DNA of 64,000 nt, taken from contig NZ_CP157940.1 of assembly GCF_040207125.1 (NCBI RefSeq), forward strand, positions 2,108,001 to 2,172,000, written 5' to 3'. Positions 1 to 64,000 of this stretch are shown here, in pieces (the stretch's first letter is position 1; each line of letters opens with the position of its first letter). Below the pieces are notes generated by a model. That model did no database searches. It was not told where the DNA came from and saw nothing but the letters and a program-made list of their open reading frames with translations. Origin of the DNA: Lacrimispora sp. BS-2 (GTDB lineage Bacteria > Bacillota > Clostridia > Lachnospirales > Lachnospiraceae). The position numbers were made by a program, and so were the translations under genes.

Positions 1-3000
1 ATACATGAGCCCTTAACGTCGTATGCGCATCATTCCCCTTCTCAATCAGATCGCGCCACCATTCTATTGCCTCCCCCAGTAAATCCACAAAGTTTAATGG
101 GGAATTTAAGCAGTATATATAACTGTTTAAAGAGAAAGGACTATCCAGATATCCCTTTTGAATATCCTCTCCCGCAAATCTTCCAAGCTCCGGGACATAC
201 TCTCTGGCCTGAGCATAATAAGTTCCAATTACTTCATCTGCTAAGTATCCGGTATAAGAGAAGGGCTGTCTCTTCCCCGCATTTCCATATTCGTCACAGC
301 CAAATTCATCATACCCATAACGTTCCAATTCTTTTCCGGTATACCAAAGAAAACGAACCGGACTTCCCATTTCATCTAAAAGGGCAAAGCTGTCTACCCC
401 GTTTTCTCTCATGCCTTCCAGAGAATTCCCCCACAAATAGGTTTGACGTTTTCCTCCCCTTTCTAACGCCAGAAGGTCATGATGATCCTTTGTCATGTCA
501 AGAAGATATTCTGTGTCAACAGGATTTGCTCCGCCTTTTTTTTCTGACGTTCTGACTCTTTGTCCCAGACCATTATATTCATGCCTGCTGCTTTTCCCGT
601 CTCTGGTTTCTGCTCTTTCAAGCCTTCCCATGGCATTATAACTGTATTTCTGCCAAAGGACATCATTCTCCCAGACCTCTGTCAGATTCCCTCTTAAGTC
701 ATACCGATATGCGTACTTGGACGTTCCGTTTTTTTGAACTATCTGATCTGCGGCATTATAGATATAATCGGTTCGGTCTTCTCCTTCCACCATAACTGTA
801 CGATTATAAAACCTATCATACCCATATTCACGCAGCACTTGTCCATTCTGTTCCACAGCGGTTAGCCGTCCACTCCGGTCATAGTGATACCGGTAGTCTC
901 CGCTTTCCTTAGGGATTCCTCTGCGGTATTTCTGGATTTGTGTTTTATTCTCCATGAGATCATACGCATATTGGTAGTCTTCCAATACCGTTTCACCGCT
1001 TTTATGAATCAGCTTCTTAAGCCTTCCCACATGATCATAAGTCCAACACGTAGTAAGATTGTCATTGCAGATTCTTTCTGCCAGCCTTCCAGCCGAATCA
1101 TACCGGTAATTCACACGGGATTTACCATTTTTCACCTGGGTAAGGCGCAAAAGTTGGTCATAGGTATATTCGGTACGGTTCCCCTCTGGATCGATCACAG
1201 CTTTTCTTTCATCCATATCTCCGAATTCATACGCTATGCTCTGGCCCCGGTGGTTGGTTACCTTTTGGATTCTTCCATAACTGTCATACTCAGCGGCTGT
1301 GGTTCCCAACCAGTCTTCTATCTCCTTTAACTGCCGAAGATGATCGTAGGTATATTTTACCACGTCCCCATTATCATATGCAATGCTCTCAAGCAGTCCA
1401 TCTATGGTGTACGAAAAGGAAGTGCTCCGTCCATCACGGTCTGTTCTTCGCAATACGTTTCCGGCTGCATCGTGTTCATACTGTTCTTTATTTCCAAGCG
1501 GATTTATTACAGACACTACCCTGCCATCCAAATCCCTCTCATATAGCGTTAAGTGCAGGTTATGTTTGTCCTGATTAATCCGCATGGCCTCTTCTAACTC
1601 CAGATTCCTCTCGGTGATATTTCCCGTGCGGAATACTGCCGTTACATTTCCCAATGGGTCATAACCATACTTTGTTACATTCCCTTCTCCATCCTCTACG
1701 CTTACGAGTTTTCCCGACGGGGAATATCGGTACGTCATTTTATTTTTGTTGGCATCAATCACAGCAGTTATGTGGCCAACTGCGTCATAATCATATGTTT
1801 TTTCCTGCCCATCACTGCTTTTTATAAATATCATGCGGTTTTCATTATCATAAGTGTAATGAATACGGTATCCCCCAGCATCCCACTTTTCTATTATGTT
1901 CCGATTTGCATCATAAGTATAATTCTCACTTTTACCATCTGGAAAAATAACCTTTTTTAAAAGCCCCCCCGGAAAATATTCATAAGAAGTTGTCCTTCCA
2001 ATTGCGTCCTTAACAGATATCGGTTTTCCCATTGAATTGTAACAAAAGGTAGTTATGTTTCCACGAATATCAGTTTCTTTAATTTTTCTCCCGCATGCAT
2101 CATACTCCATCTGTTTCCAGTTTCCGGCCGGATCTGTGATCCTTGCTAAGTTTCCAGCAGCATCATATTCATATTGAGTTACCATGCCAAGAGAATCCGT
2201 TTCTTCTATTACTCTGTTTAATACATCGTAATGGTAACTGGTAGTTTTACCTCTTACATCTTTTATCTCCACCTGGTTTCCACAGGCATCATAAGCAAAT
2301 TTCGTTTGCCCCCCTACTGCATCCTCATGTTGAATCAGTCGGTTGGATTTATCATAGGCAAGGTGTATTTCTCCTCCATTTGGCAGTTTTACACTAATCG
2401 GATTTCCCATTTCATCATACTGGAATTCCGTTGTATTCCCTTCCTGATCCTCGTATCTTTCCGGACGGTTGCAGGAATTGTACCACATCTTTTGTGTTGA
2501 CCCATCATAATCCATGATGGCAATTACTTTTCCACTTGGATTATATTTGTACTCTTTTTCATATCCCATAGAATTAATGGTTTTAACGATATCATTCTTC
2601 TCGTTATAAAAAAATCTGGTTACATTACCATTTCCATCTGTGGTCGAAGAAACCCTGTTTAATATGTCATATTCGTACCGGATCATATTTCCCATTGGAT
2701 CGATCATACAGGTTACGTTGCCAGAGGAATCATAGTGTAGCTTTGTCTTCGAACTGTCCGAATATAAAATACTTTCCAATTGTTTTTTATCGTCGTAGTT
2801 GAAGTATGTAATATTTCCATTTGGATTCTCTACTTCCATAAGATTCCCTGATTTATCGTAACGTCTTTTAGAACAGGCACCATCCTGTTGCTTTATACAA
2901 ATCAATTTTCCGTTAATGTCATAGGTCATATTCGTCTTCTGCCCCAAAGCATTGACTACTTGTGTTAAATTTCCCTGGTTATCATATGCATACCGGGTCG

Positions 3001-4402
3001 TATTCCCGTTTTTATCCGTATAACGAATCTTCTGATTCCTGTCATTATATTCAAATATCTCTTCCCCATCCTCATAAATGGTACGGACATTGCGCATTAG
3101 TTTATCACATTCATAAATAACCAGATTCCCATTCTGCTCCAGCATGTAGGTGCGGTTATTTTCATCATCATACCGGAACTCTGTCACACCCCCATCGGGC
3201 ATGATCTGCTTTCTTACCCGGTCCACTCCGTCATATTCATTCTTCACTCCCAGTATATCCCGAGGAGTAATAATTCCATTTACCTTTCCATTCTCATTGT
3301 ATTCATAGGTATAGGTGTATCCCATGGAATTGGTAAACCAATGCAACTTCCCATACTGGTATCTCAGACTGATCTTTCTCCCGGTATGATCCTCTACATA
3401 GATCAGTTTCCTTTCCTTGTTATAGGTATAATTCAGCCTTCCTCCGGTTCCATTATCCACACATTCTAAAAGTCCATCACTGTTGTAAGTGAATTTCCGG
3501 TTATTTCCATTCCTGTCTTTCTGTCCGTACAGCTTTCCCTCCTGGTCAAACTCATAAACAGTACCATCTTCCCGCTCAAACTGGTAGCCGTTTTCTGATT
3601 TGCGGAGTATTCCTCCGTCTCCCATAACCGGAGCATAACTATCCCCCAGCTTCCGGCAGTAAGGCAGTTCCCGGCCGTCTTCCAGGACGATTCCTAACAG
3701 TTCTTCCTCTTTAATTTTTATCAAACGGACTCCGTAATTATGGTTCCAGCCCTCTCCAAGTACTTGCTGGTCGCCGCAATCCATGGCATTATAGAACAGT
3801 TGAAAACTTAAAGGCAGATTCCCATTTATCACTAGGTCCTCTTTTTCATAAATATAATTCCCTGTGTTCATATTGATGGGATCTTTGCCATAGACCTGGC
3901 AGAGCATGTTCTTTCCTGCTACCCAGCGGAATACATTTTGGTAACGCTTTAAAAATGCAGCCCAGTTTATCTTCCCGTCATACCCTTGGCCTGATGTCAC
4001 GGGAATAATGACTCCTCCCTTTTTGCAGAGCAGGACAGAGCTCATGCTGATAGCCTCTTCTCCTCCTACGGTTTCCGCCTTTCCGGTTCCTACTGCCGTG
4101 TTTTCCCATTTATCAACCAGATCCATGAAACCTTCGCACTTGTGGTCCTTTTCATTCTTTCGGCACTCTCCAAAGTATGGGATATTCTCACAAGCCTTGC
4201 AATCCTTACAGTTCACCTTTTTCTTTCCACCGCTGGTATATCCATGACCAGTTGGAAGTTTAAGCTGTGTAATATTGCTTCCGTTGACACAGAATAGCTT
4301 TGCTCCCTCCACCAGATACTCCTTACTGTCTGCTGCTTTCTGTGCCTGATTAAGCAGCATTCCAGGTCCCTGACCTAAATTCATTTTACCTGCCTCACTC
4401 AT
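1..4402 (-). CDS. Rhs/YD-repeat protein with N-terminal DUF4280 (PAAR-like) domain, 3' end outside window
   Basis: The reading frame stays open from an ATG at 4402 to the window edge (at least 1467 residues). I checked the frame at several points and saw no shift. AGGAG lies about 8 nt before the ATG. Residues 1 to about 140 form a Cys-rich DUF4280/PAAR-like module (motifs VEGAKLFCVNGS, CKDCKAC). A DUF6531-like segment follows (INMNTGNYIYEKEDLVI), then dozens of YD repeats such as IRYEYDILNRV. The Rhs core ends near position 75 with AREYVPELGRF and LNSPLNFVD. In this family the core forms a shell around a variable C-terminal toxin, which would begin at the left edge and is not visible. It is the last visible gene of an operon with two VgrG-like genes, so it is probably a delivered effector; that role is inferred. 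Confidence 0.9.
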   Translation of the reverse strand, partial: MSEAGKMNLGQGPGMLLNQAQKAADSKEYLVEGAKLFCVNGSNITQLKLPTGHGYTSGGKKKVNCKDCKACENIPYFGECRKNEKDHKCEGFMDLVDKWENTAVGTGKAETVGGEEAISMSSVLLCKKGGVIIPVTSGQGYDGKINWAAFLKRYQNVFRWVAGKNMLCQVYGKDPINMNTGNYIYEKEDLVINGNLPLSFQLFYNAMDCGDQQVLGEGWNHNYGVRLIKIKEEELLGIVLEDGRELPYCRKLGDSYAPVMGDGGILRKSENGYQFEREDGTVYEFDQEGKLYGQKDRNGNNRKFTYNSDGLLECVDNGTGGRLNYTYNKERKLIYVEDHTGRKISLRYQYGKLHWFTNSMGYTYTYEYNENGKVNGIITPRDILGVKNEYDGVDRVRKQIMPDGGVTEFRYDDENNRTYMLEQNGNLVIYECDKLMRNVRTIYEDGEEIFEYNDRNQKIRYTDKNGNTTRYAYDNQGNLTQVVNALGQKTNMTYDINGKLICIKQQDGACSKRRYDKSGNLMEVENPNGNITYFNYDDKKQLESILYSDSSKTKLHYDSSGNVTCMIDPMGNMIRYEYDILNRVSSTTDGNGNVTRFFYNEKNDIVKTINSMGYEKEYKYNPSGKVIAIMDYDGSTQKMWYNSCNRPERYEDQEGNTTEFQYDEMGNPISVKLPNGGEIHLAYDKSNRLIQHEDAVGGQTKFAYDACGNQVEIKDVRGKTTSYHYDVLNRVIEETDSLGMVTQYEYDAAGNLARITDPAGNWKQMEYDACGRKIKETDIRGNITTFCYNSMGKPISVKDAIGRTTSYEYFPGGLLKKVIFPDGKSENYTYDANRNIIEKWDAGGYRIHYTYDNENRMIFIKSSDGQEKTYDYDAVGHITAVIDANKNKMTYRYSPSGKLVSVEDGEGNVTKYGYDPLGNVTAVFRTGNITERNLELEEAMRINQDKHNLHLTLYERDLDGRVVSVINPLGNKEQYEHDAAGNVLRRTDRDGRSTSFSYTIDGLLESIAYDNGDVVKYTYDHLRQLKEIEDWLGTTAAEYDSYGRIQKVTNHRGQSIAYEFGDMDERKAVIDPEGNRTEYTYDQLLRLTQVKNGKSRVNYRYDSAGRLAERICNDNLTTCWTYDHVGRLKKLIHKSGETVLEDYQYAYDLMENKTQIQKYRRGIPKESGDYRYHYDRSGRLTAVEQNGQVLREYGYDRFYNRTVMVEGEDRTDYIYNAADQIVQKNGTSKYAYRYDLRGNLTEVWENDVLWQKYSYNAMGRLERAETRDGKSSRHEYNGLGQRVRTSEKKGGANPVDTEYLLDMTKDHHDLLALERGGKRQTYLWGNSLEGMRENGVDSFALLDEMGSPVRFLWYTGKELERYGYDEFGCDEYGNAGKRQPFSYTGYLADEVIGTYYAQAREYVPELGRFAGEDIQKGYLDSPFSLNSYIYCLNSPLNFVDLLGEAIEWWRDLIEKGNDAHTTLRAHV

Positions 4403-4437
4403 TGCTTCTTCTCCTCTCTTTCCCCTATTTCAACCGT

Positions 4438-4962
4438 TTATTTCAAGATGCTGCTGCCAGATAAACTTACCTCCTTAAGTTCCAGACCGGTGGCCTCCCG
4501 TTCCAGCAGACTTTCCGCTAAATCCATACGAATTACTACTGCACTTTCTGTTCCTGTCCTGACACGGAATAGAGGAACTCCACTTATTTTTTCTCTGTCA
4601 AGGATTACCTCTCTCTGTCCGGGGACGGGCTGCGTTGCCAGACACTCCTCTTCTTCCAGCACAGGACAATAATAGGAGGCACATTCCCCTTTTTCCGTGT
4701 CAAATAATACAAAGAACAAAAATGGAATATCTGAATCATATAAAGCCGTCACCTCCATGGCTGGCCTGGAAAGCAAAAGAAATGGCTTAACAATGACATC
4801 CGGAAATATCCCGTCCATTCCAAGTTTTGCATTAAGCTGAATGAAAGGCGGCATCTTCTGGTACTCGTCCCGTGTCAGCTTCCTCACATCAATGGTCTCG
4901 CTCCAGTTTATGATCTGTGGAAAAGGATTTTTATCTCCATTGGTCAATATAAAATATTTCAT
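4438..4962 (-). CDS. Imm11/DUF1629-like protein upstream of the Rhs gene
   Basis: A protein of about 174 residues. It shows the layout I associate with the Imm11/DUF1629 family: an MKYFIL start, a central PDVIVKPFLLLSRPAMEV segment followed by LYDSDIPFLFFVLFD, and a C-terminal IRMDLAESLLEREATGLEL helix. I chose ATG 4962 because it overlaps the preceding stop as ATGA and has AAGG just upstream. A TTG at 4980 behind GGGGGAG is the alternative (180 residues). It ends 36 bp before the Rhs start, so the two are co-transcribed. Imm11 proteins usually neutralise toxins, but immunity genes normally follow the toxin tip, so here it may be an accessory or adaptor protein instead. Confidence 0.6.
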   Translation of the reverse strand: MKYFILTNGDKNPFPQIINWSETIDVRKLTRDEYQKMPPFIQLNAKLGMDGIFPDVIVKPFLLLSRPAMEVTALYDSDIPFLFFVLFDTEKGECASYYCPVLEEEECLATQPVPGQREVILDREKISGVPLFRVRTGTESAVVIRMDLAESLLEREATGLELKEVSLSGSSILK

Positions 4963-5531
4963 CTTTCCTTCATACGCCAAAGGATCTCCCCCTCTCCCTG
5001 ATATCTTCCGAAAAAGGCAGTAAAACTTTCTGCCTTTACTGCCTTTTGAAAAGCTTCCGTTTCCATGATCTCTCCTGCCAGGTCAAAGCACAGCTGACTG
5101 ACAGCCGCATAGTAATATTCCACACATATCCTGCGGACAGCCTCTTCCTCATACCTCCAGATCCTGGGGTACTTTCTCCGTAAGCCTGTCATCACGGATT
5201 CCATGTCTTCCTCAAAGCATTCAAAAAAGCAGGGAGGACGCCAGTAAAGTTCTTCCGGAGCCGGATCAAAATAGAATTCTTCGTCATACAGGGATAATAG
5301 GAGTTCATGGCTTCCGGTCTGAAGGCTGGTGTGGAGATAGCAGATTCCCAGCCATGATACTTCTTTCTGCTCATCTAATGCCTGACTGAATAACCGTACA
5401 AAGGCATCCACTGCTTCATTTCTGCATTCCGTTTTCCGGTAATCCCTCTCCAGCCTGCGGCACTGGGAAGCAAATAACTCTTCCTCTGCATTTTGGGCGT
5501 CTCTCTCCAATTCTTTTATCCTGTCCATCAT
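4959..5531 (-). CDS. uncharacterised protein of the VgrG/Rhs operon
   Basis: A 190-residue protein of unrecognised family. The first 40 residues are highly charged and helical (KELERDAQNAEEELFASQ) and probably coiled-coil. The rest is rich in aromatic residues and Glu, with no signal peptide or membrane segment. GGAGGGG precedes two adjacent ATGs at 5531 and 5528. Its stop overlaps the next gene by 4 nt (ATGA), suggesting translational coupling. From position between a VgrG-like and an Imm11-like gene I infer a cytoplasmic adaptor or structural role. Confidence 0.75.
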   Translation of the reverse strand: MMDRIKELERDAQNAEEELFASQCRRLERDYRKTECRNEAVDAFVRLFSQALDEQKEVSWLGICYLHTSLQTGSHELLLSLYDEEFYFDPAPEELYWRPPCFFECFEEDMESVMTGLRRKYPRIWRYEEEAVRRICVEYYYAAVSQLCFDLAGEIMETEAFQKAVKAESFTAFFGRYQGEGEILWRMKER

Positions 5532-5543
5532 GACCCCTCCTGC

Positions 5544-6944
5544 TTATTGTACTTTCAGTTCTCCTCCGGTAAATGAGATTCCCTGATCAAGGTCGATGCT
5601 GGTTGTCTTTTGTTTCAGATTTACAGAGGCCGTCCCGGCTGCTATGAGAGAGCCGGTCTCGCTGGAAATAGTCAAGTCATCCTTTGCCTTTATCACGATG
5701 TCATGCTGGCTGACAATCTGCACCCCTTTTGCATCATTTAATTCGATTTTTGTCCCCTGGTTATTGGTAATTACAATGGACTCCGGGGTAAAACGGACTT
5801 CCTTCTGGTATTTATTCTTCATGATCTTGTACTCCGGATTTTTCCGGTCCGGGCTTTCCGTATCCAAATGAACGGAGCTGACCACATAAGCCTCTTCTTC
5901 CCTTTGTTCCGGTATATGCAGCCGGACCACATCGCCGATTTCCGGCATACAGTACCAGCCGGTCCCGTCAGGAGTAGAATAAACCGTAGAGTATGGATAC
6001 CACAGATTGATATTCTGCTCCTGGTTTTCATCCTTTAAGACCTTTACCATCACTTTATCCTCTTTCACTTGCAGGACCTCTGCCTGGAAGGAACAACCGG
6101 ATCTGTCTTCCTGGAATGTTTCTGGAAAGTCCATGCCGGACCTGGATTTTAAATGGCATGTATGAAGCATTTCTCCTCTTTCATACCTGCTGTCCATTTT
6201 CCAGACAAAGAGCTGTAGTCCATTTACTATCATCTGATCCCCGATCTGATAATCCTCCCGGCTCTGTAAGATGTATTCCAGACAGGCCCCTTCCTGCATT
6301 TCCTGAAGCCCCTGGTTCCGTTTTCTGCGGTAACCTCCCAGATCTTTTTTCACTGTATATTTGATGGAATCTGGAAATTCATAACGTTCACCCTCCGGTA
6401 GATCATAAAAATATTTAACACCGCATGTCCTGGTACTTGGCACCAGGAAGCTGTGAAATCTTGCTGCTATCCGCTTTAAAAATTCCCAATCGGATTCTCT
6501 GTGCTGCAGCACCAGTTTTCCTGTTGTGTCCGTGAGTGGCCGGGTTTTGATGAGCCCTGGGTTCTCATAAGTACCGGTGATCTGTTCAAAGATCTTTTCA
6601 TATGTGACTGTACTGTCCTGAAAGGTCCTGAAATGCGGTTTTAAATCCATAAAGCACGTACCCGTAGTTATCTCCAGGGTCATCCTTTTCTGGTCTTTCA
6701 TGCTTTCAACCGAGAAACCGGTAACAATTCCCCAGAAAAGGATCTGTGCTTCGCCATCTTTTCCTACTTCTTCTATTTTTTCCCATACGTCTCCGGTCAG
6801 CTGCTTTATATAAATTTCTTCATCCTTATCTGCTATGTATCCGCTTATTACAGCTGTACCATGTTCATTAATTTCTCTGCTGACTTTAAGTTCTCTGATC
6901 TCTATAAACTGTAACGGTTCTGTTTTAAGATTGTATTCTTTCAT
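5544..6944 (-). CDS. VgrG/late control D-like spike protein (copy 2)
   Basis: About 467 residues. The N-terminal half has the phage gpD/VgrG barrel pattern, including the hallmark HRESDWEFLKRIAARF (about residues 145-160). The middle has the gpV-like segment with YCMPEIGDVVRLHIPE. The C-terminal end is a run of short beta-strand repeats (GVQIVSQHDIVIKAKDDL), as in a triple-stranded needle. A perfect AGGAGG lies 6 nt before ATG 6944, so the upstream in-frame TTG at 6974 is unlikely. The start overlaps the preceding gene by 20 nt. It resembles the 8322-9908 gene in architecture but differs widely in sequence. In known systems such proteins tip a contractile needle and carry PAAR or Rhs cargo. 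Confidence 0.85.
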   Translation of the reverse strand: MKEYNLKTEPLQFIEIRELKVSREINEHGTAVISGYIADKDEEIYIKQLTGDVWEKIEEVGKDGEAQILFWGIVTGFSVESMKDQKRMTLEITTGTCFMDLKPHFRTFQDSTVTYEKIFEQITGTYENPGLIKTRPLTDTTGKLVLQHRESDWEFLKRIAARFHSFLVPSTRTCGVKYFYDLPEGERYEFPDSIKYTVKKDLGGYRRKRNQGLQEMQEGACLEYILQSREDYQIGDQMIVNGLQLFVWKMDSRYERGEMLHTCHLKSRSGMDFPETFQEDRSGCSFQAEVLQVKEDKVMVKVLKDENQEQNINLWYPYSTVYSTPDGTGWYCMPEIGDVVRLHIPEQREEEAYVVSSVHLDTESPDRKNPEYKIMKNKYQKEVRFTPESIVITNNQGTKIELNDAKGVQIVSQHDIVIKAKDDLTISSETGSLIAAGTASVNLKQKTTSIDLDQGISFTGGELKVQ

Positions 6945-7518
6945 GCTCTTCCTCCTCTGTCTGTATCGTCCCAAGCATGGTAAGGATTTTCGGCTTCCAT
7001 CTGTCGTAGTCCTTAAATATGCAGTAAAAAGTTCCTATGATTAATTTTCCCTCCGCAAGGAACAGGAACATCATGTTATAGACCCGTTCATCGGCGGCAA
7101 AGCTTTTGTAGTCAAACCACAGGGCAGGGATAGTTCCAGATACATTTCCCTGATCATAGAAAACGTTTTTTCCGTCTGCCTGTTTTAGTATCCGGCGGAT
7201 TCGTTCCCTCTCAGCTTCCAGATCGATAATGGTTTTCCCATTTTCCAGCCTTGCAGTCTGGAAAGTGAGTCCTGCGTGTTCATGAGAATTGACAAGAATC
7301 ATTTCCGGCCTGTTTTTGGAAAAGAAGACAGACGCTGCCTTTTCCTTTCCGATCTCTTCAAAACCACCAGGAATCTTCAGCGCAAAACCCGGACCATAAA
7401 ACTCAGACCAGCCAGACGGTTCTTCTCCCCGCCTCTTCACTTCCGGTTTTATCCTCTGCAGCTCCTTCTGTATTTGAAGGAATACTTTATCAATATCATC
7501 ATCATGAACCTCTTCCAT
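6925..7518 (-). CDS. uncharacterised protein, paralogue A of the VgrG/Rhs operon
   Basis: About 197 residues, cytosolic-looking. A helical N-terminus is followed by an alpha/beta domain beginning YGPGFALKIPGGFEEI, with the motif NRPEMILVN then LTFQTARL. The neighbouring upstream protein has the same order (KRPEMILAD, MTFQRIDK, and a C-terminal stretch ending in a helix), so the two are probably diverged paralogues. The fold may be DcrB/PsbP-like, which is only an impression. ATG 7518 sits 6 nt after GGGAGGTG; GTG 7527 is the alternative. Context suggests a chaperone or loading factor for the VgrG/Rhs proteins. Confidence 0.75.
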   Translation of the reverse strand: MEEVHDDDIDKVFLQIQKELQRIKPEVKRRGEEPSGWSEFYGPGFALKIPGGFEEIGKEKAASVFFSKNRPEMILVNSHEHAGLTFQTARLENGKTIIDLEAERERIRRILKQADGKNVFYDQGNVSGTIPALWFDYKSFAADERVYNMMFLFLAEGKLIIGTFYCIFKDYDRWKPKILTMLGTIQTEEEEHERIQS

Positions 7519-7548
7519 CCAGTTCACCTCCCAACATATCCTGGTACA

Positions 7549-8067
7549 CTAAGTTGTTTCATGCAGCGTATGAAAGAACTGCTTCAACAGAACCTCCCAT
7601 TTCATGCGATCCTGCTCTGGATAGGTAGCTGTAGCAAGGAACATTTGGTTACGAACTGACAGGACCGCCTTTGTATGTTGCTGCTTTTCTCCGAATTCTT
7701 CCAGTTCCATGGTAAACCAGCCGGCCGGATACTGCCCGGCCACATACAAATGGACCGGTGACAGTTCACTCCTTGGATGTCTGCTGCTGATATATTCTCT
7801 GACCGCCTCTGCTGCTTTTCTCGTTTCTTCCGGCCTTAGCTTTTTATCAATCCGTTGGAATGTCATCTGATTTTTTCCATCCGCATCTGCCAAGATCATT
7901 TCCGGGCGTTTATCATATGGGTAAAACATCTCTTTCATGATCTCCGGCATCTGCTTAAGCTCTGCCGGAATCTCTGCCGATAATATGCCATCGGCCAACA
8001 CAATCCATTCCAGGGCTACCCGTTCCTGGAGACACCCTTCCGTATCCTGATCATACAATATGTTCAT
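7549..8067 (-). CDS. uncharacterised protein, paralogue B of the VgrG/Rhs operon
   Basis: A 172-residue protein with no signal peptide or transmembrane helix. It shares with paralogue A the sequence KRPEMILADADG, then a short strand (QMTFQRID), a helix (RKAAEAVREYISSR) and a C-terminal strand-strand-helix ending in LLKQFFHTLHE. This points to gene duplication. The ATG is preceded by AAGGTG. It starts 12 bp after the small gene 8080-8292 and ends 31 bp before paralogue A. Function unknown; I infer a partner of one of the two VgrG-like proteins, since there are two of each. Confidence 0.75.
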   Translation of the reverse strand: MNILYDQDTEGCLQERVALEWIVLADGILSAEIPAELKQMPEIMKEMFYPYDKRPEMILADADGKNQMTFQRIDKKLRPEETRKAAEAVREYISSRHPRSELSPVHLYVAGQYPAGWFTMELEEFGEKQQHTKAVLSVRNQMFLATATYPEQDRMKWEVLLKQFFHTLHETT

Positions 8068-8079
8068 CCTACATACACC

Positions 8080-8292
8080 TTACTCATTCTTTTCCTGAAA
8101 GCTGATGGCAAAGTCATTTATGATCTGCTTCCTATTCTTCAAGCGTTGCTGTGCCTTGTCCTGCTCCGAGCGGAATACCTTTTGTTCAAGCATGGCTGCG
8201 GCATCCAACTGACTGCTGATTGCATTCAACCGGTTGATTTTTTCAATTGCGGGACTTTTCCCCACGCCGCCGCTTTTTATGGTTTTACTCAT
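8080..8292 (-). CDS. small coiled-coil protein of the VgrG/Rhs operon
   Basis: A 70-residue basic protein. The Gly-rich start (MSKTIKSGGVGKSPAIEKI) is followed by an almost continuous charged helix (LEQKVFRSEQDKAQQRLKNR). GGTGGAG precedes the ATG. It lies between the first VgrG-like gene and paralogue B with short gaps, so it belongs to the same transcript. No family recognised. Confidence 0.65.
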   Translation of the reverse strand: MSKTIKSGGVGKSPAIEKINRLNAISSQLDAAAMLEQKVFRSEQDKAQQRLKNRKQIINDFAISFQEKNE

Positions 8293-8321
8293 CTTTCAGC
8301 TCCACCTCCCTTGGTTTTTCC

Positions 8322-9908
8322 CTATCTGGTCTTCACCATATCCACCTTTGTACCTGTTATCTGCTGTTCCAGCCCGGCAGAGCCGGCTGCACATGGAGTA
8401 GAAGCCAGCAACGCATTCTCCGCTCCGCTGATATCATATTTTTCAGAATCTGAAGAATCGAACACGGGAAATCCAGCCGCTTTGCTTCCTTCCATTTTTA
8501 CTTTTCCGAATTTTCCAATGGAATCAAATCCATTGCACATATTGATAACTGTTGGTGACAGAATATTCCTTCTTACAATCGAAATCTCCTGAGGAGCCTG
8601 AAAAGATACCCTGCTCCCTTTCAGCCATACTCCCTTCTTGGCTAAGATTGTCACTTCCCCACTGCTCTCGATGTTCGCTCCAACCCTGTCATGAATTTCT
8701 ACTTTTAACGGGACTTTCTGTTTCATATCTACAAATCCCAGGCTGTCCGGCAATAGATACATACGTTTATCCTTTGCCGTTGTAAAATACCGCTTTGAAG
8801 GATCTGCCATCTCTTCATTGCCGGTTCCATTTTTTCTGATACAGCTGTTGGCCCTGGCATTTCCTTCACTGCCTTCAAAGGTTATCGTGATACGCTCTCC
8901 GATTTCCGGCATACAATACATTAGATTACCGGTTTCCGGCATCCAAGGATACCAATACCCTTCACCGGAAGACTTCTCCCCGTCAATATCCAGTTTAACC
9001 CGTACAGCTTCCTGTTTCGTTTCCAGTACCGTGCCGCCCAGGGCAACCCCGGCTATTTTGGGATTGTCGTATCCGGCCGTTCCGAATGCTTCGGGAGAAC
9101 CTGCTATATAATGGTAAACCAGCAGACCATTTTCAAGACTGCACCTTTTTGATAAAACCACTGTCTCCCTGCCATCAAACATAGATATGTGGTCTCCTGC
9201 CTTCCAGCTTTCATAACTGCTTATCTCATAACAGATAAACTGACGTTTTTCAAAATGGTACTGATCCCGGTCATAGGTATAGTAAGTCTTATCAAACCAG
9301 ATTCTCTCCGGCCGAATTCCTTTCCCTCCTGCCGAGTCCCCAAGGGGCAGGCCAAAATACAGTTTCGGTTTTAAGGAACCCCCTCCCGGAAGCAGGGAAG
9401 TTCCTAATTGCCCTGCAATCCGTTTTAAAAATTCCCAGTCCGTTTCTCTGTATTGATAAATCGGTTTTTCGATCTTCCGGTCTTCGATATGAAAGACTAC
9501 ATCAGCATTTTCTGTATCGGATAACACACCTCTCACCAGTTCCTTATAAGTCATATCAATCTTTTGAAATGATCTGCTTTTCTCTTCTAAGTCTAGCAAT
9601 TCCGTAGGCGATATCGCCTCAATCCTTGCTTTATACTCATTCCCTTCCTGCCATATCTCAACATTTTTTATGTAACCGCAAAATATAGGCGGAACAGTTT
9701 CATTTCCATTCTCATCTGCCGCTGAAACCGTCACACTACTTCCCTCCAGTTTCTGAAAAACAGGAGACTCTCCTGTTTCAGCCGGTACAAATCCTGTTAT
9801 CCTGGCGACGGTATGGCAGTTTTTTTTAATATCCATATCAAATTCTTTAATTTCATTGATGTTTAACTGGCTGCTGATTATTAGACTTCCTGATGTAACT
9901 GCATTCAT
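8322..9908 (-). CDS. VgrG/late control D-like spike protein (copy 1), first gene of the operon
   Basis: About 528 residues. It carries the gpD/VgrG signature YRETDWEFLKRIAGQL (about residues 145-160), a gpV-like OB segment with YWYPWMPETGNLMYCMPEIG, and a beta-repeat tail with ILAKKGVWLKGSRVSF. The last 90 residues are low in hydrophobicity and unlike the other copy. GGGGAGG lies about 10 nt before ATG 9908; ATG 9926 overlaps that Shine-Dalgarno and is unlikely. It heads the operon and is divergent from the deacetylase gene. Two VgrG-like genes without visible sheath or baseplate genes suggest that these are swappable tips or belong to a scattered system. Confidence 0.85.
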   Translation of the reverse strand: MNAVTSGSLIISSQLNINEIKEFDMDIKKNCHTVARITGFVPAETGESPVFQKLEGSSVTVSAADENGNETVPPIFCGYIKNVEIWQEGNEYKARIEAISPTELLDLEEKSRSFQKIDMTYKELVRGVLSDTENADVVFHIEDRKIEKPIYQYRETDWEFLKRIAGQLGTSLLPGGGSLKPKLYFGLPLGDSAGGKGIRPERIWFDKTYYTYDRDQYHFEKRQFICYEISSYESWKAGDHISMFDGRETVVLSKRCSLENGLLVYHYIAGSPEAFGTAGYDNPKIAGVALGGTVLETKQEAVRVKLDIDGEKSSGEGYWYPWMPETGNLMYCMPEIGERITITFEGSEGNARANSCIRKNGTGNEEMADPSKRYFTTAKDKRMYLLPDSLGFVDMKQKVPLKVEIHDRVGANIESSGEVTILAKKGVWLKGSRVSFQAPQEISIVRRNILSPTVINMCNGFDSIGKFGKVKMEGSKAAGFPVFDSSDSEKYDISGAENALLASTPCAAGSAGLEQQITGTKVDMVKTR

Positions 9909-10208
9909 AAAATAACACCTCCCCATCTGGTTGAATTCCCTTTATAACGTCCAATAAATTCCTGCTATTATAAAATTACATTATACACCAAGAAACGCCA
10001 AAGATACCTTGCATGTAATAAATAACCAGTTAGATGTAATTTTAGGTAACACTTTATTTTTTCATTGTTATTTAACACTAATTTAAAACATAATTAATTT
10101 TAAATAGGTGGTGTTAGTATATAAGTGTGGACACGAAAAGTATAATATATATGTATTAATTCACATTTTCGGCATACATTTGTTATAACAATATATAAGG
10201 GCATAATT
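9909..10208. other. AT-rich divergent intergenic region
   Basis: These 300 bp separate the VgrG operon (minus) from the deacetylase gene (plus). The region is very AT-rich and holds several TATAAT-like boxes on both strands (for example GTGTATAATG on the minus strand near 9980). No well-spaced -35/-10 pair stands out. No ORF. Confidence 0.5.
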
Positions 10209-11090
10209 ATGGATCAAATAAAAAAATATAGAAGTATTCTAAAAAATATAATATTGGTCATTACTTTCTGCCTATTATCTATTTCCATCATTAAAAGTAT
10301 ATATAAAATCCATACAGTCACTTCCGCACAACCGACTGATGGGATTTTAGTTCCGATCATAATGTATCATCAAGTAAAAAATAGTGGTTTTGGCAATGAT
10401 GTCATTAGTCCTGATGAATTTGAAAGTGATTTAAAGTATTTAAAAGAAAATAATTACAATACAATAACAATGACACAATTAATAGATTATGTTCATGATA
10501 AAAAGGAATTACCCCAGAATCCAGTCATTCTTACTTTTGATGATGGGTATCTTAGTACCTATCTAAATGTTTATCCTCTGGTAAAAGAGTATAATATGAA
10601 AATAGTTTTATCTGTAATTGGAAAAAGCGTCGATGAATTTTCGAAAGTATGCGATGAAAATATTAATTACTCTCACGTAACATGGGATGAAATAAAAGAA
10701 ATGCAGCAATCTGGACTGGTTGAAATACAAAGCCATTCCTATAATTTGCATAAAATTTCTAAAGGACGCTATGGATGCTGCCAAATGTCTAATGAATCCC
10801 TGGAGCACTATGAAGAACTTTTATCGAATGATATAAATAAGCTGCAGGAGAAAATTATGTCTGTGACAGGTAATAGTCCAAATACGTTTACCTATCCATA
10901 CGGAAAATATAACGATGAAATAGAAACTATCGTTAAAAAACTAGGTTTTAAAGCGACCTTAACTTGCAAATTCGGGGTAAATGTGATCAATAATGATCCC
11001 GATACTTTATATAGTCTAAAGAGAATACGCAGAGCCCATAATCAGAGCATTAAAAAAATGATAAAAGAAGGGATGGACACTGTGAAATAA
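10209..11090 (+). CDS. membrane-anchored polysaccharide deacetylase (NodB/CE4)
   Basis: A 293-residue protein with an uncleaved N-terminal membrane anchor (residues about 12-32, NIILVITFCLLSISIIKSI) and an extracellular NodB domain. The metal-binding motifs are TFDDGY (about residue 104) and HSYNLH (about 178), and the YPYG motif appears as FTYPYGKYND. The family removes N- or O-acetyl groups from surface polysaccharide or peptidoglycan in a Zn- or Co-dependent way. The early YHQV motif is that of the IcaB/PgaB-type subgroup. The gene is AT-richer than its neighbours. A 17-bp perfect inverted repeat overlaps its stop codon. Confidence 0.88.
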   Translation: MDQIKKYRSILKNIILVITFCLLSISIIKSIYKIHTVTSAQPTDGILVPIIMYHQVKNSGFGNDVISPDEFESDLKYLKENNYNTITMTQLIDYVHDKKELPQNPVILTFDDGYLSTYLNVYPLVKEYNMKIVLSVIGKSVDEFSKVCDENINYSHVTWDEIKEMQQSGLVEIQSHSYNLHKISKGRYGCCQMSNESLEHYEELLSNDINKLQEKIMSVTGNSPNTFTYPYGKYNDEIETIVKKLGFKATLTCKFGVNVINNDPDTLYSLKRIRRAHNQSIKKMIKEGMDTVK

Positions 11091-11107
11091 TTCACAGTGT
11101 CCATCCC
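11070..11107. repeat. 17-bp perfect inverted repeat across the deacetylase stop codon
   Basis: Positions 11070-11086 (GGGATGGACACTGTGAA) are exactly complementary to 11091-11107, with loop ATAA that includes the stop codon. There is no T-tract after it, so it is not a textbook terminator. It directly abuts the IS256-type leader copy that follows. Confidence 0.85.
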
Positions 11108-11165
11108 AAAGATTGTGCAAACCTCCAAACTAATGTAAGATGGAATTATCAGTTTGGAGGTATTT
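11108..11165 (+). repeat. copy of an IS256-family leader, orphaned
   Basis: The segment beginning AAAGATTGTGCAAACCTCC matches, with a few changes, the reverse complement of about 63119-63178. There it leads into an IS256-type transposase start with the same GATGTAAGATAGAATT-like core and GTTTGGAGGT Shine-Dalgarno. Here no transposase follows. It also forms an inverted repeat (11121-11131 with 11151-11161). It is probably an IS end left after deletion. Confidence 0.65.
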
Positions 11166-11169
11166 TATT

Positions 11170-11641
11170 TCACCTGACTTTTTTACGATGTTTTTCTGCT
11201 ATCTCTAATAATTCCTTCTCATTTACATAACGTGTTAAACATCCAATCCCTTCAACACATAATCCACCGGTAATGTTACCAAACAATATGGCATTTTTAA
11301 TGTCATAGTCATGATATAAACCATAAATAAAACCGCTTAAAAATGCACTTCTGCTCCTGTAGCATCTACCGCTTTAATATTCTCTAAGGGCGGAATGATA
11401 TGTGTAGTATCACCTTCTACAAGCATACAACCGTTCTTGTCAAGTTTGATGATAACCTGATCAAAATATTCTTTCAGTTTATCCGCGGCATCCTGCAAAT
11501 TCTTAGTTTTCGTAATCTCTAAGGCTTCTTTCTGATTTGGCGTAAAATAATCTGCAAGCTTAAGATACTCTGAATATTTTTCTAAAGACAGCCCGTCTTC
11601 CCAGCCCACATCAAAAACCAGTATTGTTCCATCTTCTTTTA
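11170..11641 (-). pseudogene. PfkB-family sugar kinase, 3' part, frameshifted
   Basis: The minus strand encodes the C-terminal part of a ribokinase/PfkB-family kinase. It reads EDGTILVFDVGWEDGLSLE, FTPNQKEALEIT and VIIKLDKNGCML, up to the PfkB signature VDATGA near 11350. There the frame breaks (reads EVHF then stop). The adjacent frame continues AFLSGFIYGLYHDYDIKNA and VNEKELLEIAEKHRKK to a TGA at 11172-11170. The N-terminal half is missing. The catalytic GAGD loop is destroyed by the frameshift, so the remnant cannot be active. Confidence 0.8.
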
Positions 11642-11908
11642 ACCGCTTATATCAAAAACCACATCATCATACTGTAACTTGCTGATAGTTATCTCCTTTT
11701 CAACACCACTTTTATTTGGTGCAACCATCATTTCTTCAGATATATCTTCCTCTTTCAACATTCTCCTCAATTCTCTTCGTTTAGTTTTCTGAACCAAATA
11801 AGAAAATCGTAGAGCCAACACTTCACTAAAATGGCTTACTTCTTTTATCATAATACAACTAAAGCGCATTCTATCAATACCATTTTGACATAGTTGTTTT
11901 CTTTTCAT
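11639..11908 (-). pseudogene. unidentified remnant fused to the kinase remnant
   Basis: An 89-codon frame that ends where the kinase homology begins. It is basic (KTKRRELRRMLKEEDI) and then acidic (SKLQYDDVVFDISG). I do not recognise a family. Its position between the broken kinase and a promoter suggests the middle or end of a degraded gene rather than an intact one. Confidence 0.3.
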
Positions 11909-11988
11909 AGCCTTGTGCTTTTCTTTTTTCCTGCCCTTTCATTACTGCCGAGAATTAATCCAGTCCACAACAAATTAACACAATTTAT

Positions 11989-12018
11989 TTGAAATAATAA
12001 TTCACCTAATGGTATAAT
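11989..12018 (+). promoter_or_regulatory. sigma-A type promoter
   Basis: TTGAAA at 11989-11994 and TATAAT at 12013-12018 with an 18-bp spacer. It faces the 12020-13765 genes. Transcription would start near 12025, which argues against ATG 12020 as the translated start. Confidence 0.55.
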
Positions 12019-12019
12019 A

Positions 12020-12448
12020 ATGCTTGGGAAAATGTGGAATCACATAAAGGAATTGGTTAGAGGAAATGAATGCGGTGGTTCTATGCGAGGAGATTATGTT
12101 CAATTATATCTTGAAAAGAAAACAGGAAAAATTATTCCAGGCACTCAGGGATTTTATGGCGGATTTGGTGGTTATTCATCTGTTTATAAGATTTACCAGA
12201 ATTATGATAAAGATTCCTATATATATTTGCAATGGATTGGACAGGGCAGTGGAAATTTCACATACAATGACGACTTTTTATTGAAAAGCGCTCACCTGTT
12301 CTACGATGGAAACGATGTCTTGGCAAAAGATCATATTTTAGAAACCGAATATATGGCTGCATATTATATAAACGATGTGTTAGCTTCTGCAGAAGATTTT
12401 AACAAGGAGTTAGAAAAATATACGTTTGTTCCAATGAAACTAAAATAA
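12020..12448 (+). CDS. uncharacterised protein, possible 5'-truncated gene
   Basis: The frame gives up to 142 residues. ATG 12020 lies almost on the -10 box, so ATG 12032 (138 residues) or ATG 12083 (MRGDYVQLYLEKK) is more likely. The body is Gly/Tyr-rich (PGTQGFYGGFGGYSSVYKI) and looks like a beta domain followed by a helical tail (SAEDFNKELEKYTF). No signal peptide. It reads as if an N-terminal part is missing. It is followed 21 bp later by a secreted protein in the same orientation. Family unknown. Confidence 0.55.
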   Translation: MLGKMWNHIKELVRGNECGGSMRGDYVQLYLEKKTGKIIPGTQGFYGGFGGYSSVYKIYQNYDKDSYIYLQWIGQGSGNFTYNDDFLLKSAHLFYDGNDVLAKDHILETEYMAAYYINDVLASAEDFNKELEKYTFVPMKLK

Positions 12449-12469
12449 TAGGGAGAGGCAAAGGTGTTT

Positions 12470-13765
12470 ATGAAAAAATCTATAATTATATTTTTGCTTT
12501 TATTGATATTGACTTCTTATCAGAATTTACATGAGCAAGGTGATAAGAAAAAAGAATTAATTCAACAAAGTGACATAATTGATACGAAAGAAATAATTGA
12601 CGTGTCTCAAAATTCTACATTCGAATTTCATGATGAAGCTATAAAAAACACCATTGAGAATTACTTTGAAAAAGATATTACATCATTAACGGCTGAAGAT
12701 TATGAAGAATTATCAAAGTTTGATTATTTAGTCGTTGAAGACATTGTAAACTCGATTGATGATATTGAAAGATTGTTTCCAAATATTAAGTATCTATATA
12801 TAAATGTAGACATATTATCGGCAGAGTTGTACGATGATATAAAAAAATTAAGTCACTTAAAGGCCCTAACATTATATTGCAATTCCATAACAATTACAGA
12901 TTTCAAAAACGATTATCAATACTTTGAAGTCGCTTACACTGACGACAAAAAACCATCTTCAAACAATATTTTATCACGATTCTCTATTAACCATGAAACC
13001 CTTTTAAACAAACATCTGGAAGGGAATATCCAAAAAATAGTTCGGCTTAATGATAATGGTAATATTTATGAATTAATCAGTACTGATCATTACACAGAAG
13101 GGGAGCTGTGGGAAAAGCAAGAACGTTTTGTATTTGTCTATGAAAATGGCAGCCAAAATTTAAAAACTATTTTAGATGCTGGTTCAGAAATAGGTTCATA
13201 TACTCGAAACAGCTTACAACTCATTGATATTAACTTTGATGGCATCCCAGATATTTTAATAGATAACGGACATTTTGGCACACAGGGCGCGGTTACATAC
13301 ACATGTTTTTTTAATAACAAAGATAATTATATCAGGTGCGATAGCTTTTCAAGTATAGCCAACCCGGCAATTGATATAAAAAACAAAAAAATATTAAGTA
13401 CATGGCGTAATTGGGCAGCATCTCATAGTTTTGCAATGTTTACGCTTCAAAATAATGAATTTATAATGACAGATTGTTTGACAGAAGAGGCTGATAGATC
13501 AGGTGATGACGTCTGGATATTCACAATTGAAAAACTTGTAGATGGCGATTTACAAAAAACCGAAACCTTTACAAGCAACGATTATTCTGATGAAGAAATT
13601 TATGATATGATTTATCATGAAGATAGTTACTGGGGGCTTTTATCAGACAAATGGAACACTTTGTACAACCAAGGAAAGATGGTTGGTTTTAGTATTTATG
13701 GAGATAGTAAAATTAATTCGACAATTCAGCGTATTATATCAACTTCAGAAGAATTGACACAATGA
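12470..13765 (+). CDS. secreted LRR/FG-GAP-like protein with a Cys-less lipobox
   Basis: About 431 residues. The N-terminal hydrophobic segment (SIIIFLLLLILTSYQN) looks like a lipoprotein signal, but the expected Cys is Tyr, so lipidation should fail. Residues about 60-150 resemble a short leucine-rich repeat region (LFPNIKYLYINVDILS, LSHLKALTLYCNS). Residues about 240-270 contain a calcium-loop-like DINFDGIPDILID (FG-GAP type). ATG 12470 follows AAAGG; GTG 12464 is an alternative. The end overlaps the next frame by 4 nt. Function unknown; the protein is probably extracytoplasmic. Confidence 0.65.
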   Translation: MKKSIIIFLLLLILTSYQNLHEQGDKKKELIQQSDIIDTKEIIDVSQNSTFEFHDEAIKNTIENYFEKDITSLTAEDYEELSKFDYLVVEDIVNSIDDIERLFPNIKYLYINVDILSAELYDDIKKLSHLKALTLYCNSITITDFKNDYQYFEVAYTDDKKPSSNNILSRFSINHETLLNKHLEGNIQKIVRLNDNGNIYELISTDHYTEGELWEKQERFVFVYENGSQNLKTILDAGSEIGSYTRNSLQLIDINFDGIPDILIDNGHFGTQGAVTYTCFFNNKDNYIRCDSFSSIANPAIDIKNKKILSTWRNWAASHSFAMFTLQNNEFIMTDCLTEEADRSGDDVWIFTIEKLVDGDLQKTETFTSNDYSDEEIYDMIYHEDSYWGLLSDKWNTLYNQGKMVGFSIYGDSKINSTIQRIISTSEELTQ

Positions 13766-14046
13766 CAGGAGTAAATTCTTTCAAAATAAGTGATCCTGAG
13801 AACCATAAAGATCTTTTGACGAAAAATCATATGATACATTACATTTTGATGAAAGCTGCTCCAGAAAAGCGGAACATTTCAGAACGACGGATACAAAAAT
13901 TGTGCGAGGAAAGTTGCATGGATGGCACTTTGAAATTCGGGCGTGCATGGATGATCCCCAAATCTGCAGAAAAGCTCATTGATGGACGGTATACTCGTAG
14001 AAAAATAAAGGACGGCGAAAAAAATGAAGCATATTTTCTTTGTTGA
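13762..14046 (+). CDS. small excisionase/MerR-like HTH protein
   Basis: Up to 94 residues. The C-terminal part (ISERRIQKLCEESCMDGTLK, then GRAWMIPKSAEKLIDGRYTR) is the winged-helix pattern of small DNA-binding proteins common on clostridial mobile elements. The first 22 residues are unlike the family. A start at ATG 13831 (MIHYILMKAAPEK) fits the family better but lacks a good Shine-Dalgarno. It overlaps the secreted-protein gene upstream and the response regulator downstream by 23 nt. It may be a local regulator or a degraded gene end. Confidence 0.5.
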   Translation: MTGVNSFKISDPENHKDLLTKNHMIHYILMKAAPEKRNISERRIQKLCEESCMDGTLKFGRAWMIPKSAEKLIDGRYTRRKIKDGEKNEAYFLC

Positions 14047-14710
14047 AGATGATTTGAGTTTAATTAGTGGCTTATCTTTTGCCATAAAAAAACAAGGATA
14101 TGAAATAGATATTGCCCGAACATGCCTTGAAGCAGAAACATTATGGATAAATGGAAAATACGATTTGGTAATTTTGGACGTGTCGCTTCCCGACGGCTCC
14201 GGCTACGATATATGCAAAAAAATTCGTAAAACATCAAAGATACCCATTATGTTTCTTACTGCGGCTGATGAAGAAACAGAAATTATAATGGGCTTGGATA
14301 TAGGCGGCGACGACTACATTACAAAACCTTTCAAACTGGCAGTGCTTCTTTCAAGAATAAATGCACTGCTTCGCAGAAGTGATAATTTTAATCAACCTGA
14401 CGCAGAATTAAATTCCAATGGAATAAAAGTTCAACGGTTAAAAAGAGAAGTCCATAAAAATGAAGAGCAGCTCGACTTAACCGCAAGTGAGTATAAACTG
14501 TTATGCCTGTTTATGGAGAATCCCGATTTAGTCCTTTCGCCGGAACAGATTTTAAGCAAACTATGGGATTGCAACGAAAACTATATAGATCACAACACTC
14601 TTACCGTTTATATACGCAGGCTGCGTACAAAAATTGAGGACAATCCCAGCCAACCTCAAAAAATCATAACGGTTCGACGCATGGGCTATAAGTGGAATAC
14701 TGTTGATTGA
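14024..14710 (+). CDS. OmpR-family response regulator
   Basis: A 228-residue protein. The receiver domain has acidic pocket EDD (residues 8-10), phosphoacceptor Asp52 (VILDVSLP), and switch Thr79 and Lys101 (ITKPF). A C-terminal winged helix spans about 130-226 (LTASEYKLLCLFMENPDLVL, HNTLTVYIRRLRTKIEDN). It is followed at once by its histidine kinase and an ABC exporter, the layout of antimicrobial-peptide or cell-envelope stress modules such as BceRS- and VanRS-like sets. It probably controls the adjacent transporter. Confidence 0.9.
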   Translation: MKHIFFVEDDLSLISGLSFAIKKQGYEIDIARTCLEAETLWINGKYDLVILDVSLPDGSGYDICKKIRKTSKIPIMFLTAADEETEIIMGLDIGGDDYITKPFKLAVLLSRINALLRRSDNFNQPDAELNSNGIKVQRLKREVHKNEEQLDLTASEYKLLCLFMENPDLVLSPEQILSKLWDCNENYIDHNTLTVYIRRLRTKIEDNPSQPQKIITVRRMGYKWNTVD

Positions 14711-14718
14711 GGTGCTTG

Positions 14719-15756
14719 ATGAAAATACTGACAAACAGAAAAATTAAAATGCTTTTTTGTTGGGCACTGATGTTCATAATGATATTTTCGTTGCTTTCCG
14801 TTGCTATTGTAGCCTTAAAGCTTGAAAATGCAATTCTATATACACTGATATGTTCATTTGGCATGGGGGCTTCAATATTGGCTGTCGGATACTGGTACTT
14901 CAAGGAACAGAATAAAATTATGGAAAATGCCGTAATGCAAATCAAAGATTATATTTCTGGAAATCAAGGCGCTCGTATCGAATGTGATGATGAGGGCGAG
15001 CTATACAGGCTATTCCATGAAGTAAATGCCTTGGTTTCTATTTTGAACGCCCACGCCGAAAATGAGGGAAAAGCGAAAAGGTTCTTGAAAGATACCATAT
15101 CGGATATTTCCCATCAGTTAAAAACTCCTCTTGCTGCTCTTAATGTTTATAACGGTATCATGCAGGAGGAAGCAAAGAATTTACCGACAATTATGGAGTT
15201 TACTGTTCTTTCAGAGCAGGAACTTGACAGAATAGAAATGCTTGTACAAAACCTCTTGAAAATCACAAAGCTTGATGCAGGAACAATTATAATAGAAAAA
15301 TCTATAGAAAACATATCTGAAATGATGAATTGTATTGAAAAACACTTTTACTATCGTGCCGAGCAGGAGGAAAAGAAATTACATTTGTCTGGAGATGATA
15401 CCATTTCGTTATTATGTGACCGTAGTTGGCTGATTGAAGCAATGAGTAATATCGTTAAAAACGCTTTTGACCATACCAAACAAGGAAATGCTATCTATAT
15501 TGAATGGAAACAATTTGGGTCAGTTGTTCAAATCCTCATAAAAGATAGCGGAAGCGGTATCCACTCGGAAGATTTACACCACATTTTCAAAAGATTTTAT
15601 CGCAGTCGTTTTTCAAAAGATACGCAAGGTATTGGACTTGGCTTGCCTCTTGCAAAATCTATTATTGAAGCACATAGTGGTACGATTGAAGTTGACAGCG
15701 ATTTAGGTATCGGCACAACTTTTACAATCAATTTCTTAATTCCTACAAAATTGTAG
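14719..15756 (+). CDS. sensor histidine kinase
   Basis: About 345 residues. Two transmembrane helices with almost no extracellular loop (residues about 8-58) mark an intramembrane-sensing type. Then comes a dimerisation/H-box (TISDISHQLKTPLAAL), an N-box (NIVKNAFDHTKQ) and G-boxes (KDSGSGIHSEDL, GIGLGLPLAKSII). ATG 14719 is preceded by GAGG; the TTG at 14707 overlaps the response-regulator stop. Kinases of this build usually sense through the neighbouring ABC permease. Confidence 0.88.
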   Translation: MKILTNRKIKMLFCWALMFIMIFSLLSVAIVALKLENAILYTLICSFGMGASILAVGYWYFKEQNKIMENAVMQIKDYISGNQGARIECDDEGELYRLFHEVNALVSILNAHAENEGKAKRFLKDTISDISHQLKTPLAALNVYNGIMQEEAKNLPTIMEFTVLSEQELDRIEMLVQNLLKITKLDAGTIIIEKSIENISEMMNCIEKHFYYRAEQEEKKLHLSGDDTISLLCDRSWLIEAMSNIVKNAFDHTKQGNAIYIEWKQFGSVVQILIKDSGSGIHSEDLHHIFKRFYRSRFSKDTQGIGLGLPLAKSIIEAHSGTIEVDSDLGIGTTFTINFLIPTKL

Positions 15757-15828
15757 GCTGCGTGTCATCTGACAGTAAGATCGACGTGATAATCTATGAA
15801 TATCCACAGAAAAAGAGGTGTTTCATCT

Positions 15829-16512
15829 ATGAACTTATTAGAAGTTAAATCAATTTCTAAAACTTATGGCTGCGGTGAAGCCGCAGTACACGCATTAAAA
15901 GACGCCAGCTTTTCCGTTCCGAAAGGCGAGTTTGTCGCAATCGTTGGTGAATCCGGCTCTGGTAAAAGTACACTTCTTAATATGATAGGTGCACTTGATA
16001 CGCCCACTTCCGGCAATGTATTTATTGACGGTAAAGATATTTTTGCAATGAAAGACAGTAGCTTAACAATCTTTCGGCGCAGGAATATTGGATTTATTTT
16101 TCAGAGCTTTAATCTGATTCCAGAATTGACCGTTGAACAAAATATCATATTCCCTGTATTACTTGATTACCAAAAGCCCAACAAAAAATATCTGGAAGAA
16201 TTACTTACGGTGCTTAATTTAAAAGAACGCCGCCACCATTTACCAAATCAATTATCTGGTGGACAGCAACAGCGTGTGGCGATTGGACGTGCCTTAATTA
16301 CCCGCCCGGCACTCATCCTTGCCGACGAGCCAACGGGTAATCTGGATACACAAAACAGCAGCGAAGTAATCGCTCTGCTAAAAGAAGCTGCAAGAAAGTA
16401 TGAGCAAACTATTGTTATGATTACCCACAGCCGAAGTATCTCCCAAACTGCAGACCGAATACTGCAAGTATCCGACGGTGTACTGACCGATTTCGGGAGG
16501 TGCAGCGAATGA
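15829..16512 (+). CDS. ABC transporter ATP-binding protein (MacB/BceA type)
   Basis: About 227 residues. Walker [11 protein letters not shown]-loop FIFQSFNL, signature LSGGQQQRV, Walker B LILADEPT, and a switch His in ITHS are all intact. ATG 15829 with upstream AGAGGTG is preferred over ATG 15796. Its stop overlaps the permease start. It powers the downstream FtsX-type permease, probably for export or removal of envelope-active peptides; the substrate is not shown by the sequence. Confidence 0.92.
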
Positions 16513-18320
16513 AAAGCTATCTTAGCCTTATCCCGATTTCCGCAAAAGTACATAAACGGCAGAACCGCATGACACTCTTATGTATTATCTTTGCTGTGTT
16601 TTTGGTAACGGCTGTTTTCAGTATGGCAGACATGGGCGTCAGAATGGAAAAAGCCAGACTATTAAAAAAGCATGGTGACATAGTACTTCAAGGAATGAGC
16701 AGTAGTCCGGCGGCACAGACATTATATGGGATTGCTGCGGTGCTGTTTTTTCTGATACTGATTGCAGGCGTGCTGATGATTTCAAGCAGCATAAACAGCA
16801 ATGTCGCCCAAAGGACAAAATTTTTCGGAATGATGCGTTGTATCGGAATGAGCAGGCAGCAAATAATCCGTTTTGTAAGACTGGAAGCTCTCAACTGGTG
16901 CAAAACTGCGGTTCCAATAGGTCTTATACTTGGAATCGTAATCACTTGGGGCTTGTGTGCTGCGTTAAGGTTTCTGGTAGGTGGAGAATTTGCTGATATT
17001 TCTCTTTTTGGAATTAGCCCAACAGGAATTATCAGCGGGATTGTTGTAGGTGTTGTTACGGTTCTCATTGCTGCCAGTTCTCCGGCAAAACGAGCTGCAA
17101 AGGTGTCACCTGTAGCGGCGGTATCGGGCAATTCTGAAAATGGAAATAATATTCATAATCCAGTCAGTTGTGGTTTTTTTAAGATTGAAACCGCTCTTGG
17201 TATTCATCACGCAATATCCGTCAAGAAAAACTTGATACTTATGACAGGTTCCTTTGCACTTAGCATTATCCTTTTTTTGAGTTTTACAGTTTTCATAGAC
17301 TTTATCGGTTACCTTATGCCCCAAACATCGAATGCTTCTGACATTAACATTTCAAGTAGTGACGGTTCTAATTCGGTAGACAGTGTGTTGCTTGATACGC
17401 TTAGAAATATGGATGGCGTAAAATGTGTTTTTGGTCGTAGAAGTTGTTTCGATATTTCGGCAGAAACAAATAAAGACGGCACGCAGCCCAATACGGTTGA
17501 TTTGATTTCCTATGATGATTTTGATTTAGATTGCCTTATTAAAGATAAAGAGCTTAGAAAAGGCAGTGAAATTTCAAAAGTATATGGTGGCAGCCATTAC
17601 GTCCTTGCAACTTGGGATAAAGACAGTCTCTTAGAGATAGGCGATAAAATACAGGTAGGCGAGGAAGAACTTGAAATTGCAGGTATGCTGAAATATGACC
17701 CTTTCAATAGTGATGGCAGTACAAACGGAAAAATCACGCTCATTACTTCGGGAGAAACCTTTGCACGTCTAACGGGTATAAGCGATTATTCGCTTGTTAT
17801 GATACAAACAGCGAAAAACGCAACGGACGAAGATATAGAAGCAATTCGGAACATCGCAGATGACAATTATACATTTGGTGACAGGCGTGACCAGCGTACT
17901 ACAAGTACCTATATTGCTTTTCTTCTGTTTGTTTATGGCTTTTTGGCAATTATTACTTTGGTTACGGTATTAAATATTATGAACAGCATTTCCATGAGTG
18001 TATCTGCAAGAATAAAACAATACGGAGCAATGCGGGCAGTTGGTATGGCTGAACGGCAGATAACAAAAATGATAGCTGCCGAAGCATTTACCTATGCTTC
18101 ATCTGGCTGTATTGTTGGTTGTGTTGTCGGGCTGTTAATTAGTAAATTCTTATATGACACGCTTATTACTGCCCATTTTAGCTACGCCATTTGGAGTGTA
18201 CCTATTGTTCCTCTAACGATAATACTTCTGTTTGTAGTGGCTGCTGCTATTGTTGCTGTTTATGCTCCTTCAAGAAGGATTCGGAATATATCAGTAACGG
18301 AAACAATCAATGAGTTATAA
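16509..18320 (+). CDS. FtsX-type ABC permease, unusually short first half
   Basis: About 603 residues with two FtsX/MacB-like units. The first has TM1 ([20 protein letters not shown]), then only about 30 residues before TM2 ([20 protein letters not shown]). The second half has a full extracytoplasmic domain of about 190 residues before its helices. Relatives I know have a large domain after TM1 as well (about 750-800 residues in total). An in-frame internal deletion is therefore likely, although the frame remains open. GGGAGG precedes ATG 16509; GTG 16500 is an alternative. It is coupled to the ATPase gene. Confidence 0.85.
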
Positions 18321-18328
18321 AGAATCAT

Positions 18329-18367
18329 CTGCCGCACGACGGTAAAAGAAAAAACGTCGTGTAGCAG
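18329..18367 (+). terminator. hairpin after the ABC operon
   Basis: The 13-bp arms 18329-18341 (CTGCCGCACGACG) and 18355-18367 pair with two imperfect positions. Only a weak T-run follows. Confidence 0.5.
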
Positions 18368-18396
18368 ACATATTTTCACGCACTTAAATTTTTACG

Positions 18397-18437
18397 GCGG
18401 TTTTGAAATAACAATCAAAGCCGCTGTTTTTCTTTTT
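18397..18437 (+). terminator. rho-independent terminator
   Basis: GCGGTTTTGA (18397-18406) pairs with TCAAAGCCGC (18415-18424, one G-U) and is followed by TGTTTTTCTTTTTT. It ends the ABC module. The cobA remnant of the next segment begins immediately after it. Confidence 0.75.
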
Positions 18438-18512
18438 TAAGCAAAATTTCCTTTATCGTAAGCAATCCGCGATCCGATGGCCTGCGCCAACTAACCACAC
18501 TTTTCCTTCCAT
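18437..18512 (-). pseudogene. 5' remnant of uroporphyrinogen-III C-methyltransferase (cobA-like)
   Basis: The minus strand from ATG 18512 reads MEGKVWLVGAG, the standard start of CobA/SumT-type methyltransferases. A one-base deletion follows. After it the other frame reads PSDRGLLTIKEILLKK, matching the family's PGD(A)GLLT.KG pattern. Homology stops at about 18437, where the ABC operon terminator begins. Siroheme synthesis would serve the nearby siroheme-type sulfite reductase. Confidence 0.6.
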
Positions 18513-18613
18513 CATCTAATCTCACCTCTTAAGCGTAATGCTAATTGTTCCTCAACTATTTCTGCTCTTTCCTTGCGGTCTATAATTTGGGCAAGTGTCG
18601 TTACTTTTAACAT
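18512..18613 (-). CDS. short ORF upstream of the cobA remnant
   Basis: A 33-residue frame starting MLKVTTLAQIIDRKERAEI, rich in charged residues. It overlaps the cobA-like start through TGATG. It could be the last part of a shortened upstream gene or a real leader peptide. No family recognised. Confidence 0.3.
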   Translation of the reverse strand: MLKVTTLAQIIDRKERAEIVEEQLALRLRGEIR

Positions 18614-18678
18614 AACACAGCACCTATATTGATACAAATAATAATCTTCTAAGATAATCATAAGATTTACCTATATCA

Positions 18679-19581
18679 CTACAATAAATGATCGAAGATT
18701 TCTGCATACTTATATTTTTTAACCAGATCAATAAATTCTTCCATTTGCTTTGATATAAATTTGTTTTTATGATATACAATACTAAAGGAGCGGTTCCATG
18801 TAGTATCTCTATTCTTAATTACAACGATCCTGCCATTTTCAATCTGCTCTTTTGCAAGTCTAATTGAAAGTACAGCCAGGCAATGATTATCAATCACAGA
18901 TCGGATTATTGCTGTTGGACAATTTGCAACCATGCTGATATTTATGGATACACCCTGTTCTTTTAAATAGTTTTCAAATAGCTCTCGTGTCCCACTGCCT
19001 TCTTCTCGCATTACAAATTTTTCTCCGGCCAGATCCTTAGATGTAAAGCTCTTTTTCTTTGCAAATGGGTGATTAGCACTACATACTAAAACCAAGTAAT
19101 CATCTACAGCAGGTATCGTCACTAAATCCGGACTCTTCACTCTGCCCTCTACGAGACCAATATCTAACTCAGAATTCAATATCTTCTCTTCAATATGATG
19201 TGTATTGTTTATGTAGGAATAGATTTCAACTTTGTCATTTAATTCTTGGTATGAATTCAATATATCACTTGTAAGACAGCTTCCTACTGTAATCGTTGAA
19301 CCAACTTTAAGCTTTTGATACCCTGTTGTTTCAAACATTTTACTTTCCAAATAATCAAATTGTTCTACCACCTGCTTAGAATATGAAAGCAACTGTCTTC
19401 CCTTTTCTGTTATATATAGTTTCTTCGATAACCGTTCAAACAATAGCGTCCCATAATGATCTTCTAACTCCTTAATTGCTTGACTTACGGTTGGCTGGGA
19501 TACATAAAACTTAGCTGCAGCAATGCTCATCTTTCCACTTTGTGCTACTTCGTTAAATATTCTTAAATGGCGTATCGTCAT
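18679..19581 (-). CDS. LysR-family transcriptional regulator
   Basis: A 300-residue protein. The N-terminal HTH (MTIRHLRIFNEVAQSGKMSI, YVSQPTVSQAIKELE) is followed by the LysR substrate domain (VGSTITVGSCL, LDIGLVEGRV, FVMREEGSGTRELFE). It is divergent from the CoA-disulfide reductase and sulfite reductase genes, with about 130 bp between them, so it most likely controls them. The binding domain resembles CysL/CbbR-like members. The effector cannot be read from the sequence. Confidence 0.9.
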   Translation of the reverse strand: MTIRHLRIFNEVAQSGKMSIAAAKFYVSQPTVSQAIKELEDHYGTLLFERLSKKLYITEKGRQLLSYSKQVVEQFDYLESKMFETTGYQKLKVGSTITVGSCLTSDILNSYQELNDKVEIYSYINNTHHIEEKILNSELDIGLVEGRVKSPDLVTIPAVDDYLVLVCSANHPFAKKKSFTSKDLAGEKFVMREEGSGTRELFENYLKEQGVSINISMVANCPTAIIRSVIDNHCLAVLSIRLAKEQIENGRIVVIKNRDTTWNRSFSIVYHKNKFISKQMEEFIDLVKKYKYAEIFDHLL

Positions 19582-19710
19582 GGAATCACCTCTATTTTAT
19601 TTTCTATCATAGGTTTTACCTATGACTTGGATAAGATATTATCACTTTTATTATATTAAAACAAGTGCTATATTAAACATATGTTAAAAAATAAACAAAG
19701 GGGTGTAGCT

Positions 19711-21336
19711 GTGAAGATTTTAATTATTGGCGGTGTTGCCGCAGGTACTAAAGTTGCAGCAAAGTTAAAACGTGAAAATCGCGACTATGACGTAACGATT
19801 TTAACCAAAAGCAAGGATATCTCCTACGCTGGTTGTGGGTTGCCTTACTATGTTGGTAACGTAATCGAGCAACGGGAGCAATTAATAGTCAACACACCAG
19901 CTAGTTTTTCAGCGTTAACTGGTGTCACAGTATTGACTGAGACTGAAGTTATCAAAATGAACCGGGATCAAAAAACTGTAGAAGCAAAGAACCTGGCAAC
20001 GAACGAAATTTCTACATATTCCTATGACAAGTTAGTGATCGCTTCCGGAGCAAGCCCAATGAAACCAACGATCGAGGGGGTTACATTAGATGGCGTATAT
20101 TTCATGAGAACTCCTGAAGATGCCATTGGTCTTCGCGAAGCAGTAGAAGCAGGAAAGATCAAACGTGCAGTCGTTGTAGGCGGTGGTTTTATTGGCCTTG
20201 AAGTTGCTGAGAACTTAAGCCTCCAAGGTGTACGCGTAACTGTACTGGATATGGCTGATCACATCTTACCTGGTTTTGACCCTGAATTTGCAGAGTATAT
20301 TGAAAATCATTTGGCTGACCATAGTATTATGGCAATGACTAATACCAGATTAGAAGCAATTCTAGGTGAAGAGAAAGTTGAGAAAGTTCAAACCGGAAAA
20401 CGTGCTATCAAATGTGATGCAGTAATTCTTGCAATGGGTATTCGTGCTAACACATCCTTTGCTGTAAACACTGGTCTGGAATTAATGAAAAATCAGACAA
20501 TCAAGGTAAATGAATTTCTTATGACAAACGATCCTGATATCTATGCAGTCGGTGACTGTGCTTGCGTATCCAATGCATTGACCAAAGAAAGCGCCTGGTC
20601 CCCTATGGGTTCATCCGCTAATATTGAAGGACGTATTGCTGCAAGAAACATAGCCGGAAGCCGCACATCCTATCGCGGTGTACTTGGCACCGGTGTTTGC
20701 AAATTACCTGAACTTAATGTCGGAAGAACTGGTTTAACAGAAGCAGGGGCTATTGCGGCCGGTTATGATGCTGTTAGTGTTGTTACTGTTGTGGATGATA
20801 AAGCACACTACTACCCACAGGCATCTTATTTTATAGTAAAAATGATTGCTGATAAAACTAAAAAGAGATTATTAGGTCTTCAAGTAATAGGTAAAGGCAG
20901 CATCGATAAAATGATTGATATCGCAGTTACAGCTCTTACGATGAAGGCAACTTTAGAAGATATCGAGAACATGGATTTAGCGTATGCACCTCCATTCTCC
21001 ACAGCAATTCATCCATTATCCCATACGGTGAATGTTCTTTTAAATAAAATAAGTGGTGCATTTAATAGTATCACTCCAACAGATTACAAAGCTGGTAAGG
21101 CTGAAGGTTACAAATTAATTGATGCCTCTATTTCCCCATCCATTACAGGTGCTCCTTATATGGATTTAACAAAGGTTACCGGCAAAGTCGCGGACTATTC
21201 ATTGGATGATAAACTATTACTGGTCTGTTCCAAAGGTAAAAGAGCCTATTTATTACAAAATCGCCTGAAACACTTCGGATATACAAATACTTTAGTTCTT
21301 GAAGGTGGATCTATATTTAATTCAATTGAGTTATAG
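19711..21336 (+). CDS. CoA-disulfide reductase-like flavoprotein with C-terminal rhodanese domain
   Basis: About 541 residues. FAD-binding starts at residue 1 (VKILIIGGVAAGTKVAAKL). The CoADR-type redox Cys lies in SYAGCGLPYYVG (about 43), and the NAD(P) site is VVVGGGFIGLEVAE (about 152). The second FAD motif is DIYAVGDCA. The dimerisation domain ends at about 440. A rhodanese-like domain follows, with active Cys in LLVCSKGKRAY. GTG 19711 sits just after AAAGGGGTG; ATG 19681 lacks a site. Such fusions reduce CoA-persulfide or polysulfide. The sulfite reductase gene follows 33 bp later, so this is probably a sulfur-reduction operon. Confidence 0.88.
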   Translation: MKILIIGGVAAGTKVAAKLKRENRDYDVTILTKSKDISYAGCGLPYYVGNVIEQREQLIVNTPASFSALTGVTVLTETEVIKMNRDQKTVEAKNLATNEISTYSYDKLVIASGASPMKPTIEGVTLDGVYFMRTPEDAIGLREAVEAGKIKRAVVVGGGFIGLEVAENLSLQGVRVTVLDMADHILPGFDPEFAEYIENHLADHSIMAMTNTRLEAILGEEKVEKVQTGKRAIKCDAVILAMGIRANTSFAVNTGLELMKNQTIKVNEFLMTNDPDIYAVGDCACVSNALTKESAWSPMGSSANIEGRIAARNIAGSRTSYRGVLGTGVCKLPELNVGRTGLTEAGAIAAGYDAVSVVTVVDDKAHYYPQASYFIVKMIADKTKKRLLGLQVIGKGSIDKMIDIAVTALTMKATLEDIENMDLAYAPPFSTAIHPLSHTVNVLLNKISGAFNSITPTDYKAGKAEGYKLIDASISPSITGAPYMDLTKVTGKVADYSLDDKLLLVCSKGKRAYLLQNRLKHFGYTNTLVLEGGSIFNSIEL

Positions 21337-21369
21337 ATAGCAGTCAACTAATTTTATGGAGGGAAAAAC

Positions 21370-22323
21370 ATGACACAATTAAAAGTAACTGCAGAAGATG
21401 AAAAAAGAGTAAAGGCCCTTGGTTTTCTTAGAAACAGGGGAACTGATAACTTTTCAGCAAGAATTATTACTGTCAATGGTAAAATTACTGCAGCCCAGAA
21501 CAAATGCTTATCTGAGGCATCTGAAATTTATGGTAACGGTATCGTTACTATGACAACAAGATTAACACTTGAATGCCAAGGCGTTCATTACGATAACATA
21601 GAGATGTTCCGTGAATATATTGCAAAGGAAGGACTTGTTACCGGTGGTACCGGTTCAAAAGTACGCCCGGTTGTATCTTGCAAAGGAACCACTTGCCAAT
21701 ATGGTCTTATTGATACATTTGCACTTTCAGAAGAAATTCACGAACGTTTCTATAATGGCTATGCAAACGTAAAATTACCTCATAAATTTAAAATTGCAGT
21801 AGGTGGCTGTCCTAATAACTGTGTAAAACCAAATTTAAATGACTTAGGCATTATCGGTCAATTAATTCCTAACTATGATGAAGATAATTGTAATGCATGT
21901 AAAAAATGTTCTGTTGTAGAATCCTGTCCTATGGCTGCTGCAACGTTAGAAGATGGGGTTCCTACGATTGATAAAGATGTCTGTAACAACTGTGGCCGTT
22001 GTGTCGGTAAATGTCATTTTGATTGCATCGAAGATGGCATAAACGGATACAAGATTTACATAGGTGGCAGATGGGGCAAAAAAGTAGCACACGGAATTTC
22101 TCTAGATCGTGTAATCACCAGCAAAGAGGAAGCACTAGCAATCATTGAAAAAACAATTCTTCTCTATAGAGAACAAGGACAGACCGGAGAGCGTTTATCC
22201 GATACAATTTCTCGTATTGGTTTCGAAAATGTTCAGGCTCAGTTATACACGAATAATTTACTAGACCGCAAACAGGAAATCTTAGACGCTAAGCTCCACT
22301 TAGCAGGCGGCGCAACTTGTTAA
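21370..22323 (+). CDS. siroheme-type sulfite reductase (AsrC-like) with two 4Fe-4S clusters
   Basis: A 317-residue protein. The N-terminal ferredoxin-like half domain (to about 90) is followed by the siroheme/4Fe-4S motif: CKGTTC (about 104-109) and, 38 residues on, GGCPNNC. An inserted ferredoxin has CNACKKC and CNNCGRCVGKCHFDC. The C-terminal half then follows (GRWGKKVAHG). This matches the single-subunit AsrC family that reduces sulfite to sulfide, or nitrite to ammonia in relatives. GGAGGG precedes the ATG. No asrA or asrB is adjacent; the flavoprotein upstream may be the electron donor. Confidence 0.87.
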   Translation: MTQLKVTAEDEKRVKALGFLRNRGTDNFSARIITVNGKITAAQNKCLSEASEIYGNGIVTMTTRLTLECQGVHYDNIEMFREYIAKEGLVTGGTGSKVRPVVSCKGTTCQYGLIDTFALSEEIHERFYNGYANVKLPHKFKIAVGGCPNNCVKPNLNDLGIIGQLIPNYDEDNCNACKKCSVVESCPMAAATLEDGVPTIDKDVCNNCGRCVGKCHFDCIEDGINGYKIYIGGRWGKKVAHGISLDRVITSKEEALAIIEKTILLYREQGQTGERLSDTISRIGFENVQAQLYTNNLLDRKQEILDAKLHLAGGATC

Positions 22324-22335
22324 TATAAGCTTTAT

Positions 22336-22375
22336 AATAACCGAATAGAGTAAACGCTCTATCGGTTATTATTTC
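22336..22375 (+). terminator. hairpin after the sulfite reductase gene
   Basis: AATAACCGAATAGAG (22336-22350) pairs with GCTCTATCGGTTATT (22356-22370), with one bulge, and is followed by ATTTC. The T-run is weak. Confidence 0.55.
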
Positions 22376-22421
22376 GGGCTGTATTGTTAAAAATTTAACT
22401 ACATTTGAGGGGACATTACAA

Positions 22422-22678
22422 ATGATGAAGAAAAAATCTTACCTAGCGTAGACAAAAACTAAAAAAAAGGTACAACTTTTGCAGGTAAAAAGTGTTTAAA
22501 CTTAGGTATCCTCCTAGCAGGTGGAACACTTAATTTTGCTCAAATCTTAGGATTTGGTGCGAAGGCGCTTCCTTTAATCATTATAAATATGTGCTTATCC
22601 TTTACAGTAGTATCGGGAATATTGTCCATTCTCACTGCAGCAAATATTCTGTCAGGCATGCCTTCCCCTATTGTATAA
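22422..22678 (+). pseudogene. remnant of a YeiH-type (UPF0324) putative sulfate exporter
   Basis: ATG 22422 behind GAGGGGAC starts MMKKKSYLA, then a stop. In another frame from about 22480 it reads CLNLGILLAGGTLNFAQIL, GFGAKALPLIII and SGMPSPIV, then stop. This is the middle of YeiH-family membrane proteins. Frame breaks and a large deletion make it non-functional. It fits the sulfite module just upstream. Confidence 0.6.
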
Positions 22679-22827
22679 CGTTATCCGCTAAAACTTCCTT
22701 TTGCCGTTTCTGCCATTGCAGCATATTTTATACGTTTTTCCATGCGTTTCAAAAAAGCCCTCCGAAGGCCATTCATTCTCACCTTCAAAAAGAGCTTTTC
22801 TTTTACGCATTCTATCTTTTATTTACT
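22679..22827. other. short non-coding gap
   Basis: It holds an imperfect hairpin on the minus strand (GAAGG near 22785 with CCTTCGGAGGGC near 22770, then TTTTTTG). This could terminate the HTH gene that ends at 22828. Nothing else seen. Confidence 0.35.
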
Positions 22828-24243
22828 TCATAAATCTCTCTGGTCAAGATTCTTAGACACCTCATTGAGATAAGCCTGCCATAAATCAGGGCTGAACTCC
22901 AGTACTTTTATCGTACTGTCTTCTATCTCCTTGCTCAGATTTTTTTGAAACAGATCCGATTCAAAGAAATGGATTTTTTCATCCTTATAATCATGATCAA
23001 TGGTGTAGACCAGATTCATCCCCTGCAGACAGATAACTGTAGCTTTCGGTTGTTCACCATTTAAGGCTTTGATTTTATCAGTACTTTTGTTGTTCATTAA
23101 GGCATTAAATCTTTGCAGGTATTGGATGCGTTCTTTTGGCGAAAAATCGATGGTACCGAAGAAGGGTACAATGGCTTTTCCTACCGCACAAAACTCAAAC
23201 ATTGCATTGACTGCCATGAAAAAAAGAGGATCCCTGTCCAGGACTCTATGAAAAAACTCCAAAATGGCCCTTTTTGAGATATCTCTGCCTTTTATAGGTT
23301 CCAAATCCTTTTTCCCGATTAAATACCCTATGGGGATAAAGTTATAGACAGCCTCCACATGCCGTTCCATAAGCCGGGTTAGAAGAGAAGGATCTTCCTC
23401 TAAAAGCGCTGCTGCTTCTCTCCCGCTATAGCTTATTTTTTTCGCCTCCTTCTTTGCAAGTGAATCTGAAAACAGGTTCAAATAGCCTTTATCGGTGACA
23501 AAGGTCATAAGGGGCAGCCGATCTAACGGCAGGCTGAAAAGCAGAAGAAATTGCCCCTTTAAAAATAAAAAGGAGCAATTCATGTTCTCTGTGATTTCCC
23601 ATAAATTCAAATCCATATAATCCTGTGCCTTGGCGATGGAGGAAAGGAGGACTGTATTAGGATCACCGGAAGATGCTTCAATTTCGGGCATATAAAAAAA
23701 GTGGTTAAATGCAGCTCTTTCCCCCCTCCGCAATCTTGATAGCTTTATTCTTGGGAAAATATCAGAATAAGCCTGGTCAAATAAAGGAATGGTACTGCAA
23801 AATTCCAGAGGAATGTCAGGATTGTCCATGATATAACCAGAAATAAACACGCATAGCATGTTTAAGATGGTCTTATTTCCCATAAAACTTGATTTCCTGT
23901 TACGAAAACTAAGATTTCCATTGCTCTCCTCGTCAAAATCTTCATCAAGAGCATATTCTATGGCATAGGACAGGAACCTTTCCAGTTCATATCTGGAGTT
24001 GAAGTCGTATATGACCGGATAAATATGAATGAGTTTTAAATAACAGCTATGATCATATAAGGCATCGGCAAAATAAGCAGCAGCCTTCTTGCAGAATTCC
24101 CTTTTTTCCTTTAACAAAGGCAGCCTGCCACCTTTCAGGATCTTACTTAATCCGCTTGGAGTCATGTTCATGCTGATTGCAAAATCTGTTTTCGGCATCT
24201 GCGCGATATCAATCAATTCCTCTAGTAATTTACCGGTTTTCAT
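22828..24243 (-). CDS. uncharacterised HTH protein, candidate regulator of the LPXTG protein
   Basis: A 471-residue protein. The first 40 residues resemble an XRE-like HTH (LLEELIDIAQMPKTDFAISM, MTPSGLSKILKGGR). The remaining 430 residues are helical, without membrane segments or a family I recognise. They include a Cys/Trp-containing C-terminus (ATVICLQGMNLVYTIDHDY). A degraded tandem copy lies directly upstream (24303-25206), and beyond that is the large surface protein gene, divergent. The region between carries repeated GTAAC motifs. I infer that it is a dedicated regulator of the adhesin, probably binding DNA through the N-terminus and sensing or dimerising through the rest. Confidence 0.7.
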   Translation of the reverse strand: MKTGKLLEELIDIAQMPKTDFAISMNMTPSGLSKILKGGRLPLLKEKREFCKKAAAYFADALYDHSCYLKLIHIYPVIYDFNSRYELERFLSYAIEYALDEDFDEESNGNLSFRNRKSSFMGNKTILNMLCVFISGYIMDNPDIPLEFCSTIPLFDQAYSDIFPRIKLSRLRRGERAAFNHFFYMPEIEASSGDPNTVLLSSIAKAQDYMDLNLWEITENMNCSFLFLKGQFLLLFSLPLDRLPLMTFVTDKGYLNLFSDSLAKKEAKKISYSGREAAALLEEDPSLLTRLMERHVEAVYNFIPIGYLIGKKDLEPIKGRDISKRAILEFFHRVLDRDPLFFMAVNAMFEFCAVGKAIVPFFGTIDFSPKERIQYLQRFNALMNNKSTDKIKALNGEQPKATVICLQGMNLVYTIDHDYKDEKIHFFESDLFQKNLSKEIEDSTIKVLEFSPDLWQAYLNEVSKNLDQRDL

Positions 24244-24302
24244 TTCCTTCTCTCCACTGTCTCATATTGGGAAAATAAAAGGGAATCCAAAAACCAGTCA
24301 AT

Positions 24303-25206
24303 CTAAGTTTTAGAGATTCCGAGAGCAGAACCGCCAAAATTTCTGGACATCTCATCAAGATAAGCCAGCCATAAGTCAGAGCTGAAATCCAGTAGCTTCA
24401 TCGTGCGTTCTGATGTTTCCCTTCTTAAAATATCATTAAATAAATCCGTTTCAAAGCAATGGATTTTTTCAGTCTTGTAATCATGATCAATCGTATAGAT
24501 CAGATTTAGACCCTGCAGACAGAATACTGCCGCTTTCGGCTGTTCACTGTTTACAATCATGACTTTGTCAGAACTTTTTTCGTTTATAAAGGAGTGAAAC
24601 CTTTGCAAATATGGCATTCGCTCCTCAGGTAGATAATCGATGGATCAGCCTCTAAGGCCGCTGCTGCTTCTCTTCCGCTATAGCTTATTCTCTTGGCATC
24701 TTTTTTTACAAGTGAGTTAAAGAATGCATTCAGATAACCTTCTCTTGTGCCCTGACGATGGCGGAAAGAAGATCGATTTTATCATTGCTGGCCGACACCT
24801 CCATCGAGGGCATATCAAAAAAGTGATTAAAAGCAGCTCTCTCCGTCTTTCATGCGTTTGATATTTTTATTCTTTGGAAAATATCAGAGTATGAATGGTC
24901 AAAAAAAGGAATAGTACTGTAAAACTACAGGGGATTCTCATGATTGTTCTTCATGTGGTCAGAAACAAGAACACAGAACATGTATTTCCAGTTCATATCT
25001 GGAGCTGAAATTATATAGGACCGGAAAGATTTGTATAAATTTCAAATAACAGCCTGGGCCATACAGAACTTCGGCAAAAAAGGCAGCCTTCTTCCTTTTA
25101 AAATCTTACTTAGTCCGCTCGGAGTCATATTCATGCTGATAGCAAAGTCTGTTTTCGGAGACTGTGCAATTTCGATCAGCTCTTCCAGCAATTTACCGGT
25201 TTTCAT
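24303..25206 (-). pseudogene. degraded tandem paralogue of the 22828-24243 HTH gene
   Basis: From ATG 25206 it reads MKTGKLLEELIEIAQ then PKTDFAISMNMTPSGLSKIL, nearly identical to the intact neighbour. It then loses the frame near 25060 and carries deletions. The 3' end (24617-24303) is an open 104-codon piece with SEQPKAAVFCLQGLNLIYTI and TEKIHCFETDLF, parallel to the intact C-terminus. The middle is shortened by several hundred bases. The duplication therefore predates the decay. Confidence 0.85.
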
Positions 25207-25244
25207 CTCTTGCTTCCCCACTATTCCATATTCTGAACTAGCAT

Positions 25245-25363
25245 TGTAACATGGTTTTTCTTTTTTGTCTATTTCAGTGTAACCTTTTATCTCATCTTTT
25301 CCTGTTTTGGAAAATAATGTTACCCATTTTTTCTTTTTTGTCTAATTTCCTGTAACTTTTTAT
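25245..25363. repeat. imperfect 46-bp direct repeat with GTAAC motifs upstream of the LPXTG gene
   Basis: Units 25245-25290 and 25318-25363 are 73 bp apart. Each starts TGTAAC/TGTTAC, has a TTTTTTGTCTA core and a second TGTAAC 33 bp after the first (25245, 25278, 25318, 25351). A GGTAAC follows at 25382. The array lies between the decayed regulator start and the adhesin promoter region. It is a candidate operator set. Confidence 0.6.
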
Positions 25364-25460
25364 AAAAACTTTCAAGCATCAGGTAACGCAACTTTATATA
25401 ATCTTCATAGGATTCTTTACGCTAAAGTCGGATCAGCGGATGAATTACTACAAATAGAAA

Positions 25461-25501
25461 GCCGTAATTCTCAGGCAAATGCCTGAAATTAGATGAAAGG
25501 C
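25461..25501 (+). promoter_or_regulatory. stem-loop in the leader of the LPXTG gene
   Basis: TAATTCTCAGGC (25465-25476) pairs with GCCTGAAATTA (25481-25491), with loop AAAT. Outer GCC/GGC pairs lie at 25461 and 25499. It ends 10 nt before AGGAGG. A TATAAT at 25397-25402 could be the -10 box. The hairpin could modulate translation. It matches no riboswitch I know. Confidence 0.4.
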
Positions 25502-25523
25502 AGTAACAAAAGGAGGAATGAGA

Positions 25524-28500
25524 TTGAAAATAAGAAAACAAAGACGGCTGGTAAGCTGGCTGTTGGTACTAATGATGGTGCTGAACGTGTTTTTGCCGCT
25601 CAACACCGTATGGGCTGAAGATCTGATTTCCGCAGGGGAACACATAATCAGCCAAAACACAGGTACACCTTCCAATGCAGACCGGGATCCGATGGATGCC
25701 GATCATGAGAAAACCCAAGACCCCACAGGAACTCCTTCCAATGCAGGCAGGGATCCAGCGGGTTCCGGTAATGGATCATCCGGTGCGCCAAAAGCCACAC
25801 CTTCCAGCGTGAGTCTTCTGCCGGCCACCGCGCCTGGTAACGCGGGACCTCAGACGATTGACCCAACAATACTGGAACCTGAAATTGAAGCGAAGAAGAA
25901 CAATACCCTGCTCAAGGATGGCGACACAATCTTAAATACTGACATTATTAATATTAAGTTTAAGATAAAAGTACCGGTAATAAATGATAATCCTGTACCG
26001 CCTTTCTATGTCAGCAAGAACGATACTGCAACCATAGAACTGGGCAGCGGATTTACAGTAACTCCGGCAGAATCGGCGCTGAAAGCATCTGATGGTACTG
26101 TTATCGGACATGTGAAAATGATGACCAATGCGGAAGGCAAAGTAATTGCACAGATTCTCTTTGACTGGGATGACAGCATTGACGATGAGGAGAATCCTGT
26201 ATTTAACATTGAAGCCGGCTTCGATGCGAAAATTACATACGACGAAAGCAATGCCGAAACCGAAAATGGCAAAAAAGTAATCAAAATCTTAGACAAGACC
26301 TTTTTTGTCACAGTCCCTGCCGCAAAAATTCTTTATCATGTAAGCAAAAAAGGGACTGTGAACTGGAACGAACAGGCTGTGGAGTGGAAGGTTGTAATTA
26401 CTGCATCACAGGACGGAAATCCCATCGATCTAGAGGGCTATAAGTTCAGTGACAATTTAGCCAATGTGGGGGCCTATGTATCAGGTTCCTTAAATGTAAG
26501 CAATGAATTTAAGGCACCCACGGATTTATCTCCCCTGACTTATCTATTCCCAAGCGGCTCTATATCACCGCAGACCGTAACCTTCAAGACATCAATCTTA
26601 CCGTCCGACCTTTTCTCCAATAGTGAGCCTTCCATCAGGAATAAGGCCCAACTATTAGATTCCTCCGGCAAATCCGTAGATGAAGGTTCTGATATTGTCA
26701 AACTTGAAAAAAAGTGGATCACCAAAAGACATGTTAAGACAAATGATAGTAACGAAGATCGTTATAATCCCACTGGCCGCACCATTGAATGGGAGATCCT
26801 TGCCAACCAACGGGAAGCAGATTTAAAAAATGTTGTAATTACTGATATTACAGATAACGGCCAGACCCTTCATTCGGTAGAATGGTTCATTCCCGATGGA
26901 TCGGGCGGCTGGGAAACGCAAGGTTTTCTCACTCCTGATGCAGAAGGAACGATCACCATTGGCGATATTCACACTGCGATCAGGCTGATGGTTAAAACTA
27001 AGGTACCGGATGATACCAGCGGTGCCGTTTCAAATGTAAAAGAGTATAATAATAAAGCCACGATCACATGGACAGGCGTACCAGGCGGCACAGAGATTGG
27101 TACCGGTAACGTGAAGGTAGGTGTTGGTTATAACCCCATTACGAAAGCAGGCACCTTAGACAGCGACAGTTCCTACTGCAAAGTTACATGGACCGTAACG
27201 GTTGACCCAAGGGGACAAGACCTTGACTCCATGAATGAAGGACTAAAGGTATACGATCTGCTGGTTTATGGAGAGGACAAATCTGGTTTGAGCGGGAGTT
27301 CTGGCTGGCCGAACGGCTTAGGTCCAGAAAACTTTACACCGCAATTCAATCAGAAATATATTGATGGAAGCCTCTCACCGGAATCGGCTCTGGTCACGGT
27401 CTATAAGATCAGGGACAGCAGTAACACCCCTATTGCCGACCTGCTGGAGGTATCCGTCCATAAAAGTGCAAAGAGCAGCTTCACTTTTAATTCACAGGTG
27501 ATTAACCCGGCTATCTTTGCCAGCAACGGAACAAAAAATGTACAAAATACCGCCTCGCTATTTCGTAATACAAATCAATTAAACTCTGCTGCTGCAACAG
27601 TGGATATTAAAAGTAATATTCTCAAAAAGAACCTTCTTAAGCGCGGTTTGGATGGAAACAGTGCTGACAGCGTCAATGGCGGAAACATTGGCGATACAGA
27701 CTCAGGTTTTGATCACAAGACAAAAACAGCAATTTTCCGTCTGAGCGTCAACGCCGATGGCCTGGATTTTACCGATGTCAACGGATTTGACAGCGGTGCT
27801 GTTACGATTACAGATACTCTGCCCAATGGTTGGGTATTTGATAAGACCTTCTACAAGATTTTTGAGGGTAAGACGGTGGAGGGACAGGTGGAGGCAGTAA
27901 AAGACGTGACCGACACAATCGGAATCACACCGAACTTTACAGATTCCAATGATGCTGCTGGCGCTAATGCTTCCTTTGTTTTTACTGAGCTTAAAAAGCC
28001 TTATGTCATCCTTGTAAAGGCCTCTCTCACCGACAAAGCCTATGAAGAATATTTACAGTTGAATCATCCATCTAAGATAGACCGTAATACGGTAACACTG
28101 AGCGCCGCAAAGTGGACGCATACTGTAACTGACACGCAGGATATCAAAATTGTTACCAGAGTTCTGGACAAAACATTTGATTTTGACAGTACAAAAGCAG
28201 CCTTGACATGGACTGTGGATTACAATCCTTTTGACTTAAGTCTTACTGATGTGAAAATTGAAGACACGATGTCCGAGGGATTAGAACTGCCTATTGATTC
28301 TGCAGGCACCCCCGTGTGGGACAAGATACATATTATCAAAATGGAGGTTGGAGCCGGTGGAAACTTGACAGAAACTGCTGAAACAGTTAATCCTGTCAGC
28401 TATATCTCTTACAGTGCCGCAGCCCGTACTCTTACCTTTACAGTTCCTGATGTGAAACAAGCGTATCGCCTTACCTATGTGACCGACATCACCCTTGAAT

Positions 28501-30299
28501 CAAGCGGTAAGGTCAACAATTCCGTAAAGCTTGTAGGCAGCGAAGCAGGTGGAGCAAGCACCGGACAAGAGCGCAATGTCTCTTATCAGAGCGGCTGGGC
28601 GACCCTTGAACGGGGAGGGAGCTTAACCATAACCAAAGTGGATGGCACTAACTCTGCGATTCATCTCAAAGACGCGCAATTTACCCTGTATGCACAGGAC
28701 AGTACAACTGTGATCCGCCAGGGTGTGACGGCTGCCGACGGTACACTCAAGTTGAAGGCAATACCCGTTGGAACCTATACATTAAAAGAAACGGCGGCTC
28801 CAGCTAACTATGATCCTGATGAAAATACGTACGCAGTAATCGTCTCTAAGGGATCAGATAATAAAATCATCACCTCTATCGGCGGTAAAACCGGTGATAA
28901 TTCCAATACACTTACAGTGAAAAATTATCCGAACGGCACTGGCGGAAATGTGGGCAGCCTGACCATCACGAAAAAAGTTGTGGGAAATGCCGATGACAGG
29001 ACCAGGACCTTCGAATTCAAATTGGATCTGGGTGGTGACAGCAACGATTATTTCTGTATCGGGAATGGAGTTCCAAACAGATTTATTAAGAGCGGGGATC
29101 TGATCTATCTCACTGACGGACAGAGCATCACTGTAACCGGACTTCCAGAGAACACGGTCTATACTGTTACTGAAGCAGACTATACCGCTGATGGATATCT
29201 AACTTCCTATACAGACGCATCCGGCACTATCGTAACCGGCGCAATACAGGTAGCTGCCTTTACCAATACAAAATTCAAACCTGGAAGTCTGGTCATCAAA
29301 AAAACGGTTGCAGGAAACAGCAAGGAAACCGGTCCATTTGAGTTCCTTGTTACCTTCACAGCACCGAACGGCGCACTTGATGACAGCTCCTACAACTACA
29401 CCATTACAGGAAATACTCTGACGAAACAAATCAAGAGCGGTGGTACGATTTCTCTCTCTGATGGGCAAAGCGCCACCATAACCGGACTTCCCAGGGACAC
29501 AGACTATACTGTAACCGAAAAAGATTATTCCGCAAACGGATTTTCTACTGCCTCTACAAGTTCGTCCGGCACTATTAAGACAGATGAGGAGCAGATAGCA
29601 GCCTTCGTCAACACAAAGATCTTACCTGGAAGCCTGACCATCAGTAAGACGGTTGCAGGCAGCGGAGCTGATATCAAAAAGAAGTTTGACTTTACAGTGA
29701 CCTTTAAAGCAAGTGGTATCTATTCCTATACAGGAAAAGGTGTTCCAGATGGAACGATCAAGAGCGGGGATAAGATTTCTCTGGCCGACGGGGAAAGCAT
29801 CACCATCAGCGGACTGCCTGACAAAACTGAATATCAGGTGACAGAGGCTAGCGATTCCTCTCAAAGATACACTGCCACCCAAACGGGTGACACCGGCACA
29901 ATCCGAACACTGGAAACATCAACTGCTGCATTTACCAATACGTACCGTAGACCCACCAGTTCTGGCGGCAGCGGTGGCAGCGGCGGAAAAACACCTTCCG
30001 TAAAGCCCAGACAACCAGATCCTGCACAGCCAGACCCCGCAAATCCTGCCGAACCAGGGACACCAACGGGCAATGCAAAGCCCAGGGAAGAACTGACCCC
30101 CCAGGAGCTGTATGATATTTTTGGCGAAGTACCTCTTGGCTATATGGTAGGTTCGAATGGAATGCTTCATCCGATGGGCCTCCCAAAGACCGGCGATGAC
30201 ATGTCCGATGATATCATAATTTACGGTTTTCTTATCATTTCGGCGCTTTTAGGCCTGACCTCTTCGAGCATATTGTGGAGAAAACATTTTAATAAGTAA
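25524..30299 (+). CDS. LPXTG-anchored multi-domain surface adhesin (Cna/SpaA/DUF5979 type)
   Basis: About 1591 residues. The signal peptide is at about 1-34 (SWLLVLMMVLNVFLPLNTVWA). A Thr/Ser/Pro/Asn-rich stretch with TPSNA repeats follows (to about 110). Several immunoglobulin-like collagen-binding-type domains span to about 1030. A SpaA-type prealbumin domain has LKETAAP, the usual isopeptide Glu. Three DUF5979 repeats begin GSLTITKKV, GSLVIKKTV and GSLTISKTV (about 1144, 1253, 1368). A Gly/Pro-rich spacer and LPKTGDD come next, then a hydrophobic segment and a basic tail. Sortase should attach it to the wall. AGGAGG ends 1 nt before ATG 25518 but 7 nt before TTG 25524, so TTG is preferred. 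No sortase gene is nearby. Confidence 0.9.
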   Translation: MKIRKQRRLVSWLLVLMMVLNVFLPLNTVWAEDLISAGEHIISQNTGTPSNADRDPMDADHEKTQDPTGTPSNAGRDPAGSGNGSSGAPKATPSSVSLLPATAPGNAGPQTIDPTILEPEIEAKKNNTLLKDGDTILNTDIINIKFKIKVPVINDNPVPPFYVSKNDTATIELGSGFTVTPAESALKASDGTVIGHVKMMTNAEGKVIAQILFDWDDSIDDEENPVFNIEAGFDAKITYDESNAETENGKKVIKILDKTFFVTVPAAKILYHVSKKGTVNWNEQAVEWKVVITASQDGNPIDLEGYKFSDNLANVGAYVSGSLNVSNEFKAPTDLSPLTYLFPSGSISPQTVTFKTSILPSDLFSNSEPSIRNKAQLLDSSGKSVDEGSDIVKLEKKWITKRHVKTNDSNEDRYNPTGRTIEWEILANQREADLKNVVITDITDNGQTLHSVEWFIPDGSGGWETQGFLTPDAEGTITIGDIHTAIRLMVKTKVPDDTSGAVSNVKEYNNKATITWTGVPGGTEIGTGNVKVGVGYNPITKAGTLDSDSSYCKVTWTVTVDPRGQDLDSMNEGLKVYDLLVYGEDKSGLSGSSGWPNGLGPENFTPQFNQKYIDGSLSPESALVTVYKIRDSSNTPIADLLEVSVHKSAKSSFTFNSQVINPAIFASNGTKNVQNTASLFRNTNQLNSAAATVDIKSNILKKNLLKRGLDGNSADSVNGGNIGDTDSGFDHKTKTAIFRLSVNADGLDFTDVNGFDSGAVTITDTLPNGWVFDKTFYKIFEGKTVEGQVEAVKDVTDTIGITPNFTDSNDAAGANASFVFTELKKPYVILVKASLTDKAYEEYLQLNHPSKIDRNTVTLSAAKWTHTVTDTQDIKIVTRVLDKTFDFDSTKAALTWTVDYNPFDLSLTDVKIEDTMSEGLELPIDSAGTPVWDKIHIIKMEVGAGGNLTETAETVNPVSYISYSAAARTLTFTVPDVKQAYRLTYVTDITLESSGKVNNSVKLVGSEAGGASTGQERNVSYQSGWATLERGGSLTITKVDGTNSAIHLKDAQFTLYAQDSTTVIRQGVTAADGTLKLKAIPVGTYTLKETAAPANYDPDENTYAVIVSKGSDNKIITSIGGKTGDNSNTLTVKNYPNGTGGNVGSLTITKKVVGNADDRTRTFEFKLDLGGDSNDYFCIGNGVPNRFIKSGDLIYLTDGQSITVTGLPENTVYTVTEADYTADGYLTSYTDASGTIVTGAIQVAAFTNTKFKPGSLVIKKTVAGNSKETGPFEFLVTFTAPNGALDDSSYNYTITGNTLTKQIKSGGTISLSDGQSATITGLPRDTDYTVTEKDYSANGFSTASTSSSGTIKTDEEQIAAFVNTKILPGSLTISKTVAGSGADIKKKFDFTVTFKASGIYSYTGKGVPDGTIKSGDKISLADGESITISGLPDKTEYQVTEASDSSQRYTATQTGDTGTIRTLETSTAAFTNTYRRPTSSGGSGGSGGKTPSVKPRQPDPAQPDPANPAEPGTPTGNAKPREELTPQELYDIFGEVPLGYMVGSNGMLHPMGLPKTGDDMSDDIIIYGFLIISALLGLTSSSILWRKHFNK

Positions 30300-30330
30300 C
30301 TGCTGAAGATGCTGCGCTGCAGGAACAGTC

Positions 30331-30693
30331 AAGACCACCGGCTATGAAGTGCACCCCTTAACAGGATTATTGTTTTGTGCCGATTGCGGCGCAAAGCTGT
30401 ACAACCACAGAATACCCTACCCCACAAGCCATGTAAACAAAAAAGGCTATGTATGCAACAAACCGCCGAAAGATGTTTACACCTGTTCCACCTATAACCT
30501 TACGGGCAGGAAATACAACCGCCAATGTACAGGACACCAAATCCGTACCGTTGTTGTGCGGGAATTGGCTCTTGAAGCCATCAAATCCGTAAGCGGCTTT
30601 GTGAAGTCCAACGAAGCCAAGTTTGTAAAGCAAGTCCGTGAAACTTCCGCAATCAAGCAGGAAGAAAAAGCAAAGAAAAAGAAAACCGCATAA
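30331..30693 (+). pseudogene. C-terminal fragment of a large serine recombinase
   Basis: The frame VKTTGYEVHPLTGLLFCADC then GAKLYNHR carries the recombinase zinc-ribbon Cys pairs (CADC, later CNK and CSTYN). A coiled-coil end follows (VRETSAIKQEEKAKKKK). The catalytic resolvase domain is missing, and homology begins abruptly at about 30330 after the adhesin stop. This is TnpX/Tn4451-like or Tn1549-associated recombinase debris. Confidence 0.75.
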
Positions 30694-30698
30694 TGCAA

Positions 30699-30756
30699 TT
30701 TGACCGCAGAAAGCGGCTTACTCACGAAAACGGGTAAGCCGCTTTTTGCGGTCAAA
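30699..30756. terminator. 23-bp long hairpin downstream of the recombinase fragment
   Basis: 30699-30721 (TTTGACCGCAGAAAGCGGC and four more bases) pairs with 30734-30756 with one mismatch. It is typical of hairpins closing mobile-element genes, and only a short T-run is present. Confidence 0.6.
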
Positions 30757-30842
30757 ATCCTTATCTATCAATCTTATCCTATCCATTCCTACAGAGCCTA
30801 TCATGTTAAAAAAAGCATGACGGTTTTTATGTTGGCATAAAT

Positions 30843-31226
30843 TCATACTCCGTAATGAATTATAAATTTATTTTCGTTTTTTGCCTTTTGAATCAAATCC
30901 AAAAGACACGAAATTTGACTGGTAAATTCTTTCTTCGTGTTATTTGCAACAATATCGTAAAACAAATCTAATGATTCGGGAGGGATAAGTGTTATCCCAT
31001 AACGAGTAAGCGCCGTTTCAGGGCGGCTATAACAATGAAAATAGGTTTTCATTGTTAGTAGTCTATCCCACCAATCGCTAACAACCTCATCATCAATGGC
31101 AACACAATTATATTTTTGTGGTGTATATTCATCGCCATAGTCTTTATTTTTATCAAATGTGTCGATTATTCCAAATTCAGCATTACAAGGCATATATTTA
31201 CTCCATTCAAAATTGTAAATGCTCAT
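30843..31226 (-). CDS. uncharacterised 127-residue protein on the mobile-element segment
   Basis: Starts MSIYNFEWSKYMPCNAEFGI. Acidic and Tyr/Trp-rich, with no signal peptide or transmembrane helix. The ending (LLDLIQKAKNENKFIIHYGV) looks helical then strand. It resembles small cytosolic proteins of unknown function carried among polymorphic-toxin immunity genes, but I cannot assign a family. It is flanked by recombinase and relaxase remnants, so it was probably brought in with them. Confidence 0.5.
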   Translation of the reverse strand: MSIYNFEWSKYMPCNAEFGIIDTFDKNKDYGDEYTPQKYNCVAIDDEVVSDWWDRLLTMKTYFHCYSRPETALTRYGITLIPPESLDLFYDIVANNTKKEFTSQISCLLDLIQKAKNENKFIIHYGV

Positions 31227-31293
31227 TACCTTGTTTAATTATATCATACGCACAATTCACAAACCACAAAAATCGAAAGGAGCATTTTCACAT

Positions 31294-31932
31294 GGCAAAG
31301 ACGAGAACCGAGAAATTGAAGTAACAAATCAGCGGTTACGGCAGTTAAAGGCACGTATCTCTAAACTGCAAAATTGGCTTAAAGAGGAAATGCAGAACAA
31401 CGCCCCACCCACCCTTGCAGATGTGATACAGGGTATTCTTGCAAGGCGGGAGCAATCGGGAAAATCTGACCGTTATCAAGCTATCGGCAATCTGAAAGCC
31501 GCCGCAAAAATGCTGAACTTTTTACAGCAAAATCAGATTAGGGGATATGGCGGGACTTGATGAAAAATTCTGCTCTATAATTGACGAACAGATGAATATT
31601 CGTGAGGAATTGAAACCTGTTGAACGGCGCATGACCGTTTTGAAAAAACATATTGAACAGGTTGACACCTACCTAAAGTACAAGGGCAAAAAAACATTGA
31701 CGGAAAGTGAGCAGATTTTATTCACAGCGGCAAATACCTACCTGAAAGATGTGATGAACGGCAGAACTGCCTGCCGACAAAGGCATGGAAAGCGGAATAT
31801 GCCGACCTGACCGCCAAGCGGCAAATCCTCAACCAGCGGTATGTTTCTCTCAAAGACGAGGTAAAAGAAGCCGAGCAAATCCGCAAGAATGTTTGCACTA
31901 TTTTGCGGCAGGAGCAGCGGGATAGGTTTTGA
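31294..31932 (+). pseudogene. MobA/MobL-type relaxase, C-terminal remnant with frameshifts
   Basis: Three successive frames give one continuous relaxase tail. They read NREIEVTNQRLRQLKARISK and APPTLADVIQGILARREQ; then MAGLDEKFCSIIDEQMNIRE; then LPTKAWKAEYADLTAKRQIL and VCTILRQEQRDRF, then stop. Shifts fall near 31550 and 31775. The N-terminal catalytic part is absent. This is the coiled C-terminus found in mobilisation proteins of Tn1549/CTn-like elements. Confidence 0.75.
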
Positions 31933-31970
31933 CCAATCCCGCCGCCGCTATTGTAGTGCGATTATTCCAT

Positions 31971-32927
31971 CTATTCAAAATCGTCTAAGCGTTTAGAACG
32001 ACGATATTCCAGCGGTGTCACCCCAAACTGTTTCTTGAATACTACCGCAAATTTACTGGGATTTTCGTACCCTACCTGTATCGAAATATCCGCAATGGGT
32101 GTGTCCGTTGTTTGCAGAAGCTCCGCGGCTTGCTTCATGCGTTTTTTCCGAACATAGGCAGATATATTTTCCCCATATACACATCGGAAATAATTTTTTA
32201 GCGTTGTTTCACTTACTTGAAAACGTAAGGCTAATTCTTTAGCGGTATAGTTGGCTTTTAAGTCGGAGCAAAGAATCGCACAGGTTTCTTTTGCAATACG
32301 TACTTGCGAGGGGGCAAGATAGCGGATATTTCCGTTCTTCTGATATTCCGGTTTAGAAACAGCTAACAGAAGTTTTGCCACCAATAATTTCATGCCGTTA
32401 ATGTCTTGGCTGTTCCGTAATGCCCACAATTCAAAAACGATTGCATGTAAATCAAATGATTCCTCAGCAAAATATAAATTATCTTTTAGCTTCAGACTTT
32501 CGTACAAGCTTTTCAGGTCTATTCCTAACTCCTGAAAAAGCGGGTAAGGCTCAATATCCAACATATCAAGATGAAATATCAATTCAATTCCCTCATAATG
32601 TTCAGTCGGGTATTTGTAATCGCTTCGTGCCTGTTGCGTTCCAATGAAAAGATTGCCGGGCGCAACAAAGCAAAACTTCCCGCTGTCTAAATACATTTCA
32701 CAGCGTCCATCAATGCAATAGTTGAGCAGTAATGTTCGGGTAGGAAAGCCGTTGCTTACAGGCCATAGAGATGTGAAGATTCGATTAAATGAAAGAATCA
32801 CACTGGGGAAAAATTGAAACATGGTAAGGCTGCCACTCTCTTTATTTCTCAAAATCATTACGGCTTGATTCGGACCGATATATTCAATTTGAGTTTTTGG
32901 ATTATTCGATTTGATAACGGAAAACAT
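31971..32927 (-). CDS. AraC-family regulator divergent from feo
   Basis: A 318-residue protein. The N-terminal ligand-binding cupin-like half is followed by a C-terminal AraC double HTH (residues about 215-315: YTAKELALRFQVSETTLKNY, DISIQVGYENPSKFAVVFKK, FGVTPLEYRRS). GAGG precedes the ATG. It is divergent from feoAB with about 285 bp between, so it probably controls iron uptake. Similar AraC-feo pairs travel on conjugative elements of gut Firmicutes (family knowledge, not shown here). Confidence 0.88.
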   Translation of the reverse strand: MFSVIKSNNPKTQIEYIGPNQAVMILRNKESGSLTMFQFFPSVILSFNRIFTSLWPVSNGFPTRTLLLNYCIDGRCEMYLDSGKFCFVAPGNLFIGTQQARSDYKYPTEHYEGIELIFHLDMLDIEPYPLFQELGIDLKSLYESLKLKDNLYFAEESFDLHAIVFELWALRNSQDINGMKLLVAKLLLAVSKPEYQKNGNIRYLAPSQVRIAKETCAILCSDLKANYTAKELALRFQVSETTLKNYFRCVYGENISAYVRKKRMKQAAELLQTTDTPIADISIQVGYENPSKFAVVFKKQFGVTPLEYRRSKRLDDFE

Positions 32928-33130
32928 AGGGAAACCTCGCTTCTATTCTGTTTTTCTAAATTCATGTGTTATTCCCCCCCATATATTATGGATTATTTCA
33001 ATTTTATATTTGAAATCTTCATTCGTCAACTCAAAAAATACGGAAAATTATTTTCAAAAATAAAATATGCTGTTTGGATTATTTGTGTGTATATGGAGTG
33101 GAACGAAAAAATAAGCTATGGTAAACTGTT

Positions 33131-33153
33131 TTGAGTTAGTCAAGGCTAATCAC
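33131..33153 (+). promoter_or_regulatory. DtxR/IdeR-like operator candidate upstream of feoA
   Basis: GAGTTAGTCAAGGCTAATC is a partial palindrome (TTAG..6..CTAA) like DtxR-family iron boxes. It lies about 60 bp before the feoA start. The match is judged by eye. Confidence 0.35.
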
Positions 33154-33211
33154 AGGACGGTAGAATCGCCTGCAAGATTATCGGAAAATACCTTTGAAGG
33201 AGAGAAATCAA

Positions 33212-33442
33212 GTGGAAATCCTAACAAAATTACGGAAAGGCTCCGTTGGAAAAATAAAATCCATCGGGGGCAATGTGCATTTTCAAAGCCGCATTACCTC
33301 TATCGGACTGACCCCCGGAAGTGTGATAGAAGTGATTCAAAATGAAAAAAAGCACCCGCTGTTGATTTATAGCCGCGATACAATGCTTGCAATCAACCGA
33401 AAGGACGCGGAGCAAATAGGATTGGAGGAAATAAGCCGATGA
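33212..33442 (+). CDS. feoA: FeoA, ferrous iron transport accessory protein
   Basis: A 76-residue SH3-like FeoA domain (LTKLRKGSVGKIKSIGGN, TPGSVIEVIQNEKKHPLL). GTG 33212 lies 8 nt after AAGGAGAG; TTG 33194 is in frame but lies within that site. Its stop overlaps the feoB start by 4 nt. It binds FeoB at the membrane and supports Fe2+ uptake. Confidence 0.9.
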   Translation: MEILTKLRKGSVGKIKSIGGNVHFQSRITSIGLTPGSVIEVIQNEKKHPLLIYSRDTMLAINRKDAEQIGLEEISR

Positions 33443-35466
33443 ACACAACAACTATCGCGTTATTGGGACAACCCAATTCGGGAAAGTCAACGCTGTTTAA
33501 TTCACTGACCGGCTCTAAACAGCACGTTGGGAACTGGCCGGGTAAAACGGTTGAGAAAAAAGAGGGGTATTTTACCCACAACAATACTTCCTACACAGTC
33601 GTGGATTTGCCCGGTACATACAGCCTATCCGCCAATTCAGAAGAAGAAGTCATTACAAGAAACTACATTGCGAGCGGCAAGGCGGATATGGTTTGTATTT
33701 TGGCGGACGCTTCGCAATTAGAGCGCAGCCTTTACATGATGGCGGACTATGCGGGAATACGAGTACCTGTTTTTTTAGTGCTGAATATGATGGATATTGC
33801 CGCTTCACAGGGTAGAGAAATCAACTGCAAGGCGCTTGCAAAAGAACTGCAAATTCCTGTTGTTCCGATGGTAGCCGCAGACAGAAAAAAATATGCTGAT
33901 TTTTATGCGGTCTTAGAACAAATGGGAAAAGGGACTCCCGCCGAACTGAATACTCAAAATCTTATCTCCTGCTATGAGAAAGTAATCGGACAGAATTACA
34001 CACAGCTCGTTCAGCTATTGCCCGAAGAAGGTATGAGGATTTACACTTCACAATGGCTGGCGGCAAAGCTGATTGAGGGCGATTCTTTGGCAATGGAATC
34101 CGTCCAGTCAGCCGCAAAAGGAAAATGGAGTGAGATTCAAAAAATCATTTCAAGTGTCAACGCAGGAAGTTTGCTCACCGGCGATTCTAAATTCAGGTGG
34201 ATTGAGGGTCTTCTAAAAAATCATGTTACAAATCCCAGAAAGCGAAAAGAGCGAGGACGCTTTGATAAAATCGCCACCTCTAAAACGTGGGGAAAACCTC
34301 TGGCGATTCTGATTATCCTTTTTGGGCTATTGTTATCCATGATGATTGCTATGCCGTTTATGGGGTTATTCAGCTATATTCCCGCGCTATCTGCACCGTT
34401 ATCCAACGTGATTTTAGGTGTGGGTATCCCTGCTTTTCTTGTTTCCCTGTTGTGTGACGCTGTGCTGGCGGGCATATCCTTTGCCCTGATGATGGCAAGT
34501 TTCGTGTTCGGTGTTAGTTTGGTATTTGGCTTTATGGAAGAAGTCGGCTACATGGCGCGTATCTCCTATGTTTTCGACAATACCATGTCAAAGTTCGGCT
34601 TGCAGGGGAAAGCTGTTATGCCATTTTTGGTAAGCCTTGGTTGTAATATTGGTGGTGTCGGCAGTACCCGCGTCATTGATTCATGGGGGCAGCGCGTGAC
34701 CACAATCGCCTTATCATGGGTAGTACCTTGTGCTTCAACATGGGGTGTGGTAGGACTAATTAGCAGCCTGTTCTTTGAGAACATGGCACCAGTCGTTATT
34801 TTATCTATGTTTGTTGTTGCATTTCTGCACATCTTCATTACATCAAAAGTTTTCGGGAAACGCTTGATTAAAGAATCTGAACGTACAGGCTTGATTATGG
34901 AATTGCCGCCCTACCACAAGCCGCGCTACAAAAACCTGTTCCGCTTTGTTTTAGACCGCATTGGTGATGTGTTAAAAAGAGCATTGAAGATTATCATTTT
35001 GGTATCAGTTGTATTTTGGGCATTAGCCTACACCTCAAGCGGTAATATTGAGAACAGTTTGATTTATAAAATCGGAACAGCGATTGAGCCGGTCACCATG
35101 ATATTCGGTCTTAGATGGCAGATGTTCATGGCATGGATGGCATCCGCTATCGGCAAGGAATCCTCTCTCGGAGTGTTGGCATCTTTGTTCAACTCACAAG
35201 GGGTTTGGTCTGCCATTGCCGGGCAAAAGTTGATTGAAACAAATACGGCTGTTGTCGGGACGAATCTGCTTGCCACCATTTCCAAGCCGGAAGCATTAGC
35301 TTTTCTGTATGCCTTTTTCTTCAACATGCCTTGCCTTATGACATTAAGTGCTACCGCGCAGGAATCCCACTCCATGAAATGGACATTGCGCATTACGGCA
35401 TACTATTTGGCTACTGCCCTGCTTTTGTCAACGATTGCGTACCACATTGGGCTATTGATTTTTTAA
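33439..35466 (+). CDS. feoB: FeoB, GTP-dependent ferrous iron transporter
   Basis: A 675-residue protein. The N-terminal G domain has G1 GQPNSGKST, G3 DLPGTYSL and G4 LNMMD, followed by a helical spacer and about 8-9 membrane helices from about residue 280. The Gate motifs are visible as MARISYVFDNTMSKFG and SLGCNIGGVGSTR. The length is normal for compact Firmicute FeoB. It imports Fe2+ under anaerobic conditions. The cassette lies between mobile-element remnants. Confidence 0.95.
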   Translation: MNTTTIALLGQPNSGKSTLFNSLTGSKQHVGNWPGKTVEKKEGYFTHNNTSYTVVDLPGTYSLSANSEEEVITRNYIASGKADMVCILADASQLERSLYMMADYAGIRVPVFLVLNMMDIAASQGREINCKALAKELQIPVVPMVAADRKKYADFYAVLEQMGKGTPAELNTQNLISCYEKVIGQNYTQLVQLLPEEGMRIYTSQWLAAKLIEGDSLAMESVQSAAKGKWSEIQKIISSVNAGSLLTGDSKFRWIEGLLKNHVTNPRKRKERGRFDKIATSKTWGKPLAILIILFGLLLSMMIAMPFMGLFSYIPALSAPLSNVILGVGIPAFLVSLLCDAVLAGISFALMMASFVFGVSLVFGFMEEVGYMARISYVFDNTMSKFGLQGKAVMPFLVSLGCNIGGVGSTRVIDSWGQRVTTIALSWVVPCASTWGVVGLISSLFFENMAPVVILSMFVVAFLHIFITSKVFGKRLIKESERTGLIMELPPYHKPRYKNLFRFVLDRIGDVLKRALKIIILVSVVFWALAYTSSGNIENSLIYKIGTAIEPVTMIFGLRWQMFMAWMASAIGKESSLGVLASLFNSQGVWSAIAGQKLIETNTAVVGTNLLATISKPEALAFLYAFFFNMPCLMTLSATAQESHSMKWTLRITAYYLATALLLSTIAYHIGLLIF

Positions 35467-35481
35467 GAAAGGACGGGCAAT

Positions 35482-35721
35482 GTGCTAACTCAATTACTGG
35501 AATACCTGAAAAGCGGAAACACATATAGCATACAGGATTTAGCTGAATTGCTCCACCAAGATGAAGCTGGTGTTCGGATAGAACTTGAATATTTGGAACG
35601 GCAGGGCTATATCCGAAAAGTGATTCAACAAAACGATTGCGGTCATAGCTGTAATGGCTGTCATGGTTGCGAACAGCTGCTATCTGGTTTGTCTATGTGG
35701 GAAGTTGTCAATCGCACTTAA
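35482..35721 (+). CDS. FeoC-like winged-helix protein with Cys cluster
   Basis: A 79-residue protein: winged helix (MLTQLLEYLKSGNTYSIQDL, VRIELEYLERQGYIRKV) followed by CGHSCNGCHGC, which could bind an Fe-S cluster or metal. It begins at GTG 35482, 15 bp after feoB. FeoC proteins stabilise FeoB or act as local regulators. Confidence 0.75.
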   Translation: MLTQLLEYLKSGNTYSIQDLAELLHQDEAGVRIELEYLERQGYIRKVIQQNDCGHSCNGCHGCEQLLSGLSMWEVVNRT

Positions 35722-35742
35722 TGAGGATAGAGGGTGATAGCC

Positions 35743-35997
35743 TTGAAAGAAAAACAATGGGTCTATTGCCCTATCTGCAACAACAAAACACGAATGCAAA
35801 TTAGGGAAGATACGGTTCTTAAAAACTTCCCCTTGTTTTGCCCCAAGTGCAAGCATGAGATTGTGATTGATGTGTGGCAGTTTAATATCAAGATTGTCAA
35901 TGAGCAAGACGCAGAGCCGACAACCATGAGAAATCATATTTGTTCTGGGAAACATGAGCTTAAAACAAACATTTTGCCTGATAAACTTTTATTATGA
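35743..35997 (+). CDS. cysteine-rich KTR-domain protein
   Basis: About 84 residues. Two CxxC pairs (CPICNNKTRMQI, CPKCKHEIVI) and the NKTR motif identify the small KTR family carried by Tn916-like conjugative elements, often after tet(M). TTG 35743 follows GAGGGTG with good spacing; GTG 35734 lies within that site. The last 25 residues (MRNHICSGKHELKTNILPDK) are longer than usual and may come from adjoining DNA. Role unknown, possibly zinc-binding. Confidence 0.7.
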   Translation: MKEKQWVYCPICNNKTRMQIREDTVLKNFPLFCPKCKHEIVIDVWQFNIKIVNEQDAEPTTMRNHICSGKHELKTNILPDKLLL

Positions 35998-36460
35998 CAA
36001 TCATTTTTATGATTGAGCAATAAACAGCAGCACCGGAAAACCAAAACACATCGCTAATGACGGAGTATCGATGTTGTATAAACATGTGGCACAGAATACA
36101 CTTTAACATGTAGAGCATGACCAATAAGAAACTATAAAAAATTTTAATTAGGACCGAATTTACAGTGAGGTAACCATTATGTTTGCAGACAGGTTTTAAA
36201 ATACTATTAGCAGGGACTTTATGAAGATGATGCTTCACAAAGCCTCTGCACAATTTTATTTTTCACTTATGGTCAATGCCCATTTTTCGAGAAATGCACT
36301 TAAAAAGTCTTCCTGCTTCCCCTGGCAATTTTTCAGTGGTATCATATTTTTTGATGGAAGTTTCCAATTATAGAAAACTGTTTACACTTCCAAACAACCT
36401 ACGATACCAAGAAGCCTATTAATGTACTCCACTTAGAAGCATTGGCTTTACGCTTATTTA
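35998..36460. other. non-coding, apparently degraded DNA
   Basis: AT-rich, with stops in every frame and no repeat or RNA that I recognise. It is probably the scar of the mobile element that carried feo and KTR. Confidence 0.4.
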
Positions 36461-36658
36461 TTACTGTGTTTGATTGATCTGCTGGCTGTTCATAGCATTT
36501 AAGAAAACATTCTGCCAATGCATTGGTTGAATAGTTCCATTTAGTGCTTTTTTTACCATTTTTTCTCCTGGTATGTCATACATCAGGTTTCCCTGATTTA
36601 CTGTTGCTACCACACTGCCCGCAGCAGAGCTTCTAACATTTGAACCACCAGAATTGTG
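36461..36658 (-). pseudogene. bacterial SH3-domain fragment
   Basis: The minus frame reads SGGSNVRSSAAGSVVATVNQ then GNLMYDIPGEK and GTIQPMHWQNVFLNAMNSQQ, then stop. The NVRSS..G.VVAT.NQG pattern is that of SH3b domains in cell-wall proteins. The start is lost and the middle deviates from the family. Confidence 0.5.
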
Positions 36659-36747
36659 TGAATCTCAAAAACAATTTTTTCCATACTAAATTTAAGAAAA
36701 CTTCCGAAGACCTTGGAGCTCCTCCAGAAACTTATAGGTTCAGATAT

Positions 36748-36933
36748 CTAAAGCTGTAAAGCCGGCAGGTAGAATGTGCCTTGATAATCACGCTCCAGTG
36801 TAACGGTATACCAGTAATCGTATGGCGCATCTTCCATAACGTACCCTTGCCCTCCTTTAAAATGGCAAAAAAATAAAAGATAGATTTTCATAACTGAAAA
36901 CGTACCTTTCTTTATTTGCCCTTGATTTACCAA
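36748..36933 (-). pseudogene. unidentified short frame, likely remnant
   Basis: 61 codons. The C-terminal half (GYVMEDAPYDYWYTVTLERD) looks protein-like, but the first 20 residues do not. It precedes the SH3-like remnant on the same strand and may have belonged to the same lost gene. Confidence 0.3.
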
Positions 36934-36960
36934 GTATCTTGTCCCTATAAGTTATAATTT

Positions 36961-36988
36961 AAGCCGCAAGCTTTCATGCCTGCGGCTT
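36961..36988 (-). terminator. hairpin after tRNA-Ala
   Basis: AAGCCGCA (36961-36968) pairs with TGCGGCTT (36981-36988), about 10 bp past the tRNA 3' end on the minus strand. Confidence 0.55.
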
Positions 36989-36998
36989 ATTGTTTAAA

Positions 36999-37071
<73 letters not shown>

Positions 37072-37167
37072 ATGTCCGATATTATAGCAAAGCATTAAAA
37101 AAATTGCAACACCATATTGCATTTATTTTTTAAAATGTTATAATAATTCAAGAACATTTGAATATAG

Positions 37168-37280
37168 TTGTCTTCAGGGCAGGGTGAAATTCCCGACCGG
37201 CGGTAAAGTCCGCGAGCGCAAATTGTGCAGAATTGGTGTAATTCCAATACCGACAGTATAGTCTGGATGAAAGAAGATGT
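37168..37280 (+). promoter_or_regulatory. FMN riboswitch (RFN element)
   Basis: The conserved blocks are present in order: TCTTCAGGGCAGGGTGAAAT, CCCGACCGGCGGTAAAGTCC, GCGAGCGC, and CCGACAGTATAGTCTGGATG with AAAGAAGA. It lies upstream of a terminator and ribU, so FMN should switch the transporter gene off. Confidence 0.95.
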
Positions 37281-37312
37281 GTTAAATAGTGATAATACAC
37301 CTGTTTATTTTT

Positions 37313-37351
37313 AACACCTGAAAGGCATACTTTCAGGTGTTACTTATTTTT
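37313..37351 (+). terminator. riboswitch-controlled terminator
   Basis: AACACCTGAAAG (37313-37324) pairs exactly with CTTTCAGGTGTT (37330-37341), then ACTTATTTTT. GTGTTAAATA (37280-37289) can pair with TATTTTTAACAC, which overlaps the left arm, and would be the anti-terminator. Confidence 0.85.
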
Positions 37352-37365
37352 CAGGAGGCTTTAAC

Positions 37366-38034
37366 ATGAATATGACAAAACAAACAAGTAAACTCACCCT
37401 CATGGCCATGCTTTGTGCGCTGGCCTTTGTAGCCGTTGTGGCAATCCGGATCCCTCTGATCCCCATGCTGCCTTTCCTGGAGTATGAGCCCAAAGATGTT
37501 ATTATCATTACCGGCGGCTTCTTATTCGGGCCAATGTCATCTGCACTGATCTCCGTTATCGTATCATTTGTGGAGATGTTTACCATCAGCAGCACCGGAA
37601 TCATCGGACTGATCATGAACGTTCTTTCTACGGTCGCATTTGTCTGTCCGGCAGCTTACTTCTATAAGAAGCACCATTCCCTTTTGGGTGCATTCCTTGG
37701 CATGGTGGCAGGTACCTTACTCATGACCCTGGTCATGGTTTTGTGGAACTACCTTATTACCCCAATTTACATGGGATATCCAAGGGATGCCGTGGTAAAG
37801 CTTCTACTCCCTGCATTCGTCCCCTTTAACCTTTTAAAGGGAGGAATCAACACGGCCCTGACTCTTCTTATCTATAAACCATTAGTCAACACGTTGAGAA
37901 AATCCAATCTCATGATTCCGACTTCAACGGATGCACCAAAAAAGCAGTCGTTCAATCTTGGCATGACCCTTGCTGCAGGGATCATCTTAATAACCTGTAT
38001 TTTGGCCGTCCTGGTTATGAAGGGAATTATCTAA
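37366..38034 (+). CDS. ribU: RibU, riboflavin ECF transporter substrate-binding protein
   Basis: A 222-residue membrane protein with about six helices. It has the RibU-like features LEYEPKDVIIITGGFLFGPM and WNYLITPIYMG. It binds riboflavin and works with a shared ECF energising module encoded elsewhere. The FMN riboswitch directly upstream supports the substrate. AGGAGG precedes the ATG. A C-terminal extra helix (GMTLAAGIILITCILAVLVM) is present. Confidence 0.93.
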   Translation: MNMTKQTSKLTLMAMLCALAFVAVVAIRIPLIPMLPFLEYEPKDVIIITGGFLFGPMSSALISVIVSFVEMFTISSTGIIGLIMNVLSTVAFVCPAAYFYKKHHSLLGAFLGMVAGTLLMTLVMVLWNYLITPIYMGYPRDAVVKLLLPAFVPFNLLKGGINTALTLLIYKPLVNTLRKSNLMIPTSTDAPKKQSFNLGMTLAAGIILITCILAVLVMKGII

Positions 38035-38040
38035 GTCAAG

Positions 38041-38245
38041 CGGATATTCGCAATCCGTTTCGCCACTTGCTCACAGCGTGCCCCGCTTCACCGGGCATAA
38101 CCGAATAGCAGCTATTGCTGCTTGTCAGGTGGAGTTCTTGTTTCTTGTCGCAAAGCGGCAAGATGATGACACTCCACCTGACACAAGCAAGTCCCCACCT
38201 ACTACTTAATGATTTTCATATTTGAAGTGGGGGACTTACTTGATT
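38041..38245. repeat. multi-hairpin non-coding element (cloverleaf-like)
   Basis: TAACCGAAT (about 38097) pairs with ATTCGGTTA (about 38239) around three hairpins: AGCAGC/GCTGCT; GTCAGGTGGAGT/ACTCCACCTGAC (12 bp); and AAGTCCCCAC/GTGGGGGACTT. Before it lies GCGGAT/ATCCG with GTGAGCAAGTG on the minus strand, a string shared with the elements at 42.4 and 50.0 kb. No protein. Confidence 0.6.
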
Positions 38246-38686
38246 CGGTTAAAAACACGGAAAAGAAGGAGGGCTTCCCGTAAGGCACTCCCACAATAAT
38301 AAAATATTTGTACAGCACACGGCATAGTCAGTTTGACTATGCCGTTTTGCCGTTTATTTCTTTCATGTCCGGCAATTCAATCACACCCACACACTTGTAA
38401 TGGATTCCCACCTGCTGTACCCGCCCTCCCGAACATCCACAAGGTTAAAAAACGGGCTAAAAACGAAAAATTTCCACGCTTGCGGAAAGATATGGTATAA
38501 TAGGGACAAAATGAAAACCGAAACATGGAAAGGTGCATTACAGCTATGAATGCGGCCTTGACAATACAGGAGAAGTGAAAGAATTTGCGGATAGCAACTT
38601 TGAAATGGTAAAAAGCAAACATTAAGTAATAAAAATTAAAGACGCTAAAATTTAATGTATACTTCAAAATATGAGGTGAAGAAATC
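38246..38686. other. non-coding region with a terminator-like hairpin and a short frame
   Basis: It contains a perfect hairpin ACGGCATAGTCA/TGACTATGCCGT (38319-38330 with 38334-38345) before TTTTG. A TATAAT follows near 38498. A 30-codon frame begins at GTG 38533 (VHYSYECGLDNTGEVKEFAD) and ends at 38625; it may be a gene remnant. Nothing else recognised. Confidence 0.45.
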
Positions 38687-39487
38687 GTGACAAACAAAAA
38701 AATCATAGTACAATTTACGGTACTGACATTTTCCATAGCCTATCTTGTGTCAGGTGCTTTAATTGCCCTTGGGCAATTCGGATATTCGGTTCACAATTGG
38801 GTTTACTCCTTACAACAATTTGTAATGAATATTCCTTTTGCAATCTATATTTTGTCGCCCGCTATTGCTTCATATATCGTTCTGAAGAAAAATAATAAAA
38901 TAACAGATTTTAAGGAATGGTTGAAAACTGTTTTTTACGCCAAAAATAACATCTCTCTCTATTTGTTCGTTGCCGCAGGGCTTGCACTGTATTTTTTGAT
39001 ACATATTGCAGTTTCAGGCCCCACGGAAATGGTACTTCCATTTTATACGTTCTTCCTTTCCCTGCCTGGTAATCTTATTATCGGTGGCTTGGAGGAAGCT
39101 GGCTGGATGTACATATTACAGCCTGAGCTTGACAAAAAATATGGCTTTGTTTTGTCTTCTGTTTTTGTTGGAAGCATTTGGATTTTATGGCATATCCCTC
39201 TCTTCTTCATTCCGGGGACAAATCACGGAGAGGGACTCATTAACTTTTGGATGTTTGCAGTTCAACTCATGGCGTTTCGGTTTTTCAATGGGGCAATCTA
39301 CAAAATATCCGGAAAAGGCGGTGTGTTTATGTGCGTATTATTCCACACCATGTTCAATGCGGCATCTCCCATCTTTGGCACCATGACTATGACTTGGGCG
39401 GGAACAATTGCCGCAAACGCTATGATTGTTCTTATTTCAATTGTAACCGTTATGATATACGACAAAAAGAGTAGACGAATCGTATAA
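38687..39487 (+). CDS. CPBP-family intramembrane metalloprotease
   Basis: A 266-residue protein with about 8 membrane helices. The CPBP/Abi motifs are present: EEAGW (about 147), WHIPLFF (about 176) and LFHTMFNA (about 229), holding the Glu-Glu and His residues of the active site. GTG start after GAGGTGAAG. Members process peptides or confer self-immunity to bacteriocins; the substrate here is unknown. It ends 5 bp before the truncated fucI-like gene, so it sits at an insertion or deletion junction. Confidence 0.85.
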   Translation: MTNKKIIVQFTVLTFSIAYLVSGALIALGQFGYSVHNWVYSLQQFVMNIPFAIYILSPAIASYIVLKKNNKITDFKEWLKTVFYAKNNISLYLFVAAGLALYFLIHIAVSGPTEMVLPFYTFFLSLPGNLIIGGLEEAGWMYILQPELDKKYGFVLSSVFVGSIWILWHIPLFFIPGTNHGEGLINFWMFAVQLMAFRFFNGAIYKISGKGGVFMCVLFHTMFNAASPIFGTMTMTWAGTIAANAMIVLISIVTVMIYDKKSRRIV

Positions 39488-39491
39488 ACAT

Positions 39492-39791
39492 TTAGAGTAC
39501 CTCTTGGGAACCTCCGTTACGCGCAAGAAGGGTTTCTGAAATCTCAGGGCCGAAGTTCCCTAAATAAACTACCAGTGCATCGCAGCCGGCTTTCTTCACA
39601 TCTTCCAAAGCCTGAACCATATGGATTTCACTTTCTACAATGCATACAGGACATTCGTAAATATTTGTGGCATCATACTTTGCACGATATGCCTCCACCA
39701 GAGCTTTTCTTCTGTTCACTGATAAGGATTCCGGGAAACAGTCCCTGCTTACCGCTACGATTCCTACTTTTATTTCCGGGATATTATTCAT
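39492..39791 (-). pseudogene. L-fucose isomerase-like protein, truncated after about 90 codons
   Basis: The N-terminus (MNNIPEIKVGIVAVSRDCFP, LVVYLGNFGPEISETLLA) matches the start of L-fucose/arabinose isomerase-like proteins of about 470 residues. After LLAR the sequence becomes NGGSQEVL and stops. The remaining 80 percent, with the catalytic domain, is missing and replaced by the CPBP segment. It is the last gene of the xylB operon. Confidence 0.8.
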
Positions 39792-39866
39792 TCTATCACT
39801 CCTCCTGTTATTGTCCAGGCATTTTCATTCGGGCTATATGCCTGTAATTTTATTGTTAAGCATTTG

Positions 39867-40493
39867 TCAAATAGACGGATTTTCTCCTGAAATGCCAATA
39901 TAAGCCTGTTTTGGAAGTCCGCCCTCTTTATGTCCAATAAGCCATTTATTCCTTGCAAACAACAGTCTGTCTTCCTCATTCACCGCTTCCCCGGCAGGCT
40001 CCAGTTCCGTATTGGTATCCTTTGGCAGGATCACCACACATCGGAAGCCCCCCTCCTCTACATGGCATGGCGCATAATGAAGGGTCGTTGCATAAACCTC
40101 GATCACGGTCCCTGCCGGAACCAGGAATGCTTCCATTTTACTCGAATCGTATGTATAATCCGGGGTAATGTCCTGCTGCCTTCCTAAAATCAGGACCAGA
40201 TCCGTCACAGCAATATTAATCTCTGAATTTCTGTGGTATTCCACTGCGTTCAGCTTCTTATTGTGGCCGTTGCAGTAGCCTACCTGAATGGACAGCTGAC
40301 CGTACAGCTTCTTTTCCATTTCCCTACAAACTGTCAGCTCCTCTAATTCCGCTACGGAAGGGACATAAATCACCTCCTCCGGAAGAGGCGTCTCCTTCAT
40401 TTTTTCCAACAGTTCCCCTGCATCATATCCTGTAACCACTTTCCCATATGTGCCAAATGCAGGATCTGTCACTGGTTTCATTGATAATCCCAT
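39867..40493 (-). CDS. DUF4867 protein (cupin-like), sugar operon
   Basis: A 208-residue protein. The conserved start [20 protein letters not shown] and the central cupin-like segment [20 protein letters not shown] with TLHYAPCHV match DUF4867, a family common in Lachnospiraceae sugar operons. GAGAGG precedes the ATG. It lies between talC and fucI-like remnants. It may be a sugar mutarotase or isomerase-like enzyme; this is not established. Confidence 0.75.
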
Positions 40494-40511
40494 AGTTTTA
40501 CCTCTCCTTTT

Positions 40512-40770
40512 TTATTCTCCAAACACAGCCAGATAGTCCTTTTTAAATTTTTCAATTCCCTGGTCTGTAAGAGGGTGCTGGTCATCTGAACCAGCACCTT
40601 ATACGGCACCGTTGCAATATCTGCCCCTGCTATTGCACAGTCGATCACCTGGTTAAAATCACGCCCTTCCTTTGCAATCAGGGAAGGATTTGTAGTAACC
40701 CCGCAGATAATTCCCATTTCATTGGCCATTCTGATTTCTTCTACATTTGCCGTATCAATAAAAAACGCAT
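40512..40770 (-). pseudogene. transaldolase/fructose-6-phosphate aldolase (TalC/MipB-like), internally deleted
   Basis: The N-terminus reads [18 protein letters not shown] and [20 protein letters not shown]. It then jumps straight to [20 protein letters not shown], which is normally about 130 residues further on. The Schiff-base Lys region is lost. Frameshifts occur at the very start and after QMT; the true ending [15 protein letters not shown] is in another frame. It lies between xylB and DUF4867. Confidence 0.85.
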
Positions 40771-40803
40771 ATCTTCACCTTCCTGTTTTTCCTTTGTGAT
40801 TAT

Positions 40804-42327
40804 TTACAAAGCTGCAAGCTTCTTATAGCTGCCCTTTAAATCCTCATACAGTTCCTTATATAACTGATGGTATTTCTTATAAAGACCGGCCTGTTTTTCC
40901 TCTGGTCCCGTAGACTTATCCTGGGAGATCAGAGCGTCACAGGCAGCTTCCGCGCTCTCAAAGATTTTGCACCCCACTCCGGCTAAAATAGCGGCTCCAA
41001 GGGCCGGTCCTTCTGTCTGGGCCACGGTTTTTACATGGCAGTCATACATATCCGCCAGCATCTGGCGCCATACCTGGCTCTTTCCGCCGCCGCCGCATGC
41101 CATCATCTCTCCTACCCTGATTCCCATTTCATTAAGGATATCGTTGCAGTCGCTGAGGGAATAAGAAACTCCTTCCATTACGGCCCGCAGCATATGTTTT
41201 CTCGTATGGATGGCAGAAAGTCCAAAAAACACGCCCCTGCAGTCCGGGTCCAGATGAGGAGTTCTTTCCCCCATCAAATACGGAAGATAAATAAGCTTAT
41301 CACTTCCTGCTTCCACCTGATTCACATCCCGGTTGATGAGATCGTAAAGATCAATTCCCTGTCTGTTTGCTTCTTCCACATAATCCTGGCAGAAATTATC
41401 CTTAAACCATTTTAAGGACAGCCCAGCCCCCTGGGTCACTCCCATGACATGCCATGCTCCCGGAACCGCACAGCAGCAGGTATGGACTCTTCCTTTCGGG
41501 TCAATGGTAACCTGGCTGCTGTGAGCAAACACAACCCCAGAAGTCCCTATGGTGGTAAAGGCCATTCCATCCTTCACAACTCCTGTTCCGACTGCAGCCG
41601 CTGCATTGTCTCCAGCGCCTCCCACGACCTTTGTTCCCACAGAAAGCCCGGTTCTCTCAGCGATCTCAGGAAGCAGGCTTCCCGTCACCTCACAGGATTC
41701 AAACACTTCCCCCAAAAGCTTTGGATCAATATCCAGCTTATTTAAAACCTCCTCAGACCAGCACCTGCCGGGCACATCCAAAAGCTGCATTCCGCTGGCA
41801 TCGGAAACCTCAGTGGCAAAGACTCCGGTTAATACGTAACGGATATAATCCTTAGGAAGAAGGATGTGCCTGCACCTTCCGTAATTCTCCGGCTCATTCT
41901 TCCTTACCCATAAAATCTTAGCCGCCGTCCAGCCCGTAAGAGGCGGATTGGCAGTGATTTCGATCCAGCGCTCTTTTGGCATAAGGGTAAGCATGTCTTC
42001 CACTTCGGATGCGGTCCTCTGGTCACACCAGATAATAGAGGGACGTATCACCTCATTCTTTTTATCAAGCATCACAAGTCCGTGCATCTGACCTGAAATA
42101 CCGATTCCTTTTACATCTTCTTTTAAAACCCCTGACTTTGTTATAACTTGGGAAAGGGTATCAAGAACCGCCTCTCTCCAGTCTTCCGGCTTCTGCTCTG
42201 CCCAGCCGTTCTTAGGCTGATAAAGGGGATATTCCCTGGAAGCGGAAGCAATCACACCGCCCTTTTCATCAAACAGGACGGTTTTTGTTGCCGATGTCCC
42301 CACATCAATTCCAATCAGATAATTCAT
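40804..42327 (-). CDS. xylB: xylulokinase
   Basis: A 507-residue FGGY kinase. The N-terminal ATPase phosphate-1 motif is GIDVGTSATKTVLFDE. The substrate segment is GISGQMHGLVMLD, and the second domain has TIGTSGVVFAHS and GGGGKSQVWRQMLADM. It phosphorylates D-xylulose to xylulose-5-phosphate. It heads an operon with talC, DUF4867 and fucI-like genes, two of which are broken, so the pathway was probably wider than xylose alone. The length is normal. Confidence 0.92.
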   Translation of the reverse strand: MNYLIGIDVGTSATKTVLFDEKGGVIASASREYPLYQPKNGWAEQKPEDWREAVLDTLSQVITKSGVLKEDVKGIGISGQMHGLVMLDKKNEVIRPSIIWCDQRTASEVEDMLTLMPKERWIEITANPPLTGWTAAKILWVRKNEPENYGRCRHILLPKDYIRYVLTGVFATEVSDASGMQLLDVPGRCWSEEVLNKLDIDPKLLGEVFESCEVTGSLLPEIAERTGLSVGTKVVGGAGDNAAAAVGTGVVKDGMAFTTIGTSGVVFAHSSQVTIDPKGRVHTCCCAVPGAWHVMGVTQGAGLSLKWFKDNFCQDYVEEANRQGIDLYDLINRDVNQVEAGSDKLIYLPYLMGERTPHLDPDCRGVFFGLSAIHTRKHMLRAVMEGVSYSLSDCNDILNEMGIRVGEMMACGGGGKSQVWRQMLADMYDCHVKTVAQTEGPALGAAILAGVGCKIFESAEAACDALISQDKSTGPEEKQAGLYKKYHQLYKELYEDLKGSYKKLAAL

Positions 42328-42427
42328 CCTGATACCTCCTCGAAAGATCTCTTATTCTGATTATAATATACATGCCTGAAAAAAGCGTGCGCTTATTTGT
42401 CCAAGTAATAGCACTTTCTTGCACTCT

Positions 42428-42511
42428 TGCAATGAGCAGTGCGAAATAGGCCGAATGTCCGTGAGCAAGTGAAACCGCAGGTTTCGCGAGCTGCACTGCG
42501 GACTTATGGCC
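42428..42511. repeat. REP-like hairpin element, short form
   Basis: TGCAATGAGCAGTGCGAAA is shared with the element at 50023. GCAGTG pairs with CACTGC around 42500. Inside are GGCC-GAAT-GTCC and a hairpin GAAACC-GCA-GGTTTC. It lies between xylB and the acetyltransferase gene. Confidence 0.65.
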
Positions 42512-42607
42512 CAATTAACCCAACAGCCATATATACCGTTGCCTGCCGCAAATCATTTGATCACATAGACATTTAAACATAGACAAGGTATAATTGAAGA
42601 AAAAAGA

Positions 42608-42626
42608 GGCTGTCTGCCCGACAGCC
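42608..42626 (+). other. small hairpin in acetyltransferase leader
   Basis: GGCTGTC (42608-42614) pairs with GACAGCC (42620-42626), just upstream of AAGGAGG. Function unclear. Confidence 0.35.
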
Positions 42627-42648
42627 CCCCGTTACCAAGGAGGTTTAC

Positions 42649-43269
42649 ATGGATTTAAAAGAAAAAATGAGAAGCGGAAAGCTTTATGACTGTGTTGATG
42701 ATGCCCTGATCGCAGAGCAGACCAGCTGTCTGGAAATCCTATATGACTTCAACCAGACCCGCCCGTCCGAAGGCGAAAAGCGGCAGAAAATCTTAAAAAA
42801 TCTTTTTGCTGAGATCGGAAAAAACTGCTACATCGAACCCCCGCTCCACGCCAACTGGGGATGTCACATTCATATGGGCAATGACGTATATGTAAACTTT
42901 AATTTAACTCTGGTGGATGACGCCGATATCTACATAGGAAATCACGTCATGTTCGGCCCTAACGTGGTGGTGGACACGGCCGCTCATCCCATCCGCCCCG
43001 ATATCCGTAAAAGGCAGATTCAGTTTAACGTGCCCATTACCATTGAAGACAACGTATGGGTCGGAGCCGGGACCATCATCCTCCCAGGCGTCCGGATCGG
43101 TGAAAACAGCGTAATCGGAGCCGGAAGCGTTGTGACCAGAGATATCCCTGCCAACGTAGTCGCCTATGGAAGCCCATGCAGAGTCATAAGGGAAATCGGC
43201 GAGCGGGATATGAAATACTATTTCAGGGACTGGGAAATTGATCCAGAAATAATTGATCCGGAAATATAA
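42649..43269 (+). CDS. sugar O-acetyltransferase (maltose/galactoside acetyltransferase family)
   Basis: A 206-residue protein. A helical Maa-type N-terminus (LKEKMRSGKLYDCVDDALI) is followed by hexapeptide left-handed beta-helix repeats (IEDNVWVGAGTIILPGVRIG, NSVIGAGSVVTRDIPANVVA) with the catalytic His in DTAAHPI. It transfers acetyl from acetyl-CoA to sugars for detoxification or modification. The C-terminal tail is slightly extended (DPEIIDPEI). AAGGAGG precedes the ATG. Confidence 0.9.
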   Translation: MDLKEKMRSGKLYDCVDDALIAEQTSCLEILYDFNQTRPSEGEKRQKILKNLFAEIGKNCYIEPPLHANWGCHIHMGNDVYVNFNLTLVDDADIYIGNHVMFGPNVVVDTAAHPIRPDIRKRQIQFNVPITIEDNVWVGAGTIILPGVRIGENSVIGAGSVVTRDIPANVVAYGSPCRVIREIGERDMKYYFRDWEIDPEIIDPEI

Positions 43270-43277
43270 GCTCACAC

Positions 43278-45128
43278 CTATGCCTTCCTGCTTTCAAAGT
43301 AAACGAACTGATCAATGGCATCTAAAATATCGCTAAAATCTTCCCGGGGAGCCAGATCAATGTATTGTTTCAGCAGCTCCCCTTCCTGCTTTTTATATGG
43401 CCCGTAAAAAATATCATACAGGTTATGTCCCCGCATATAAATCTTAAATTCCTCCATATGAGCCTTTAAATCTTCGGGAGATTCCATATCCTTCCCAACC
43501 ATCTCCACAAACTGCTTCCCGCTCTTTAACCGGTAAAGGTATTCCTTCCATTTGCCAAACAGTGTCCGGTAGAATGCATCTTCATTTTCCACCACTCCAA
43601 GCTTTGCCATGATTTTTGGATTGAGGAAATAATTTTCAAAGGAATAGTACTTTAGTATAAGTACATTTCTTCTGGTCACCTTTGGAAGCTTGTCGACCTC
43701 CTCCAGACTGCGGTCATCATAATACCGGCAAAGCTGGCCTGCCAGTTCCTCAGGGTTCTTTCCGTCCCCATCCCGGATCATCAGGAACTGATCCCTTAAA
43801 TACACCTGGTTCATGTACTTTAAATTGGCATACGTCTTTATATTGGTACAGCTATTGGTGGTAATAATGGAGATTCTTGATAAATTCCCCTCCTTATCAT
43901 AAATTTCCGAATAATACTTTTCCAACAGCAGGGGCAGGCGGCTTTTATCCTGTTTGCCCTCCACAATGAACACAAAGCTGACCCCCAAAAGATCGTTGGC
44001 TCCATAACCCAGATCATCGAGAATTGCATCAATATCGGTTCTGACCCTGACAAAGGAATAGCCGTCCCGGTCAAGCACCACCTGCCTGATCTGGCGTCTG
44101 GTGAAATTAAACAGCATTCCAGGAGAATGAGTGGTGAAAATCACTTGATTCTTCTTCGATAACCGGTAAAGGATCTCACTGGATATTTTCTGAAGCTGTG
44201 GGTGAAGGAAAATCTCAGGGTCTTCCACAATGACAATGCTGGGAATCCGCTTTTCATCCTCTGTGTAGGTCTCCAAAAGAGACAGCATATAAAGGCTTTT
44301 CATGCCATTGCTCAAGTTATTTATGGGGCTTAGCTTTCCCCTTTCCACATGATAGGTCTCAGCTGTTACTTTAAACAATTCACAGGGATTGCAGTTTAAG
44401 GAAAAACGGATTTCCTCATAGCCGCCGTTTTTTCTGTAATTGTCATTGACCTTTTCGGCAAAACTATTTAAGTTTAACTGATACATCTTATATTCCAGCA
44501 GCTTTACCGTCTCATAAATCTGCAGCTCCTCCGGCTTCTTTTGGTTGATCAGTCCGATGCATTTAAAGCACTGGTTACATTCCCTGGCGCCGTCAAACAT
44601 GCACACATGGGTCCTTAGCTTTGACAGCTGGTCATCCTCCTGAAAAAGCAGCAGATCATTCTGAAACTGGTTTAAATCCCGTTCTGAGTCAATGTAATAG
44701 AGCCTGGGGAAGATATCCCTGATATAACGGTTATTCTTCCGGTATCCATCCTTAAACCTGACCACCCCATTCCAGTTGATCTGATAAGTAAAGGTCAGAC
44801 TTCCCTCCTTGTACGAAGGTAGCTTTGTTTCAAAATCATGGAGCCATGCATCAAACCGCTTATACTGGCTCACCACCCCTCCCCTGTGAAAGGAAGCCAG
44901 ATCCTCCGGTGTAATGGCCAGGGTCATGGTGATCTCTATATTCTGCTTCTTTTCGTTAAAATCCTCTTCCGTAACCTCATAGGCGCCTGCAGCTGCCCGT
45001 ATGGCATCTAAGACACCTGTTTTTCCCGTATTGTTCTTCCCCACCAGTATCAGGGCATTTTCCACATTCTGAATTTCCATATCCTGTATGGATTTAAAAT
45101 TTTTAATATGTACGGATGTTATCTGCAT
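43278..45128 (-). CDS. stand-alone OLD-family ATPase/Toprim nuclease with Cys cluster
   Basis: About 616 residues. ABC-type ATPase: Walker A LVGKNNTGKT (about 29), signature-like LSNGMKSLYML, Walker B SIVIVEDPEIFLHPQ, His switch TTHSPG. A Toprim domain follows (FVFIVEGKQDKSRLPLLLEK, MIRDGDGKN). An insert with CMFDGARECNQCFKC (about 178-192) could bind zinc or Fe-S. AAAGGAG precedes ATG 45128; ATG 45179 lacks a site. OLD nucleases act in DNA processing and phage defence (GajA is one). No gajB or other defence partner is adjacent. Confidence 0.82.
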   Translation of the reverse strand: MQITSVHIKNFKSIQDMEIQNVENALILVGKNNTGKTGVLDAIRAAAGAYEVTEEDFNEKKQNIEITMTLAITPEDLASFHRGGVVSQYKRFDAWLHDFETKLPSYKEGSLTFTYQINWNGVVRFKDGYRKNNRYIRDIFPRLYYIDSERDLNQFQNDLLLFQEDDQLSKLRTHVCMFDGARECNQCFKCIGLINQKKPEELQIYETVKLLEYKMYQLNLNSFAEKVNDNYRKNGGYEEIRFSLNCNPCELFKVTAETYHVERGKLSPINNLSNGMKSLYMLSLLETYTEDEKRIPSIVIVEDPEIFLHPQLQKISSEILYRLSKKNQVIFTTHSPGMLFNFTRRQIRQVVLDRDGYSFVRVRTDIDAILDDLGYGANDLLGVSFVFIVEGKQDKSRLPLLLEKYYSEIYDKEGNLSRISIITTNSCTNIKTYANLKYMNQVYLRDQFLMIRDGDGKNPEELAGQLCRYYDDRSLEEVDKLPKVTRRNVLILKYYSFENYFLNPKIMAKLGVVENEDAFYRTLFGKWKEYLYRLKSGKQFVEMVGKDMESPEDLKAHMEEFKIYMRGHNLYDIFYGPYKKQEGELLKQYIDLAPREDFSDILDAIDQFVYFESRKA

Positions 45129-45259
45129 AGGCCTCTCCTTTATAAACTTCAGTATAAAAGGCGGACAGGAAAATTTCAAGTTCTGCCAGAAAAAAAATCA
45201 CACTGTCCTTTCTCTTTTATCATAGTATAGAATATATTCTTTTCACAGGAGTGGTTCCT

Positions 45260-46630
45260 ATGTTTGATCCTTATCTGGTGCTCACACCTCTGCACTATAT
45301 TTATCTCATTGGCGTCATTGTAATCCTGACTGTCATGATTCTCCGGAAGGATACGCCCCTGGTCTGTGTCCTTTTTCTCTTCCTCCTTGGCATTGCGGGC
45401 CTCAAGTCTCTGACCGGAGGCATCATGACCGTATTCAACGCCATCTTGTATGCTTCCAGGGAGTTTATGGAAATCATCGCCACCATTGCCCTTATTACAG
45501 CCCTGTCCAAATGCTTAAAAGAGTTGGGAAGCGACTATCTTATGATGATTCCCATGTCAAAGGTCATGAAATCCCCTTCCCTTACCTGGTGGATTCTGGG
45601 TGGCACCATGCTGTTATTTTCCCTCTTTCTCTGGCCTTCCCCATCCGTGGCTTTGGTAGGCGCGATCATGCTGCCCTTTGCAGTCAGGGCCGGTCTGGAT
45701 CCTCTGGCAGCTGCCATGGCCATGAACTTATTCGGCCATGGAATTGCTTTAAGTTATGATTTTGTCATCCAGGGCGCTCCGGCCATTTCCGCAGGTGCGG
45801 CTTCCATCTCAGCCTCTGACATCCTGACCAAGGGGCGGCCTTTGTTTTTGGTAATGGGTATTGTTACAGTGGTTTCCGCATATCTGTTAAACAGGAACGG
45901 AATCGCAGCCTGCTGTCAGGAAGTCCATATCCAGAATGCGGAAGAACACCACGATACCGGGATTGCCGCGGTTGTAATGGCGATCCTGACCCCTCTTCTT
46001 TTCCTGGCCGACATCCTTCTTATGGTGGCTTTTGACTTAAAAGGGGGAGACGCCACCAGTATGGTTTCAGGAACAGCCGTCCTGATCATGTGCATTGGGG
46101 CAGTTTTAGGCTTTGGCAAACATTCTCTGGAAAAGGTGACATCTTATGTTACTGAAGGCTTTCTCTTTGCCATACGGATTTTTGCTCCCGTCATCATCAT
46201 CGGGGCCTTTTTCTTTTTAGGAGGAGAAGGGATTTCTTCCATCATGGGAGATCAGTTCCAAAGAGGAATTATGAATGACTGGGCCATCTGGCTGGCTCAC
46301 AACATTCCTCTCAATAAATATATGGCCGCCTTTTTCCAGCTGTTGATCGGAGGATTAACGGGTCTGGACGGCTCAGGTTTTTCCGGGCTTCCCCTTACCG
46401 GTTCCCTGGCCCGCACCTTTGGTACGGCAGTAGGGGCTTCGGTCCCTATTCTGGCTTCCCTTGGACAGATTGCCGCAATTTTCGTCGGCGGCGGTACCAT
46501 CGTCCCCTGGGGGCTCATACCTGTTGCAGCCATCTGCAACGTAAATCCTCTGGAACTTGCCAGAAAAAATCTTCCTCCGGTCATGATCGGTTTTCTTGCT
46601 ACTTTTATTGCTGCCTGTTTCCTTTTATAG
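45260..46630 (+). CDS. putative permease of the ion-transporter superfamily
   Basis: About 456 residues with 11-12 predicted helices. Two internal halves each end in a re-entrant Gly/Ser-rich loop (WPSPSVALVGAIML, GLTGLDGSGFSGLPL), typical of IT-superfamily carriers (GntP, DcuC, CitM-like). The substrate is not evident. AGGAG lies 8 nt before ATG 45260. It is divergent from the OLD gene and 27 bp upstream of asnB, possibly co-transcribed; an organic or amino acid is conceivable. Confidence 0.75.
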   Translation: MFDPYLVLTPLHYIYLIGVIVILTVMILRKDTPLVCVLFLFLLGIAGLKSLTGGIMTVFNAILYASREFMEIIATIALITALSKCLKELGSDYLMMIPMSKVMKSPSLTWWILGGTMLLFSLFLWPSPSVALVGAIMLPFAVRAGLDPLAAAMAMNLFGHGIALSYDFVIQGAPAISAGAASISASDILTKGRPLFLVMGIVTVVSAYLLNRNGIAACCQEVHIQNAEEHHDTGIAAVVMAILTPLLFLADILLMVAFDLKGGDATSMVSGTAVLIMCIGAVLGFGKHSLEKVTSYVTEGFLFAIRIFAPVIIIGAFFFLGGEGISSIMGDQFQRGIMNDWAIWLAHNIPLNKYMAAFFQLLIGGLTGLDGSGFSGLPLTGSLARTFGTAVGASVPILASLGQIAAIFVGGGTIVPWGLIPVAAICNVNPLELARKNLPPVMIGFLATFIAACFLL

Positions 46631-46657
46631 ATGATCCAGCTTTAAGGAGGGATTTCC

Positions 46658-48508
46658 ATGTGCGGAATTGCTGGTTTTTACAATCCTTTTTATGATTACC
46701 AGAAAGATAAAGCCTATTATGAGAGCATTCTGGAACAAATGTCAGAAACCCAGAAGCACCGGGGGCCTGATGATTCAGGAATATGGCTTTTTAAACAGGG
46801 AGGCATGTCTCACGCCCGTTTATCCATTATCGACTTGACCACCGGCCGCCAGCCCATAACAAAAACTGAGGCAGGCAAAACCTTTGGAATTGTGTACAAT
46901 GGAGAAATTTACAATACAAAGGAGCTTCGACAGGACCTAAAGGAGCGGGGCCATTCCTTTTCCACCACCTCTGACACAGAAGTGATTTTAACCGGATATA
47001 TGGAATACGGGCCTGATTTTGTTAAACGGTTAAACGGCATTTTTGCCATTGCCATCATGGACCCATTCCGGGAACGGTTATGCCTCTGCCGGGACCGTTC
47101 CGGCATAAAGCCTCTTTATTACACCGTAAGGGATGGAGAAATCATCTTTGCTTCGGAACTGAAAGGAATTTTTGCATATCCCGGCATCCGTCCTGTTTTA
47201 GACCGGAAGGGCTTAAACGAGGTTTTCTCCCTGGGACCGGCCCACACCTACGGCTGCGGAGTCTTTAAGGGAATCAATGAAATACTCCCGGGCCACATGC
47301 TTTTCTGCTCCAGGGACGGCTTCCATTTGAAATCCTACTGGAAGCTGGAAAGCAGGCCCCACGAGGACAGCTATGAGGAAACCATTGAGAAGACCTCATT
47401 CCTGGTTCAGGATTCCATCCGCCGGCAGATGGTTTCCGACGTTCCCATCTGCACCTTTTTGTCAGGAGGGGTGGATTCCAGCCTGGTCTCGGCAGTCTGT
47501 GCCGCAGAGTTAAAAAAACAGGGCAAACAGCTCACTACCTTTTCCTTTGATTTTGTCAACAATGATAAATTCTTTAAAGCCAGCCCCTTCCAGCCCTCAC
47601 AGGACCGCCCCTTTGTGGACCAGATGGTAAAATTCTTAGACTCTGACCACCATTATCTGGAATGCGACAACGTGACCCAGGCGGACCGGCTTTATGACTC
47701 TGTTCTTGCCCATGACCTGCCGGCTATGGGGGACATTGACTCCTCCCTGCTCCATTTCTGCTCCATGGTCAAAAAGTTTAATAAGGTTGCTCTGACCGGG
47801 GAGTGTGCAGATGAAATATTCGGAGGATATCCCTGGTTTCATAAGGAAGAATGCTTTAAAGCCCAGGCCTTCCCCTGGACCATGGATTTAGGGCCCCGCA
47901 AGGCCGTCCTAAAGGATGAATTCCTGGATTATCTTAAAATGGATGAGTATGTTATGGAAGCCTATGAAAAATCTGTGGCAGAAACGCCTGTTCTTTCCGA
48001 TGATAATCCAACAGAAGCCAGAAGAAGAGAGATTTCCTATCTGAATCTCCGCTGGTTTATGCAGACCTTATTAAACCGGATGGACCGTGCCAGCATGTAT
48101 TCCGGCCTTGAGGCCAGGGTTCCCTTTGCAGACCACCGGATCATCGAATACGTTTGGAATGTCCCATGGGATATGAAAACAAGGGATGGGATCGTTAAGA
48201 ATCTCCTTCGCCAGGCCGGAAGGGGGCTTCTGCCTGATGAGATCCTGTTCCGCAGGAAATCTCCGTATCCCAAAACCTATGATACCAATTATGAGGCTCT
48301 TTTGATCAAACGGGTAGAAGAAATGATAGCCGGCGGTCCCGCTCCTGTCATGGAGTTTATTGATGGGAAGAAGCTGGAAAGACTCCTGACCAGTCCTTCG
48401 GATTACGGAAAGCCCTGGTACGGTCAGCTTATGGCTGGTCCACAGATGCTTGCCTATATCCTTCAGATCAACTACTGGCTGGAAAAATACCATATATCAG
48501 TGGAATAA
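46658..48508 (+). CDS. asnB: asparagine synthase (glutamine-hydrolysing)
   Basis: A 616-residue protein. Class II glutaminase with nucleophile Cys2 (MCGIAGF), RLSIIDL and the NGEIYN motif. The synthase domain has the PPi loop SGGVDSS (about 270). Converts aspartate to asparagine with ATP and glutamine. GGAGG precedes the ATG. A strong bidirectional terminator follows. The length is normal. Confidence 0.95.
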   Translation: MCGIAGFYNPFYDYQKDKAYYESILEQMSETQKHRGPDDSGIWLFKQGGMSHARLSIIDLTTGRQPITKTEAGKTFGIVYNGEIYNTKELRQDLKERGHSFSTTSDTEVILTGYMEYGPDFVKRLNGIFAIAIMDPFRERLCLCRDRSGIKPLYYTVRDGEIIFASELKGIFAYPGIRPVLDRKGLNEVFSLGPAHTYGCGVFKGINEILPGHMLFCSRDGFHLKSYWKLESRPHEDSYEETIEKTSFLVQDSIRRQMVSDVPICTFLSGGVDSSLVSAVCAAELKKQGKQLTTFSFDFVNNDKFFKASPFQPSQDRPFVDQMVKFLDSDHHYLECDNVTQADRLYDSVLAHDLPAMGDIDSSLLHFCSMVKKFNKVALTGECADEIFGGYPWFHKEECFKAQAFPWTMDLGPRKAVLKDEFLDYLKMDEYVMEAYEKSVAETPVLSDDNPTEARRREISYLNLRWFMQTLLNRMDRASMYSGLEARVPFADHRIIEYVWNVPWDMKTRDGIVKNLLRQAGRGLLPDEILFRRKSPYPKTYDTNYEALLIKRVEEMIAGGPAPVMEFIDGKKLERLLTSPSDYGKPWYGQLMAGPQMLAYILQINYWLEKYHISVE

Positions 48509-48511
48509 AAC

Positions 48512-48553
48512 AAAGAGGTGCAAACGTCCTTCCAAAGACCTTTGCACCTCTTT
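48512..48553. terminator. bidirectional terminator between asnB and the oxidoreductase gene
   Basis: AAAGAGGTGCAAA (48512-48524) pairs exactly with TTTGCACCTCTTT (48541-48553) between convergent genes. Confidence 0.85.
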
Positions 48554-48562
48554 ATTGACCTT

Positions 48563-49852
48563 TTATTCAATTTCTTCCAGGATTCTTCCCATATCCGACG
48601 TATCGCCAATGAGTATTGCGCCTGTCAGCTTGCCTTCCTCATAATAATACACCTTGTAAATCTTCTTCTCTCTATCCTCTTCCCGGCGTACCTCATAGGT
48701 TTTTCCAGGATCCTTTCCTGAGTCACCCACCGCAAACAGGGACGTATCCATGCCATTAAATGTGAGTGCCGCTGTCACAGTTTTATAGGAAACTCTCTCT
48801 CCGGCGGCATTGGCTCCTGCTGCCTTTCCCATCTCCACAGCCTGTGGCCAGATGGCATAATTGATCCCTTCATATTCCGCACAGTCTCCGCACGCATAAA
48901 TGCCGGGTACCGTGGTTTCCATATGCTCATTAACGATTACCGCCCGGCCGGTCTCGGCCCCGGCAGCTTCTGCCAGGGATACATTGGCCCGGACTCCTGC
49001 GGATATGACCACAAGATCTGCCGGCAGTACCGTACCATCCTCTAAGCGGACACCGGTCACCTTGTCTTTGCCTTCTATTTCCTGGGTGGCTGCCTGGAAT
49101 TTCACATCAATGCCCTTTTCCAGAATAATGGACTTTAAGAACTCACCGGCCTCCTGATCGAGCTGACGCTTCATAAGCTGGTCGCCATGCTCCAATACCG
49201 TCACAAAAAGGCCTGCCCTTTTCAGTTCCCAGGCCGCCTCCAGTCCCAGCACTCCGCCGCCAATGACCACGGCCCGCTTTGATTCCGAAAGGAGGGAATT
49301 AAGCTTCTCAATGTCGGAAAGCCGACGTATGGCGACTACCTCATTTTTTTCATTTCCAGGTATTGGAGGAATGAAGCATTCCGATCCCAATGCATAGATG
49401 CATTTGTCATATTTTAGCCGGATCCCATCGTCAAAAGTGACTTCCTTTTCCCTGGTATTGATCTTCTCCGCCTGTTTTCCCGTAAGGTTTAAGATACGTT
49501 TTTCTTCGTACCATGCCGGGTCATGAAGAAGGAGTTCCTCCCTTTCATCCTTTCCCATGACGGATTTTGTCAGCATGGGCCTTGAATAAGGCAGACAGTC
49601 CTCTTTCGTCACCATAACAATAGAACAGGTAGAATTTCTTTCCCGAATCGCCTCTGCCGCACTGACACCGGCCGCGCCATTACCAAGTATGAGGTATAAT
49701 TCCTCCGTGTCTTTATGGAAATTCCTTACTTCCTCCTCATAAGGGACAAAATTTTCCGGTCCCACTCCGCATACCGGACAGACCTCACTTCCCTCCTCAA
49801 ATACAGCGCCGCACACCAGGCATTTAACCATTTTCTTCTTGCCTTTTCCCAT
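48563..49852 (-). CDS. rubredoxin-fused NAD(P)/FAD-dependent oxidoreductase
   Basis: About 429 residues. An N-terminal rubredoxin-like knuckle pair (CLVCGAVF, CPVCGVGPENF) is fused to a pyridine nucleotide-disulfide oxidoreductase. FAD motif ILGNGAAGVSAAEAI, NAD motif VVIGGGVLGLEAAWEL, second FAD motif YACGDCAEYEG. It resembles NADH:rubredoxin reductase, which feeds electrons to oxygen- or peroxide-reducing enzymes in anaerobes. GGGGG precedes ATG 49852; the longer ATG 49891 has no site. Confidence 0.88.
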   Translation of the reverse strand: MGKGKKKMVKCLVCGAVFEEGSEVCPVCGVGPENFVPYEEEVRNFHKDTEELYLILGNGAAGVSAAEAIRERNSTCSIVMVTKEDCLPYSRPMLTKSVMGKDEREELLLHDPAWYEEKRILNLTGKQAEKINTREKEVTFDDGIRLKYDKCIYALGSECFIPPIPGNEKNEVVAIRRLSDIEKLNSLLSESKRAVVIGGGVLGLEAAWELKRAGLFVTVLEHGDQLMKRQLDQEAGEFLKSIILEKGIDVKFQAATQEIEGKDKVTGVRLEDGTVLPADLVVISAGVRANVSLAEAAGAETGRAVIVNEHMETTVPGIYACGDCAEYEGINYAIWPQAVEMGKAAGANAAGERVSYKTVTAALTFNGMDTSLFAVGDSGKDPGKTYEVRREEDREKKIYKVYYYEEGKLTGAILIGDTSDMGRILEEIE

Positions 49853-50020
49853 GTAAAATACCCCCTTCTCAAGTCTCTTAAGTAAGAACAAGCTTTCTTT
49901 CTGATACTATCATAACATAGTTTTTTACGATTTCAAGCTTCTTTTCGTTAATAATTCGTAAGCATAGAAAGAAAACCGTAAAGCCGAATAGCAATGATTT
50001 TGTGGTAAAATATTCACGAA

Positions 50021-50160
50021 AGCAATGAGCAGTGCGAAACAGGCCAGGAAAAGATTTTTCGTTGTGCTCGCACATAAGAAAATCTTCTCCTGGCCTGTTT
50101 CATAGGGCGAATGCCCGTGAGCCAGTGAATCCTGCGGATTCACTGGCTACACTGCGGACT
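50021..50160. repeat. REP-like cloverleaf element, long form
   Basis: GCAGTG (50029-50034) pairs with CACTGC (50150-50155). Inside are hairpin A, 14 bp exact (GAAACAGGCCAGGA, 50036-50049 with 50088-50101) extended by AAGATTTT/AAAATCTT; hairpin B GGGC-GAAT-GCCC; and hairpin C, 13 bp exact (AGCCAGTGAATCC, 50120-50132 with 50136-50148). It shares its first 19 nt with 42428 and lies just upstream of the MerR gene. Confidence 0.75.
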
Positions 50161-50176
50161 GAAAAGAGGAATCATA

Positions 50177-50971
50177 ATGAAAAAATACAGCATTGGAGAA
50201 GTTTCCGATCGTTTAGGCTTAAGCCGTGATACCCTGCGCTTTTATGAAAAAAAGGGAATCATACAACCGGAAAAGCAAAAAAACGGCTACCGAACCTATA
50301 CCTATGAAGATATCAAAAAGCTCTCAAGCATCATGTTTTACAGAAGGCTTAACTTCAGCATCGAGGATATCGGCCGTATCCTGTATAAAAGCTCCTTTCC
50401 TTCCTACTGTTCCATGATTCAGGAAAAAATCGCCGAAGAAAAACAGCAGGTGGAAAAGCACTGTCAATCCCTCATCCATCTGACCCATTTACATAAACAC
50501 TACCAGAACGTAGAAAAATACTTAAACCGTTATGACTTAAGACCCATGCTCCCCCATTACCAGATGCCGGACAACCGTTTCATCAATCAGGCAGGCATCT
50601 CCGATTTATGTTATATCTGCCAGGAATACCAGCTAAATGAAAATCATGCGAACCAGATAAACGAATTTTTCATGATCGCAGAACATACTGCCTCCATCAT
50701 GAAAATGAAACAGGCATTAAACGGCTACCCCATACTAAAGCAGGAACGCTGTGTCTACACCGTAGTTGCCTCAGACAGCCCTGTATTAGAAACACAAGCC
50801 GTATTAGACGCAGCAGACTGGGCAAGGCAACATGGATATTCTCCTACAGGAATTGCCTACAGCGGCCATTTACTAAGCTGCGCCTTCAAGGTTACCGCAA
50901 AGGAAGACCAGGAAAACAAAGCAGATACACCCATCAATTACATAGAAGTGTATCTGCCTCTCCAGCCATAG
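50177..50971 (+). CDS. MerR-family regulator with effector-binding C-terminus
   Basis: A 264-residue protein. MerR HTH (SIGEVSDRLGLSRDTLRFYE, GIIQPEKQKNGYRTYTYEDI), then a long dimerisation helix. A C-terminal domain of about 150 residues ends in a GyrI/BmrR-like beta sheet (YIEVYLPL). Such regulators sense small hydrophobic or cationic drugs or metabolites. No target transporter is adjacent. GAGGAATC precedes the ATG, and the REP-like element sits within 20 bp upstream. Confidence 0.88.
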   Translation: MKKYSIGEVSDRLGLSRDTLRFYEKKGIIQPEKQKNGYRTYTYEDIKKLSSIMFYRRLNFSIEDIGRILYKSSFPSYCSMIQEKIAEEKQQVEKHCQSLIHLTHLHKHYQNVEKYLNRYDLRPMLPHYQMPDNRFINQAGISDLCYICQEYQLNENHANQINEFFMIAEHTASIMKMKQALNGYPILKQERCVYTVVASDSPVLETQAVLDAADWARQHGYSPTGIAYSGHLLSCAFKVTAKEDQENKADTPINYIEVYLPLQP

Positions 50972-50990
50972 AAAAAGCCTTATTCCCTGT

Positions 50991-51098
50991 CATTCATGCC
51001 CTGCCTTTATCCGCTTTTCCGTCTATCTGCTTCGGCACAGGCTTAAACGCCGTACTGTAAATATATGGAACCAGAACCGCAGAAACATTTCTATGCTT
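50991..51098 (-). pseudogene. possible C-terminal tail of a lost membrane protein
   Basis: The minus frame reads NVSAVLVPYIYSTAFKPVPK then QIDGKADKGRA, then stop, which looks like a transporter's last helix and tail. No upstream part remains; purL begins just beyond. Weak. Confidence 0.3.
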
Positions 51099-51134
51099 TC
51101 TTAACTAGGATAATTTGCGATGATCAAACTCTGC

Positions 51135-54100
51135 TCACTGGAAATATTTCACACCGGATTCAAAAATCTTCATATCCTGTTCCCCATAAATATTCATGGC
51201 CACCGACTCACCGCGGCGCTCAGAATGGGCCATCTTGCCCAGGATCCGCCCGTCAGGGCTTGTAATTCCCTCAATTGCCATGTAGGAGCCGTTGGGGTTC
51301 CAGCATTCATCCATCGTAGGGCAGCCCTTGTCATCCACATACTGGGTAGCAACCTGACCGCTGTCAAACAGCCCCTTTATCCAATCCCCTCCTGCGACAA
51401 ACCGTCCTTCCCCGTGAGAAGCCGGATTGCAGTAAATACCTCCCAGCTCTGCGCCTGAAAGCCATGGCGACTTATTGGTCACCACCTTCGTATAAACCAT
51501 CTTGGAAATATGGCGGCCAATGGTATTCATCGCCAGTGTGGGGGAATCCTCCCGCTGCTCTGTGATCATTCCTTCGGGCACAAGCCCCAGCTTAATCAGG
51601 GCCTGGAAACCATTGCAGATTCCAAGCATCAGGCCATCTCTTTCATTTAACAGCTTCCCGATTTCCTCCTTGATCACCTGGTTCCTGAATAGATTGGCAA
51701 AGAACTTGGCAGAGCCATCCGGTTCGTCGCCGGCTGAAAATCCTCCGGGAAACATGACGATCTGGGCTTTGGATATTTCCCTGCGGTATACTTCCACAGA
51801 TTCCCTGATATCCTGGGCCGTTAAATTCCGAAAGACCTTTGTCACCACATTGGCCCCTGCCCTTTCAAAAGCCCTTTCGCTGTCATATTCACAGTTTGTA
51901 CCAGGGAACACCGGTATGAATACATTGGGTTTTGCTACCTTGTTTCTGCAGATGTAAATATCCTTTGTATCATAAAGCCGCTCCGAAACAAGAGCCTTTT
52001 CTATCCCTGATTCCACAGGGAACACATCTTCCAGGGGCTTTGACCACACTTTAAGTGCCTCATCTATGGCAATGGCTGTGCTGCCGTATTCAAACACACC
52101 CCTATCCGTGACTTCACCGATGACGGTATAGGAAACAGCCAGTTCCCCAAGCTTTCCTTCCGGAACTTCACATACCACATCTCCCCAGCCGGCCTTAAAG
52201 AAATCTCCTGGATCTACATTGTGCCCGATTCTTATGCCCATCCGGTTTCCAAAAGCCATTTTGCTGACTGCCTCGCAGATCCCATGGCCCTCTGCCGCAT
52301 AAGCGGATATGATCCGGCCTGCGCAGATATCCTCAAACAAAGCTTCATACCCCTTCATGATCTGACCGTATACCGGAAGATCATAGGAATCCTTCTCAAT
52401 CCGGAATACCACGATCTTACTTCCCGCCTTTTTTAATTCCGGCGTAATGATATGCCGGCCTTCTGCAACATCCACGGCAAAGGAAACAAGGGTCGGCGGC
52501 ACATCAATGTCATGAAAGGTGCCTGACATGCTGTCCTTTCCTCCGATAGAAGGAAGTCCGAATCCGATCTGGGCGCTGTAAGCCCCAAGAAGGGCGGAAA
52601 AAGGCTGGCTCCAACGTGCCGGATCCTCTGTCATCCTGCGGAAATACTCCTGGAAGGTAAAACGGATCTTTCTGTAATCACCGCCTGATGCCACAATTTT
52701 AGCAACAGAGGACAATACTGCATAAACTGCGCCGTGGTACGGGCTCCAGCTTGACAGATAAGGATCAAAGCCGTAGCTCATCATGGTTACGGCATCGGTC
52801 CTTCCATGAACCACCGGAAGCTTTGCCACCATGGTCTGAGTCTCTGTCATCTGGTACTTTCCTCCATAGGGCATGAGCACACTTCCTGCCCCTATGGAAC
52901 TGTCAAACATTTCCACAAGCCCTTTCTGAGAGCATACGTTTAAGTCAGATAGCAGCTTCATCCAGGCTTCCCTGATATCAGGGATCTCCTGTCTCATAAA
53001 GGCACTTTTTTCTCTGTCAGGAATTTCCACAACAACCGAAGCCTCCTGATGGGCCCCGTTGGTATCCAGAAAGGTGCGGCTGATGTCCACAATGGTCTTT
53101 CCTCTCCAGCTCATCACAAGCCTTGGTTCTTCTGTTACCACTGCCACTGCCACTGCTTCTAAGTTTTCTTCTGCCGCATAGGCCAGGAACCGGTCTGCAT
53201 CCCCGGGATCAACCACAACCGCCATGCGTTCCTGGGACTCAGAAATGGCAATTTCCGTGCCGTCCAGTCCTGCGTACTTCTTCGGCACCTTATCCAGGTC
53301 GATCCGCAGGCCGTCCGCCAGTTCTCCTATGGCAACTGACACACCTCCTGCGCCAAAGTCATTGCATTTCTTGATGAGCCTGCTCACTTCTTCTCTTCGG
53401 AACAGACGCTGTATCTTTCGTTCCGTGGGCGCATTCCCCTTCTGGACCTCTGCTCCGCAGGTCTCAATGGAAGCTTCCGTATGGATCTTGGAGGAGCCGG
53501 TAGCTCCGCCGCAGCCATCCCGTCCGGTACGGCCTCCAAGGAGAATGACCATATCTCCTGGATCCGAGGTCTCCCGGATGACATTCTTTCTTGGGGCGGC
53601 ACCTATGACAGCCCCTATTTCCATTCTCTTTGCAACATAATCCGGATGGTAAATCTCCTTTACATATCCGGTTGCCAGACCGATCTGGTTTCCGTAGGAG
53701 CTGTAGCCGTCTGCAGCACCTGTCACGATCTTTCTCTGGGGAAGCTTTCCCTTTAATGTTTCGCTTAAAGGTCTTCTTGGGTCAGCCGCTCCGGTTACCC
53801 GCATGGCCTGATATACGTAGGTACGGCCGGAAAGCGGGTCACGGATCGCTCCTCCAAGGCAGGTGGCCGCACCGCCAAAGGGTTCGATTTCCGTAGGGTG
53901 ATTGTGAGTTTCATTTTTGAAATTCACCAGCCATTCCTCTTTGACACCGTCAATCAGGACGGGAACCACAATGCTGCAGGCGTTGATCTCATCGGATACC
54001 TCCAAATCCTCCACCTTTCCCTCCATGCGAAGCTTTTTCATCGCCAGGAGAGCAAGATCCATAAGGCATACAAACTTGCCGCTCTTTCCCTTTAAGACCA

Positions 54101-54884
54101 CTTCCCTGTCTGCCAGGTACTGCCTGTAGGTTTCCTCAATGGGCTTGCGGTAATCCCCATCTAAAAATGTCACATCCTTTAATTCCGTCTGGAATGTGGT
54201 ATGGCGGCAGTGATCAGACCAATAAGTATCAAGAACCCTTATCTCTGTCATGGACGGGTCTCTCTGCTCTTCATCTTTAAAATAATTCCGGATATGGAGA
54301 AAATCCTTAAATGTCATTGCCAGATTTAAGGACTCATACAATTCCTTTAAATCATATTCTGCAAGACCTGTAAAACCATTAAAAACAATCACATCTTCAG
54401 GAGTCTCAAATATTGCGGCAAGAGTCTCCGGCTTTCTTTCATCTGCTTCCCTGGAATCCACCGGGTTTATGCAGTAGGATTTGATGTCGGCAATCTGAGT
54501 TTCTGTAAGAGTGCCGGAGATCACGTAAGTGGTTGCGGATCTGATCACAGGCTCTTCGTCCTCTTTTAGCAGCTTCACGCACTGCTCCGCGGAATCAGCC
54601 CGCTGGTCAAACTGGCCCGGCAGATATTCTACGGTAAAAACCACATCCCCTTCCTTTTTCGGGAAAGCCTCTTCATAAATCTCATCCACGGGAGGCTCTG
54701 AGAAAACAGCGGTAAGAGCCAGCCCATAGACTTCATCGGACAGCGCCTCCATATCATAGCGGATCAGCACTCTCACACCGGTTACTGTATTGATGCCAAG
54801 ATAGCCTGCGATTTCCTCTCTTAATTCATTCGCCTTTACGGCATAGGCCGCTTTTTTCTCAACATACACTCTTCTTACACTCAT
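51135..54884 (-). CDS. purL: phosphoribosylformylglycinamidine synthase, single-chain
   Basis: About 1249 residues, the long form with FGAM synthase and glutaminase domains fused. The synthase part has NFKNETHNHPTEIEPFGGAA and GIGGKDSMSGT-like SIGGKDSMSGT. The C-terminal glutaminase has FPGGFSAGDEPDG, nucleophile Cys in MLGICNGFQ, and the His/Glu end. Catalyses the fourth step of purine synthesis. AAGGAGG precedes ATG 54884. It stands alone here, not in a pur operon. Confidence 0.95.
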   Translation of the reverse strand: MSVRRVYVEKKAAYAVKANELREEIAGYLGINTVTGVRVLIRYDMEALSDEVYGLALTAVFSEPPVDEIYEEAFPKKEGDVVFTVEYLPGQFDQRADSAEQCVKLLKEDEEPVIRSATTYVISGTLTETQIADIKSYCINPVDSREADERKPETLAAIFETPEDVIVFNGFTGLAEYDLKELYESLNLAMTFKDFLHIRNYFKDEEQRDPSMTEIRVLDTYWSDHCRHTTFQTELKDVTFLDGDYRKPIEETYRQYLADREVVLKGKSGKFVCLMDLALLAMKKLRMEGKVEDLEVSDEINACSIVVPVLIDGVKEEWLVNFKNETHNHPTEIEPFGGAATCLGGAIRDPLSGRTYVYQAMRVTGAADPRRPLSETLKGKLPQRKIVTGAADGYSSYGNQIGLATGYVKEIYHPDYVAKRMEIGAVIGAAPRKNVIRETSDPGDMVILLGGRTGRDGCGGATGSSKIHTEASIETCGAEVQKGNAPTERKIQRLFRREEVSRLIKKCNDFGAGGVSVAIGELADGLRIDLDKVPKKYAGLDGTEIAISESQERMAVVVDPGDADRFLAYAAEENLEAVAVAVVTEEPRLVMSWRGKTIVDISRTFLDTNGAHQEASVVVEIPDREKSAFMRQEIPDIREAWMKLLSDLNVCSQKGLVEMFDSSIGAGSVLMPYGGKYQMTETQTMVAKLPVVHGRTDAVTMMSYGFDPYLSSWSPYHGAVYAVLSSVAKIVASGGDYRKIRFTFQEYFRRMTEDPARWSQPFSALLGAYSAQIGFGLPSIGGKDSMSGTFHDIDVPPTLVSFAVDVAEGRHIITPELKKAGSKIVVFRIEKDSYDLPVYGQIMKGYEALFEDICAGRIISAYAAEGHGICEAVSKMAFGNRMGIRIGHNVDPGDFFKAGWGDVVCEVPEGKLGELAVSYTVIGEVTDRGVFEYGSTAIAIDEALKVWSKPLEDVFPVESGIEKALVSERLYDTKDIYICRNKVAKPNVFIPVFPGTNCEYDSERAFERAGANVVTKVFRNLTAQDIRESVEVYRREISKAQIVMFPGGFSAGDEPDGSAKFFANLFRNQVIKEEIGKLLNERDGLMLGICNGFQALIKLGLVPEGMITEQREDSPTLAMNTIGRHISKMVYTKVVTNKSPWLSGAELGGIYCNPASHGEGRFVAGGDWIKGLFDSGQVATQYVDDKGCPTMDECWNPNGSYMAIEGITSPDGRILGKMAHSERRGESVAMNIYGEQDMKIFESGVKYFQ

Positions 54885-55159
54885 GATTTCCTCCTTCTTG
54901 CCCATGCTTTTTGGGCATACTGGGATACCCGCAAGGTGTTTTGTTTATCCGAACAGGAACTTCCCTGTTATTCTCGTGTATTAATCATACCACAGGATAC
55001 ATAGATTAGAAAAATTAATATATCTTATGTTATTAATCAGTACAGTTAATATTATTGATGTAGGCGGCAGAAGGAAATCACCAGCCTGCCTTATGTTTCA
55101 TCTGGTTCCTATGGTTTTCGACGCATTTCGACAAAATTCGTTATTTTTTATTAAAATAC
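54885..55159. other. intergenic region between purL and the next gene
   Basis: It holds the purL leader, with a possible -10 TATGAT on the minus strand near 54989. No ORF, riboswitch core or clear repeat was seen. Confidence 0.4.
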
Positions 55160-55188
55160 TTGAAAATTGAAAAAATTTGCACTATAGT
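55160..55188 (+). promoter_or_regulatory. sigma-A promoter
   Basis: TTGAAA (55160-55165), 17-bp spacer, TATAGT (55183-55188). It lies 37 bp before the start of the 105-residue protein. Confidence 0.75.
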
Positions 55189-55224
55189 AATAAAAGATTT
55201 TTTTATAAAGGAGTGCTACATTTT

Positions 55225-55542
55225 ATGGATCTTCATCAGCAATTAAAGGACTTATCCCAAAAATACTCATTTGAAAACGCCCGCTTAAAGAAAGAGGAAC
55301 AAAGTCCCTATCTGGAAGTATGCCTGCAGCTTCAAGAGGAACACATTGAAAAGTTTATTGAAAAGGCCGGGCAGATTAACTCCATTGTGGAATCCTGCGC
55401 CAATATGGTCAGTATTTTCGACGATTCCGCTTCAAAGGAAGTACTTATGCAGACTGCGCTGCGCTGCGCCGGGAGGGATACGCTGTATATCCGTACCACC
55501 TCTTCCATGGTGAAAATCCTTATAGAAACACTGTTTGATTAA
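55225..55542 (+). CDS. uncharacterised 105-residue protein
   Basis: Mostly helical and acidic (MDLHQQLKDLSQKYSFENAR), with a Cys-containing second half (SIVESCANMVSIFDDSASKE). AAAGGAG lies 9 nt before ATG 55225; the in-frame TTG 55177 lies inside the -10 box and can be excluded. It has its own promoter and terminator, so it is a monocistronic gene. Family not recognised. Confidence 0.7.
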   Translation: MDLHQQLKDLSQKYSFENARLKKEEQSPYLEVCLQLQEEHIEKFIEKAGQINSIVESCANMVSIFDDSASKEVLMQTALRCAGRDTLYIRTTSSMVKILIETLFD

Positions 55543-55555
55543 GTGTCGGTTCAAT

Positions 55556-55597
55556 AGAAGCAAGGCAGCCGTTTGGCTTCCTTGCTTCTTTTTCTTT
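55556..55597 (+). terminator. rho-independent terminator
   Basis: AGAAGCAAGG (55556-55565) pairs with CCTTGCTTCT (55580-55589), with an inner GCC/GGC, followed by TTTTCTTT. Confidence 0.85.
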
Positions 55598-56207
55598 ATT
55601 CTTCCATATGGGATGTATCATTCATTTCCAGAAGCATGAAATCTTCCGTCAGCGGACTGTAATTGACCGTTGTAATGCTTGCATTTTCCACAATAATGCT
55701 TTCTACCTCCGGATGATTGCGCATCATATAAGAAACCAGATAAGCGATGGTTGCGCCGTGGGATACGATGGCAGCATCCTCTCTGCCGCCGGTGATTCTT
55801 AGTATCTCCCTGACTGCCTGGACGCAGCGGCTTATGACCTGGTCCCTGTTTTCCCCGCCTGGAGGGGCTGCCTCGTCAGGACTTAAGGCCCACAGTCTGT
55901 ATTCCTCCGGATACGCTTCCATGATCTCCTCCCATGTCATGCCTTCCCATTTGCCAAATTCTACCTCAATAAGCTGGGGCATAAAGCAGATTTCCACCTT
56001 TTGTCTGCTGCTGATCCTTTCGGCTGTTTCCATGGCACGGGTCAAGGTGCTGGAAAAAATCCTGGAAACCGGGCGGGAATCCATACCTTTTGCCAGCAGT
56101 TCTGCCTGCCTGCGGCCCGTTTCATTAAGGGGAATATCATGGCTTCCCTGGATCTTCCCCTGAATATTCCAGTCCGTTTGTCCATGGCGTATCAGATATA
56201 TCTTCAT
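55596..56207 (-). CDS. histidine phosphatase family protein
   Basis: A 203-residue phosphoglycerate mutase-like protein. Catalytic His in LIRHGQTDWN (8), second His in IVSHGATIAYL, Arg in STLTRAMETAERI, Glu in EVEFGKWEGM. It resembles broad phosphatases such as GpmB/CobC. The substrate cannot be told. It is followed upstream by the sigma-like gene (18 bp gap), probably one transcript. Confidence 0.9.
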   Translation of the reverse strand: MKIYLIRHGQTDWNIQGKIQGSHDIPLNETGRRQAELLAKGMDSRPVSRIFSSTLTRAMETAERISSRQKVEICFMPQLIEVEFGKWEGMTWEEIMEAYPEEYRLWALSPDEAAPPGGENRDQVISRCVQAVREILRITGGREDAAIVSHGATIAYLVSYMMRNHPEVESIIVENASITTVNYSPLTEDFMLLEMNDTSHMEE

Positions 56208-56225
56208 TTCATCTCTCCCAGTCTC

Positions 56226-56834
56226 TTATTCTTCGTAATCGTAATCTTCAGCCTCTTCATCCTTAGTGATTTCAATGCCCTCCACTCCTGCCAGGGCTTC
56301 TAAGTCCATGGTTTCGGCATTCATGCTCATGGCATCCATTGCAATTTTCATGATTCCCTTTATTTCTTCCACAGTCATCTTCATCTTGTCTGCCAGTTCT
56401 TCTACCGTAGCCTCCCGTCCCAGTTCCTTAGCAAGAAGCTGGGAAATCTGCTGGAGCACATTCACACGGGCAGCCAGTTCTTCTCCTGTCTGCTTTGCAA
56501 ACTGCTGATCCTCCACCGCTGCATCAAGGGCTATCTTTATTCTCTGACTTGCAAAGCTCACAAACTCCGGTCTGTCTTCTGCCTGGATATACTCTTCCAC
56601 AGCCATCATGAGAGCCATATTGGCTTCCTGGACCAGATCCGTCAGAAGCACGCCTCTGCCGTCATATTCCCTTGCATGCTCCAGGGCAGCCCGTAAATTT
56701 CCTTCCACAAGCCTTTTTTTTGCTTCCTTCTTACCCTCTGCGGCTTCCTTTAAAAGCCTTTCCTGCTCTTCCCTGGTACAGGGAGGGATATGTTCCATCT
56801 CTTCCAGATACATCTGGTAAAAATCATCATGCAT
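56226..56834 (-). CDS. sigma-70-like protein lacking region 4
   Basis: About 202 residues. It has a region 1.2/2-like stretch (TREEQERLLKEAAEGKKEAK, KRLVEGNLRAALEHAREY, LLTDLVQEANMALMMAVEEY). A region 3-like segment follows (ISQLLAKELGREATVEELAD). It then ends in an acidic tail without the region 4 HTH that binds -35 boxes. ATG 56834 is chosen because the longer TTG start (56912) is the -35 box of a promoter. It may be a degenerate sigma factor or regulator that binds core polymerase. It precedes the histidine phosphatase gene. Confidence 0.75.
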   Translation of the reverse strand: MHDDFYQMYLEEMEHIPPCTREEQERLLKEAAEGKKEAKKRLVEGNLRAALEHAREYDGRGVLLTDLVQEANMALMMAVEEYIQAEDRPEFVSFASQRIKIALDAAVEDQQFAKQTGEELAARVNVLQQISQLLAKELGREATVEELADKMKMTVEEIKGIMKIAMDAMSMNAETMDLEALAGVEGIEITKDEEAEDYDYEE

Positions 56835-56883
56835 ACTCTTATTTTGCTCCTTCTCTTTTTCATATCCTGGCTCTTTTGCCCGT

Positions 56884-56912
56884 ACTATACTGCACCCCAG
56901 GAAATTTGTCAA
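56884..56912 (-). promoter_or_regulatory. consensus sigma-A promoter for the sigma-like gene
   Basis: On the minus strand TTGACA (56912-56907), 17-bp spacer, TATAGT (56889-56884). This is a near-perfect vegetative promoter, about 50 bp before ATG 56834. Confidence 0.8.
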
Positions 56913-56975
56913 ACGCCTTTACAAACCAATCAGATCCATGATAGAATATCCATATGTTTATAAGGAGGACTAATA

Positions 56976-57851
56976 ATGGATATTAATTATGAACTTTATA
57001 AAGTCTTTTACCACGTTGCCGCCACCTTAAGCTTCTCGGAGGCATCCAAACAGCTTTTCATCTCCCAGTCGGCAGTCAGCCAGTCCATCAAGGTGCTGGA
57101 GAAGAAGCTGAACCAGACCCTTTTTGTCCGGAGCACGAAAAAGGTCCAGCTTACCCCGGAAGGGGACATCCTCCTAAAGCACATAGAACCGGCTATTAAT
57201 CTGATCCAAAAGGGAGAAAACCAGCTGCTGGAGGCCAATACCTTAAACGGCGGCCAGTTACGGATCGGCGCCAGCGACACCATCTGCCGCTACTACCTGG
57301 TTCCATATTTAAATAAATTTCATAAAACTTACCCTAATGTACACATTAAGGTCACCAACCAGACTTCCATTGAATGCGCTCATCTTCTGGAAAGCGGCCA
57401 GGTAGATTTTATCATTACAAATTACCCCAACTCAGGACTTTCAAGCTCCCAGAACATCCGGGTCATCAATGAATTTTCCGATGTATTCGTGGCCAACCAG
57501 GAATATTTTCCTTTGAAAGGACAGACCGTAAGCCTTGGGACTCTCCAGACCTATCCCATACTGATGCTGGAAAGAAAAAGTACCACCAGCGAATTCCTTC
57601 ATCACATGTTCCAAAAGGAACAGCTTGATCTGGTTCCTGAAATTGAGCTGAGCAGCAACGACCTTTTAATCGACCTGGCCCGCATTGGGTTAGGAATCGC
57701 ATTTGTCCCTGATTACTGCATTCCTGAAAATGACAGGGACTTATTCCAGGTAAAGCTTTCAGAAAAGCTTCCCACTCGCCAGATGGTCGTGGCTTATAAT
57801 GAAAACATACCCGTTTCCCAGGCTTCCAAACAATTCATGGACATGCTTTAA
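56976..57851 (+). CDS. LysR-family transcriptional regulator
   Basis: A 291-residue protein. HTH at the N-terminus (LSFSEASKQLFISQSAVSQS), substrate domain from about 90 (LRIGASDTICRYYLVPYLNK, GLGIAFVPDYCIPE). It resembles CysB/CbbR-type regulators of Clostridia. Divergent from the sigma-like gene with about 60 bp between promoters. Effector and targets unknown. AGGAGG precedes the ATG. Confidence 0.9.
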   Translation: MDINYELYKVFYHVAATLSFSEASKQLFISQSAVSQSIKVLEKKLNQTLFVRSTKKVQLTPEGDILLKHIEPAINLIQKGENQLLEANTLNGGQLRIGASDTICRYYLVPYLNKFHKTYPNVHIKVTNQTSIECAHLLESGQVDFIITNYPNSGLSSSQNIRVINEFSDVFVANQEYFPLKGQTVSLGTLQTYPILMLERKSTTSEFLHHMFQKEQLDLVPEIELSSNDLLIDLARIGLGIAFVPDYCIPENDRDLFQVKLSEKLPTRQMVVAYNENIPVSQASKQFMDML

Positions 57852-57873
57852 CCAGTATGAAAGACTTTTCACT

Positions 57874-57903
57874 GCCGCCCCCTTTTGGGCGGCGGCTTTT
57901 ACT
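57874..57903 (+). terminator. GC-rich terminator after the LysR gene
   Basis: GCCGCCC (57874-57880) pairs with GGGCGGC (57887-57893), then TTTTACTTT. It overlaps the 3' end of the convergent helicase gene. Confidence 0.8.
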
Positions 57904-60265
57904 TTCGTCCGGTCCAAAAGTTCCGGACCACTTCGTCCACATTTTTCAACTGCACTTCATAATACCCGTCCCATTCTCTTGGAAACAGAGCCTGGTAGTC
58001 GGGTTTTAAAAAACGCTCATCAAGCAATGCGATGACTCCCTCATCCCGGACCGTGCGGATCACCCTTCCTGCTGCCTGCATGACCTTGTTCATCCCCGGA
58101 TACTGGTAGGCATAATCAAACCCGTTCTGCTCCCTGGAATCGAAATACCCTTTTAAAATCTCCTGCTCCGTACAGACCATAGGAAGGCCGGTGCCAACGA
58201 TAATGGCTCCGATCAGACGTCCCTCCTTTAAATCAATGCCTTCTGAAAATACGCCTCCCATAACGCAAAGGGCCACAAAGGAATCCTTCCGCTCCTCTGA
58301 AAATTCCTTAAGGAACTCCTCCCTCTCCTGTTCGCTCATGTGGGATGCCTGGGACATATAAGTAAACTCCTGTTTTACTTCTTCCGTTTCCTCAAGTATC
58401 GCCTCTACTGACTTTAAATACTGGTAAGACGGCAGAAACACCATGTAGTTCCCTTTATGGGCTGACACGATCTTACGCATATAATCCACTATCTTCTGGT
58501 ATTCGCGGCGGTTTCTTCTGGTATAGCGGCTGCTGACATCAGAAGCGACCATGAGAAGGCGCTTCTCCTGATCAAAAGGAGACTGGGCATACACCGCATA
58601 TTCTTCCTGGTCACCGCTTAGCAGCTCCTTATAATACCGGACCGGAAGCAGTGTGGCAGAAAAGAACACAGTGCTGTTCCCCTTGTCCAGGCACTCTTTT
58701 AAGTTTTTTGCAGGATTTACACAGAAAAGCCTAAGCATAAAACGTCCGTCTGACAAAAGCTCCGTATAAATCCGGTAATTCTCATCCAGGCGGTCATAGA
58801 TATTCAGCAGATCCCGCAGTTTAAAATAGAAATCCAGAATCAGGTCCCGGTCCGGGGATTCCTCACCGGCTTCCATAAACTTTTCCATTTCCCCGAAAAG
58901 GGTCATGATACCGTTCATAAAAAACCGGATGTCATCCAGTATCTGAAAATCCTCGCATTCCCGTTTCATTTCCAGAAGTTCTTTGTTGCACCGCTCCAGC
59001 ATCCTGACAAGTTTCGGGCTCATAGGCTTCAAAATCTTTTTAATAAGAAGAAAGTCCTCCTTATAGATCGTTGCGCTGTACATTTCCCTGGCTCTTGGAA
59101 CAAGGTTATGGGCCTCGTCTGTCAAAAACAGATATTCTCCGGAAATGCCTTCGGAAAAATACCGTTTCAGGCGGATGTTTGGATCAAATACATAATTATA
59201 ATCACAGATAATGGAATCCACCCAGTTGCTGATATCCAGACAGAATTCAAATGGACACACCTGGTATTCCTCTGCATAGCGGAGCACCGTTTCCCTGGTG
59301 ATCCCGGTCTCCTTGTGTATGATATCGTAGACCGCATCTCCCACCCGGTCAAAATGCCCTTTGGCATAGGGACAGGCATCTGGGTTGCATTCCGGTTTTT
59401 CAAGGAAGCACAGCTTTTCCTTTGCCGTTATGGTCACTGAGTTCAGATACAGACCATGGTCCCGCAAGATGTCAAAGGCTTCTTCCGCCACGCCTCTGGT
59501 TATGGTCTTTGCCGTCAGATAAAACAATTTGTCTCCAAGTCCTTCCCCAATGGCTTTTATAGCCGGATAAACAGTGGAAAGGGTCTTTCCGATTCCCGTA
59601 GGAGCCTGGATAAAAAGGTTCCTTCTTCTGGCAATGCTCCGGTATACAGCCACCACAAGCTCCCGCTGCCCTTTTCGGTAAGGATAGGGAAAGGAAAGCT
59701 CTTTTATGGACTCATCTCTTCTTATTCCATGGTTGTATAAATATCTTGCCCATTTAATGTACTCATGAATCAGACCCTGAAACCAGTTCTCCAGCTCTTC
59801 AAAGGATTTTTCCACCTGAAAACGCCGTATTTCCTCTGTTTCAATGTTGCAGTAGGTCATCTGCATGACAGCCCCATTCAGCTGTTGGTCAAAACAGTAA
59901 AAATACCCATAGCACATGGCCTGGGCTAAATGCACTTCAATCGGCTCTGACAAATAGGATAAATCCATATACATGCCTTTGATTTCATCAATGGTCACCC
60001 CTTCCGGCTTCTCAATGATGCCATCGGCCCGCCCCTCCACCAGAATTTGAAACTGATCCACTTCCACCTCATGCTTTAACACCACTTCCGCCCGGTAATC
60101 CGCTCCCATGCGGCGCTGGATCTTCCTGTGTATCCGGCTCCCTTCCTGCATGGCAGTTTTCTCAGCTCCTCCGGTCCGCCGGTTATCCAGATCGCCGGAG
60201 CGCAGTACAAGCTCAACCAGATTCCTGACAGATATTTTCAGGATTTTTTTCTCTGCCTCCTCCAC
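57899..60265 (-). CDS. DinG/XPD-type ATP-dependent helicase with nuclease-like N-terminus
   Basis: About 788 residues. An N-terminal PD-(D/E)XK-like segment (VLKHEVEVDQFQILVEGRAD, IDEIKGMY) is followed by an XPD-like helicase. Walker A is QAPTGIGKT (about 250). A Cys-rich 4Fe-4S insert (CFLEKPECNPDACPY, CPFEFC) precedes DEAH in FLTDEAHNLVPRAREMY. The C-terminal helicase domain has QAAGRVIRTVRDEGVIALLD. It acts in DNA repair or R-loop removal. GTG 60265 follows AAGGAGGG; ATG 60388 would add 41 low-complexity residues and lacks a site, so the start is uncertain. Confidence 0.85.
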   Translation of the reverse strand: MEEAEKKILKISVRNLVELVLRSGDLDNRRTGGAEKTAMQEGSRIHRKIQRRMGADYRAEVVLKHEVEVDQFQILVEGRADGIIEKPEGVTIDEIKGMYMDLSYLSEPIEVHLAQAMCYGYFYCFDQQLNGAVMQMTYCNIETEEIRRFQVEKSFEELENWFQGLIHEYIKWARYLYNHGIRRDESIKELSFPYPYRKGQRELVVAVYRSIARRRNLFIQAPTGIGKTLSTVYPAIKAIGEGLGDKLFYLTAKTITRGVAEEAFDILRDHGLYLNSVTITAKEKLCFLEKPECNPDACPYAKGHFDRVGDAVYDIIHKETGITRETVLRYAEEYQVCPFEFCLDISNWVDSIICDYNYVFDPNIRLKRYFSEGISGEYLFLTDEAHNLVPRAREMYSATIYKEDFLLIKKILKPMSPKLVRMLERCNKELLEMKRECEDFQILDDIRFFMNGIMTLFGEMEKFMEAGEESPDRDLILDFYFKLRDLLNIYDRLDENYRIYTELLSDGRFMLRLFCVNPAKNLKECLDKGNSTVFFSATLLPVRYYKELLSGDQEEYAVYAQSPFDQEKRLLMVASDVSSRYTRRNRREYQKIVDYMRKIVSAHKGNYMVFLPSYQYLKSVEAILEETEEVKQEFTYMSQASHMSEQEREEFLKEFSEERKDSFVALCVMGGVFSEGIDLKEGRLIGAIIVGTGLPMVCTEQEILKGYFDSREQNGFDYAYQYPGMNKVMQAAGRVIRTVRDEGVIALLDERFLKPDYQALFPREWDGYYEVQLKNVDEVVRNFWTGRK

Positions 60266-60411
60266 TCCGGCGTTCCCTCCTTCCTTTTCCTTCCCGTTCT
60301 TTCCCTTTTCTCTTTCCTGCCCTGGTTTTTGGGCATAAAAGTATCTCTGAAAGGAGTTATCTCCTAAAAACAAAGAGTGTGCAACCATGGCGGGGCATTT
60401 ACCTCTGAATT

Positions 60412-60455
60412 AAAAAAGGGAACTGCAGGCCGTGCGGCATACAATTCCCTTTTTC
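60412..60455 (-). terminator. terminator between HPr-like and helicase genes
   Basis: AAAAAGGGAA near 60412 pairs with TTCCCTTTTT near 60443. The T-run suits termination of the minus-strand HPr-like gene. Confidence 0.7.
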
Positions 60456-60467
60456 CTTTGCGTCTGT

Positions 60468-60710
60468 TTATGCTGCTGAACATTTACCTGGAGCCTTCGC
60501 TGCCAGAAATGCCTCAAACTCTGCATCTTCCCCGTTAAACTCAACGGTCAAAACCTGTGTCAAATCTAAACTCAATACTCCTAATATAGACTTTGCGTCA
60601 ATGGTTACTCTATTGTAATACACGTCTATGTCGAAATCACATTTAGCAGCAGCAGCAACAAACTTCTTTGCCTCATCAACAGTTGGCACCATAATCTTTA
60701 ACTGTTTCAT
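60468..60710 (-). CDS. HPr-like protein lacking the active His (Crh-like)
   Basis: An 80-residue HPr fold. The segment DAKSILGVLSLDL matches the Ser46 region of HPr and Crh (here Ser41), the target of HPr kinase. The His15 loop (normally GLHTRPA) is replaced by TVDEAKKF with no His, so it cannot carry PTS phosphate. It should act, if at all, as a regulatory Crh-type protein. AAGGAG lies 8 nt before ATG 60710. It has its own promoter with an inverted repeat and a terminator. Confidence 0.82.
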   Translation of the reverse strand: MKQLKIMVPTVDEAKKFVAAAAKCDFDIDVYYNRVTIDAKSILGVLSLDLTQVLTVEFNGEDAEFEAFLAAKAPGKCSAA

Positions 60711-60754
60711 AATCACAACTCCTTTTTATAATGAAGAAAAAGTTATAAATTATA

Positions 60755-60783
60755 TATATCATGTTTGACATGATTTGTCAAAT
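60755..60783 (-). promoter_or_regulatory. promoter with overlapping operator-like inverted repeat
   Basis: On the minus strand TTGACA (60783-60778), 17-bp spacer, TATATA (60760-60755). TTTGACA (60764-60770) and TGTCAAA (60776-60782) form a 7-bp inverted repeat covering the -35 box and spacer, a likely repressor site. Confidence 0.65.
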
Positions 60784-61147
60784 TATGTTTCATAAACGAT
60801 TATATGGCCCTTTTTTGTGCACATCCTGTAATTATTTCAGAGGGAAAGCTTTGTAGATAAGCATATTTTTGATGAGACAAGTTTTATTTTGGGAATCATT
60901 ATCAATGTTACTTTTCATTCTAATTCAATTTCACAGTTTTAACATTTGATTTTCATATAAAATGCCAAACCAAGCCCATAAAATATGACTTCTGTCCATG
61001 GACTTCCTTTTCCATACTATTTTACCACAAACAGGGATTCAATAACAGCAGAATAAATTTTTTATTTTTTTCTAAAAACTGTTGCAATTTAAAAACTTCT
61101 ATGCTATACTCTCTAGGTGCTCAGGCAAAGATATAATGCCTACTCAT
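60784..61147. other. AT-rich intergenic region before tRNA-Trp
   Basis: About 360 bp without ORF. A possible promoter for the tRNA (TTGCAA near 61083 and TATACT near 61104) is the only signal seen. Confidence 0.45.
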
Positions 61148-61218
61148 AGGGGAATAGTTCAATGGTAGAGCAACGGTCTCCAAAACCGTAAATGGGGGTT
61201 CGAGCCCCTCTTCCCCTG
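61148..61218 (+). tRNA. tRNA-Trp (CCA)
   Basis: AGGGGAATAGTTCAATGG start, anticodon stem ACGGT/ACCGT with loop CTCCAAA (anticodon CCA), T-arm GGGGGTTCGAGCCCC, acceptor TTCCCCT with discriminator G. 71 nt, no encoded CCA. Integrase debris follows directly. Confidence 0.95.
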
Positions 61219-61228
61219 CTTTTATGTT

Positions 61229-61268
61229 ACTCTGATTCCTTTATTTATAAGGGTTTCAGAGTTTTTTT
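61229..61268 (+). terminator. terminator after tRNA-Trp
   Basis: ACTCTGA (61229-61235) pairs with TCAGAGT (61256-61262), followed by TTTTTTTATT. Confidence 0.85.
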
Positions 61269-61301
61269 TATTCTTGTGCCCAACTGTGCCCGAAGTCACT
61301 T

Positions 61302-61447
61302 TTAAAAAGCATTCTGTATCATTGCCAAGGTTTCTTCTTTTGGAAGTGGATTATAAATATATCCTAAAGTTGTTTGAGCATCAGTATGTCCCAACAAAGT
61401 CCTTATTTCATCAGTTAGAAATATCTGCTTTCTTACAAGCCCATCTT
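61302..61447 (-). pseudogene. C-terminal end of a tyrosine integrase next to tRNA-Trp
   Basis: The minus frame reads LTDEIRTLLGHTDAQTTLGY then IYNPLPKEETLAMIQNAF, then stop (61304-61302). The LGH.D..TT..Y pattern contains the last His and the catalytic Tyr of the family. The rest was lost when the IS3-like element and other DNA arrived. Position beside a tRNA 3' end is typical of an integrase at its att site. Confidence 0.75.
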
Positions 61448-61453
61448 AGAGTG

Positions 61454-61639
61454 TTACTTAATATTGTTTGGATTGTCAACACTTTTGTAGACAACATTTT
61501 TAAGGGTATTCATCCGATACTCAGCAGGTGTTAAGTAGCCAAGTGAGGAATGAATTCGATGATGATTGAACCAGTTTACATAATCAGTCAGTTGGCATTG
61601 TAGACCAGCCAGGCATTTGTGAGCATTCGCTTTTATCAC
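61454..61639 (-). pseudogene. orfB transposase remnant of the IS3-like element
   Basis: 61 codons: N-terminal IKANAHK joined to the last 50 residues of an IS150-type integrase (DYVNWFNHHRIHSSLGYLTP, AEYRMNTLKNVV). About 220 residues, including two catalytic Asp, are missing; the third acidic residue region is also lost. Confidence 0.8.
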
Positions 61640-61641
61640 AT

Positions 61642-61938
61642 TTACTTTCGTCCCATGATCAGCGCCGCTTGCTTTAAAATATCGTTCTCCATGAGTAAAC
61701 GTTGGTTTTCTTTTCGCAGTTTGAGTAGTTCTTCCTGTTCTGGCGAACGATTATCCTTTTCTTTAAAGGAACCGGAGTTATCGGCTCGTGCAATCCATTT
61801 ATCAAGTAAAGAACTGGCAATGTCGTACTCACGGAGGATATCACATTTACGTTTTCCGCTGCGATATAAATCGACGATCTGTTGTTTAAATTCCGTTGTG
61901 TAAGTACGTCTTGGTCTTGACTGTTTTTTCTGAGGCAT
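61642..61938 (-). CDS. IS3-family transposase OrfA
   Basis: About 98 residues. HTH (YTTEFKQQIVDLYRSGKRKC, DILREYDIASSLLDKWIARA) and leucine zipper (ELLKLRKENQRLLMENDILK). ATG 61938 follows AAGGAG. Normally it frameshifts into orfB, which is broken here. Confidence 0.85.
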   Translation of the reverse strand: MPQKKQSRPRRTYTTEFKQQIVDLYRSGKRKCDILREYDIASSLLDKWIARADNSGSFKEKDNRSPEQEELLKLRKENQRLLMENDILKQAALIMGRK

Positions 61939-62010
61939 AGCAATCTCCTTTTCTCTATCTGGTTTTATTGTATATGCCCTCAAAAAATCTGTCCAGTTAA
62001 TTGCAGCCTA

Positions 62011-62125
62011 CCCAGGTAAAGAAATAGCTTGACATTAGGGAATGGACTCTTTGCACAACTACATAATAAAATTGAAATTGATATCAATAGATATAAAATA
62101 CCTAATTTTTTCATCATTTACATCA
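62011..62125. other. short non-coding spacer
   Basis: AT-rich sequence between the IS3-like element and the DUF3298 remnant. Nothing recognised. Confidence 0.3.
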
Positions 62126-62640
62126 TTAGAAGTTGCCATCTAAAATATAACGCCAAATTGAATTATTTTCTTTCATAGAACTTTTTAAGTCTTCATAGCT
62201 TGCGGCGAATTGATAATAACCATCAATGGGTAAAATTACTATAAAGCTATCATCAGTAAAATAAAAGTTATCATCACTCATTGTAAAGTTATTCTTAAAA
62301 CGATCAAATATTTCATTAATCGTAGTTTCATCAGAATTTTTTGTATCCACATCAATGCCATTAAAATAGTGATGATTTAGTTTATCTTTAAATGAATCAT
62401 CAAATAGTTCATCTATAGTTATTTTTTTACCAGTAGCTAAATTGATATTTATTGAATATACCCAGTTGGTACCGTGAGCACTTCCTTGTGCGTAAATATA
62501 CCCTTCAAATTTAATACTTAAAACATGATTATTTGCATACATTATTGTGTAGCCTACAGGCCATTCAGTACCATTAGCAATACCGCCATTAGAATTTACA
62601 ATGTACGAATAAGGGCTTATTGCTGCCTCCTTACGGTATC
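62126..62640 (-). pseudogene. DUF3298/RsiV-like C-terminal fragment
   Basis: The minus frame holds YSYIVNSNGGIANGTEWPVG, EGYIYAQGSAHGTNWVYSIN and INLATGKKITIDELFDDSFK, then a strand with FYFTDDSFIVILPIDGYYQF. This is the DUF3298 domain found in RsiV-like and other envelope proteins. Its own N-terminus (signal and DUF4163) is absent, and it abuts the DUF4280 fragment out of frame. It is likely a junction product. Confidence 0.65.
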
Positions 62641-62898
62641 TGTAAAAGTATTCGGACAATCTTTTTCTACAGCCATTTGTACTTTTTGAGCCTCTGCTGC
62701 AGTATCCGGATTTTCCATACTGTAACAGCCGCCAAAGCAAATGATATTTTCAGGTTTACAGTCGTTAATCGTCATCAGTGCCCTATCCTTTAGAAAAACC
62801 CCGTGGCTTTTTTCCAATACAACTCTGCTTTTTCTCATACCACAGGTACACGTAGTCCACGCTCCATGAACAACATAAGTGTCTTTTAAATCTGCCAT
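62617..62898 (-). pseudogene. DUF4280 (PAAR-like) protein, truncated
   Basis: 93 codons. It begins MADLKDTYVVHGAWTTCTCG then ICFGGCYSMENPDTAAEAQK, the start of DUF4280 PAAR-like proteins. The second Cys-rich half is missing, ending in TFTDTVRRQQ and stop. DUF4280 also opens the Rhs protein at 4402. The ATG lacks a strong Shine-Dalgarno. Confidence 0.7.
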
Positions 62899-62984
62899 GT
62901 TATATTCTACCTATCTGTTTTAAGATAGTCTTATTATAATATAATAAATTGCCTATGTCATGTTCATGTAATAATCAACGTTTA

Positions 62985-63190
62985 AGATGTAAGTTTTGGC
63001 AAAACCTTCCAGAATAACGGACATCAGTCCCATCTTTAATTTTATTACCGCTTTTCAAATAAGAATTCATAAATTCACCCATAACAGCCTTTTGTGGTAT
63101 ATCCTTTCTTCTCTCCATAATAATACCTCCAAACTGATTAATTCTATCTTACATCAATTTGAAGGTCTACACAATCTTTGGAGTACTCCT
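62985..63190 (-). mobile_element. IS256-family element, 5' remnant
   Basis: The minus strand has leader AAAGATTGTGTAGACCTTC, GTTTGGAGGT and ATG 63118, then MERRKDIPQKAVMGEFMNSY, LKSGNKIKDGTDV, and after a small deletion MSVILEGFAKT. This is the start of IS256-type transposases. The DDE domain is gone. The leader is repeated at 11108-11165. Confidence 0.7.
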
Positions 63191-63199
63191 ATTTAGCCG

Positions 63200-63953
63200 A
63201 GCGAGGCACGAACCATTGAATCGACTTATGTGTCGTCTTCTTTAATATTACATTCTTCAGGAAGCTTGTTTTCCCTCACACTTTTGAACGCTGGTTGACG
63301 TATGGTATGCAGTTCCAAGACGCAATTCAGACGATAAAAAGCTTATATTTGGGGCCAAAAATGAGAATGAACAGCAGAATCCTTTTCATCCAAAGATAAG
63401 CCAGTATACCGTTTACGATATAAATAGGCCTGATATCGCAGATCGAAACACAGACACACAACTGGCTTCTGGATTCTACTGCTGCATTTCAAAATTATTG
63501 TTCCACGATAGTTCAATGTGTTTAGCCTTGACGATAACCCCATCACCATCTCTCCTTATCGTTTTTCGGGCACATAATCAGCCGTTGATTTATATCTCCA
63601 ATTCTTATCGAAATATCAGACCACATTAGAGAACAAAAATCGCCGCCTCGTAGTCCAATATTCATAGCACAAATAAACATTGTAAGATTTCATCCCGTAA
63701 TCATTTCCTTAGATAAGGAGGCAGCATTTTCAATTCTGTCTTGGAATAGCTTGTATATTACAATGATATCATCACGCCCATATAAGCAATTCATTTTTGT
63801 TGATTCTCCTGTACCAGACTTTTACTTAGATCCATAACGTAGATCTGTCGTTCCATCGGCTTTGAAACGTGGCATGTTAATAATTTCAGCACGATTAATT
63901 GGGGTTTCAGATTGGACTTTCTCTAAACTGCTTCTTTCCTCTGAAACTGACAT
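63200..63953 (-). pseudogene. tyrosine recombinase with multiple stops and frameshifts
   Basis: ATG 63953 follows GGGAGGAG and reads MSVSEERSSLEKVQSETPIN, then an in-frame TAA after GSK and a TGA after MITG. The core segment NLTMFICAMNIGLRGGDFCS, with its Arg, is followed by KHIELSWNNNFEMQQ in another frame. The catalytic His/Tyr end is not recognisable; I only suspect it reaches about 63200. It is related to integrases of conjugative elements in gut Firmicutes. Confidence 0.65.
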
Positions 63954-64000
63954 ATTGACTCCTCCCATTATTTATTTGATTTATACGCACTATAAAAGGC

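Follow-up and report, generated by a model that had tools for sequence, protein, structure and literature searches.

A VgrG-Rhs operon of Lacrimispora sp. BS-2 probably encodes the spike and effectors of a contractile injection system, apart from its machine

The eight-gene operon at the left end of the window (the 64,000-nucleotide stretch analyzed here from the chromosome of Lacrimispora sp. BS-2, a gut-type Gram-positive bacterium) very probably supplies the spike and effector parts of a contractile injection system. The module is detached: the genes for the machine itself would lie about 228 kb from it, on the same chromosome. Gene content, gene order, co-occurrence, and predicted folds form the basis of this explanation, and from them we infer the assembly, firing, and targets of the system as well as the chaperone, nuclease, and immunity roles of individual proteins. 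According to the open reading frames of the window, all eight genes are present as the earlier note had proposed, each on the minus strand, running from position 9926 to the left edge with tight spacing (gaps of 29, 12, 21, -50, 12, -22, and 35 nt in order from VgrG-A to the Rhs gene):

8322..9926, minus strand: VgrG-A, spike hub, 534 aa (Phage_GPD 35.5 bits, cut-off 30.1)
8080..8292, minus strand: coil-like protein of 70 aa, of no family (no Pfam match; weak homologue in L063)
7549..8067, minus strand: 172-aa accessory, candidate loading chaperone (paralogue of the 200-aa accessory, E 1e-5)
6925..7527, minus strand: 200-aa accessory with PsbP/DcrB/Eag fold, candidate loading chaperone
5544..6974, minus strand: VgrG-B, spike hub with OB domain (Phage_GPD 35.4 bits, Phage_base_V 24.2 bits, both over cut-off)
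4959..5531, minus strand: 190-aa accessory (E 7e-7 to L007:10115-11080)
4438..4980, minus strand: 180-aa Imm11-related protein (E 2e-9 to L007:9588-10118)
2..4402, minus strand: DUF4280-Rhs toxin, 1467 of 1671 aa in the window (DUF4280, DUF6531, RHS repeats)
3986..4312, minus strand: DUF4280 (PAAR-like tip) domain of the Rhs protein, residues 31-139 (G000:C1:2111986-2112312)

Both genes previously described as VgrG/gpD-like pass the Phage_GPD gathering score, and VgrG-B alone also passes that of Phage_base_V, the OB domain (23.8 bits); its probable start is the ATG at codon 11, and an ATG at codon 7 of VgrG-A would place the start of that gene at 9908, the position given in the earlier note. 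The giant DUF4280-Rhs protein is likewise borne out, with DUF4280 (48 bits, Pfam cut-off 26.3), DUF6531, and RHS repeats all over their gathering scores. The window edge truncates its gene, whose full length of 1671 aa (L012:1888-6903) is reached at C1:2107387, 614 bases further left. RHS repeats, a core-associated domain, and a variable C-terminus fit an Rhs polymorphic toxin, in which a PDDEXK match in the C-terminus stays below cut-off (E 0.051). A hydropathy scan found no N-terminal hydrophobic segment in any of the eight operon proteins; the only such segment of the Rhs protein lies near the toxin end, at residue 1617.

The 200-aa accessory adopts a DcrB/Eag fold in its predicted structure; a protein search returned 49 homologues, mostly of similar length and with identities down to about 43%, one of which is named "DUF1795 domain-containing" in UniRef. 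Across 37 members, no credible Pfam family and no DcrB/DUF1795 match was obtained at E ≤ 0.1, comparison with PDB sequences gave chance-level matches only, and BLAST against a 216-aa machine-locus gene was not significant (E 0.30); the family alignment (A2) comprises 28 of the 49 protein matches and 8 of 15 locus matches. The 190-aa accessory is related to the N-terminal part of a pentapeptide protein at the machine locus (L007:10115-11080). The label "Imm11-like" given earlier to the 180-aa protein survives in part: the window copy has no Pfam match, and the relation holds through its machine-locus paralogue, which scores 21.9 bits against an Imm11 cut-off of 22.1. Fifteen homologues of this protein occur in 37 relative stretches, some of them cut by locus ends, and because it recurs in many spike modules, the 180-aa protein is more likely a structural accessory than a toxin-specific immunity protein.

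Genome searches with the Phage_sheath_1 and ClpV models place no gene in the window, where the earlier note had seen no sheath, tube, baseplate, or AAA+ gene. Reading by eye the roughly 20 kb left of the window showed transposases, what remains of an Rhs C-terminus, and other, unrelated genes; neither a tail gene nor a standard, already described locus carrying the same genes was seen; to the right, none of the open reading frames at 10.2 to 16.5 kb of the window looks related to the operon by eye. The earlier note had left the choice between a machine encoded elsewhere and another export route: the former is favored by a locus with sheath, tube, VgrG, and DUF4280 genes about 228 kb from the operon and by relatives in which five genes of the module in the same order (one relative) or related modules (others) adjoin machine genes. 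The operon, in which the note had seen the best candidate for an undescribed system, is better read as the spike-effector part of a contractile injection system than as a separate one.

At the machine locus, the sheath is a single chain (722/730 aa) assigned as a contractile sheath by its predicted fold (mean pLDDT 73.8; best Foldseek E 2.1e-3). Only the fold was matched: sequence searches against Pfam, NCBIfam, and the PDB gave nothing credible among known sheaths, and there was no match to the Phage_sheath_1 model or, in a scan with no T6SS positive control, to TssB or TssC. A protein search returned at least 2511 homologues, and 55 pattern matches in a viral collection yielded no confirmed relative; the sheath alignment (A1) covers 21 of 23 loci, with L015 (shortened ORF) and the fragment L035 dropped. 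The tube is of the Hcp/gp19 type, as 17 of its 29 members match TssD at E ≤ 0.1, with 0.0014 as the lowest value, and the comparison with Hcp1 (6bdc) gave E 5.3e-4; the first member reaches 16.1 bits with TssD, below the cut-off of 25.8, and the alignment (A3) holds 29 of the 34 sequences found. The locus also carries two VgrGs, a DUF4280 protein (73.3 bits), and a VgrG-Rhs protein of its own. Baseplate proteins (gp25, gpJ/gp6) had no Pfam match among 20 machine-locus proteins, where diverged versions are possible, and the L082 controls did match; B429, B237, and B269 gave no credible Pfam match and nothing significant in PDB profile searches. Weighing against the preferred explanation are the position of the module apart from a machine whose locus has spike genes of its own, the absence of a credible sequence match for the sheath, and the fact that no baseplate protein was recognized.

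The locus further encodes an ATPase whose members match Hsp70 (2/19) or SrfB (1/19) in Pfam and whose profile found nothing significant in the PDB (DnaK at E 0.47). The locus also has what we take to be a J-domain gene, identified by a motif and a profile built from the motif matches; in this genome it overlaps a longer antisense ORF and was found by a stop-to-stop scan. No Pfam model of TssJLM or TssEFGK was matched in the 20 locus proteins scanned (a search with no T6SS positive control), and neither an AAA+ ATPase nor a LysM-bearing CIS_tube was found in the locus proteins, with L082 as a matching control for CIS_tube/LysM and none for AAA+. Genome-wide, the best ClpV (TssH) score was 840.5 bits, below the cut-off of 884.95 and away from the locus; one of 14 control genomes passes.

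The comparison of gene order across relatives, which the earlier note had called for, ties module to machine: in L063, five genes in the order of the window lie directly beside machine genes, and other relatives have related modules in such a place. In L063, the VgrG-A homologue (L063:6408-7994, 33% identity) adjoins machine genes, the 172-aa accessory has a homologue of 28% identity (L063:8205-8849), and the 70-aa protein has a weak one in the same position (37.5% over 48 aa, E 0.017). The families of the window also track the one-chain sheath across genomes, in counts that ignore phylogeny (16 genomes representing 15 genera) and that, for the VgrG, accessory, and profile-sheath searches, rest on query alignments including sequences from some counted genomes; the DUF4280 count is free of this. 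The VgrG alignment (A8) consists of 19 hand-picked sequences, VgrG matches lie on other contigs in 4 of 16 genomes (G227, G245, G253, and G315), and the match in G238 spans only 22-286 of 470 positions. Exceptions include G418 (VgrG, at a contig end, DUF4280, and accessory matches; no sheath or ATPase match), G251 and G394 (accessory match, no sheath), and G253 (sheath present; no DUF4280 or ATPase match). DUF4280 was found in 17 sheath-negative genomes, 9 of which (G395 included) have only weak VgrG matches. This seemed initially to speak against the link; of the two contexts read (G395 and G418), that of G395 is a different eCIS (L082). Cultured genera with the locus include Lacrimispora, Enterocloster, Clostridium, and Paenibacillus.

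In the proposed working, VgrG-A and VgrG-B would form the hub and spike, and the Rhs protein would cap the spike with its DUF4280 domain, while the 172- and 200-aa accessories, together with the 190- and 180-aa proteins, may load the Rhs protein onto the spike. The spike would sit on the Hcp-like tube within the contractile sheath, whose contraction would drive it out of the cell; the Rhs cage would then deliver its C-terminal domain, which may be a nuclease of the PD-(D/E)XK type, and the 287-aa product of the following gene may provide immunity against it. FHA, PP2C-type, and VWA proteins probably anchor the machine in the membrane, and where the T6SS uses ClpV, this machine may rely on a J-domain protein and an Hsp70/actin-like ATPase of its own.

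Release of the same machine as a free particle after lysis, in the manner of an eCIS or tailocin rather than by firing from the envelope, is the strongest rival, and an unlikely one. Against it, hydrophobic segments were found by hydropathy scan in most members of four families (FHA183 20/20, PP2C 16/18, PP2C-TPR 19/19, VWA 12/13; the PP2C copy of this genome is one of the two without), no lysis genes were seen in the machine locus by eye, and FHA and PP2C proteins resemble the threonine-phosphorylation control that operates through them in the T6SS. That the operon is a decaying toxin island without function is very improbable: another incomplete Rhs C-terminus does lie to its left, as do transposases, but all eight frames are open and closely packed, and the 200-aa accessory retains its many homologues of like length. 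Slightly less probable again is export by a non-contractile route, e.g., Sec or type VII, a reading prompted by the lack of machine genes in the window and by the accessible part of PMC3482391, which places Gram-positive Rhs-bearing toxins under other routes; the eight proteins lack an N-terminal hydrophobic segment, and their linkage to the sheath locus is strong. Least credible of all is a spike riding on the tailocin-like cluster with a classical sheath in the same genome (L080; C1:2744001-2764000), which was rejected as host machine for having its own YQBQ hub (358.7 bits) and, by eye, its own series of baseplate-like genes, the families of the window following, and in relatives adjoining, the other sheath. 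A solitary Phage_sheath_1 gene (C1:1692033) was also rejected, no tail neighbors being seen.

The contractile system to which the operon is assigned resembles several known ones. An Hcp tube, VgrG, PAAR tip, Rhs effectors, Eag accessories, FHA/PP2C regulators, and detached VgrG islands all belong to the T6SS, and counterparts of each (an Hcp-like tube, a PAAR-like tip, and an Eag-fold accessory among them) are found here; unlike the T6SS, the present system has a one-chain sheath outside Pfam in place of separate TssB and TssC, a best ClpV score that stays below cut-off genome-wide, no TssJLM/TssEFGK match in the 20 locus proteins, a Bacillota host, and J-domain and Hsp70/actin-like genes in its core. 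Afp/PVC-like eCIS likewise pair a contractile machine and a DUF4280 tip; an example is L082 of genome G395, whose CIS_tube with LysM, gp25, Baseplate_J, Tail_P2_I, and stand-alone 129-aa DUF4280 are all Pfam matches, whereas the machine genes here have no such matches. R-type tailocins (diffocin-like; L080) share the sheath fold but differ in their YQBQ hub and Phage_sheath_1, with no toxin-tipped VgrG/Rhs seen by eye. The 200-aa accessory recalls the Eag chaperones EagT6 and SciW in fold and in its position beside VgrG/Rhs, yet none of its 37 family members matches DUF1795/DcrB in Pfam, and the Rhs protein here offers no N-terminal hydrophobic segment to bind.

A broader proposal, possible though somewhat short of an even chance, is that contractile injection systems of this kind form a class of their own across the Bacillota, in which a dedicated J-domain protein and an Hsp70/actin-like ATPase replace the AAA+ unfoldase in sheath assembly or recycling, FHA and PP2C proteins exert phospho-control, and interchangeable orphan spike modules carry Rhs toxins and cell-wall hydrolases. 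The name "transcriptional regulator" given to its sheath would have kept such a class hidden so far. No description of the machine locus was found in the literature, mainly in openly available papers; one study drew on 1520 bacterial CIS clusters, in a database that also covers Bacillota (PMC11566945). An "unknown phage-like translocation system" has been speculated for Gram-positive bacteria, the accessible text describing Phage_GPD genes beside DUF4280 (PAAR_H2) in Firmicutes with no eCIS or T6SS genes around, as here (PMC8651086). That text leaves the machine unnamed, and the locus reported here is a concrete candidate for it. Standard annotation does not recognize this conserved gene cluster as an injection machine; if the reading is true, databases misname or leave unnamed a sheath family of at least 2511 homologues, and many gut Firmicutes and soil Paenibacillaceae would carry a toxin-injecting machine.

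The earlier note's eight-gene operon was confirmed in the window, which spans C1:2108001-2172000 of the single 4.49-Mb contig (C1) of Lacrimispora sp. BS-2: all eight genes lie on the minus strand with tight spacing, both VgrG-like proteins (VgrG-A and VgrG-B) exceed the Pfam cut-off for Phage_GPD, and the giant protein carries DUF4280, DUF6531, and RHS repeats, all over the Pfam cut-off. The gene set thus stands, while the left boundary falls slightly beyond the window edge, as the Rhs gene extends 614 bases further left and encodes a full-length protein of 1671 aa. The Rhs C-terminal region gives a weak PDDEXK match (Pfam, E 0.051), and a 287-aa gene located 31 nt downstream of the Rhs gene is, by position, a candidate immunity gene. 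Part of the Rhs C-terminal domain is present a second time, at positions 18004-19355 of fetched stretch L006, beside the 287-aa gene and transposases; this arrangement shows signs of C-terminus exchange.

Of the five places found in a whole-genome search with VgrG-A, two belong to the window operon and the other three share a single region, C1:2323929-2331817. Reading this second region together with the stretch upstream of it uncovered a sheath gene approximately 228 kb from the window operon, which supports the proposal that the machine is encoded elsewhere. The genes of this machine locus, with families assigned by domain searches except where stated, are given below in transcription order.

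Machine locus of Lacrimispora sp. BS-2
1, minus strand, VWA protein, 692 aa
2, minus strand, predicted sheath (by fold), 730 aa (722 aa counted from ATG)
3, minus strand, two small paralogues, 142 aa and 141 aa
4, L008:7141-7578 (fetched stretch), minus strand, J-domain gene (by motif-derived profile), masked by a longer antisense ORF
5, minus strand, lipoprotein
6, minus strand, two FHA proteins
7, minus strand, PP2C
8, minus strand, PP2C-type/TPR membrane protein
9, minus strand, ATPase, 824 aa
10, minus strand, DUF2628/PsbP-like membrane protein
11, minus strand, B429, B237, and B269, three proteins of unassigned family
12, minus strand, 216-aa gene
13, minus strand, two VgrGs
14, minus strand, pentapeptide protein
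15, minus strand, Imm11-like protein
16, minus strand, DUF4280 protein
17, minus strand, 217-aa gene
18, minus strand, VgrG-Rhs fusion

Paralogy, synteny, and co-occurrence together support the window operon being part of the machine-locus system. The 190-aa and 180-aa window proteins match the pentapeptide (E 7e-7) and Imm11-like (E 2e-9) proteins of the machine locus, respectively; within the operon, the 172-aa protein matches its 200-aa neighbor (E 1e-5). The comparison of the 200-aa protein with the 216-aa machine-locus gene was not significant (E 0.30). Among 37 stretches fetched around relatives' sheath genes, L063, contiguous with sheath locus L044, encodes B237, ATPase, and B269, followed by homologues of VgrG-A (33% identity), the coil (weak), the 172-aa (28%) and 200-aa (37%) proteins, and VgrG-B (40%), matching the window order. 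L068, which adjoins machine locus L051, holds a module whose Rhs protein is 35% identical to that of the window over 1378 columns, and in the three loci L054-L056, which come from a different family within the class, B269 precedes the 200-aa accessory and VgrG-B types, with an extra 276-aa gene in between in L054.

For co-occurrence, the same 248 genomes (completeness of at least 95% requested) were searched for all families, and the sheath was found in 16. DUF4280 occurred in 15/16 sheath-positive vs 17/232 sheath-negative genomes (Fisher p = 2e-14, uncorrected for phylogeny, as are the values that follow). With search alignments that contain members from sheath-positive genomes, strong VgrG matches (E 1.1e-24 or better) were obtained in 16/16 vs 1/232 genomes (p = 3e-24) and the 200-aa accessory in 12/16 vs 3/232 (p = 9e-15); a further nine sheath-negative genomes gave weak VgrG matches only (E 8.7e-12 or worse). 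In a class-wide sample, six of 196 genomes, Lacrimispora sp. BS-2 counted, contain the sheath.

A scan of GTDB genomes yielded 417 confirmed stretches, the best 80 of which were retained and come from Lachnospiraceae, Clostridium, Peptostreptococcaceae, Pelosinus, Propionispira, Paenibacillus, and Aneurinibacillus; the viral contigs scanned gave no confirmed stretch. Among these best 80, all 56 loci of at least 22 kb carry the sheath, tube, and ATPase families together with a pair of FHA and a pair of PP2C-type families, followed in frequency by B429 (51/56), B237 (48/56), VWA (43/56), and B269 (25/56). VgrG and DUF4280 were each counted in just 5/56, because the spike genes lie at or past the 10-kb flank in loci read further. 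By motif, 71 of the best 80 loci have a J-domain gene in the interval separating the tube and FHA genes, and a profile built from the motif matches found it in 92 of 103 partly redundant loci (at least six contigs, matched by length, are common to both fetched sets), one of the 11 misses being a shorter extract of Lacrimispora sp. BS-2's own locus. The 824-aa ATPase bears what we take, by eye, to be the phosphate-binding motifs of the Hsp70/actin superfamily, and database support for Hsp70 is weak (2/19 members); its occurrence alongside a J-domain protein in one block of genes raises the likelihood of an Hsp70-like role.

In its predicted mode of action the machine resembles a T6SS or some other contractile injector. 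Profile searches with 20 locus proteins found neither the two-part sheath, ClpV, and TssJLM of the T6SS nor the AAA+ protein and the LysM-bearing tube protein of eCIS; the controls for the same Pfam search came from eCIS and tailocins only (eight and two proteins, 10/10 positive), and no ClpV exceeded the cut-off in the Lacrimispora sp. BS-2 genome search. Given that these defining features were not found, the machine appears, as far as profile searches tell, to belong to a lineage of contractile injection systems that has gone unrecognised. Four core families (FHA183, PP2C, PP2C-TPR, and VWA) contain hydrophobic segments; these and the pairing of FHA with PP2C suggest that a regulated machine bound to the envelope is more probable than one released as a particle. 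Other contractile loci were also observed: a lone Phage_sheath_1 gene that has a 580-aa ORF and, by eye, no tail neighbours in 20 kb (L081, C1:1692033); a tailocin-like cluster equipped with a sheath and a YQBQ hub of its own and, by eye, no capsid genes (L080, C1:2744001-2764000); and, in a same-family relative, a separate eCIS with a stand-alone DUF4280 tip, neighboured by MORN-like repeats and possible cyclase-type genes by eye (L082, G395:C35:94001-113900).

DUF4280, described as a PAAR-like tip in PMC5014421, occurs in ten places in the genome, nine over the cut-off. In one array (L036, C1:2637000-2656999), four scanned proteins have DUF4280; one of them also carries a phage-tail-lysozyme domain over the cut-off, another matches GH19 below the cut-off, and three scanned lipoprotein-type neighbours match PdaC (one over the cut-off, one just short, one weak). 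PdaC-like lipoproteins are interspersed with the DUF4280 proteins and, by eye, so are transposase pieces. The region has the appearance of a cassette array that combines wall-attacking tips with immunity lipoproteins, and this resemblance to wall-attacking toxins with surface immunity would favour an antibacterial use. A DUF4280 fragment on the minus strand (62656-62874) is a remnant at the window's right end, where an ORF (62126-62740) resembles the array's lipoproteins by eye.

No description of the machine locus was found in a literature search whose coverage left out preprints and most subscription journals, and the sheath family goes unmentioned in the accessible portions of a review and a sheath survey (PMC10598620, PMC9230969). 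PMC11566945 places the nearest relatives of haloarchaeal Cis11 in Bacillota, which means that CIS clusters of this phylum have in part been catalogued already. Finally, another survey poses the puzzle of an "unknown phage-like translocation system" (PMC8651086), and it is this puzzle that the machine locus, as a candidate, addresses.
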